NCBI GenBank assembly: GCA_016214025.1
Contig: JACRPH010000010.1
Span: 1-38,484, forward strand
Direction of reading: 5' to 3'
DNA length: 38,484 nucleotides
From: Candidatus Woesearchaeota archaeon
GTDB taxonomy: Archaea > Nanobdellota > Nanobdellia > Woesearchaeales > GW2011-AR9
The position numbers were made by a program, and so were the translations under genes. Within the stretch, counting starts at the first letter, position 1. The number at the start of each line of letters is the position of its first letter. Positions 1-38,484 of this stretch are shown one piece after another. Below the pieces are notes generated by a model. It was given only the letters and a program-made list of their open reading frames with translations, made no database searches and had not been told where the DNA came from.

Positions 1-2
1 CC

Positions 3-77
3 ATTTCAACAATAGATAAGATTCTTTATGCTAACGTAAATAAGAACAGAAAATATTTTGAATCATTTCTTAATTAG
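3..77 (+). CDS. C-terminal end of a protein truncated by the window edge (ISTIDKILYANVNKNRKYFESFLN*)
   Basis: Open frame from base 3 to a TAG at 75-77, convergent with the next gene. Short, so weakly supported. Confidence 0.3.
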   Translation: MSTIDKILYANVNKNRKYFESFLN

Positions 78-608
78 GTCTTTGTATAAAGGAATGGTGC
101 CTTTTTCCCGTTGCTTTAATATTTCAAAGCCGAACTTTTTGTAAAAGTGTATCGAGTCTTTTCTAGGGTCGGGGTTTCTCTTGGCATCCGTTGTAATGAA
201 GCGTAAGCCTATGTCTTTTCCAATCTTCTCGGCTAAAATAATTGCAAATTCAATCATCAGCGTGCCTATTCCCCTCCCCAGATAATCATCAGAAACGCAC
301 AATCTCCCAATTTTAAGAGCTGGCAGCGAGCGATAAAATATTCCCGCTTGCCTAAAATATTCTTTTAGCTCGCCTTGCAGATTAATTGCATCCGCCAATA
401 CAGTAACATAACCCGCCAGTTCATTCGTGGGCTTGTGAAACCACAAATACGTGGTTGAGATCTTCTTCTGTTGATTATCCAGAGCATCTTCAATGAGAAA
501 ATCAACTAGTTCCGGCTCATATGACTTGAAATTACTGGTTTCATGTATCGGGCTAATTATTTCAATACGAAGCTCTTCTAATTTAATCTTTGGCAGTTGC
601 TCTTCCAT
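63..608 (-). CDS. GNAT-family N-acetyltransferase
   Basis: ORF 181 aa; acetyl-CoA binding region LCVSDDYLGRGIGTLMIEFA and C-terminal FYKKFGFE pattern typical of GNAT. Confidence 0.85.
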   Translation of the reverse strand: MEEQLPKIKLEELRIEIISPIHETSNFKSYEPELVDFLIEDALDNQQKKISTTYLWFHKPTNELAGYVTVLADAINLQGELKEYFRQAGIFYRSLPALKIGRLCVSDDYLGRGIGTLMIEFAIILAEKIGKDIGLRFITTDAKRNPDPRKDSIHFYKKFGFEILKQREKGTIPLYKDLIKK

Positions 609-660
609 AACGCCCCCTTTGGTTGACTAAAAACGCTTTCACTTAAAAATATTCCTATGG

Positions 661-730
661 CATAGCACCTTCAAAATATCGTGCAGAAGACTTATGATGG
701 CGCAGGAGGGTATTTTGCGCTGGTGCTGTG
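661..730. repeat. Imperfect inverted repeat / hairpin (family shared with 33731-33860)
   Basis: catagcacc...caaaata (left) versus tattttg...ggtgctgtg (right), one wobble-compatible mismatch in the outer arm; lies in the intergenic gap. Confidence 0.6.
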
Positions 731-733
731 AAT

Positions 734-2302
734 TTAACTTATCTTTAACTTCTCCCCCACCAACACCCTCACTTCCCTTTTAATCGTCTCCGCCGTCTCT
801 TTCAGATATGGCCTTTTCTGTTCCAGCACTTCTAAACTATCCCACAATCCCCATGCATGCACTCTGGCTTTAGCTTCTATGTCTGCCGGCTCTTTTCTCA
901 CCGGATCATACATCTCATACAGATGCCACAACGCCGACTGGATTAAGCTGTCGTTTTCATCCAGAGTTACTTCGTACCCTTTTTCTCGCGCCACCTCCTG
1001 CAATGCTCCCACAAAAGTATTTTCCAAAGCCGATACCTCATAAGGATAATTATTAGAACATACTTTCTGCGCCTTCCGTTGGTGATGCAGCCAGAAATCC
1101 TGCATATCACCGAAAGGAGTATCGTATTGAAGCGAGCCCCAGTCAATCACTCCAAACTTTTGGATGCTAAGCGATCCTCCGAACTTATCATCAATGGTGG
1201 TCACGATATTCCCTAAGTGGCAATCGCCATGAGAAATTAATGGTGAACTTTTCTGAGCAGAGTAAAGCTGGGAGCAGGCTGCGATTAGCCCGCTGGCTTG
1301 GTCTTCAGTTTTCCCTAACGCTGCTAACAGCCTTTCTCTGATTTCCTTTCCTGGGTCAGCATGCAATAAAGTGATTCCATAACGCTCAAATTCTTCTTTA
1401 ACCCGGGTAAGCTTGAGCTGATAGTCGGCCATAGTCCGGGCAATAGCTTGGGCAGTAGAAAAAATGGTGCGGGGCTCTAGTGCTAAATTTTCCAGCATTT
1501 GCTCATAAGGGTCTCCGGCATGTTCTACTACACCTCCTAAGATTGCTATATCATACGAATAGGGCGCAGCTGAAGGCTGGTATCCTAATGGTTTTCCAGT
1601 AAGCACTCCCTGCCCGTGGATGATAGAGTACGCATTTAGTTCATTACGGGTTTTTTCCGGGTCGGCTTTGAATACCCATACTTTAGACAGGTTAGTTTCA
1701 TTGATTAGGAAATAAACTTCTTTTACCTGCTTTCTCGTCGGTGGAAGCTCTTTTATCCGGGTTATTTTAACCGGCAGATTATACGTGAGAGAAAGCAGTT
1801 GCTCCAGTACCGATACTTCTGCCGGTAGGCGGGGAAGAGCTGGTAATGAAGCAGGAAGAGCTGAAGGTGCACATGATGGGCTTTTGTAGCCTGATCGTGG
1901 TAATGTCTCCTCAGCCCCCATACTTCCTGCGCCTCTAAAAACGGAACGAACTCCTTTTGTTCTCCACGGAGAAAGTCCTTTCTTTTTAACGGTGAGTTCT
2001 TCAAGTGCAGGGATGGTTTTAGGCGCATCTTCTTCTTTTGGCAGAGATATAGGCAAAGTTTCCTCAACAAATCCACCTGCTGCACCTCCTGCTGGCGCTC
2101 CTGCACAAGGGACATCTCTATAGGAATCTACTTCTAATCCCTCTTCGCTAAATTTCAGCGATCCACTCAGCCTTCTAACGGCACCAACGGAAGGAAATGA
2201 ACTACGTGAACTACGTCGAGAAGAAGGAGATGGTGAAACATAATTCCCTTCAGCTAATCCCGAGTAAGATACTCTTCCTAATAAACGTTGTAGCGGGTTC
2301 AT
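734..2302 (-). CDS. APH/choline-kinase-family phosphotransferase with long low-complexity N-terminal extension
   Basis: ORF 522 aa; kinase motifs LISHGDCHLGNIV and FGVIDWGSLQYDTPFGDMQDFW; first ~170 aa rich in S/R/P/G/A. Confidence 0.75.
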   Translation of the reverse strand: MNPLQRLLGRVSYSGLAEGNYVSPSPSSRRSSRSSFPSVGAVRRLSGSLKFSEEGLEVDSYRDVPCAGAPAGGAAGGFVEETLPISLPKEEDAPKTIPALEELTVKKKGLSPWRTKGVRSVFRGAGSMGAEETLPRSGYKSPSCAPSALPASLPALPRLPAEVSVLEQLLSLTYNLPVKITRIKELPPTRKQVKEVYFLINETNLSKVWVFKADPEKTRNELNAYSIIHGQGVLTGKPLGYQPSAAPYSYDIAILGGVVEHAGDPYEQMLENLALEPRTIFSTAQAIARTMADYQLKLTRVKEEFERYGITLLHADPGKEIRERLLAALGKTEDQASGLIAACSQLYSAQKSSPLISHGDCHLGNIVTTIDDKFGGSLSIQKFGVIDWGSLQYDTPFGDMQDFWLHHQRKAQKVCSNNYPYEVSALENTFVGALQEVAREKGYEVTLDENDSLIQSALWHLYEMYDPVRKEPADIEAKARVHAWGLWDSLEVLEQKRPYLKETAETIKREVRVLVGEKLKIS

Positions 2303-2465
2303 GTTAAGTCTGTAGTTTGATTTTTGATATAGTTTTAGGATGTATTTTGTCTACTTTTTGCTTAAAACCCGGCGACTATTTAAACATTTTGTTATTTTAA
2401 AGTGACTATTGGTGAATCGCCTTGCACGCAAACCTTAATAAATCCTTTATATCTTTACTCTTATC

Positions 2466-3950
2466 ATGGAACTTACCCTTAAAGAACTAGCTTCCTTTGC
2501 CAAAAAGAAAGGATTTATCTATCCCTCTTCCGAAATCTACGGAGGAGTAGCCGGATTATATGATTATGGGCATCTAGGTACACTGCTCAAACATAATTAC
2601 GAAACATTATGGAGAAAATTCTTCTTGGGATTAAACGACAATTTCTACGAACTGGAAGCGGCTAATGTGATGCATGAAAATGTATTCAAAGCTTCGGGGC
2701 ACCTGGAAAACTTTATCGATCCCATTGTAAAATGTTCCAAGTGTGATTTTGCTGAAAGAGCAGACCATTTTGTTACTAGACACATAAAAGAAAGAACTGA
2801 AGGCTTTTCGGCAGAAGAATTGACTAAGCTTATCGTAAAGCACAAATTAGTATGCCCGCAATGCAAGTCATATTTACAGCCAGTTTCGGTGCTAAACCTG
2901 ATGTTCCCGCTGCAAATGGGAGCTGCTGCTGGAAACCGTGCCTTTCTCCGTCCAGAAACCGCTCAATCTCCTTACGTGAATTTTAAATTACAGTATGAAG
3001 CCCAGCGCAAAAAACTGCCGTTAGGATTAGCTATTGTGGGAAGAGCTTACCGCAATGAAATCTCTCCCCGAAACCTAACTTTAAGACAGCGCGAATTTAC
3101 TCAAACTGAACTGCAGATATTCTTTGATCCGAGCAAGATTGAATCGCACCCTGATTTTGCTGATGTAAAAAATTACAAACTGCGCACCTTGCTGGAAGAA
3201 GACCGCAAAAAAGACAAAGTGGTAGAAAGAACTGCAGGTGATTTGCTCAAGAAAGGACTTCCTCAATTCTATGTATATCACCTGGCCAAGATTCAGCAGT
3301 TTTATCTGGATGAGTTGAAAGTTCCTCCTGAAAAATTCAGATTATACCAATTGGATGACAAAGAAAAAGCATTCTACAATAAATTCCATTTTGATATTGA
3401 AGTGGAGCTGCATGAATTGGGCTTTACCGAGATTGGTGGATTACATTACCGCACCGACCATGATTTAGCTGGCCATCAAAGAGTTTCTAAGCAAAGTATG
3501 GAAGTAATGGAAGAAGAATCCGGCAGGAAGTTCATCCCTCACGTGCTGGAATTATCGTTTGGAGCAGATAGAACTGTATATATGCTGCTGGACTTGGCTT
3601 ACCATTATAATAAAGAGAGAGATTATGTAGTATTGAAGCTGTCCACTAAGCTAACTCCAATCTATTGTGGAATATTTCCATTAGTAAAGAATAATGAAGG
3701 GATTGTAGAATTAGCGCGGGAAGTATATAATGACTTGAAGAAATGCTATTCCTGCTTCTATGACGAGGCTGCTGCCGTAGGCCGCCGTTATGCCCGTGCC
3801 GATGAAATTGGAATAAAGTATGGAATAACGATAGACTTTGACTCGCTGAAAGATAATTGTGTGACGGTAAGAGATAGGGATACTACGGAACAGACCAGGA
3901 TAAAGATTTCTGAATTGAAGGATAAGCTGGGTGGGATGTATTGGAAATAG
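2466..3950 (+). CDS. glyS: Glycyl-tRNA synthetase (archaeal/eukaryotic dimeric type)
   Basis: ORF 494 aa; FIYPSSEIYGGVAGLYDYGHLG, FLRPETAQ, GRAYRNEISPRNLTLRQREFTQ, C-terminal anticodon-binding domain. Confidence 0.97.
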   Translation: MELTLKELASFAKKKGFIYPSSEIYGGVAGLYDYGHLGTLLKHNYETLWRKFFLGLNDNFYELEAANVMHENVFKASGHLENFIDPIVKCSKCDFAERADHFVTRHIKERTEGFSAEELTKLIVKHKLVCPQCKSYLQPVSVLNLMFPLQMGAAAGNRAFLRPETAQSPYVNFKLQYEAQRKKLPLGLAIVGRAYRNEISPRNLTLRQREFTQTELQIFFDPSKIESHPDFADVKNYKLRTLLEEDRKKDKVVERTAGDLLKKGLPQFYVYHLAKIQQFYLDELKVPPEKFRLYQLDDKEKAFYNKFHFDIEVELHELGFTEIGGLHYRTDHDLAGHQRVSKQSMEVMEEESGRKFIPHVLELSFGADRTVYMLLDLAYHYNKERDYVVLKLSTKLTPIYCGIFPLVKNNEGIVELAREVYNDLKKCYSCFYDEAAAVGRRYARADEIGIKYGITIDFDSLKDNCVTVRDRDTTEQTRIKISELKDKLGGMYWK

Positions 3951-3968
3951 TATGGCGAAAAACTAAAG

Positions 3969-4158
3969 TCAGAGTTTAATCACGTGATTATTCAAACCCA
4001 TTTTGTCTAAAAATTTATATGCTTTATCTATTTCATTAACATCATCATCGGTTCTATGAACGTCTGCACCAATTGAAATATTAATTTTTCTGTTTCTTAT
4101 AAATGAAAATTCGTTGATTAAGAAATTCTTCGACGAGCTAAGGAAAAAGTGTCAAACA
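3969..4158 (-). pseudogene. C-terminal remnant of a PHP-domain phosphoesterase
   Basis: Minus-strand open reading ...FFLSSSKNFLINEFSFIRNRKINISIGADVHRTDDDVNEIDKAYKFLDKMGLNNHVIKL*, preceded in frame by a stop. NISIGADVHR matches the PHP C-terminal SIGSDAH motif. Confidence 0.45.
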
Positions 4159-4315
4159 TGAGCTGTTATTCAATATCTTAGTAAATTGGGCTCATTTACA
4201 ATGGATTCTGTTTTACAGTCAAATTTTGATAAAGAGAATTTTCAGAACATCTTAAACTATCTTGCACATAAAAGATTTCTCACTAAAAAATAAAAGGAAA
4301 CAGGGCGAAATTATC

Positions 4316-4891
4316 TCAACTCTCTTTCTCCCTCTGCTTCGTCTTCATCAGCGTCTGCAGCTGCATCGCCGATGTATACGCAGAAACCACTCCTACTGTT
4401 AGATACACTAAATCAAGTGGCAGATTTAAAGCTGGCAGGATAGCCAATAATATAATCAATGTCAACCGGCAGAATAATATTGGATACTCTAACTTGGATA
4501 AAAGATAAACTACATGAGATAATAAATACAGCCCAATTACTATCAGCACATAATAATCATCCACCTGAAGCCACAGTTTTACCAGAAACAATAAAGAAAC
4601 GACTAAGTTATCCGTAACATAATCATAATACTTCCCAAATTTAGTAACCATAGATACTCGAGCAATTACCCCGTCCATCCCATCGGCAATAAGATGTAAT
4701 ATCGCAAACAGGATAAACAGAGCCTGGTTTTCAAACAGGAAATATACTGAAATAATGCCTAATATCAAAGAGATGGTAGTAGCTATATTGGCCGATATTC
4801 CTAACTTGAGGCAGAACCACCCCGCTTTATTGAGATTTCGACTTCTGAACTCCCTGAACCTTTCCATAACCTCATGGATTAATTTATGCAT
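4316..4891 (-). CDS. CDP-alcohol phosphatidyltransferase family protein
   Basis: ORF 191 aa; multi-TM with DGMDGVIARVSMVTKFGKYYDYVTDN, matching DGxxARxxxxxxxxGxxxDxxxD. Confidence 0.88.
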   Translation of the reverse strand: MHKLIHEVMERFREFRSRNLNKAGWFCLKLGISANIATTISLILGIISVYFLFENQALFILFAILHLIADGMDGVIARVSMVTKFGKYYDYVTDNLVVSLLFLVKLWLQVDDYYVLIVIGLYLLSHVVYLLSKLEYPILFCRLTLIILLAILPALNLPLDLVYLTVGVVSAYTSAMQLQTLMKTKQREKES

Positions 4892-4929
4892 GGAAACATA
4901 TATAAAAGAGATAGTATAAAAACGTTCCT

Positions 4930-5589
4930 ATGCAGCGACTATTCATTGAAACTAAATATGAGGGTAAATTAACAATTCCAAGAAGCCTAATCAAACCGCT
5001 TCCTTCTAAAATAGTCTTAGCCCTTCCCGTCCAATTCTATGATTTTATCAGCAGCATCCAGCAGCAATTAGAAACTGCCGGAAAGAAAGTTACTCTATTT
5101 AAAGGAGTCCATGGGAAATATCCCGGACAGGTCCTAGGATGCGATGTATTCAAATTTTCCGGAGATTATGATGCTTTTTTATATATCGGAGATGGAAAGT
5201 TTCATCCTACTGCTTTATTATACGAAAACAAAAAATCAGTATTCTGTTTCAATCCATTTACTTCAAAATTAGAAATTCTAACGCCGGAATACTTGCAGAA
5301 AGTCCTACAACGACGTACCGGCCAGTTGTCCAAGTTTCTTTCAGCAGATACAGTTGGCATATTAATAACGACTAAGCTGGGGCAGAATCAGTCGAAGAAG
5401 GCGGAAGAGCTGAGGGAAAAGCTGGAGAGAGCAGGAAAAAAAGTATTTGTGTTCATAGCTGAAGAAATAAACTTAACCCAATTGGAAAATTTCAACTTTA
5501 TCGACGTGTGGGTCAATACTGCTTGTCCTAGAATTGTGGAAGACTTTAAGTGCTTGAACGTGGGTGATTTGAAAGAAATTGGATTATAA
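4930..5589 (+). CDS. dph2: Dph2-like 2-(3-amino-3-carboxypropyl)histidine synthase, lacking the N-terminal domain
   Basis: GQVLGCD (middle-domain Cys), DAFLYIGDGKFHPTAL, VGILITTKLGQ and VNTACPRI (third-domain Cys); only 219 aa. Confidence 0.85.
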   Translation: MQRLFIETKYEGKLTIPRSLIKPLPSKIVLALPVQFYDFISSIQQQLETAGKKVTLFKGVHGKYPGQVLGCDVFKFSGDYDAFLYIGDGKFHPTALLYENKKSVFCFNPFTSKLEILTPEYLQKVLQRRTGQLSKFLSADTVGILITTKLGQNQSKKAEELREKLERAGKKVFVFIAEEINLTQLENFNFIDVWVNTACPRIVEDFKCLNVGDLKEIGL

Positions 5590-5694
5590 AAATCCGTCAC
5601 CGTCGTTAAAATGGAAACATTTATAAACAACCTCAATTTCCTAATAGACGGAAAGGATGTTCTTTTCCATAAAAAACAAAGAGGGGTGAATTAA

Positions 5695-5943
5695 ATGGCT
5701 GAAGTAATCGCAAAAGTAGGAGTTAAGAAGCAGAAAGGATGGCTCTATTTCTTGGATAAGGCTGGAAATGTGGCCAGAGCTTTGATGAGTAGAGCTGGCC
5801 GAAAGAAAGGCAAGACCAAGAAAGAAGTCGTAGCTAAAGTCGGCGTGAAGAAGCAGGGCGGATATCTGTACTTCATTGATGGCAAAGGCAACGTCTGCCG
5901 GGCTAAGATGGCTCGTGGAAGAGCTAAGAAAAAGAAGAGATAA
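5695..5943 (+). CDS. Small basic protein built of two tandem ~40-aa repeats
   Basis: EV(I/V)AKVGVKKQxGxLYFxDxxGNVxRAxMxR appears twice; strong RBS (gaggggtga) upstream and oligo-T downstream. Confidence 0.85.
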   Translation: MAEVIAKVGVKKQKGWLYFLDKAGNVARALMSRAGRKKGKTKKEVVAKVGVKKQGGYLYFIDGKGNVCRAKMARGRAKKKKR

Positions 5944-5944
5944 A

Positions 5945-5980
5945 TTCTTTAGTTTTTTTTTGTTTTGCTTTTTAATTCTT
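5945..5980 (+). terminator. Oligo-T archaeal-type transcription terminator
   Basis: ttctttagtttttttttgttttgctttttaatt directly after the small basic protein gene. Confidence 0.6.
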
Positions 5981-6029
5981 ATTCTTTTAGTTCATATAAC
6001 TTTATAAAATAGTTGTACATCTAGCAATT

Positions 6030-6905
6030 ATGGCTGATGAAACCAAACCGACGCAGAAAGAAGTATCTCCTTTAAACAGAATTAACGAACTCTCTGCCCA
6101 GGAATGGCTGAAGTTTACCAAAACCTGGTTTATCCATAATCCTCCGCCTAGAAAGAAAGATGAAATTCTGCATCCGGCTAAATATCCGGAAAAGATGATA
6201 GAAGAGTTTGTGCGCTTCTTTACCAAAACCGGCGGAGTAGTGTTCGACCCCTTTTTGGGCACAGGTAGCACTTTAGTAGCTTGTTATAATTGCCAGAGAA
6301 ACGGGCTCGGAATAGAACTGCAGGAGAAATATGCTAAGATTGCCGAAGAGAGAGTTAAGAAGCTGGACTCACAGTATCAATTAAGTGAAGCCGGAGGAAA
6401 ACGCTTATGCAAGCAGGTAGTTATCAAAGGAGATTCTTCGCAAGTGAATAAGTTATGGGAAGATTTTTCTTTGCCGCAGATAGATTTTGTAATTACTTCT
6501 CCCCCTTACGGGATGATGCTGAATAAGAAAGGCCTTGCTTCAAAAGAAAGGGAAGAAGAGGGATTGGATACTAATTACAGCGAAGCTCAGGAGGATTTAG
6601 GAAATGCAGAGAGTTACGAGCAGTTCTTATCGCGGTTGGTAGAAATTTTTATTAAAATAAAGCCACTGCTGAAGGAAGATGCGTATTTAGTGGTGATTTT
6701 GCAGAATTACATGAACAAAGGGGATTACGTTACTCTTGCTTGGGACTTTGCCCAAGAGATGAAGAAGCATTATCAGCTGCGTGGGGAAAGGATTTGGGCC
6801 CAAGACAATAAAACTTTATATCCTTACGGATATCGCTACAGTTTTGTGCCCAATGTGCACCATCATTATTGCTTAATATTCAAGAACGTAAAAAAGCAAC
6901 CTTAA
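6030..6905 (+). CDS. Site-specific DNA methyltransferase (amino-MTase, N4-C/N6-A)
   Basis: FDPFLGTGSTLVA (motif I/FGG-type) followed by FVITSPPYGMML (motif IV TSPPY). Confidence 0.9.
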   Translation: MADETKPTQKEVSPLNRINELSAQEWLKFTKTWFIHNPPPRKKDEILHPAKYPEKMIEEFVRFFTKTGGVVFDPFLGTGSTLVACYNCQRNGLGIELQEKYAKIAEERVKKLDSQYQLSEAGGKRLCKQVVIKGDSSQVNKLWEDFSLPQIDFVITSPPYGMMLNKKGLASKEREEEGLDTNYSEAQEDLGNAESYEQFLSRLVEIFIKIKPLLKEDAYLVVILQNYMNKGDYVTLAWDFAQEMKKHYQLRGERIWAQDNKTLYPYGYRYSFVPNVHHHYCLIFKNVKKQP

Positions 6906-6906
6906 A

Positions 6907-7182
6907 TTATCCCTCACCTTTCGCTGCATCAAAATCCACCACTTTAAACCCTTCCAGCTTTTTCTCATATGGCTGCAGTGTTCTATTGAGAAAATCCAAC
7001 TCTACATTATGGAAATAGTCTGGTGTTCCTGCTAATTGAAAATAATCCATAAATATTTGCTCTTTCAACTCGTCTTCAACACTGAGGCACACGTCTACGC
7101 TGGCCCTTTGAGAATGAATCTCCACTTTTCCGTCAACTGCGTACTTGTATTTTGAATCCAGCACTGCACAAAGGGGATCCAT
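6907..7182 (-). CDS. Hypothetical protein
   Basis: ORF 91 aa in the gap, convergent with the MTase; no recognised motif. Confidence 0.5.
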   Translation of the reverse strand: MDPLCAVLDSKYKYAVDGKVEIHSQRASVDVCLSVEDELKEQIFMDYFQLAGTPDYFHNVELDFLNRTLQPYEKKLEGFKVVDFDAAKGEG

Positions 7183-7338
7183 CTCTCTACTCTCTGTTCC
7201 AGATGATGCACTGGCAGTACTCCATAACTCATGCTAAAATAGACTTTATTGCAGGCCATTTGGGAAAGGCAAAATAGCTGATTTTATAAAGATTTAGCTG
7301 GCGCAACAGCACAATTAATTTAAAGCACTAATAAATCT

Positions 7339-7974
7339 ATGGTTATGGTGATACTTAACCTGCTGAGAAGAATTTTTGGAAACAGAGATGAAGCTAAATC
7401 CGATTCCGGCTTCTCCTACTTAGAGCAATCCGTTCCCAAGCCTTTAATCGACAATTTCATCTCCCAAGCCCAGCAGAAAATACAAACCGAGGGATGGGGC
7501 AAACAAGGAAGAAACGTCGAAGTTAAAACCAGAAACTTTGTGCAGTGCTGGATAACTGAAGAAGCGTTCAAGCAATTATTGATGAAGAAAAATAAATGGT
7601 TCCGCTATCGGGGATTGTACTTTGGAGATGCGGCCGGAGCCGGAGCTGATTTCACGGTAAGAATTAATGGAAAAGAAACCACTATCGGCTTAAGAAGCAT
7701 CAGTCCCGATTCATTAAACAAATGGAAATCCGTAGCCTATCCCGAAGACCGCTTCATGCACGAAAAAGAAAAAATTGCAGATTATCATGTAGTGTGCTTC
7801 CAGGAGAAAGGCAAAGTTCGGCTTTATGGAGCTATTTCTAAACAAAACCTGCTGGCGGAATTAGGAACAGCCAGAAGCTTGTACAGCAAGAACAATCAGG
7901 AGCATTTTAGAACGGTTTCACTGGAGAAGTTCGCATTAAAAAATCTATTGGAATTGATGGATAAGATGGAGTAA
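7339..7974 (+). CDS. Hypothetical protein, possible PD-(D/E)xK-like fold
   Basis: ORF 211 aa; ADFTVRINGKETTIGLRS...ADYHVVCFQ resembles a nuclease-fold core, not diagnostic. Confidence 0.6.
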   Translation: MVMVILNLLRRIFGNRDEAKSDSGFSYLEQSVPKPLIDNFISQAQQKIQTEGWGKQGRNVEVKTRNFVQCWITEEAFKQLLMKKNKWFRYRGLYFGDAAGAGADFTVRINGKETTIGLRSISPDSLNKWKSVAYPEDRFMHEKEKIADYHVVCFQEKGKVRLYGAISKQNLLAELGTARSLYSKNNQEHFRTVSLEKFALKNLLELMDKME

Positions 7975-8005
7975 CCACTGTCCAATCCACGTAAAGTTTA
8001 TATAG

Positions 8006-8644
8006 TTGTATCCAAGTACAACGCTTGTTGGTGAAAAGTACAACATGCTTACAAAAACCGATTTAAATGTACTGGAATTATTTGTCTCTAAACCTACAAT
8101 AAGTTATGCCATCCGTGAAGTGGCGCGCGAGATTAAACAAGATGTAAAGATAGTTCATACCTCTATGAAAAAACTATCTCTCCTAAACTTCTTTATAGCC
8201 GATGAACACCAGCATCTTAAATTAAATTATAAAGCAAATCTCTCCTCTTTAGTGTACATAGAAAGCTTACGCCGGGATAAGTTTTACAAAAAGTATCCTG
8301 AATTAAAGATTGCCATAACTGACTTTCTAAAGAAAACAGAACAAACTTTCTTTATATTGCTGGTCTTTGGCTCGTATGCAGAAGGAAAGCCGAGAAAAGC
8401 GTCTGATGTAGATTTAATGCTTATCTCACCAAATGAGAATAGCCAATTAGAGAGGCAGCTTCAAGCTGCTCTGTCTCTCACTACTAAGAAAATTCACTTT
8501 CAATCAATAACCTCAAATGATTTTCAGGTAATGCTGCAGAAGAGGGAACAGGCCAATATTGTCAACGAATGTCTTAATAGGCACATACTCATTTATGGCG
8601 CAGAAAGTTATTACAAATTATTGGGTGGAAGAGATGTTAGATGA
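8006..8644 (+). CDS. wHTH-nucleotidyltransferase (MNT-like) protein
   Basis: Predicted HTH N-terminus (SYAIREVAREIKQDVKIVHTSMKKL) and NTase motif VFGSYAEGKPRKASDVDLMLI. Confidence 0.82.
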   Translation: MYPSTTLVGEKYNMLTKTDLNVLELFVSKPTISYAIREVAREIKQDVKIVHTSMKKLSLLNFFIADEHQHLKLNYKANLSSLVYIESLRRDKFYKKYPELKIAITDFLKKTEQTFFILLVFGSYAEGKPRKASDVDLMLISPNENSQLERQLQAALSLTTKKIHFQSITSNDFQVMLQKREQANIVNECLNRHILIYGAESYYKLLGGRDVR

Positions 8645-8924
8645 AAAGAAACTGGAAGAAATAAAGAGAAAAGTTCCACAATGGCTGCGTGAAGGAGAGC
8701 TATCCCGAAAAGAGGAAAGTTTAGAATTAATGGGAAAAGAAAAGCTCATGGCTGCCATGAAAAACAAAGCTTTAGAATTAATGAAAGGATACGATAGTGA
8801 AATGGGAAAACGGTCTGCTTTCACATACGAAGTAGAAGAGTCAGTTAAACTAAGCAAAGCAGAAACCTCCATTAAGAGAGCTATAGAATTTTATCAGGAA
8901 TTAAGAAAAGTGCTGGAACGGTGA
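8634..8924 (+). CDS. Small helical partner of the MNT-like protein (HEPN-like candidate)
   Basis: ATG at 8634 overlaps the end of the upstream ORF; ~96 aa, predicted helical, translationally coupled. ORF-track start 8559 is probably too far upstream. Confidence 0.65.
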   Translation: MLDEKKLEEIKRKVPQWLREGELSRKEESLELMGKEKLMAAMKNKALELMKGYDSEMGKRSAFTYEVEESVKLSKAETSIKRAIEFYQELRKVLER

Positions 8925-8954
8925 AAGTTTGCATTTAATTATAAGAAAATTTAC

Positions 8955-9683
8955 TTATCTCCACTCATTAACCTTCTTCCGCATCTCTTTCAAATACTTC
9001 TCTACTTCTGAAGTAAACCCGGCTATGTCTTTTGAGGCAAACCCTTTATTTCGTAATCTAATCGCTTCATGAATGATATGTTGTTTATGCTTGCTGAGAT
9101 GTTTCTGCAATTTAACATAAGAAGGGTGAAATTTAAACTTCAAGTCATGTTCTGCTTCAACTCTAACTAATTGAATAATATTCTTGGGGTAATTTATTAA
9201 AGGATAAGTTTGTGCTCCTGCTCTAACTTTCTTCAAATCTTTGCCGAGAATTTTAATAAGCCACAATGCTTCTTTTTTTAGGGGCATCGGCTTGACAAAC
9301 CTAGTGTGCCTAAAATCAAACTTTTCTCCCCATAAATGTTTCCAGAAAGGAAATAGCTTAATCAATCTTTTCGGATGCAGAAATTTGGTTACCCCTTCTC
9401 TCTTTCCTCCTTGCAATGTCCTCAATGGAACTCCCCTAAACCGGCATTCAAAGCCGCCGCACAAAGTTTTTCTCTTCTTTTCAAAAATATGGTTGATTTT
9501 TTCTTCCTCTTTAAAATCAAAGTTATCCACAATTCCAAATAAATCAATATCACTATGCTTGGTGCGGTCTTTGCTGAGTATCGTTCCTGCAAGATATAGT
9601 GAAATTAAGCCTTTGTCTTTGAGTTGATTTACAGTAAATTTAGACACCTGATTAATGTGGTTTATTATTTGTTTCTGCTCCAT
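8955..9683 (-). CDS. Nucleotidyltransferase-domain protein
   Basis: ORF 242 aa; LAGTILSKDRTKHSDIDLFGIVD resembles the GSxxxGxxxxxSDIDL NTase motif. Confidence 0.75.
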   Translation of the reverse strand: MEQKQIINHINQVSKFTVNQLKDKGLISLYLAGTILSKDRTKHSDIDLFGIVDNFDFKEEEKINHIFEKKRKTLCGGFECRFRGVPLRTLQGGKREGVTKFLHPKRLIKLFPFWKHLWGEKFDFRHTRFVKPMPLKKEALWLIKILGKDLKKVRAGAQTYPLINYPKNIIQLVRVEAEHDLKFKFHPSYVKLQKHLSKHKQHIIHEAIRLRNKGFASKDIAGFTSEVEKYLKEMRKKVNEWR

Positions 9684-9786
9684 AACATGCTTAAACTAAA
9701 CCCCCTTTATTAATCTTATTCACTACTCTCCCGCAAATTCATGCCACCGCAACCTTTATAACCGTTTTGTTTTTCTCTAATAAACC

Positions 9787-11436
9787 ATGGCAGAAGAGAA
9801 CGGCAATGGACAGCGCAAAACCGCAGAAGAATTGGCCAAGAAACAGCGAGATATAAGTATAGCTGAATTCTTCGAGAAAAACCGCCATCTGTTAGGCTTT
9901 GATAATCCCCGAAAAGCACTTTTAACTGCAGTAAAAGAAGCAGTGGATAATTCTCTTGATGCCTGCGAGGAAGCCAGAATACTGCCGGAAATAAATATAG
10001 AACTAATCCAGCTTTCTGAAACCCGATTCCGAGTAATTGTTGAAGACAACGGTCCCGGAATTGTGAAAGAGCAACTGCCTAAAATATTTGCCAAATTATT
10101 ATATGGCTCTAAGTTTTTCAAACTAGCAGAATCGCGCGGTCAGCAGGGCATTGGTATATCTGCTACCGTTCTCTACGGACAATTAACTACCGGAAAGCCG
10201 GCTACCATCTTGTCCAAAACCGGCCCCAATCGAAAAGCCATTCAGATGAAGTTGAAGATTAACACCGAAAAAAATTCTCCGGATGTGGAAGAAGAGCAGC
10301 AGATAGATTGGGATGAAAAACAGCACGGCACCAGAATTGAAGTAGATTTAGAAGGCAGCTACATAAAAGGCCGCCAATCCGTAGATGAATACCTGAAAGA
10401 AACGGCTATCATCAATCCTCATGTCACTATTATCTACACTAATCCCGAAGCAAACCAAGTAATATATTCCCGGGCTACGGATAAATTACCTCCTGAGCCT
10501 AAAGAAATTCAGCCCCACCCTTATGGTGTGGAACTGGGAAGATTAATTAAAATGCTGGAGAATACTGAATGCAGGACTTTGCAGCAATTTCTTACTACTG
10601 AATTCTGCCGTGTAAGTCCAAACACGGCTAAAGAGATCTGTGAAAATTCAGCATTGCTGCCTAATACTAAACCACGGGATTTTACGCGGGAAATGACTGA
10701 ACAATTGTATAATGGGATTCAAAAAACCAAAATCATGTCTCCCCCTACTGACTGCCTAAGTCCGATTGGAGAAGATTTAATTGAGAAAAGCTTGAAAAAA
10801 GAGATTAATGCGGAGTTTTATACTGCGGTTTCTCGTCCAGTGTCCGTTTATCGGGGAAATCCTTTCCAAGTTGAAATAGGAATTGCCTACGGCGGAACTC
10901 AACCTAAAGAAGAACAAGTTAATTTGTTAAGGTTTGCCAATCGCGTTCCATTGTTGTACCAGCAAGGCGCATGCGCTTTTACTAAATCAGTAATTGCTAC
11001 GAGCTGGAAGTCGTATGGGCTGCAGCAGAGCAACGGTGCAATTCCCATCGGCCCAGTAACCATCTTGATGCACATCGCTTCAGTATGGGTGCCATTTACT
11101 TCTGAATCTAAAGAGGCTCTGGCCCATTATCCTGAAATTATCAAAGAAATAAAATTAGCGCTGCAGGAAGCAGGAAGAAAATTGCAATCGTATGTGCACA
11201 AAAAAGTAAAAGTGCAAAACCAATTAGAGCGAGCAAATATGTTCGACAGTTATATTCCCGAAGTTGCCGATGCGCTTTCCAGATTAACCGGAGAGAATAA
11301 GGAAGCGCTGATAAAAAAACTTAAAGACATGATTAAGAAAGAAGAGATACAGAATGTCATCCATAACATGGAATCATTGAAAGGGGAAGTGGAAGAAGAA
11401 ACTAAGCTGGCGGAAAAACAAGAGGATGAAGATTAA
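9787..11436 (+). CDS. top6B: DNA topoisomerase VI subunit B
   Basis: GHKL motifs AVKEAVDNSLDACEEA, VEDNGPGI and GQQGIGISAT; immediately followed by top6A. Confidence 0.97.
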   Translation: MAEENGNGQRKTAEELAKKQRDISIAEFFEKNRHLLGFDNPRKALLTAVKEAVDNSLDACEEARILPEINIELIQLSETRFRVIVEDNGPGIVKEQLPKIFAKLLYGSKFFKLAESRGQQGIGISATVLYGQLTTGKPATILSKTGPNRKAIQMKLKINTEKNSPDVEEEQQIDWDEKQHGTRIEVDLEGSYIKGRQSVDEYLKETAIINPHVTIIYTNPEANQVIYSRATDKLPPEPKEIQPHPYGVELGRLIKMLENTECRTLQQFLTTEFCRVSPNTAKEICENSALLPNTKPRDFTREMTEQLYNGIQKTKIMSPPTDCLSPIGEDLIEKSLKKEINAEFYTAVSRPVSVYRGNPFQVEIGIAYGGTQPKEEQVNLLRFANRVPLLYQQGACAFTKSVIATSWKSYGLQQSNGAIPIGPVTILMHIASVWVPFTSESKEALAHYPEIIKEIKLALQEAGRKLQSYVHKKVKVQNQLERANMFDSYIPEVADALSRLTGENKEALIKKLKDMIKKEEIQNVIHNMESLKGEVEEETKLAEKQEDED

Positions 11437-12609
11437 ATGGCTAAAGAAGATCACAAAAAGTCAGAACAAAGTAAATCCGGACAAAAAAAGTTAAGCGACC
11501 ATGAGTGCGAGGGATGCAAGCTTAATTCTACTAAACAAACTCCCTATAATGAATTGATCTCCTTAGGAAAATCAGTAGTTCAGGACATCAACAAAGGCAA
11601 AAATCCCAAGATTGAGCTTTCTGTACGCGGGTTAAGTAATGTTTTTTATGACAAAGAAGCCAAGACGCTGGCGTTAGGGGATAAAACGGCGCAGAGATTC
11701 TTTTTTAATGTGGCGCACACCAAAAAATTCCTGCAGACGATAGAAGTGGCTTCCATCTGCAAGAATCTCCTGGATTCGATGAAGCACGCCAGCTTAAGAG
11801 ATGTATTTTATATGGCCAAAAGAACTATTCCCAATACTAAGATTAACATTGTGGACGACCAGAAAGAAACTGATAAGGCTATCGAGGATTTAGAGATAAT
11901 TACAGATTTCTCCCGCGAGTGCCTGCATGTGAATGCTAACAAGATGGGCAGTGTAGCCGGAAAAGTGATAATTGAGGATTCTGGAGATACCATTGACTGG
12001 TCGAAATTAGGTAGCGGGGGCTGGAGCATCCCCAGTAACGTAGAAGAGATTAAGTTCAAGAAAGTTGATGCTAAGTATGTGGTGTACATGGAGAAAGCAG
12101 CAGTGTGGGAAAGATTGCATGAAGATAGGTTCTGGAACAAGCAGAATTGCATCATCATGTCTTCACAGGGGCAGACCACCAGGGGAATTAGAAGGCTGTT
12201 GCAGAGGTTGAGTGTAGAGCATGATTTGCCTATCTTGGTTCTGACTGATTTTGATAGTTGGGGACATTATATCTATTCAGTTATTAAATTTGGTTCAATC
12301 AGTTTGGCGCATATGGCGGAGGAAATGGCAATTCCCAAAGCTAAGTTTTTAGGAATAAGAGCTGGGGACATAGAAAAATATGGGCTTCAGAAACACTTTA
12401 TTAAATTGAATGAGCAGGATATCGCCAGATTAAAGCAGCTTTCTGAGTATGAATGGTTTAAGAACAGCAAGCAATGGCAGCAGGAGTTCAAAATGATGAA
12501 ACAGTTTGGAGCTAAGGCTGAAATTCAGGCTTTATCTGCAAGAGGGATTAGTTTTATTTCTGATAAATACCTGCCAGAAAAGATTAAGAATCAGGATTGG
12601 ATTGAGTGA
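11437..12609 (+). CDS. top6A: DNA topoisomerase VI subunit A (Spo11-like)
   Basis: SLRDVFYMAKRT (catalytic Tyr region) and toprim LPILVLTDFDSWGHYIYSVIKFGS. Confidence 0.97.
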   Translation: MAKEDHKKSEQSKSGQKKLSDHECEGCKLNSTKQTPYNELISLGKSVVQDINKGKNPKIELSVRGLSNVFYDKEAKTLALGDKTAQRFFFNVAHTKKFLQTIEVASICKNLLDSMKHASLRDVFYMAKRTIPNTKINIVDDQKETDKAIEDLEIITDFSRECLHVNANKMGSVAGKVIIEDSGDTIDWSKLGSGGWSIPSNVEEIKFKKVDAKYVVYMEKAAVWERLHEDRFWNKQNCIIMSSQGQTTRGIRRLLQRLSVEHDLPILVLTDFDSWGHYIYSVIKFGSISLAHMAEEMAIPKAKFLGIRAGDIEKYGLQKHFIKLNEQDIARLKQLSEYEWFKNSKQWQQEFKMMKQFGAKAEIQALSARGISFISDKYLPEKIKNQDWIE

Positions 12610-12730
12610 ATTTTGCTAATTTTCCACAAAAGCAGGGAATCAGGCCCGATGCTGGAGAAATTGGACCTTATGAGAGCAACGCTGATTTCTGTAATGGCCC
12701 AGTAACGTGTATTGTGTTCGGAAAATATCT

Positions 12731-13267
12731 TTACCCTTCTCCCAGATACCCTTTATACGCATACTTCTTGCTCTGCATATCAAAGTAAGTCTTGATGATA
12801 GCCTGCAAGTCCCAGCTGCGGTAATAGGCTTGGTCAAGATAAACAGACATATCACGATCCATCCATTGGTTGTATAACTTACCTAACCCTTTTCCAATCA
12901 TCCCTCCTTTTTTGAACTTTTCTTGCCAATCAAACAATACTTTAGTATCCAGCCAGATATATATCCGAGCATTAGAAAGGCTCTTTTTCTTTCCATTCAC
13001 CTCGACTTCTACTTCCAATAAGTCCCATACGTGAACCGTAACTAAGATTTCATAACGGATATATTCACTTATGTTTTTATGCAGCATCCACTTGTGCTCG
13101 GTTTCGGCACCTTTAGGAGAAGGCACTTTATGCTTATACTCCCATTCATGCCACATAAAGCCATAATTCTTAGCCCAATCGATTATAGCTGCAAATAGCC
13201 CATCAAAGTCAAACAGCCCGGTGTACTGTAAAGTTATGCGTGGCAACGGCTCTTCATTCCCAACCAT
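12731..13267 (-). CDS. Hypothetical protein
   Basis: ORF 178 aa with coherent composition in a gene-sized gap; no family recognised. Confidence 0.7.
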   Translation of the reverse strand: MVGNEEPLPRITLQYTGLFDFDGLFAAIIDWAKNYGFMWHEWEYKHKVPSPKGAETEHKWMLHKNISEYIRYEILVTVHVWDLLEVEVEVNGKKKSLSNARIYIWLDTKVLFDWQEKFKKGGMIGKGLGKLYNQWMDRDMSVYLDQAYYRSWDLQAIIKTYFDMQSKKYAYKGYLGEG

Positions 13268-13367
13268 AAGCCCAAGTAAAACAAAAGAGGTTATAAATCT
13301 TACTGCTGAGTATATAAATTAAAAGACGATAGGTTTATAACTTTAATGCTTAGAATATTGCTTTAAC

Positions 13368-15062
13368 ATGGCTGCGTTTTACTCCGAGCTTATCTCTGCA
13401 CTTAAACACCGCCAGCTCTCTGCTAAACAATACGATAAATTAAAGCTAGAATTGGTTCAAAAACATAAACTAAACCAAGTTCCCACCAATATAGATGTTT
13501 TACTGCACTGCACCCCCCCAGATTTTCCTAAATTAATACCTAAGCTTCTCAGCAAGCCCCAGCGCACTATTTCAGGAGTGGCTCCGGTAGCGATTATGAC
13601 TAAGCCGTTTCCCTGTCCGCATGGAAGATGCATCATGTGCCCCGGTGGCGTGGATAGTGTGTTTGGTGATGTCCCTCAATCTTACACCGGCAGAGAGCCG
13701 GCGACTATGCGAGGAATAAGAAACAACTTTGACCCATATTTACAGGTATTCAACCGCCTGGAGCAATATGTCCTGCAAGGACACAATTGTGATAAGGTAG
13801 AATTAATTATTATGGGGGGCACTTTTCCCAGCTTTCCGCAGGAATATCAAGAAGAATTTGTTAAATATGGATTTAAAGCGATGAATGACTTTTCTAAGAT
13901 GTTTTACGATAAACATAGAACACTCAACCTGGTCAAATTCAAACGCTTCTTTGAGCTTCCGACAGATGTTGATGACGAATTACGTGTAAAAAGAATACAG
14001 GAAAAGCTACTTGAGATTAAAAAGAAGTGCACCTTAGAACAGCAACAGCACATAAATGAAACGGCTAAGATTAGATGCGTCGCTTTATGCATCGAAACTC
14101 GCCCAGATTACGGAACTTTGAAAGAAGGAAATGAAATGCTAAGATTGGGCTGTACCCGAGTAGAATTAGGAATACAAAGTGTGTATGATGAAGTGTTAAA
14201 GAAAATAGAACGCGGGCATACTACTGCTGATACTAAAAATTCAATTCGAATCCTGCGCGATTTGGGATTTAAAGTGGCAGCACATTACATGCCCGGGTTA
14301 CCGGATAATAATTTTAAGAGGATCAGTTACCGCAAAGATTTAGCCGGAATGAAACAGTTGTTTTCTGATTCCGATTACAAGCCAGATATGCTGAAGCTCT
14401 ATCCGTGCATGGTCTCACGCGGAACTAAATTATACTCGTATTACAAGAAAAAGAAATTTATTCCTTTAAACGCGAAGGAAGCAGCTAAATTATTGGTGGA
14501 ATTTAAGAAAAGCGTGCCAGAATATTGCCGCATAATGCGCATCCAACGTGATATTCCTACTGCCCAGATGACTGCCGGAGTGGAGATGACTAATTTACGG
14601 CAGTATATGGCTCAGAATTATGAAGTAACTTGTAAGTGCATCCGGTGCCGGGAGCCAAAAGGAAGAGAAGTTGAATGGAAGAAAGTAAGATTAAGTCTAA
14701 TAAAGTATACTGCTTCGCAGGGAAAAGAGTTTTTTATCTCTGCAGAAGATACTGAGAAAAATTTGCTCATTGGATTTATCAGAATGCGTTTTCCATCGCA
14801 AGTTCTGCGGCCGGAGATTACTAAAAACAGCGCTTTGATACGAGAACTGCATGTTTACGGCACGGCTACGGGTATTGGAGATGAAGGAAAGGTGCAACAC
14901 CGCGGCTGGGGGAAGAAGCTGATGCAAAAAGCGGAAGAAATTGCTAAGAGAGCAGGAAAAGATAAAATGGTGGTTATCTCCGGAGTAGGAGCAAGGGAGT
15001 ATTACCGTAAGTTGGGGTATAAGCTGGAAGGGGTGTATATGGTCAAAAAGCTTTATAAATAA
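13368..15062 (+). CDS. elp3: Elp3-family tRNA uridine(34) acetyltransferase (radical SAM + GNAT)
   Basis: PFPCPHGRCIMCPGGV cluster motif, YMPGLPD, C-terminal GNAT QHRGWGKKLMQKAEEIA. Confidence 0.95.
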   Translation: MAAFYSELISALKHRQLSAKQYDKLKLELVQKHKLNQVPTNIDVLLHCTPPDFPKLIPKLLSKPQRTISGVAPVAIMTKPFPCPHGRCIMCPGGVDSVFGDVPQSYTGREPATMRGIRNNFDPYLQVFNRLEQYVLQGHNCDKVELIIMGGTFPSFPQEYQEEFVKYGFKAMNDFSKMFYDKHRTLNLVKFKRFFELPTDVDDELRVKRIQEKLLEIKKKCTLEQQQHINETAKIRCVALCIETRPDYGTLKEGNEMLRLGCTRVELGIQSVYDEVLKKIERGHTTADTKNSIRILRDLGFKVAAHYMPGLPDNNFKRISYRKDLAGMKQLFSDSDYKPDMLKLYPCMVSRGTKLYSYYKKKKFIPLNAKEAAKLLVEFKKSVPEYCRIMRIQRDIPTAQMTAGVEMTNLRQYMAQNYEVTCKCIRCREPKGREVEWKKVRLSLIKYTASQGKEFFISAEDTEKNLLIGFIRMRFPSQVLRPEITKNSALIRELHVYGTATGIGDEGKVQHRGWGKKLMQKAEEIAKRAGKDKMVVISGVGAREYYRKLGYKLEGVYMVKKLYK

Positions 15063-15084
15063 TCGTTGAAACACTAATCTCACC

Positions 15085-15225
15085 ATGAAAAAGATGCACA
15101 GCCGTACCAAAAGAAAATTCAGGTTAGGAGCAGTAGTCAGCGGAACTAAAGCCCTTCGTGAAATCAGAAGAAAAGCTAACTCCAGGCTGCAACGAAGTGT
15201 GAGAGCAACCAAAACCGCAAAGTAA
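15085..15225 (+). CDS. Very small, highly basic protein (46 aa)
   Basis: ATG at 15085 to TAA at 15225: MKKMHSRTKRKFRLGAVVSGTKALREIRRKANSRLQRSVRATKTAK; fits between elp3 and dphB; not in the ORF track because of length. Confidence 0.55.
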   Translation: MKKMHSRTKRKFRLGAVVSGTKALREIRRKANSRLQRSVRATKTAK

Positions 15226-15237
15226 GGTCCTATTCTT

Positions 15238-15996
15238 ATGGTTTTATACTTAATTGGCCTGGGTTTGAATGACGAGAAGGACATCACCTTCAAAGGGCTG
15301 GAAGCAGTTAAAAAGTGTGCTCAGGTCTATTTAGAAAATTACACATCATTCTTGCAATGTTCTGTCCAAGAATTAGAAAAATTCTACGGGAAGAAAATTA
15401 CTCTGGCTGATCGGGAGATGTCTGAACAAGGAGCAGAAAAGATAGTAGATGAAGCTAAGAGCAAAGATGTAGCATTTTTAATCATCGGCGACCCCTTTTC
15501 AGCTACTACTCACACTGAAATTTTCCGTTTGGCTAAAGAGAAGAAAGTTCCAGTAAAAATAATCCACAATGCTTCGGTTCTAACTGCTATCGGAATCACC
15601 GGATTGCAATTGTACAAATTCGGAAAAACTACCTCGATCCCTTTCCCAGAAGAGCATCCCTGCCTGGAAACACCTTATACTGTGCTAAAAGACAACCTGA
15701 AATTAGGATTGCATACGCTTATGCTTCTAGATCTTAGGCCTGCTGAAAATAAATATCTAAGCATCAACAAAGCGTTAGAAGTATTGGAAGAGATTGAAGC
15801 CAGAAAGAAAAGCAAGCTCATAACTTCAGACTTATTAGTGGTTGGATGTGCCCGCTTAGGTAGCGACGATTTTATAATAAAATATGGAAGAGTTTCTGAA
15901 CTGAAGAAAATTGATTTTGGGAAACCGCCATACTGCCTCGTCATTCCGGGAAAGCTGCATTTCGCTGAAGAAGAGGTGCTGGAAGGGTGGAAGTAG
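15238..15996 (+). CDS. dphB: Diphthine synthase
   Basis: MVLYLIGLGLNDEKDITFKGLEAVKKC..VYLENYTS, FLIIGDPFSATTH, IHNASVLTAIGITGLQLYKFGKTTSIPF. Confidence 0.96.
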   Translation: MVLYLIGLGLNDEKDITFKGLEAVKKCAQVYLENYTSFLQCSVQELEKFYGKKITLADREMSEQGAEKIVDEAKSKDVAFLIIGDPFSATTHTEIFRLAKEKKVPVKIIHNASVLTAIGITGLQLYKFGKTTSIPFPEEHPCLETPYTVLKDNLKLGLHTLMLLDLRPAENKYLSINKALEVLEEIEARKKSKLITSDLLVVGCARLGSDDFIIKYGRVSELKKIDFGKPPYCLVIPGKLHFAEEEVLEGWK

Positions 15997-16171
15997 TTTG
16001 TTGAGTATACGTCAAAGAAGCAGAGAAACATTGCGGCGATTAAAGAGATGGTAAAATCAGAAAAGAATTCTCCCACCCCTACACTTTGTGAAAAACAGTA
16101 AACCACTGAATCTGCAGGGGTAAACATATTTATATACTTCTATATTTTTGTCAGTAAAAGAGGTAGATAGT

Positions 16172-17899
16172 ATGAAAAATCTCGAAATCGCCCAGCTCCT
16201 GTACCACATCGCGGATATGCTGGAATTACAGGAAGTGCCGTTCAAGCCGCAGGCATATCGGAATGCTGCCCGAAGCATTGAAACGCTGGCTGAGGATATT
16301 AAAGCTGTTGCTGAAAAAGGAGAGCTGAATAAAATCCATGGAGTAGGAGAACATATTGCCGAGAAGATAAAAGAAATTCTGGATACGGGCAAACTGTTAT
16401 ATTATGAGAAGCTCAAGAAAGAAGTGGGGATGGATTTAGAGCAATTATTGCGCATTCCTTCTCTGGGGCCTAAAAGAGTAAAGCTGCTGAATAAAGAGCT
16501 AGGAATAAAAGATGTAGCCGGCTTGGAAAAAGCCATTAAATCTGGAAAGCTAAGAACAATCCGCGGCTTTGGCGAAGAATTAGAGCAGACTTTATTGCGA
16601 GGCATAGAATTACTTAAATCACACCCTCATCGTTTTCCTTACGCTCAGGCTCTGCCCATTGTTAATGAAATTCTTAGCATCTTCAAGAAATCCGAAACCG
16701 TACAACAGATAGAAATTGCCGGCTCGTTTAGAAGAGGAAAAGAAACTGTAGGCGATTTAGATTTTCTTGCCGTTTCCAAAACTCCGGAGAAAGTGATGCA
16801 ACTCTTCACCTCGCTTCCGGACGTGAAAGAAGTCCTGGCAAAAGGAGCCACTAAAAGTGCCGTTAGGCTGGGCAATGGATTGCAGATGGATCTTCGCGTG
16901 GTAAAAGAAAAAGAGTTCGGCTCAGCGTTATTATATTTCATCGGCAATAAAGAGCATAATATTGAACTTAGAAAACTGGCCCTTTCTAAAGGATATACAC
17001 TTAGTGAGTATGGCTTGTTTAAGTTGAAAGGAAAGAAAAAGATAAAAGACAAAAATTGGGTTGCTGGAAGAACGGAAGAGGAGGTGTACAAAAAATTAGG
17101 GATGGAGCATATTCCTCCTGAAATTAGAGGAAACCGGGGAGAGATTGAAGCAGCACTGAAGCATCAACTCCCTAAGTTAATTACTAATTCTGATTTGAAA
17201 GGGCTGTTCCACAATCATTCTACCTGGAGTGATGGAGATAATTCTCTGCTGGAGATGGCGCAGAGAGCGGAAGAGATGGGCTTTAAGTTTATTTCTTTCA
17301 ATGACCACTATTCTAGACTGGGCTTGCTTGACCCTCTCACGGAGAAACGTCTTTCCGGTTATCTTAAAGAAATAGAGAAAGTGCGCAAAAAAGTAGGAAT
17401 CAGAGTCTTTTCCGGGATTGAGATAGATATTCAGAAAGATGGCTCACTGCTGTTAGCCAGGAATAAGCTGAAAGAATTAGATATAGTGTTGGCTTCTATG
17501 CATACCTCTTTAGAAATGCCGGAGCCGGAAATGACTAAACGGGTTTGTTCTGCTTTAGAAAATTATCCCATTAACATCTTCGGCCATCCTACTTGCATCC
17601 GTTTTGGAGAGCGGGAGAGTATTGCATTGAATCTAGAGAAAGTATTTGAAACGGCAAAGAGAAATAAGGTGTTTATGGAGATTAACACTGCTCCCAACCG
17701 CATGGACTTGAATGGAACTAAGGTTCATGCCGCTTTACGGGCTGGATGTAAAGTAGCTATTGGCACCGATGCGCATCGGTTAAGCGGCTTGGAAACTTAT
17801 CCTTTAGGAATTCTTTGCGCTAGGCGGGGCTGGGCGGAGAAAAAGGATGTGGTGAATTGCTGGGAGTTGAAGAAAGTAGAAAAGGAGTTGGAGAGGTGA
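16172..17899 (+). CDS. polX: DNA polymerase X family protein with C-terminal PHP domain
   Basis: HhH N-terminus, NTase IAGSFRRGKETVGDLDFL, PHP LFHNHSTWSDGDNSL and GTDAHR. ATG 16172 preferred over the TTG at 16148 used in the track. Confidence 0.94.
   Translation: MKNLEIAQLLYHIADMLELQEVPFKPQAYRNAARSIETLAEDIKAVAEKGELNKIHGVGEHIAEKIKEILDTGKLLYYEKLKKEVGMDLEQLLRIPSLGPKRVKLLNKELGIKDVAGLEKAIKSGKLRTIRGFGEELEQTLLRGIELLKSHPHRFPYAQALPIVNEILSIFKKSETVQQIEIAGSFRRGKETVGDLDFLAVSKTPEKVMQLFTSLPDVKEVLAKGATKSAVRLGNGLQMDLRVVKEKEFGSALLYFIGNKEHNIELRKLALSKGYTLSEYGLFKLKGKKKIKDKNWVAGRTEEEVYKKLGMEHIPPEIRGNRGEIEAALKHQLPKLITNSDLKGLFHNHSTWSDGDNSLLEMAQRAEEMGFKFISFNDHYSRLGLLDPLTEKRLSGYLKEIEKVRKKVGIRVFSGIEIDIQKDGSLLLARNKLKELDIVLASMHTSLEMPEPEMTKRVCSALENYPINIFGHPTCIRFGERESIALNLEKVFETAKRNKVFMEINTAPNRMDLNGTKVHAALRAGCKVAIGTDAHRLSGLETYPLGILCARRGWAEKKDVVNCWELKKVEKELER
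17783..17856 (+). repeat. 74-bp exact direct repeat, copy 1 (inside polX 3' end)
   Basis: agcggcttggaaacttatcc...aaaaaggatgtggtgaa identical to 25324-25397 (offset 7541). Confidence 0.95.
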
Positions 17900-17923
17900 G
17901 AAATCTACTTTACAGTGGTAATT

Positions 17924-17933
17924 CTTATAAATA
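17924..17933 (+). promoter_or_regulatory. TATA box of the accessory operon
   Basis: cttataaata about 20-29 bp upstream of the ATG at 17953, compatible with a leaderless or nearly leaderless transcript. Confidence 0.5.
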
Positions 17934-17952
17934 CGCGGTCATTTAAGAGAGT

Positions 17953-18987
17953 ATGATCGCAAACTTCAATTCAGAGGTAGTAATAGGGAACGGCATACTC
18001 AAAACATACATAAGTGACCAATCATCTAGCAACTTTGTTCTAATTACAACTAAAACCCCTTATAAGTTATTTAGGAAATATTTTAAAGATGCAAATTACG
18101 CTAAAATAATCATCAAATCTAACGATATCTCTGAGATTAATGCTGTTGCAGATTCTTTTCGACCCCGTAAATTTCAGAGAGTCATAGCTTTTGGTTCTGG
18201 AACAACTATTGATTTTGCTAAAGCGTTATCATCTAAAATTGGAGGCTATTTAGTAGCAATTCCTACAATTTTGTCTTGCAATGCTTTTGCTACAAATAAA
18301 TCGGTAGTCAGAAGCAACAGCAAATTAGTTAGCATCACCTCTAAGACCCCTGATAAAGTCATTATAGATTTAGATATCATCAAACTATCACAAGAAAGAT
18401 ATAATTTTGCAGGTGTGGCAGATGTGTTATCAATATTTACAGCCTTATTTGACTGGAACCTTGCAGTTCAAAGTAAAATGGAAGATAAAAACCAACTCAT
18501 TGAGAATATTAGTCAGTCTCTCCTCGAATCTATGATGCAAAGAAGTAGTGAAATTTTTACTAAAAGGGATGTAGCATTAAAAAAACTAGCCCAAATGTTG
18601 TTAATTTCTGGATATGTTACTAATCTTTATGGTTCGGGAAGACCTGAAAGCGGGTCAGAACATATGTTTGCTAGAGCTATAGAGGAAAGCGGAAGATATT
18701 ATAAAAAAATGCTTCACGGAGAAGCTGTTCTTTTGGGAATATTGTTATGCTCAGAGTTGCAATGCCAAAAAAACGATTATTTCTATGATATTGCTACAAG
18801 GATTAATCTTTTAACTGTGCTTCAGGGAATAAGAATGGACCAGAAACAGATTGAGACATATTTACTAAAAGCAAGTAAAATTAGAAGAGATAGGTTTACA
18901 ATCTTCAATAAAATTAACTTATCACAAAAGATGGCCAACACTATTGTGACAAAAGTATTATCTAAACTTAAAAAATGGAAAATTTAA
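17953..18987 (+). CDS. Iron-containing dehydrogenase, glycerol-1-phosphate dehydrogenase/sugar-phosphate-cyclase superfamily
   Basis: IAFGSGTTIDFAKALSS, VAIPTILSCNAFATNKS, GSGRPESGSEHMFARAIE, MLHGEAVLLGIL. Confidence 0.82.
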   Translation: MIANFNSEVVIGNGILKTYISDQSSSNFVLITTKTPYKLFRKYFKDANYAKIIIKSNDISEINAVADSFRPRKFQRVIAFGSGTTIDFAKALSSKIGGYLVAIPTILSCNAFATNKSVVRSNSKLVSITSKTPDKVIIDLDIIKLSQERYNFAGVADVLSIFTALFDWNLAVQSKMEDKNQLIENISQSLLESMMQRSSEIFTKRDVALKKLAQMLLISGYVTNLYGSGRPESGSEHMFARAIEESGRYYKKMLHGEAVLLGILLCSELQCQKNDYFYDIATRINLLTVLQGIRMDQKQIETYLLKASKIRRDRFTIFNKINLSQKMANTIVTKVLSKLKKWKI

Positions 18988-19928
18988 TTAGGTTGCCACA
19001 TTTCACAATCGGACCAAATGAAGTACTTTTTCTAAACCAATATCCTTACCTTAAGTCAAATAGGACATTGAACATTGAGGACCATTTAGATCGAAAGATG
19101 TTGATTGATGAAGGAATCTTAATTCAGAAAAGAAAAATAGAGAAAGGGTCCCCTTGTGGCAAAAAGATATTGGTTCTTGAGCCTCATCCGGACGATTTTG
19201 CACTTTCATGTAGCGGTAGCGTTCTTAGTAAACTGAAAGAGGGGGTTGATATTGAAATAATGACTTTATTTACACAATTTTCTTTATCTACTTTCCCTTG
19301 GCGTTCGTTAATTACTATATCGGACAGTGAGTACGAAAAGTTGCGGCTTACTGAATCACGTATTGCAATAAGCAACTATCTAGATATTACATCTACTTCA
19401 TCTTATCTGCCTTCAGCACTAAAACGAGATCATAGCACCGCTTTTGGTGAATTGAATCTGTACGATGAAAAATTAATTGAAAGATGTTATCCCAAAATTA
19501 TAGAGAAAGCGATATCTGGCAAATATTCCGCTATTTTTGCTCCATTAGCAATACAACATCACCTAGATCATACCATTACCTTTAAAATTGCTAAAATGAT
19601 TAAACAAGAATGTAAAGATATTACTTTAATTTTATATGAAGACTTCCCCTATGCAAGAAATAAAGTGGCATATGCGCACAGACTTAATGAAGTTTCTTCA
19701 CAGATGCAGGTTTATCCACGATATATTTATGTTGATTCATCTCTTGAGATTATGGCTGATATAGCATCAATATATCGGTCACAATTCGATGATATAAATA
19801 GATCACAGATGCTTGCGCTATTCCGAGAAGATACGCGTAGCTGTACCAAAGAGATGAAAACCAGTGGTTTTGTCGTTGATGGGAGCCACCATCAAAGAGT
19901 ATTTGAAGTTGGGAGTGTTAAAAAATGA
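18975..19928 (+). CDS. PIG-L/LmbE-family deacetylase
   Basis: ILVLEPHPDDFALSCSGSVLSKL and IQHHLDHTITFKIA; 13-bp overlap with upstream gene. Confidence 0.88.
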   Translation: MENLIRLPHFTIGPNEVLFLNQYPYLKSNRTLNIEDHLDRKMLIDEGILIQKRKIEKGSPCGKKILVLEPHPDDFALSCSGSVLSKLKEGVDIEIMTLFTQFSLSTFPWRSLITISDSEYEKLRLTESRIAISNYLDITSTSSYLPSALKRDHSTAFGELNLYDEKLIERCYPKIIEKAISGKYSAIFAPLAIQHHLDHTITFKIAKMIKQECKDITLILYEDFPYARNKVAYAHRLNEVSSQMQVYPRYIYVDSSLEIMADIASIYRSQFDDINRSQMLALFREDTRSCTKEMKTSGFVVDGSHHQRVFEVGSVKK

Positions 19929-21292
19929 AAATTAGTTTCGTTGATGATGAACCAGAAATATTTCCCATTCAATATGGTGGGAAAGCAAGAACTATCATCA
20001 ATTTAGCACGCGCATTTGCAGAATTACCTGCCGTTGAAAAAGTTTCAATCTTAAGTAGAACAATAAAGCACCCTTCCCAAGAATTTGTTTGTGATAAAAT
20101 CCACTTCAAAAAGTTGGGTGATTATAAAATAGTTCGTCAAATATTAGATGAGGCATCGTCTTGCGATGTTTTAAATGTGCACGCTTGTTCATTTACGATG
20201 CCTTACTTAAGCGGGTTAGATACGGTTATTACTTACCACCTTCATGATGTAATCTTTGCTACTGCAGATGCCGGAAGCCATCTTGATAAAGCGATGGGCA
20301 ATCGCTGGTCAGCAGTAATTTCCCCCTCGCAATTCGCTTCTAAAACATTAACCAATCTATGGTGGTGGAGTGAACAAAAGGATAGAGTAATAACTGTACC
20401 TCGCGGTATAGACTTTAGTCAATTTTACGCAGTATCTAATAAAGATGCTTTAGAAGCGATATCTAAAGAAGATAGTATACTCGCAGAGAGAATAAAACAT
20501 TCTTACCCCATAATCTTTTTCCCACACAGATATGAAGCTAACAAAGGAGAAGAATTTCTAGAGGAAGTTCATGAGAAATTAATTAGCAAATATTCTAATC
20601 CCCTAATATTTGCTACTTCTGCAAATACAAAGACCAATACATCGCAAATTGCAGAAATAACTTGGGTTAACACGGGGTTTATGAAATATTATTATTCGCT
20701 CAGTGATGTATCAATGGTATTATCTAAAGCGCCTGAAGCATTTTCACAAGTCCCTCTAGAATCTATCGCTTGCGGAACTCCAGTAGTGGCTTTTAGGTTT
20801 GGGAATCTTGCTAACCTGATTGATGAAATCCCTTCGATTTATGACACCAAACCAACCAGTGAAGAAATATCAAATACAATATGCATTCTATTAGAGAATA
20901 AAGAAAAGTGTGAGAGAGATATGGTCTTATCTCAAGCGTTGGTCAAAGAAAGATATAACCTAACGAATGTAGCTGGGCAAATGTTGAATGTTTATAAAAA
21001 ACTGCCCAAAGTTAGTGCTCTTGGTAAACCTACTCAAATAACTAATTTTGTGAGAGAGAAAAAAAGGTTTTTTACTGCGCCGACTTTTGCTATGTATGGC
21101 GGGGATGTGTTCATGCCAACGATTGGTGGTATACTAAAGAAGCATTGCCTCTCATCGGTTGAGTCAGACATCTTAACTTTTTGTGAGTCGGTAACTTCGC
21201 ATTCAGAGTTATATCATAAATTTGGCAATGATGAGGCTACAACTAAAACGGTAGAGAACCTCGTTAATTTAGGGCTACTCATAGAGGGGTAA
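19925..21292 (+). CDS. Glycosyltransferase family 4-like protein with extra C-terminal domain
   Basis: YGGKARTIINLARAF, VPRGIDFSQFY, APEAFSQVPLESIACGTPVVAFRFGN; ATGA overlap with upstream gene. Confidence 0.88.
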   Translation: MKISFVDDEPEIFPIQYGGKARTIINLARAFAELPAVEKVSILSRTIKHPSQEFVCDKIHFKKLGDYKIVRQILDEASSCDVLNVHACSFTMPYLSGLDTVITYHLHDVIFATADAGSHLDKAMGNRWSAVISPSQFASKTLTNLWWWSEQKDRVITVPRGIDFSQFYAVSNKDALEAISKEDSILAERIKHSYPIIFFPHRYEANKGEEFLEEVHEKLISKYSNPLIFATSANTKTNTSQIAEITWVNTGFMKYYYSLSDVSMVLSKAPEAFSQVPLESIACGTPVVAFRFGNLANLIDEIPSIYDTKPTSEEISNTICILLENKEKCERDMVLSQALVKERYNLTNVAGQMLNVYKKLPKVSALGKPTQITNFVREKKRFFTAPTFAMYGGDVFMPTIGGILKKHCLSSVESDILTFCESVTSHSELYHKFGNDEATTKTVENLVNLGLLIEG

Positions 21293-21293
21293 A

Positions 21294-22412
21294 ATGGAGA
21301 AAGCACAATTTGTTATAAATGATTTCCTATTGTTTGAAGAATTTTGTAACTTAAGATGCGATTATTGTGGGGGTTTTTATCCTACAGATTTCGTCTTCAG
21401 GAGAGATGGTGATAGATTGGTATATCCCCAAAGATGGGAGTCTACTAGAAAAGCAAGTACCACTTTAGAGGAGATGTTAGATCAAACTCCCAAAATAACT
21501 CAATTATTTGAATTAGCTTCAAGAGTCTTAGAAGGATTAAACGACCAGTTTGAATATCCCATACTTAAATTATCCGGCGGTGAAGTATTCTTGATTAAAG
21601 AGATTTGTGATTTCATAGAACATTCTAGTAAGAGGTTCAAAGCAGTGCAATTACTAACTAATGGGACGTTGTTAAACGAATCAAGTATAGAATGCATAGC
21701 TCAGTTGGGTAATGTTTACATTCAACTCTCTTTGGATGGACATAATCTTGAAGTGAATAGGGCAAGAATTAAAAGAGAGGAGCTTCAAAGGAAGATTCTC
21801 AGGAATATTGAGGTCATCCAGAAAAAAGGCTTATCTTTGGAGATAAATTGCGTTTTGACTAAGTACAACACTAAAGAATTTAGTGCATTTGCTGAATATA
21901 TCTCACAATATCCAAAAGTGGTAATATTTCCTAGACCGGTGCGAGGTGAGTCCGTAGAAATACTACACCCAGATGAATCTGCGATAAAACAGTTTGAAGA
22001 GTCTATTAAGACAGTCAACCCTCATGTCTTACCTCCTAGCAGCTACATTGATAAGCTACTTTCAACCCTTTTGCATAAGAAAAGAGCGTGGAAATGTTAC
22101 ATCCCTTTTTTTGTAATGGGAACAGACATGTATGGGAATCTGTCGAGGTGCACACTTTGTTCAGGTTCTACAAAAGTGACAAATATTCTTGAGCCGGATG
22201 AAGATAAACTTCAGTCATTGAAGCACAAAGTTAGTTACAACTCCGATAATAACTGCATTTCGTGTCCTGAAAATTGTATTACGCAATATGAGATGTTTAA
22301 CTTGTATGTAGAAAGTATGGTCAACGAGGAAGAGCTTAAGAAAGTGCCAATATTTAGAGCCAATGGGATCATAGAGAATATAAAAGAAATAAAGAGTTCA
22401 ATAAAAAAATGA
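21294..22412 (+). CDS. Radical SAM protein with C-terminal Cys-rich auxiliary cluster region
   Basis: FEEFCNLRCDYCGG (CxxxCxxC), LKLSGGEVFL, C-terminal CTLCSGS...CISCPENC. Confidence 0.9.
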   Translation: MEKAQFVINDFLLFEEFCNLRCDYCGGFYPTDFVFRRDGDRLVYPQRWESTRKASTTLEEMLDQTPKITQLFELASRVLEGLNDQFEYPILKLSGGEVFLIKEICDFIEHSSKRFKAVQLLTNGTLLNESSIECIAQLGNVYIQLSLDGHNLEVNRARIKREELQRKILRNIEVIQKKGLSLEINCVLTKYNTKEFSAFAEYISQYPKVVIFPRPVRGESVEILHPDESAIKQFEESIKTVNPHVLPPSSYIDKLLSTLLHKKRAWKCYIPFFVMGTDMYGNLSRCTLCSGSTKVTNILEPDEDKLQSLKHKVSYNSDNNCISCPENCITQYEMFNLYVESMVNEEELKKVPIFRANGIIENIKEIKSSIKK

Positions 22413-23608
22413 AAGTCCTATTACATCTTAGCTGGGGATTGCCTCCAAACTTTGTAGGTGGAACGGAGAGGTTTGTCTTAAATTTAGCTAAAGGAATAAA
22501 ACGTAGAGGCTGTGAAGCTTTTGTTGTATGTTCTAATCTAGAAGATAAAATAACGATAGAAGGCATTGATGTATATGGAGTTGTACCGAAAGAATACACC
22601 AACAAAATTAAAAAGTATGGGTATGCCAACGAGTTTTTTTTTAGAAATGAGATTATTGGAAGTAGACTAAATCATTTATCAATAGCTAAATTTTCAGATT
22701 ACGTCTCAAAGCAAATAATTAACTTTGACTTTGATATTGTTCACTTAAATGCATTTTCATACTCCTCTTTACTCCCATTAACTTTTCCTTTTCAAAAAGC
22801 AGTTGTTACTAATCATGAAAATCCACAAGAACTGGACAATTACTGGGGAAATAGTTTTTTTAATTTATTGAGAGATGTTGTCGTTGCACCTTCATCTACT
22901 TTAAGAAATATAAAAGAAAGAGTTGTACCAAGCAAGCATTATGCTAATTTATTTTCAGAATCGTTTGGGATTTCTGTTGCGGCAATTCCTCTTGGGATTG
23001 ACACTTTGGTATTCCCTGGTTACCAGCGGAATGAAATCTTGAGAAGGCAATATGCTTCTCCAGATGAGATTGTAATCCTACAACCATCGCGTTTTGAGAT
23101 TAAGCAAAAAGGACATGATATTACTCTTGGTGCATTATCAATCTTAAAAAGGAAGGGTGTTAAGGTAAAAATCATTTTCTCTGGTTATGACAATGACACA
23201 TACCACCGCAGTTTAAGTGAACTCAGAAGTTTAGTGAGTAAGAGTGATCTAGAAGGAAATGTTATACTCACTAGGTTTAATAGTATGCTTGATGCTTACA
23301 GCATCAGTGATATTGTAGTTTCCCCTGAAAGATTTTGTTCATATGGATTGGCAATGTCAGAATCACTTGCTTTAGGACTACCCACTATTATTTCTCCAAT
23401 CCCGACGTACAGAGAAATTGCTAAGGGATATAATCATGCCCACTTTACTAAAGACCATTCTCCAGAAGAGCTTGCAAGAACAATCTACAATATTATAGAT
23501 CTCGGGATAAGAATTAATCCTCCTGAAGCACTAAGATTTAGGCAGGAACATTCTTTTGATAATTGCGTAGACAAATATCTTAAATTATACACGAGGTTAC
23601 TATGTTAA
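22409..23608 (+). CDS. Glycosyltransferase family 4 protein
   Basis: GGTERFVLNLAKGIKRRG, IPLGIDTLVFPG, SPERFCSYGLAMSESLALGLPTIIS; ATGA overlap with radical SAM gene. Confidence 0.9.
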   Translation: MKVLLHLSWGLPPNFVGGTERFVLNLAKGIKRRGCEAFVVCSNLEDKITIEGIDVYGVVPKEYTNKIKKYGYANEFFFRNEIIGSRLNHLSIAKFSDYVSKQIINFDFDIVHLNAFSYSSLLPLTFPFQKAVVTNHENPQELDNYWGNSFFNLLRDVVVAPSSTLRNIKERVVPSKHYANLFSESFGISVAAIPLGIDTLVFPGYQRNEILRRQYASPDEIVILQPSRFEIKQKGHDITLGALSILKRKGVKVKIIFSGYDNDTYHRSLSELRSLVSKSDLEGNVILTRFNSMLDAYSISDIVVSPERFCSYGLAMSESLALGLPTIISPIPTYREIAKGYNHAHFTKDHSPEELARTIYNIIDLGIRINPPEALRFRQEHSFDNCVDKYLKLYTRLLC

Positions 23609-24255
23609 AAGCAATTATCTTTGATTTGGATGGAGTAATAATAAATTCTGAATACTATTGGTCTTTAGTTGAATTTGATTTATTGAGAAGCCTAGTTCCG
23701 AGTTGGGACAAAGAAAAGCATCAAACTATTATAGGAAAAAGTGTAAGTGATGTATATTCTTCATTGAGAAAAAATTATCCTATTAACTTGTCCTGCGATG
23801 AGTTCATGAAAGTGTATGATAAAATAGCGTGCGATTTGTATGCGACTAAAGTAGAAATTTGTGATGGGTGTTTAGAATTTGCTTTGGATGCTAAAAAAAG
23901 AGGGTTAAAGTTAGGGATTTCTTCTTCTTCACCGAGGAAATGGATTGATCTTGTTGTTAATCGTTTTAAGTTGAATGAATTATTTGACGTAATTGTCTCA
24001 TCGGACGATATCCCTGGCAGCAGTAAGCCATCACCTGATCTCTACATTCATACCGTAAGGAAGCTTGGTGTGGTGAACAATGAATCTATCGCTATTGAGG
24101 ACTCTAAAAATGGGATTATTGCTGCTAAAGCTGCAGGGATATATTGTGTAGCTTTTAATAACGGATACAATAATCATCCAGACTTAGCTTTAGCTGATTT
24201 AGTAATAAATAAATTTAATGAACTAAAAGTTAAATTTTTTACAAAGCCTCTCTGA
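23602..24255 (+). CDS. HAD-superfamily hydrolase (beta-phosphoglucomutase-like)
   Basis: IIFDLDGVIINSE, GISSSSPRKWID, KPSPDLYIHT, IEDSKNGIIAAKAAG. Confidence 0.93.
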   Translation: MLKAIIFDLDGVIINSEYYWSLVEFDLLRSLVPSWDKEKHQTIIGKSVSDVYSSLRKNYPINLSCDEFMKVYDKIACDLYATKVEICDGCLEFALDAKKRGLKLGISSSSPRKWIDLVVNRFKLNELFDVIVSSDDIPGSSKPSPDLYIHTVRKLGVVNNESIAIEDSKNGIIAAKAAGIYCVAFNNGYNNHPDLALADLVINKFNELKVKFFTKPL

Positions 24256-25198
24256 TTAAATCTTGAATTTCTTTTTTATATCTTTCAATTAAGTCTATTT
24301 TGAATAATGTTGATAGTTCTATAGACTTTAATCTTGTATTTCTGCGTTTACTTGAATTCATCATATAATTTACTTGCATTGCAATCTTAATGTTTCTAAG
24401 CTTTAGGAAAGGTATAACCGCTTCTTTCTCGGGCTCATTTAGGTGCATAATTTCAGTGTATCCTTCTAGAAACTTTCTTAAGCCATTCCAATCTATACCG
24501 CTTGTTTTGGTTATAAACAATTGAGTTATTGCTATAGAAGTGTCCCAGACAATATAATCTTTGTGACAATCATCAAAATCCAAAAAGGAGGTTAGTCTCT
24601 GCTTTGTAACGAGCAAGTTCTCCCTAGTTATATCTCCATGAATAATTGCTTTCCTCAATGCAGAGATGATGATATCTTCTAACTCGCTTACAATAACTTT
24701 CTTCTTATCGAGAATATAATCATCAATTAGGCTGTATTTCTGTTTAAACTCAGTAAAATCGTCTGCATAAGGAAAACTTCTCTCGTGAATCGTTTTAAAT
24801 TTCATCAAAGCGACCTGCATATTAGCCAATTTTACTCCAATTTCTCTTGCTAAATTCCCATTAATTAGCCCTTTTGGAGGGTGTTCTCCTGCAGTAAATG
24901 AAAATAAAGCGGCATATTTTCCTCTGGTTTTTCCATAGTAAGAACCTCTATTATTTTGGTATATTGTTGGGGTGGGAATACCAATTTTGTAAAGGTAAGA
25001 GATAGTTTCTACCTCTGCTTTTATGTCATTTTCACTTCTATTTTGATATATTCTTAAGACATATTTTTTATGGTCAGCATCAATAAAGATGTTAACATTT
25101 TCTATTCCCTCGCGAAGATACTTTAGCCTAAATTTACGAATATCATAGTTTCTGAGAAACTCGGCTAAAGATTGCTTAGGGGTGTAACTCTGTATCAT
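24239..25198 (-). CDS. APH-family (homoserine-kinase-like) phosphotransferase
   Basis: VLRIYQNRSENDIKAEVETISYL, AIIHGDITRENLLVT, SFLDFDDCHKDYIVWDTSIA. Confidence 0.85.
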   Translation of the reverse strand: MIQSYTPKQSLAEFLRNYDIRKFRLKYLREGIENVNIFIDADHKKYVLRIYQNRSENDIKAEVETISYLYKIGIPTPTIYQNNRGSYYGKTRGKYAALFSFTAGEHPPKGLINGNLAREIGVKLANMQVALMKFKTIHERSFPYADDFTEFKQKYSLIDDYILDKKKVIVSELEDIIISALRKAIIHGDITRENLLVTKQRLTSFLDFDDCHKDYIVWDTSIAITQLFITKTSGIDWNGLRKFLEGYTEIMHLNEPEKEAVIPFLKLRNIKIAMQVNYMMNSSKRRNTRLKSIELSTLFKIDLIERYKKEIQDLIREAL

Positions 25199-25256
25199 CT
25201 ATTCTTTTAGGCGTAACTACTATAAAAATGTTTGGTGTGATTTATTTCGTAGTTTG

Positions 25257-25443
25257 CACTAACGCTAAAGCTACGATTGAGCACGGGTGTAGAGTAGCTT
25301 TAAGTATGGATGCGCATCGCTTTAGCGGCTTGGAAACTTATCCTTTAGGAATTCTTTGCGCTAGGCGGGGCTGGGCGGAGAAAAAGGATGTGGTGAACTG
25401 CTGGGAGCTGAAGAGGATTGAGACAGAACTAGAGAAAAATTAA
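25257..25443 (+). pseudogene. Truncated second copy of the polX C-terminus
   Basis: TNAKATIEHGCRVALSMDAHRFSGLETYPLGILCARRGWAEKKDVVNCWELKRIETELEKN* aligns with the C-terminus of PolX (16172-17899). Confidence 0.88.
25324..25397 (+). repeat. 74-bp exact direct repeat, copy 2
   Basis: Identical to 17783-17856. Confidence 0.95.
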
Positions 25444-25463
25444 AGCGCTTAAAAAGAATAGTT

Positions 25464-26225
25464 TTATGATTTTGGGTTATACTTTTCAACAATTCTATTG
25501 TAAGCTGCGTGGTAAGCGGTTTCCACATCGATTGGCTCAAAATCAAAGCCATGTTCCGCCAAAGCTTTTCCTGCATCATTGAGTACTTGTACATTATTGA
25601 AATAAGCGTCTTTTAAGCTAGTACTATGGGAAGAAAGCATTCCTCCAACATTAGTGCTTCCATCTTCAAGTTTAGGGCCGTTCTGCTCATGAATAGACTT
25701 GGCAACTAACGAAGCAACTCTTCTTTCCAGCTTCTCCTCTGCCACTTTTAGAAAAATATCTGTTATAGACGAATTAGTCATTTTCACTGGTTCTGAAAGA
25801 GATTGGTTTAAATAAATTATGAAACTAAAATTGGGGAACTTTACCTTTCCCGGACCATCACCACTAATTCCGAATCTTTGTCGAATGAGGGATAACCACT
25901 TTTCAAATACTCCTACCGAAACAATAAGGTCATAAGAAACATCTCCTGGTAAATGAAAGAAGTCTCTCTGAGGCAAAACATAGGGTAGATTTTCAGGATT
26001 TTGTTCTAATCTTACCATAGAATAATCTGCTTTAATAATACTTGAAAAGAAACCATAGGTATTCATATCATCCGTTCCGCCGATTTCCAGCACTTTCTTT
26101 CCGGCAAAATGTTTCAATCCGTCTAAATGAGCGAAAAATTGGTTTGAGGCAAAGTCAAATTTATCCATTTCATCACTTAAGAAACGTCTTTTTCTTTCTT
26201 CTAAAGGCAATAGAGTGAGGTTCAT
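25464..26225 (-). CDS. Hypothetical protein with SAM-methyltransferase-like motif
   Basis: GKKVLEIGGTDDMNTYGFF resembles a class I motif I. Preferred start MNLTLLPLEERKRRF; the track start is 26243. Confidence 0.6.
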   Translation of the reverse strand: MNLTLLPLEERKRRFLSDEMDKFDFASNQFFAHLDGLKHFAGKKVLEIGGTDDMNTYGFFSSIIKADYSMVRLEQNPENLPYVLPQRDFFHLPGDVSYDLIVSVGVFEKWLSLIRQRFGISGDGPGKVKFPNFSFIIYLNQSLSEPVKMTNSSITDIFLKVAEEKLERRVASLVAKSIHEQNGPKLEDGSTNVGGMLSSHSTSLKDAYFNNVQVLNDAGKALAEHGFDFEPIDVETAYHAAYNRIVEKYNPKS

Positions 26226-26246
26226 GGTGTAAATCTCAATCAAAAG

Positions 26247-26690
26247 TTACTTCAAGTATTCTTTTACAACTTCATAAAATTTGCCTGGCGAGCACTTGAG
26301 AGTATCCACCACTTCATTTGCACCAGCATCTTTGAGTCTCTGCGTTAATTCATCTTTAGGTCGAGAATAGATTGCAATTATAGGAGTATTCTGGTTAGGT
26401 CCCTCTTGTGCCCTTATCCTTTTCACTAAGTCTACACCATAATAAGTTACATCATAATTACCACTTCCTCGGTTCGGATGCTCCAATCCTGAAGCAAGAA
26501 AAGGTTCAACTACAATCAAATCATAATGCTTAGCTGCTAAATCTTGCAAAGCTACGTCTGCAGTCCGATGAAGAATAAATTTGATTCCCGGGCGATTCAA
26601 TTCCATTTCTAGTAGGTAAGCCTCTGTCCAAAGAGGAGATTCGTCAATCCAAGCAATGTTTTTGGCCATGGTACAATCGAAAATAGGCAC
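26247..26690 (-). CDS. Stand-alone response-regulator receiver-like domain
   Basis: IAWIDESPLW, YDLIVVEPFLASG, DLVKRIRAQEG...TPIIAIYSRPKDELTQRLKDAGANEVVD pattern of REC domains. Confidence 0.75.
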   Translation of the reverse strand: MPIFDCTMAKNIAWIDESPLWTEAYLLEMELNRPGIKFILHRTADVALQDLAAKHYDLIVVEPFLASGLEHPNRGSGNYDVTYYGVDLVKRIRAQEGPNQNTPIIAIYSRPKDELTQRLKDAGANEVVDTLKCSPGKFYEVVKEYLK

Positions 26691-26790
26691 CCATTTATAA
26701 ATCTTTCCCTCTTTTCCTACCCCTAAATAACAACTAAATCCCAGAAAAGTTTATATATAATTAGATTATACACTAAATTGGTGATGTAAA

Positions 26791-27009
26791 ATGGAAATAT
26801 TTAAAGCTGCGCCCCGGCCATGGGGAAACTCGTTAGGGATTACTCTTCCACGTGAAGTGGTCAGGAATGAGCATCTCTCCTCTCAGAAAAAAATTACGGT
26901 TTTAGTGATTGGCACAACTAATGATGCGGTCAAAAAAGCATTTGGGACGCTTAAACTAAAAAAGCCCACCCAGAAAGCCATGGAGGAAATAGATGAGGGA
27001 TACGACTGA
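26791..27009 (+). CDS. AbrB/VapB-like antitoxin
   Basis: RPWGNSLGITLPREVVRNEHLSSQKKITVLV (swapped-hairpin AbrB motif); overlaps the PIN gene. Confidence 0.8.
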   Translation: MEIFKAAPRPWGNSLGITLPREVVRNEHLSSQKKITVLVIGTTNDAVKKAFGTLKLKKPTQKAMEEIDEGYD

Positions 27010-27376
27010 GATTAAAGTATTCTTTGCCGATACTTATGCACTTATAGAAATCACTGGAGGAAATCCCAATTACAAGCTTTATGTGGGGAATATTCTCCTG
27101 ACTACTAAATTTAATCTGATTGAGTTGTATTATCACTTTCTCCACGATTATAGTAAGGAAACAGCTGACCATTATCTGCAAGTTTATTCTTCCTGTCTTA
27201 TACCTATAACCAATACTTCTATACAATATGGGATGGAATTCAAGCTCAACCACAAGCAGGAAAAATTAAGTTATGCGGACTGCATTGGTTACGCTTTAGC
27301 ACAAGAGTTAGGTATTCCTTTCTTAACTGGAGACCAGAAATTTGCCAGTAAAGAGAACGTAGAATTTGTAAAATAA
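26993..27376 (+). CDS. vapC: PIN-domain protein (VapC-like toxin)
   Basis: FFADTYALIEI, NLIELYYHF, LSYADCIGYALAQELGIPFLTGDQKF (PIN acidic residues). Confidence 0.82.
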   Translation: MRDTTEIKVFFADTYALIEITGGNPNYKLYVGNILLTTKFNLIELYYHFLHDYSKETADHYLQVYSSCLIPITNTSIQYGMEFKLNHKQEKLSYADCIGYALAQELGIPFLTGDQKFASKENVEFVK

Positions 27377-27386
27377 AGAAAACAAC

Positions 27387-27647
27387 CTAAAACTCTTCTT
27401 CGCTGCCCAGGCTTTCTTCAAACTCGGTGGCACATGCATCCGAGCAGAATACATATTGCTCGCCTTCAATCTCTTTGGTCACTTTCTTCTCTTTGCTTAT
27501 TGCCGTTCCGCACTCAGCGCATTCTTCTTTCTGCTCTTCATCATCATCGAAGCCTTTGATGAACCCCTCATCTTCAGATTCAGCGTCATCATCACCGGAC
27601 TCTTTTGCGGTAGGGCTTTCCTCTTCATCAAATACGTAATTTTTCAT
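27387..27647 (-). CDS. Acidic TRASH/MYM-like zinc-finger protein
   Basis: CAECGTAISKEKKVTKEIEGEQYVFCSDACATEFEES with acidic N-terminus. Confidence 0.65.
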   Translation of the reverse strand: MKNYVFDEEESPTAKESGDDDAESEDEGFIKGFDDDEEQKEECAECGTAISKEKKVTKEIEGEQYVFCSDACATEFEESLGSEEEF

Positions 27648-27752
27648 TTTAGGCGTGGTTTAAGCCGGTTGTTTTTAAATTTTATGTATATGTTGAATAT
27701 GTTTAGGGGCAGTTTACCACTATTAACCAAACCCACCTAAATATTTATAACT

Positions 27753-28124
27753 ATGAGCATAACTTGTAAAATGATGAATTCAGGACTAAGCTTTAAAGAT
27801 GCCATAACACTTGCCGAGAGTATAATTACCCGGTTTGAAAAGATCGAGGGCAAACCCTGGGGTGCAGAAGGTGCTTTAATTGAATTAACCAAGCAAGTGG
27901 GCGAACTGTCTAAATTGATTATGGTTCACGAGAACTATTACTTTTCCGATAGAGATAAATTAGATAAACAATATGAAGCAGCTGCCCAAAAAATAGCTGA
28001 TGAGTTAGCAGACATTTTTTATGCCGTAATTAGGATTGCAAAACATTATAATATTGACTTTGAGAAAGCTCACCTGGAAGCAAGGGAAAAAGAAGATGAT
28101 TTTCTAAAATCTAAAGGGGTTTAA
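27753..28124 (+). CDS. MazG-like nucleotide pyrophosphohydrolase
   Basis: ALIELTKQVGELSKLI, ELADIFYAVIRIAKHYNIDFEKAHLEAREKEDDF. Confidence 0.78.
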   Translation: MSITCKMMNSGLSFKDAITLAESIITRFEKIEGKPWGAEGALIELTKQVGELSKLIMVHENYYFSDRDKLDKQYEAAAQKIADELADIFYAVIRIAKHYNIDFEKAHLEAREKEDDFLKSKGV

Positions 28125-28130
28125 GCATAT

Positions 28131-29297
28131 TCACTCCATCTGCTTTTCTAATAGCCTGATTATTCGGTTAATAGACCTTTCCCAGGAGAAGGAGTAAGTA
28201 ATGGTCTTGCGGGCATTCTGCCCCAGAAATTCCCGCTTGCCCTTATCTCGTATCAGCTGGTCAATCTTAACTGTAAGCATTCCAGGACTATTGCGGGCGA
28301 AGAACAGTCCATTATGGTCTTTAACGATATAACTTTTGATATATCCTACTTTAGTAGCTATCACCGGCAATCCGGTAGACATCGCTTCTAAAGTCGCTAG
28401 GGAAGTGGTTTCAGTCAAGCTGGGCATTACAAATAAATCCATCGCCTGCAGATATTCTTCTACGTTATTAACAAAGCCGGTAACATGGCAGTTGCGGATT
28501 TCTTTGAATTGAGCCACCTGCTTTTCCGGCCCATCGCCTACAATCAGCAGGAACACATTGCGGCGGCGTTTCAGCCGGTTGAATGCTTCCAACAGCACGC
28601 TTACATTCTTCTCTTTAGATACTCTGCCGACGTAACCGATAACAAATTTATCCGGCTCTAGGCCTAACTTCATCTTGGCCATGCGTTTGTCTTTAGTGGG
28701 AGAAAATTTCTCAATATCCACTCCCAGGCGTGCTACGCTTATGGGTGAAGTAACCCCATACTCTTCCAACTGCTGCTTCAGCCCATGATATGGCACTAAA
28801 ACTTCATCACAGCGATTATACAAGAAAATAGATACTTTTTTTAGCAGCCAGGCAAGAATTTTCTTAAACGGCTTAGGGAAATATTTGTCCAGCAGTTCCC
28901 ATACGATTATGTGCACGTAGAACACCGTCTTTTTATCATATTTATGCCCATAATACATCCCCAGCAATCCGGCTAGTCCCGGCCCCTGCACAAATACTAA
29001 ATCATTATCTTTTATTTGTTCTTTGATTTTTCTCACGTTAGTTAGTGATGGCTGGATAGAATAATAACTGGACAATTTTAATCTATTGGAAAGGTCCAAG
29101 TAGGTGATGTGGTGTCCCTGTTCTACTCCAAAATTAGGGACTAATAATGAAGTTCTGAACTTTGCATGGGTTCTTTTCGTAAATTCCTCCATGAATTTTA
29201 AGGTGCCGTCAACCTGAGGATAGAACGTATCGGCAATTAATAGCAGCTTAGGTTTGGCGCGATGGTACACTGCGGTGGTGTTGGTGGCTGGCGTCAT
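28131..29297 (-). CDS. Glycosyltransferase family 4 protein
   Basis: ARLGVDIEKFSPT, VIGYVGRVSKEKNVSVLLEAF, MPSLTETTSLATLEAMSTGLPVIATKVG. Confidence 0.92.
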   Translation of the reverse strand: MTPATNTTAVYHRAKPKLLLIADTFYPQVDGTLKFMEEFTKRTHAKFRTSLLVPNFGVEQGHHITYLDLSNRLKLSSYYSIQPSLTNVRKIKEQIKDNDLVFVQGPGLAGLLGMYYGHKYDKKTVFYVHIIVWELLDKYFPKPFKKILAWLLKKVSIFLYNRCDEVLVPYHGLKQQLEEYGVTSPISVARLGVDIEKFSPTKDKRMAKMKLGLEPDKFVIGYVGRVSKEKNVSVLLEAFNRLKRRRNVFLLIVGDGPEKQVAQFKEIRNCHVTGFVNNVEEYLQAMDLFVMPSLTETTSLATLEAMSTGLPVIATKVGYIKSYIVKDHNGLFFARNSPGMLTVKIDQLIRDKGKREFLGQNARKTITYSFSWERSINRIIRLLEKQME

Positions 29298-29302
29298 CTT
29301 TT

Positions 29303-29986
29303 TTATCGTATCCTGAAAAACTGTTCTCCAAACTTTTTTCTTATTTTTATCCCGTCTTTTACGGCGCGGAATAATAACAATAATACCGGATAGATTATAT
29401 GAAACTTCTGGCTGTGAAAGGCTTTAATTGCATTCAGCTTGGAAGAAAAAGTAGAGGTGATATCTATATACAACGAAGGGTATTTGGTATGGAAATTTAC
29501 CGGATTCCATACTGGATAAGTATACACTTCCGGGCGATGCTTAGAGGGCAGTTTGCTCCACAATTCTAAGGTTATTTTATGCACTGCGTTGTGATCCGGA
29601 TGAAGGTCTTCTTCGCAGTGGGTGAACAGCTTGGTAGGCTGCTCTTTTTCTAAGAGAGCTAACAATTCTTGCCCGATATTCTTGCTCTTATATCCCTCTT
29701 CAAATTTTACCTCCTCCAAGTCAAAGAAAACAATTTCGCAGTCCACTACCTCCCCGGCATGAAAAGCTTCCCGGGAACGCATCTTCTGGATGACTTCTTC
29801 TTTCAGCCAGGGATGAGACTTTTCGCCGTAAGAAAAGATGACTATGATAACTTTTTTTCCTTCCTGGGCATATTTAGCGAGAGTTCCTCCCGCTCCGATA
29901 ACCCAATCATCGGAATGCGAGCTAAAGGCGATGATAACTTCTCTTTTATTCCGGGTAAGCTCTTTGATGATGTTTTTGGAGGCCAT
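29303..29986 (-). CDS. PIG-L/LmbE-family deacetylase
   Basis: IIAFSSHSDDWVIGAGGTLAKYA and FTHCEEDLHPDHNAVHKI. Confidence 0.88.
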   Translation of the reverse strand: MASKNIIKELTRNKREVIIAFSSHSDDWVIGAGGTLAKYAQEGKKVIIVIFSYGEKSHPWLKEEVIQKMRSREAFHAGEVVDCEIVFFDLEEVKFEEGYKSKNIGQELLALLEKEQPTKLFTHCEEDLHPDHNAVHKITLELWSKLPSKHRPEVYTYPVWNPVNFHTKYPSLYIDITSTFSSKLNAIKAFHSQKFHIIYPVLLLLFRAVKDGIKIRKKFGEQFFRIR

Positions 29987-30014
29987 TTTGTTATGTTATT
30001 GTTTTTGTATTCTA

Positions 30015-30437
30015 TTACTCTTTTTGTTGAATTTCCCAATATCCGCCTTTCTTTGGGCTTCCTTTAAATTCTATTCTGCTTTCATCTTTAAGTTGTTTAA
30101 TCCAGCGTTCAATGGTTCGAGTAGTAACTCCAAAAGCGCCCGCACATTGAGCTGCTTTTTGCCCCGGATGAGATTTGATATGTTCAAAGAGAGCTTCTAC
30201 TCCGACATTTACTCCGACATTTACTCCGACATTTACTCCGACATTTACTCCCTCACTTTTTTCCATAGCAGTTTTATCAAAAAAGAACTCAATTCGGTAA
30301 TAGTCCAAACCTGTGAAAACAACTGGTGCTTTTGAATAATAAGATTTCCACCCTTTAAAGATTGCCACTTCATTTCCTTTACGATTAGTATAATCACGAT
30401 GGCATAACGAATTAACTAATGCTTCTGTTTTTATCAT
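30015..30437 (-). CDS. C-terminal portion of an AlbA_2/Schlafen-type transcriptional regulator (N-terminally truncated)
   Basis: EALVNSLCHRDYTNRKGNEVAIF (post-AlbA conserved segment), GVNV repeat linker, HTH FGVTTRTIERWIKQLKDESRIEFKGSPKKGGYW. Confidence 0.7.
   Translation of the reverse strand: MIKTEALVNSLCHRDYTNRKGNEVAIFKGWKSYYSKAPVVFTGLDYYRIEFFFDKTAMEKSEGVNVGVNVGVNVGVNVGVEALFEHIKSHPGQKAAQCAGAFGVTTRTIERWIKQLKDESRIEFKGSPKKGGYWEIQQKE
30199..30246. repeat. Four perfect tandem copies of a 12-bp unit (actccgacattt)
   Basis: Direct reading; encodes (GVNV)n on the minus strand. Confidence 0.95.
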
Positions 30438-30528
30438 GGGTAGCCTCTTTTAAGCAGAGAAAACAGTTGGGATTTAAGTAGGTTGCGGTTGGAAAAAATT
30501 AAAGAACACTGAAAGATATCCAGGCATC

Positions 30529-31428
30529 TTATTTTAATATTAGAGCCGGATTATTCTGTTTCAGCAAACCGTAAAGGTATTTCAATGCGCCGGTGGAAAT
30601 AGTTCTCCGGTTTATCCTCATAGTTATACCAGTTCTTTCCTCGTCGTACTCTTTCATCATTCCACGAATCTCTCTATTGCCGGTCTGCTGTACATAATTC
30701 AATACTTTTTCCGGGGAGAATAATTCTTTCAGGGTGGGCAAATTATGGCAAGTGTCTTCCTGGGTGAGTCCACCAGTTAATCTCTCCGTCTTCGCTTCAA
30801 ATAATACTGGGGAGCCACTTTGGGCTTCTATCGTTGCCAGATATTCTTTGAACTGGACTCCATTAGCCAGGAAGTAGGAGAAAAACCCCAAGTCAGGAAT
30901 ATACATAAATTCTCGAGAGCAGTGGTGTAGCGCGGTGATAGACTTCCGTCCGGCTTCCAGTTCAAGCTCCAATGAGGCTAACATCGAATGGTTGAGGTGG
31001 GGATTGTAAGCATCAAGTCCATCTTTAGGCAGAAGTTCTTTGAGATCGGTTCCTTCCAGCAATGCTCCCAACGCGGGAGATGTCAACTTTAACGCAGAAA
31101 TATACTCTTCTGATTTAAGTGGTTTTACAGTTATTATTAATCCGTCCTCCCCATTACCACCTTGCTCAAGCTTAAACCGCATAAATCCAGCGTAAGGAAG
31201 AACAGGTTCAAGATCAAAACGAGGAGCCAGGATGGAAAGATTAGCTTTCAGGTATTGGTGCATTTGCGTTAAGTAATTGGTAAAAACATCCTGCAGTGAA
31301 ATAGGTTCTTTGATTCCAGCAGGAGCAGTAGAACTAATTGCAGCACCGCTTACTGCTGTCTCTAGTGTATCCGGCTTCGCTCCGGTATCAGTAAAAGTTA
31401 CGTCCTCGCCTTCAATTACTTCTGGCAT
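30529..31428 (-). CDS. Hypothetical protein carrying conserved N-terminal leader (protein B)
   Basis: ORF 299 aa; leader MPEVIEGEDVTFTDTGAKPDTLETAVSGA shared with 35681..36352. Confidence 0.85.
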   Translation of the reverse strand: MPEVIEGEDVTFTDTGAKPDTLETAVSGAAISSTAPAGIKEPISLQDVFTNYLTQMHQYLKANLSILAPRFDLEPVLPYAGFMRFKLEQGGNGEDGLIITVKPLKSEEYISALKLTSPALGALLEGTDLKELLPKDGLDAYNPHLNHSMLASLELELEAGRKSITALHHCSREFMYIPDLGFFSYFLANGVQFKEYLATIEAQSGSPVLFEAKTERLTGGLTQEDTCHNLPTLKELFSPEKVLNYVQQTGNREIRGMMKEYDEERTGITMRINRRTISTGALKYLYGLLKQNNPALILK

Positions 31429-31451
31429 GTTGGTTTTTCCCTCTCATCATT

Positions 31452-33701
31452 TTACATCATTTCGCTAAACTTCTTTCTATCGGTATATTCTATCAGCACT
31501 TCTAATGCCTGCGACTGAATTTGCTGGATAGTAACCCCCATATGGCATTTTACGTTTGGCCGTTGAGATTCTAATTGCTTTATCCATCCTCCGAAGCTGC
31601 TGCTGGAGCCGACTTCAAAGTAGATGAAGCTGGTGTCGGGGTCTCGGGTAGCTTGCTCAATCTCATTGTACGTGCCCTGAGCAGAACTTGATTCTAAGCC
31701 GCCGTCAGTTACCCATACATGCACCGTTTTTCCGGGCTTGAGCAAGGGTTTTATCTGTTTGAATGTATCCGAACTGTAAACCGTTCCTCCGCCTTGGAAG
31801 CCGGTAAGCACCTGCTTAGTACTGTTGTTAGGAGTGGCATACAGATGTTTTAACTCCGAAGGCTGGCTTAATATAGTTCCGTTGCTGAAATTAGCCGCGA
31901 GGATATTGACGTCTTTGCTCATTTCCACTGCCGGCTTCATCAGCGCTTTAAGCATTCCATAACAGACGTGCATTAAAGTGTCGTAAGGAGAGCCTTTTCC
32001 TACATAATTAGCCCCACCCATACTTATAGATGAATCTACATGAAATACTATATTAGCTGGCAAGTCAATACCCGTCGGGTCAAAACGAAAATCTTTCAAT
32101 TCAGTTTCTTTCCATTCATATATATCATATTTCCATTCATAGTCAGAGATTTGAAATAACTGAGTGATGCCGGTTTCCTGCTGGAAGCGGAGAATACGGT
32201 CCAAATCCAAGTTTATCATCTCTTCCGGCTTAAGATGATAACTTGCCACTAGCACGGGAAGTTTGATGTTTCCCAATTCTACGCTTACTGCTTCCTGGTT
32301 GGGCGAGCGTACCGGAATCTCTTTGACATTACGTTTGTAATATTCATCCCGAGCCAGGTTGGACAGCTTTTTTTCTTTTTGTGAAGTCCCTCCCGGTCCG
32401 CCAGTTGAGCCGCCCGGATTATTAGCTACATTAGATAATAATTGATTAGCTGCATTCTGTCCCAGCACATCAGCAAGATTGGTCAACGCCTGCTCGGTAT
32501 TTCCACCGCTTTGAGCAGGAGAAGAAGCCTGGTCGCCTGGCTTGCCACCTGGTTGGGGTTGCCCACTGCCGGGTTGGCCTGCTCCCTGGCCACTTCCTTG
32601 CCCGCTTCCTTCTCCGCTTTCTCCAATATGAGTGCCATGCCTTTTTTCTTCTTTCTGTAATGAGATGTAAGGGGCAAGCGGCTGGATGAACCCTTCAATA
32701 GCTCCATAACGAGTGTTTTTGTCTAGCAGCAGCGGAATTATCTGATGAATTAATTTCTCATGAAGCTGGTCGCCTTCAGGTGTGGCATATTTCTGGTAAA
32801 AATTATCTATGTCTCTTTCAAACTCGCTTTTATTGAGCCCGGCAAATTTCAGCTGATCCGGTGTAAGTTCTTTGAGCAGGCTTTTCAACGCTGAAGTTAT
32901 TACTTCCTGCTCTTTTCCGCGCATTTTTTGGTGAAGCTGGTTTTTAAAATAGTCAAATACTGCTCCCCGCGTTTCTTTCTTTTGGCAGAATAATAAAGCA
33001 TAAATCCCCCGGGTTAAGGGATAATATAAAGAATCGTGCTCTTCTTTCTTTAACTCTCCTTCTACTACATCAAATACGGTAATAACTCCATCGGGAAGCT
33101 CAGGAGCTTGCGGCAATTCTAAATTTTGGGCTTGGAGTGCTGGTTTTAATCTCTGTTCCAAGCGGTTATGATAATGCGAGAGATAAAAGAAGCTTCCATC
33201 ATCTAATAAGTCCCACGCAGAATTGCGGGAGTGACCCACTTTGTTTAAAATGTCTGCATCCGGTGCTGATGGAGTAACTTTCTTAATCCCATCATGCAGC
33301 GCTTTGTCTACCAGCTTTTCATCGTCTTTGCTGTCGGGGCAGTAAATGTGATGCAATACTTCATGGAAATACAGATAAGTGAAATTATCATGATGCAATC
33401 TTCTTACAAATTCTTCCGCGTCAAAGCTGGGTAATCCGTATGCTTGGGAGAATAGGGCTTTAACTTTCCCGTTAAAGGCTTTGTCTACCAAGTCCGGCTT
33501 GAATACATCCATGTGCACTTCATGGCGGCCTTCCGCGTCTCGTTCTGGTTTGGTGTAGAACTGCCAGTGGCGCTGAGCCTTAGGGTCGGGCTTGGCGCGG
33601 ATAACAGTTGTGTCTGAGAATAAAGGGAATTCAGTCTGGATTACTTGCCTCCAAGTAGTTTCTGCTTGTACCAGTTTCTCTACAACGTGTTCAAGAGCCA
33701 T
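31452..33701 (-). CDS. DUF2201/VWA-like protein with N-terminal HExxH motif and MIDAS-type VWA domain
   Basis: LYFHEVLHHIYCPDSKDDEKLVDKAL, Gly/Gln/Pro-rich linker, NIVFHVDSSISMGG (DxSxS), VHVWVTDGG. Confidence 0.85.
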   Translation of the reverse strand: MALEHVVEKLVQAETTWRQVIQTEFPLFSDTTVIRAKPDPKAQRHWQFYTKPERDAEGRHEVHMDVFKPDLVDKAFNGKVKALFSQAYGLPSFDAEEFVRRLHHDNFTYLYFHEVLHHIYCPDSKDDEKLVDKALHDGIKKVTPSAPDADILNKVGHSRNSAWDLLDDGSFFYLSHYHNRLEQRLKPALQAQNLELPQAPELPDGVITVFDVVEGELKKEEHDSLYYPLTRGIYALLFCQKKETRGAVFDYFKNQLHQKMRGKEQEVITSALKSLLKELTPDQLKFAGLNKSEFERDIDNFYQKYATPEGDQLHEKLIHQIIPLLLDKNTRYGAIEGFIQPLAPYISLQKEEKRHGTHIGESGEGSGQGSGQGAGQPGSGQPQPGGKPGDQASSPAQSGGNTEQALTNLADVLGQNAANQLLSNVANNPGGSTGGPGGTSQKEKKLSNLARDEYYKRNVKEIPVRSPNQEAVSVELGNIKLPVLVASYHLKPEEMINLDLDRILRFQQETGITQLFQISDYEWKYDIYEWKETELKDFRFDPTGIDLPANIVFHVDSSISMGGANYVGKGSPYDTLMHVCYGMLKALMKPAVEMSKDVNILAANFSNGTILSQPSELKHLYATPNNSTKQVLTGFQGGGTVYSSDTFKQIKPLLKPGKTVHVWVTDGGLESSSAQGTYNEIEQATRDPDTSFIYFEVGSSSSFGGWIKQLESQRPNVKCHMGVTIQQIQSQALEVLIEYTDRKKFSEMM

Positions 33702-33730
33702 GTTAAATGATGTGATTAATATTTATTCTG

Positions 33731-33860
33731 TATGTGCATAGCATCTTCAAAATCCTCGCTGGTGTAATCGCAAGAGCGACATCCCCGTAGGGGGCAAGTC
33801 CCCCTGTCGCTCTCGAAAGTGTAATCGAATGGATTTTGACCTTATGATGCTATGCACATA
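33731..33860. repeat. 130-bp nested imperfect inverted repeat between the MoxR and VWA genes
   Basis: tatgtgcatagcat/atgctatgcacata ends; central gagcgaca/tgtcgctc with ggggg/ccccc core. Confidence 0.85.
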
Positions 33861-33879
33861 ACTTTTAATTGTTATACAT

Positions 33880-35619
33880 TTACTCCACTGCCAATACTCT
33901 GGGCAGCCGCTGTAAGTAGATGTCATCAATTGTTCCTCTCATTCTTACTTCGCGGTAAAACCCTTTTAGGGTGGACAGCTCACTTTTTGCCGTTAACTTT
34001 TGCTCCAGCTCCGTTTTATACTGGTCGGCAAATCCGGCTAAAGTGGCTAAATCAGCAATGTATCGGGCTAAAAGAGGCTTTCTAATTTCATCTCCAACAC
34101 TCTGCCGTTTGAGGAGGGCTACACTGGTGGCCAAGTCTTCGACGAACGTTGCTACCTTATCCTTTTTTGCTTTACCCGTTTCCTGAAGGGCATGGGTTAA
34201 AGCGAGAGCATAGATGGATAGATTAGGATTGTCCGGAGTAAACTTATTTTCCTCAGTGGAACCTTCCAGCCCCAACTTTCTCTTCCAGGTGTATCCAATC
34301 TTTTCCGCGAAGCCTTCTACGGACTTAGGAAGAGCAGCATAAGCTTGTACCGGGGTTGGGGAATCTAACGCTTGTTTGTGTTTTCTGATGGTAGAAACCG
34401 CATCAGCTAGTTTTCTTACTTTAGTGATATCTCTGGTGATCACTTCTTCTTCAAATGATTGCACTATCTCTCTTACTTTTTCCAGAATATTAGCTGTGGG
34501 CGTCAAAGCCTGCGGATATTCAAAGTCCACGTTGTATGCTCTGAGGGCTTCTTTCCATTGTTGTGATAATCCCCGTTCCTGCTCGTACACTTTTTCTAAG
34601 TCAGGAGAAGTTAATAATAACATCCCATCCAAAAATTCTACGGCCGAACGGATATTGGCCTGCTCGGTCTTTTTTGGATTGGTAGTGAAAGCATATACGT
34701 TGAGCCAATCTGCATTAACATTGGTAAGCTTGTCTGGCGAGACTCCGGCATATTGGGCCAGTAATGAAGTGTATCGGTCCATGAACTTTTTATGCTGCCC
34801 ATTACCGCTGCTTAGGAATACCACGGAAGCACCGATGCTGCCCATAGGGTTAGGAACGTTTAAAGTTAGGTTGCGATTGGACATGGCCGCATCATTTCGG
34901 GTGGTTTTATTGTACTTGGCATCAGTAGTAGCGGGCGGGTTTTGTGCTGATACTACCTGTACGCCTTTGCGGCTTTCCCGGTCTAAAGTCCATGCTCCGT
35001 TGGTGTAATGAGGTACGGGAAGCCCTAATTCGCCGCGTTCTCCGGTGGAGAGAGCTATCTGACCATCCTGGATTTGCAGTACTTGGTTAGAATCCCCGCG
35101 ATTAACTTCGTCGATGAATAATAAGGCAATTCTTTCCAGCTCATCTTTTCTTAGAAATATCTTAACCACGCCGTTTTCGATTCTTCCTTCTACATACGGC
35201 TGCTGCACATTAGACATGGTTTGGTTTAATCTTAATACCCGGTAATTTTCGGGAGCGAATAAGGTCTTGCCCAGTTTTTCAGTGGTGAAAGTTTTTCCAA
35301 TTCCAGTTTTTCCCTCCCACAACAATGGCATCTTCTCGCGGAAAGTGGCGGCTAACAGCATATCCAGCATGCTTACATCTAAAGCTTGGGCATTGGGAAT
35401 AGCGGCTCTGCCTTCTAAGCTTTGAAATTGCAGATGGTGCGAAGTTTCGTCATAGAGCAAGCGGTATAGCGGAGTGGGCATGCATTCTTCGCTCATCACG
35501 GAGCGGGCTGCCTGCACTAACGCCAGCATACTGGCAGTGTGAATTTTATTTTCTATCTGCTCGTCGGTTACGCCTTTACGTTTAAGTTCAGCGGTAATGG
35601 TTTCTAAGGTTGGTATCAT
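33880..35619 (-). CDS. MoxR-like AAA ATPase
   Basis: Walker A LLWEGKTGIGKTFTTEKLG, Walker B IALLFIDEVNRGD, sensor VQVVSAQNPP. Confidence 0.88.
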   Translation of the reverse strand: MIPTLETITAELKRKGVTDEQIENKIHTASMLALVQAARSVMSEECMPTPLYRLLYDETSHHLQFQSLEGRAAIPNAQALDVSMLDMLLAATFREKMPLLWEGKTGIGKTFTTEKLGKTLFAPENYRVLRLNQTMSNVQQPYVEGRIENGVVKIFLRKDELERIALLFIDEVNRGDSNQVLQIQDGQIALSTGERGELGLPVPHYTNGAWTLDRESRKGVQVVSAQNPPATTDAKYNKTTRNDAAMSNRNLTLNVPNPMGSIGASVVFLSSGNGQHKKFMDRYTSLLAQYAGVSPDKLTNVNADWLNVYAFTTNPKKTEQANIRSAVEFLDGMLLLTSPDLEKVYEQERGLSQQWKEALRAYNVDFEYPQALTPTANILEKVREIVQSFEEEVITRDITKVRKLADAVSTIRKHKQALDSPTPVQAYAALPKSVEGFAEKIGYTWKRKLGLEGSTEENKFTPDNPNLSIYALALTHALQETGKAKKDKVATFVEDLATSVALLKRQSVGDEIRKPLLARYIADLATLAGFADQYKTELEQKLTAKSELSTLKGFYREVRMRGTIDDIYLQRLPRVLAVE

Positions 35620-35680
35620 GGTGGTTTAGTCCTCATTTGTTTTTATTTCAATCGTTTTGGCCATGTGTTATCTATATCTC

Positions 35681-36352
35681 TTAAGTCTTAACCGGAATCC
35701 TCTGCAGTTCCCGCAGGATGGGAATAAGGTTCTTCTCTTTTATCTGCTGGGCGTATTTAACGACGTACCTCCCTAGTTTTTCCTTTTCGTGGTTGGTAGC
35801 GGTAACAATTGCTAGTGCATTAAAATTCACCCCGGCAAAGAGAAGGGTACTCTTACCATCTCCAAGGAAATAATTCGTTGACCGTAGTTGTGATAGCGCT
35901 TGGAGTTCCGGGAATAACGCAGTTACTTCATCAGAAACTTTCCCATTAGTTACTCCTGCTTTTATTGCATCTCCAATATCAGTCTCAGCGATATAATCTC
36001 CGTGGGTGGACTGAAGGCATCTAATCAAACTTTCTGGTGTAAAGTTGCCTAAACTAAAGTGAGCTTTATAATTTGAACTATCTGGTTGATATTTTAGTTG
36101 TAAGAAGTTAACTACAATCTCTTTGTAACAATCTTCAATCGGAGGATGTTTACCTTCATAAAGAGTACTACACAAACTTTTGTATGCCTCCCACACTCTT
36201 TCAGTAGCTCCAGGATTTAAAAGTCCGCCACCCACAATTTTGCTGCCACTTCCGGCACTTCCTTCTGCACCACTCACTGCCTGCTCTAAGCTATCCGGTC
36301 TAGCACCAGTCTCGGTAAACGTTACGTTCTCGTCTTCAATTACTCCTGGCAT
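35681..36352 (-). CDS. Hypothetical protein carrying conserved N-terminal leader (protein A)
   Basis: ORF 223 aa; leader MPGVIEDENVTFTETGARPDSLEQAVSGA shared with 30529..31428. Confidence 0.85.
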   Translation of the reverse strand: MPGVIEDENVTFTETGARPDSLEQAVSGAEGSAGSGSKIVGGGLLNPGATERVWEAYKSLCSTLYEGKHPPIEDCYKEIVVNFLQLKYQPDSSNYKAHFSLGNFTPESLIRCLQSTHGDYIAETDIGDAIKAGVTNGKVSDEVTALFPELQALSQLRSTNYFLGDGKSTLLFAGVNFNALAIVTATNHEKEKLGRYVVKYAQQIKEKNLIPILRELQRIPVKT

Positions 36353-36529
36353 GTTAATTAACCTCCGTTTGATGATGATTTTTTATAGTATTTTATGTTG
36401 AAATAGCCTCCTGTATTTAAAGCTTTTGGTTGTTTTATCACTCTAGGGTAGGAAAGAGCCCCAACCAGCGGTCCCCGCCAAACAACCTGCACCTTTTCCT
36501 GCTGGTAGAAGCTGCTTCTAGTTATACGT

Positions 36530-36566
36530 GCGGAATTTAATATTTGACTTTTTACTAAAATTCCGC
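36530..36566. repeat. Inverted repeat gcggaattt/aaattccgc (19-nt loop)
   Basis: Perfect 9-bp arms. Confidence 0.6.
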
Positions 36567-36570
36567 CCTA

Positions 36571-36625
36571 TATAGCGACGAGAAGATTGAATTCAAATGC
36601 TCAATTATTTAGTACCGTCGCTATA
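36571..36625. repeat. Inverted repeat tatagcgacg/cgtcgctata
   Basis: Perfect 10-bp arms enclosing the palindrome ttgaattcaa. Confidence 0.65.
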
Positions 36626-36643
36626 GGTAGAAGTTACTTATAG
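36625..36643 (+). repeat. Direct repeat flanking ATPase gene, copy 1 (aggtagaagttacttatag)
   Basis: 18/19 identical to 38082-38100. Confidence 0.75.
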
Positions 36644-36653
36644 CAAAAATTGA

Positions 36654-37958
36654 TTACAACAGCCACTTCCATAACGGAATAAACTTAATTTTCTTTCCTT
36701 TTACTTCTTCTTCTGCTTCGTAATTCTCGGTAATAACCATCCCTTCTTCTAATTTAAATTCTTCCATAGCAGCTAATAAACTTCGGATTTCCCTCTCTTT
36801 AGTTTCAGTTTTACTTAAGTCGTAACACACCTGAATTAACTGCTTTATTTCCAGACCTTCTTTCACTATAAAATCAACTTCTCTTCCTGAAGAATCTTTC
36901 CAATAAAACAAATTATCCTTTCCATACTTTCTAAAAATATCCAGAGCAACGGTATTCTCATACAGCTTTCCAATGTTCTCTGAAAATTTTAAACTTAGAG
37001 CGTTAATCAGCCCACTATCAATACAATAAGCCTTTCGGGGATATTGCATTTGTTCTTTTATTTTATAGGAAAAGATAGGCACAAAAAAGAACAGGAACGC
37101 CTCCTCAAAATAATAGAGATAATTATTAATGCTGGTGGGGGACATTTTGGTTTTAGCAATCTCCTGCATCAATTTTTCCAGCTTCCCCACGCTAATCAAA
37201 GAAGAGAAATTATTAATTAAAATAACAGCTAATTTCTTAATTTCCAATTCTCTTAATTTATATTTGGCAATAATATCTTTAACCAAAATATCCTCAAAGA
37301 GCTGCTTCAGATATTCCTTTTTCACCTCCTCTTGAGCTAGGACAATTAAAGGGAAGCCCCCATATTCAAGATACTCATGAAGAAGATTAACTACTGAAGC
37401 ATAGCTTTCATAGGTTTTAAAATGATGCTTCTTAAAACTAAGAAAATTTCTAAAGCTTAAAGAGAATAAAGAGAACACCACCGTTCTTCCCGAAAGTACC
37501 GTTGAAATCTTATCTTTGTAAATCTTAGAGCTTGAACCCGTAATAATGAATTTAATCTTCTCATTTTTCTCCATCATTATTCTTACCCACTTCTCCCAAT
37601 TAGGAACATTATGAACTTCGTCAAGAACCACATAAGCAACCTCTTCTTTATTGACAAAATAGCGATAAGTTTGATACAACTCCTGGAGGGATTCTACATT
37701 TAGAAAGGGGCCTAAAGAGGGATCCTCAAAATTTATGATTAAAGTCTGCTCCGGCTTAATTTCTTTTAATTTTTCGGTTAGAATCTGTTTGGCCAAGAAC
37801 GTCTTACCCGCTCTCCTTACCCCGGCAATCACTAAAGCCATTCCTTTATCTTCAGTAAACTTCATTATTTTTTTTAATTCTTCCCGGCCCAGTCCGGTAT
37901 CCTGTTCTTTGTACCAAAAGTTTAATTCCTGAATTTTATCTAGCAGTTCTTTGTTCAT
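36654..37958 (-). CDS. AAA ATPase with DUF4143-type C-terminus
   Basis: VIAGVRRAGKTFLAKQIL, YVVLDEVHNVPNWEKWVRIM, FIITGSSSKIYKDKISTVLSGRTVVFSLFSLSFRNFL, C-terminal YWKDSSGREVDFIVKEG. Confidence 0.92.
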   Translation of the reverse strand: MNKELLDKIQELNFWYKEQDTGLGREELKKIMKFTEDKGMALVIAGVRRAGKTFLAKQILTEKLKEIKPEQTLIINFEDPSLGPFLNVESLQELYQTYRYFVNKEEVAYVVLDEVHNVPNWEKWVRIMMEKNEKIKFIITGSSSKIYKDKISTVLSGRTVVFSLFSLSFRNFLSFKKHHFKTYESYASVVNLLHEYLEYGGFPLIVLAQEEVKKEYLKQLFEDILVKDIIAKYKLRELEIKKLAVILINNFSSLISVGKLEKLMQEIAKTKMSPTSINNYLYYFEEAFLFFFVPIFSYKIKEQMQYPRKAYCIDSGLINALSLKFSENIGKLYENTVALDIFRKYGKDNLFYWKDSSGREVDFIVKEGLEIKQLIQVCYDLSKTETKEREIRSLLAAMEEFKLEEGMVITENYEAEEEVKGKKIKFIPLWKWLL

Positions 37959-38016
37959 GCTATCCCTCCTAATTGTTCATATTTCCCTTTCTTATTGCCA
38001 GATTATACATTATGAT

Positions 38017-38059
38017 GTATGATTTATATATAAAGCTTTCTATCATAGTGTATGATTTA
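38017..38059 (-). promoter_or_regulatory. Promoter with TATA box and repeated gtatgattta element (33-bp spacing)
   Basis: gtatgattta at 38017-38026 and 38050-38059; TATA-like tttatatataaag between them; RBS gggagg/ggaggg just before ATG at 37958. Confidence 0.55.
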
Positions 38060-38081
38060 GAACGTGGAGGGGTTTATGGCA

Positions 38082-38100
38082 AGGTAAAAGTTACTTATAG
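38082..38100 (+). repeat. Direct repeat flanking ATPase gene, copy 2 (aggtaaaagttacttatag)
   Basis: 18/19 identical to 36625-36643. Confidence 0.75.
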
Positions 38101-38126
38101 TTGAGGTTCGTTCTCTTAGTGCCATT

Positions 38127-38161
38127 CACACTGGCGTTAGCGTAACGATAACGCCAGTGTG
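38127..38161. repeat. Perfect 13-bp inverted repeat (cacactggcgtta ... taacgccagtgtg)
   Basis: 9-nt loop gcgtaacga. Confidence 0.85.
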
Positions 38162-38180
38162 GGTGGCGTTAATGGAAGAG

Positions 38181-38341
38181 TATGTATTAAGCCCCCATCG
38201 GGTGGCGGGGGCGGTTATGGTCACAGCGTTTCCCGCTTCTGCGCCAGGCATCCTTCTCTTCTGTCGGCGACAGACGAGCCCGCAGGGCGTATCTTCGCTG
38301 TGACTGCCCCGCCACCCATATTGACGGGGGCTTAATACATA
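38181..38341. repeat. 161-bp MITE-like or structured-RNA-like imperfect inverted repeat
   Basis: tatgtattaagccccc/gggggcttaatacata, gggtggcgggg/ccccgccaccc, tcacagcg/cgctgtga; nested ctcttctgtcg-g-cgacagacgag. Confidence 0.85.
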
Positions 38342-38361
38342 CATAGCTGTGTGTAAGAAGT

Positions 38362-38484
38362 CTACCATTCTGTAGGTTTGATATCTAACTCATAATAAGC
38401 TCGGCTTAAGACCGAAAAATTATAGCAACACCAAGACAGATGGCTTTCCTGTTCTTGGGCCTTATCATTTTTGCATCTTACCAA
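38362..38484 (-). CDS. C-terminal end of a protein truncated by the window edge (...SRAYYELDIKPTEW*)
   Basis: Open minus-strand frame from the window edge to a stop at 38362-38364. Confidence 0.3.
   Translation of the reverse strand: MVRCKNDKAQEQESHLSWCCYNFSVLSRAYYELDIKPTEW

Follow-up and report, generated by a model that had tools for sequence, protein, structure and literature searches.

A shared N-terminal leader beside an archaeal MoxR/VWA gene pair is a candidate docking tag

Why should two proteins with unrelated bodies, encoded on either side of a MoxR/VWA gene pair, begin with nearly the same 29 residues? The question was raised by a 38,484-nt stretch of DNA (the window) on contig JACRPH010000010.1 of a Candidatus Woesearchaeota archaeon, whose 1.43-Mb genome is 97% complete. 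When ORFs and coordinates were re-derived, the gene order was protein A - MoxR - VWA - protein B, all on the minus strand: protein A (35681..36352; 223 aa), made up of the leader, a small-residue linker and a body; a MoxR-type AAA+ ATPase (33880..35619; 579 aa); a VWA protein (31452..33701; 749 aa); and protein B (30529..31428; 299 aa), again with leader, linker and body. The leaders, residues 1-29 of each protein, are MPGVIEDENVTFTETGARPDSLEQAVSGA in A (36266..36352, minus strand) and MPEVIEGEDVTFTDTGAKPDTLETAVSGA in B (31342..31428, minus strand), and are identical at 22 of 29 residues (76%).

The DNA encoding the two leaders is identical at 67 of 87 nt (77%), with a pS of 0.56 and a pN of 0.128 (Nei-Gojobori), so that silent change is near saturation while the peptide has been held by purifying selection. 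The shuffle z-score was 19.2 for the leader pair versus -0.1 for the bodies, and comparison of the A and B bodies gave no BLAST match and an hhalign probability of 1.9%, which rules out that A and B are full-length paralogues. Used as a query against the genome, the A leader matched only itself and B (E 2.9e-9), and no copy was found within the MoxR or VWA protein. We conclude that the leader is a real shared N-terminal tag, carried without body homology. On these points the first-pass annotation was borne out; it had described the gene arrangement and the 22 shared residues, estimated about 78% leader DNA identity with many synonymous changes and selection on the peptide, and noticed no similarity between the bodies.

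The bodies themselves have no known fold or function. Neither protein had a relevant Pfam match at E up to 1, the two families had no PDB match, including over the core of the AvpA-type C-type-lectin (CLec) fold, and searches of Pfam, PHROGs, PADLOC and NCBIfam with A, B and the VWA protein yielded no useful family. An AlphaFold2 model of B, built from four sequences, reached a pLDDT of 38, too low to be of use. Relatives were found at other modules of this kind: the A body shows a distant relationship to accessory proteins encoded at L077, L022 and L089 (hhalign probability 90, E 1.6e-6), and the B body is related to L021_2, L021_4 and L077_3 (BLAST E 6e-7 to 4e-4). We treat A and B as orphans, and because their bodies lack a known fold or function they might be called sensors by analogy only.

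The window MoxR, which falls in alignment A2, carries Walker A (GKTGIGKT) and Walker B (LLFIDEVNRGD) motifs and drew weak AAA matches only from Pfam, PHROGs, PADLOC and NCBIfam; PADLOC models did not match the VWA protein or the clients, as we call the leader-bearing proteins. The VWA protein comprises an N-terminal helical domain with an HExxH motif (residues 113-117; 33351..33365, minus strand), a disordered G/Q-rich linker, and a C-terminal VWA domain with a MIDAS (DxSxS, residues 556-560; 32022..32036, minus strand; partner D666), the VWA fold being supported by a predicted model (pLDDT 83.6). All 21 family members in which the N-terminal region is retained, among them the window protein, have HExxH, and the MIDAS is largely conserved across the family. 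The N-terminal domain appears metallopeptidase-like. Proteins of the DUF2201/COG3864 type likewise combine a metallopeptidase-like domain with a VWA domain, and the window protein resembles them in its N-terminal HExxH domain followed by a VWA domain and in adjoining a MoxR gene; it differs in being sequence-divergent and without a match to Pfam models.

The single window MoxR, used as a query, retrieved no locus from genomes or viral contigs. Alignment queries, on the other hand, recovered related MoxR+VWA modules, about 25 in all, from Woesearchaeota, Pacearchaeota, Nanoarchaeota and Asgard archaea as well as from one CPR bacterium, and in at least 17 of these one leader is common to two to four neighbouring proteins. 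In six modules (the window, L020, L021, L077, and the Asgard pair L105 and L106) the proteins that share it are unrelated in body, with leader z-scores of 7-19 versus body z-scores of about 0. Normalised leader similarity was 0.52-0.62 for proteins of different body families at one locus versus 0.09-0.20 for proteins of one body family at different loci, and leaders therefore track the locus, not the body family. Over 21 loci, leader similarity also followed VWA identity (Mantel rho 0.65, 0 of 5000 permutations), mainly as a clade effect; the correlation was present in the conserved-leader clade alone (rho 0.65, 3 of 5000) and missing from the divergent clade alone (rho 0.09). The tag is locus-specific in the divergent clade and conserved in the other, clade II.

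In clade II, a sister clade, the leader reads M-x-K-I-I-P-R-x-L-I-K-H-L-E-W and is preserved ahead of unrelated folds in lineages ranging from Nanoarchaeota to Asgard archaea. All 24 of its matches in 20 module-bearing genomes lay inside modules, as did 12 of 13 across 343 genomes of the phylum, the thirteenth being marginal (E 6e-4), while the window-type leader, confined to A and B in its own genome, was not found in 95 relatives. The wide occurrence away from MoxR/VWA neighbours that the first-pass annotation had named as an argument against its own proposal was thus not seen.

In clade II the clients belong to the AvpA-type CLec proteins (match to PDB 5IOO, E 3.9e-14) and are hypermutated by a diversity-generating retroelement (DGR), with a reverse transcriptase (RT) and a template, and 181 of 190 template/variable mismatches fall at template adenines; RT, template/variable repeats and adenine bias were found at L025, L026, L028, L074, L076, L078 and L094. 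Asgard clients with the conserved leader include a repeat protein and a leucine-rich-repeat (LRR) protein. In the window genome an RT could not be detected (no RVT_1 match), which rules out the window locus as a DGR. AvpA and other archaeal DGR variable proteins have been described (Handa et al. 2016, PMC5006420; Paul et al. 2015, PMC4372165), and the clade II clients resemble AvpA in their bodies and in their RT and adenine-biased TR/VR; they differ in having the N-terminal leader and in sitting in a MoxR/VWA operon, which a text search of Paul 2015 (PMC4372165) did not find mentioned, and A and B of the window are not AvpA-like. The alignment of AvpA to the clients begins at residue 27, and AvpA itself seems to have no leader. 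The tag on DGR-diversified CLec, repeat and LRR proteins, its clade-dependent conservation, and the HExxH motif in the VWA protein are observations beyond the first-pass annotation.

We think it fairly probable that the leader serves as a docking (address) tag, read by a dedicated MoxR AAA+/HExxH-VWA machine so as to pick out the clients that belong to it. Machine and clients would be co-encoded, each locus retaining its own tag, shared by all or most clients, and the bodies beyond the flexible linker would be interchangeable: DGR-diversified AvpA-type CLec domains, repeat or LRR domains, or orphans such as A and B. The tag would most likely be held by the VWA protein, through its MIDAS and/or metallopeptidase-like N-terminal domain, and MoxR would spend ATP on remodelling, release or presentation of the client, much as NorQ/NorD and CbbQ/CbbO do with their targets. 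The role would most likely be recognition of non-self or of a partner molecule, since those clients whose fold is known belong to a type of ligand-binding scaffold that is used for sensing, and among archaea the module may represent a relative of the MoxR-vWA ternary conflict systems.

A docking tag is supported by leader sharing without body similarity, locus matching and module restriction, by the leader-VWA correlation, purifying selection on the window leader and conservation of HExxH and MIDAS, by the CLec/DGR clients of clade II and the LRR clients of Asgard archaea, by the lack of a leader in MoxR and VWA, and by the precedent of NorD, which binds its target through its MIDAS (PMC9976466). 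It is weakened by the lack of a detectable RT in the window genome, the missing correlation in the divergent clade, accessory proteins without a leader at L024, L080 and L090, full-length paralogy among clade II clients, and the seemingly leaderless AvpA. The modular recognition leader for MoxR/VWA clients put forward in the first-pass annotation is thus strongly supported by comparison; the analogy to contractile cargo leaders is not, as a contractile sheath gene was found in none of 22 module genomes, which rules out a contractile-injection (eCIS) cargo leader.

Given that HExxH and the N/D residues downstream of it vary little or not at all within the VWA family, that flexible P/G/S-rich linkers follow the N-terminal leaders, and that some MoxR-vWA systems are coupled to peptide-processing metallopeptidases (PMC7159879), the leader might instead be a processing propeptide, removed by the HExxH domain (or cut off at the linker) so as to activate or release the client after a MoxR-driven signal. 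However, no peptidase was matched by Pfam (the window protein was unmatched at E up to 1, the family at 0.01), structure searches returned the VWA part only from the PDB and one weak SprT-like match among viral models, and the leaders have no cleavage sequence in common; with catalysis itself putative, we consider this unlikely. Homotypic assembly, in which sensor and effector clients pair through matching leaders and MoxR/VWA act elsewhere, would account for locus-specific leaders on two to four proteins per locus, effector-associated domains (EADs) fill such a role in ternary systems (PMC7159879), and at L020 a protein that may be lectin-like occurs together with one whose glycine-rich hydrophobic stretch could mark a membrane effector. 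EADs and NLR amyloid motifs are likewise short or small N-terminal modules common to different proteins of one locus, but the amyloid motifs occur in the NTPase too, whereas the leader is absent from NTPase and VWA and unrecognised by Pfam; the conserved K-I-I-P-R-x-L-I-K-H-L-E-W carries charges and a proline and is probably helical, and L022, L083 and L089 have a single leader-bearing client each. We regard homotypic assembly as distinctly unlikely.

It was also necessary to consider ordinary homology, that is, tandem duplicates in which gene conversion homogenised the leaders and the bodies diverged or were swapped by recombination, the leader having no recognition role. Many clade II client pairs are indeed full-length paralogues, in which leader sharing is ordinary, and at L077 the DNA of the leaders, which precede unrelated bodies, is 94-96% identical, showing that conversion or the exchange of cassettes has taken place recently. 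This is nonetheless improbable as the general account, for at the window the peptide was kept (pN 0.13) at near-saturated silent sites, and the clade II leader is module-restricted and persists from Nanoarchaeota to Asgard archaea ahead of unrelated folds. Most improbable of all is a viral or proviral adsorption or tail-type system with DGR-diversified receptor-binding clients assembled by the MoxR/VWA pair: phage DGRs diversify tail fibres, and portal/head genes adjoin L160 (an IMG/VR contig with a clade II MoxR relative), L074 and probably L025, but the window and most divergent-clade modules are set among chromosomal genes, sheath genes are absent as noted above, and 50,697 published phage records held no clade II MoxR relative.

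Returning to the docking tag, the closest known relatives would be the vWA-MoxR ternary conflict systems, of VMAP, iSTAND and FtsH types (Kaur et al. 2020, PMC7159879), DGR-linked examples of which have been reported (Dore et al. 2024, PMC10907252). Like these, the modules, that of the window included, have adjacent MoxR AAA+ and vWA genes as a two-gene core with variable further components, and in many cases the ligand-binding domains are DGR-diversified and C-type-lectin-like (FGS). Unlike these, the effector or ligand-binding domains are here separate proteins with a short matched N-terminal tag, not fused to the vWA protein, in which nothing follows the C-terminal VWA domain; the vWA protein has an HExxH domain; no third core component (VMAP, iSTAND, FtsH) was found in the window or beside its relatives by Pfam models and inspection; and the hosts are DPANN and Asgard archaea, whereas the survey there covered mainly multicellular bacteria. 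NorQ/NorD, CbbQ/CbbO and RavA/ViaA share the plan of a MoxR ring with a VWA adaptor whose MIDAS contacts the target (PMC9976466), as it would here, but serve one fixed metabolic target in place of several unrelated tag-bearing clients. We tentatively suggest, as a possibility just short of evenly balanced, that the modules form an undescribed tag-addressed archaeal recognition system, in which a MoxR/metallopeptidase-like-VWA machine serves interchangeable ligand-binding clients through a locus-matched peptide that is replaced between loci, with DGR in one clade.

The function of AvpA was stated to be unknown (PMC5006420), and Roux et al. 2021 (PMC8144416) noted that the DGR targets of clade 5 archaea typically have neither a transmembrane domain nor any other conserved domain that can be recognised. 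The leader and MoxR/VWA operon give several archaeal DGR targets a specific, testable cellular partner, and a tag-addressed system, if true, would be the missing partner for many of them. It would also suggest how, by simple means, a single ATP-driven machine could work with many binding domains that are unrelated to one another (lectin-type, LRR and others), in archaea ranging from DPANN to Asgard, and the matched-tag pattern predicts that clients can be re-addressed by leader swaps.

No Rfam match, at the leader or elsewhere in the window, pointed to a structured RNA. The 178-nt gap between MoxR and VWA contains a palindromic element (33730..33860, minus strand), the hairpin of which is ruled out as a structured RNA since it is a repeated element, with about 20 copies in the genome, and it probably has no bearing on module function.

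On the minus strand of the window, the gene for protein A (35681-36352) is followed by those for MoxR (33880-35619), the VWA protein (31452-33701) and protein B (30529-31428), as the first-pass annotation had placed them, and the leaders of A and B, there described as near-identical, agree at 22 of 29 residues and 67 of 87 nucleotides. Change at silent sites in this pair is about fourfold that at replacement sites (pS 0.56, pN 0.13), bearing out the suggestion of selection on the leader peptide. The bodies are as dissimilar as had been thought: the shuffle z-score was 19.2 for the leader pair and -0.1 for the bodies, and profile comparison of the bodies gave a probability of 1.9%. When the whole 1.43-Mb genome was searched with the A leader, a check that the annotation had proposed, A and B alone matched; this genome gave no reverse transcriptase match. 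Neither A nor B has a known domain or a predicted fold, the model of B (pLDDT 38) giving none, and the link of the A-type family is one profile match only (probability 90, E 1.6e-6).

The VWA protein served as the first query for relatives of the module, followed by alignments of VWA (A1) and of MoxR (A2). These searches found it in about 25 loci, the named records being Woesearchaeota, Pacearchaeota and Nanoarchaeota MAGs, a Doudnabacteria contig, a Lokiarchaeota contig and a Sigynarchaeum contig, with one module on an IMG/VR contig. A tree of 22 VWA proteins comprised two clades of 11 each (support 100/100): the divergent clade I, which includes the window, and clade II, to which the DGR-linked and Asgard modules belong. 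A locus-specific leader is common to two to four neighbouring proteins in at least 17 loci, examples being KLLVE(S/D)(E/D)YT(D/E)FGDTP in the related locus L020, VI-x-P-(T/G/K)-x-x-E-(L/I/V)-E in L021, MTKPSVVPPEDVVFEEG on three proteins in L077, and (R/K)TI(R/K)PDxxxWxK(I/V)LGK in L082. In clade II, several pairs of clients are paralogous over their full length, and their common leader is therefore not independent evidence; in six loci (the window, L020, L021, L077, L105 and L106), the same leader stands on proteins without detectable body similarity.

Among A-type and B-type bodies, normalised leader similarity was 0.52-0.62 for different body families in one locus, whereas leaders of one body family compared across loci gave 0.09-0.20, equal to the value for unrelated pairs. 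The leader thus goes with the locus and not with the body, and these sequence comparisons indicate that it is a property of the module. Between loci, leader similarity rose with VWA identity, with rho 0.65 for the full set of 21 (0 of 5000 permutations) and likewise 0.65 in clade II (3 of 5000); within clade I rho was 0.09, the leaders there being too diverged for comparison and alignable across loci only by position and a loose hydrophobic-hydrophobic-x-P/E/G pattern. We do not claim proof that all leaders are homologous.

The clade II leader has the consensus M-x-K-I-I-P-R-x-L-I-K-H-L-E-W-x-P-G-Q, and it was searched for as a 22-position model with cut-offs of E 0.1 in the 20 module-holding genomes and E 0.001 in 343 genomes of the phylum. 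All 24 matches in the former lay in modules, as did 12 of the 13 in the latter, the thirteenth being marginal (E 6e-4) and in a 61-aa frame. In Asgard loci this leader begins a leucine-rich-repeat protein (LRR_8, E 4e-25) and also a repeat protein (ALCSHxGxLYDAG) which, read by eye, may be a beta-propeller, a reading unconfirmed by Pfam. In DPANN loci it begins proteins whose bodies match AvpA, the archaeal DGR variable protein with a solved C-type-lectin fold (5IOO), at E 3.9e-14 for the client profile and E 5.7e-5 for a single client protein. A reverse transcriptase gene adjoins in several AvpA-like client loci (RVT_1, E 2e-26 and 4e-20 in the two scanned), template/variable repeat pairs are present in seven loci, and 181 of 190 template/variable mismatches, summed over 14 comparisons, are at positions where the template copy has adenine. 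These retroelements are genuine DGRs. In one module locus, L094, the reverse-transcriptase ORF (6200-7486) continues without a frame change across the template repeat (LYRNRNLNLNARNRNLANSNENGR), and the template could be readable as part of that frame.

The window MoxR, aligned with its relatives, has intact Walker motifs. In the model of the VWA protein (pLDDT 83.6), a disordered G/Q-rich linker (about 353-399) joins a helical domain at the N-terminus to a C-terminal one that matches VWA structures, including vWF A1 and the midasin MIDAS domain; the DxSxS MIDAS motif is conserved in most relatives. NorD holds its target via the VWA MIDAS site while NorQ hydrolyses ATP (PMC9976466), and by analogy the most likely mechanism is one in which the leader would be bound by the VWA protein, leaving MoxR to remodel, release or present the client. 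Neither MoxR nor VWA contains a copy of the leader, which argues for such a tag-receptor relation over like-with-like assembly. An HExxH motif at residues 113-117 of the VWA protein, kept in 21 of 21 family members retaining the region, suggests a less probable reading in which the leader would be a propeptide cut by this protein; the domain matched no known peptidase in Pfam or in a PDB fold search, so it is from the motif that we infer a 'metallopeptidase-like' character.

The closest systems on record are the ternary conflict systems of the vWA-MoxR type (PMC7159879), together with the MoxR-associated DGR loci of multicellular bacteria (PMC10907252). Like the ternary systems, the present modules have a MoxR/VWA core pair and, in one clade, a DGR. 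In many ternary systems, however, DGR-diversified lectin-like domains are fused to the vWA protein (PMC7159879), whereas here the clients are separate and tagged, and Pfam models and inspection of the loci showed no VMAP, iSTAND or FtsH component; we therefore do not file the modules as members of that group. Clade-5 archaeal DGR targets typically have no recognisable domain (Roux et al., PMC8144416), a gap which leader and operon close for the loci seen here. Full-text searches of the openly readable literature turned up no account of such a leader.

Several further features were observed. In three DGR-linked loci, modules adjoin portal/head-morphogenesis genes, with portal matches at E 5e-31 (L160) and 4e-30 (L074), while L025 has no more than a weaker, head-protein-like match; it is probable that some modules reside in archaeal proviruses. 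Of L099 and L074, one is on a contig binned as Cloacimonadota, and its clients are identical to those of the other, on a Woesearchaeota contig from a sister sample; the Cloacimonadota assignment is probably a binning error. A sub-branch of three loci (L024, L080 and L090) has one leader-bearing protein (FFKDD leader) and one leaderless accessory protein, with two adjoining genes in conserved order, one for an ATP-pyrophosphatase that by eye resembles QueC and one that is carbohydrate-kinase-like. Two leader-bearing proteins of L020 (4785-5552 and 5549-6346), one with a long glycine-rich hydrophobic stretch (a possible membrane segment) and the other with a C-terminus lectin-like by eye (FGVGAGDG...AFGVKVV), are a possible effector/sensor pair, identities to which database searches lent no support. 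The gap between MoxR and VWA in the window contains a palindrome about 130 nt long (33730-33860; fold z -6.9), of which the genome has some 20 copies at roughly 70-87% identity; it resembles a repeated hairpin of the MITE or some other type. A perfect 12-nt tandem repeat of 4.5 copies (30198-30251) encodes GVNV repeats within a helix-turn-helix ORF (30015-30437) and is possibly a variable-length tract.
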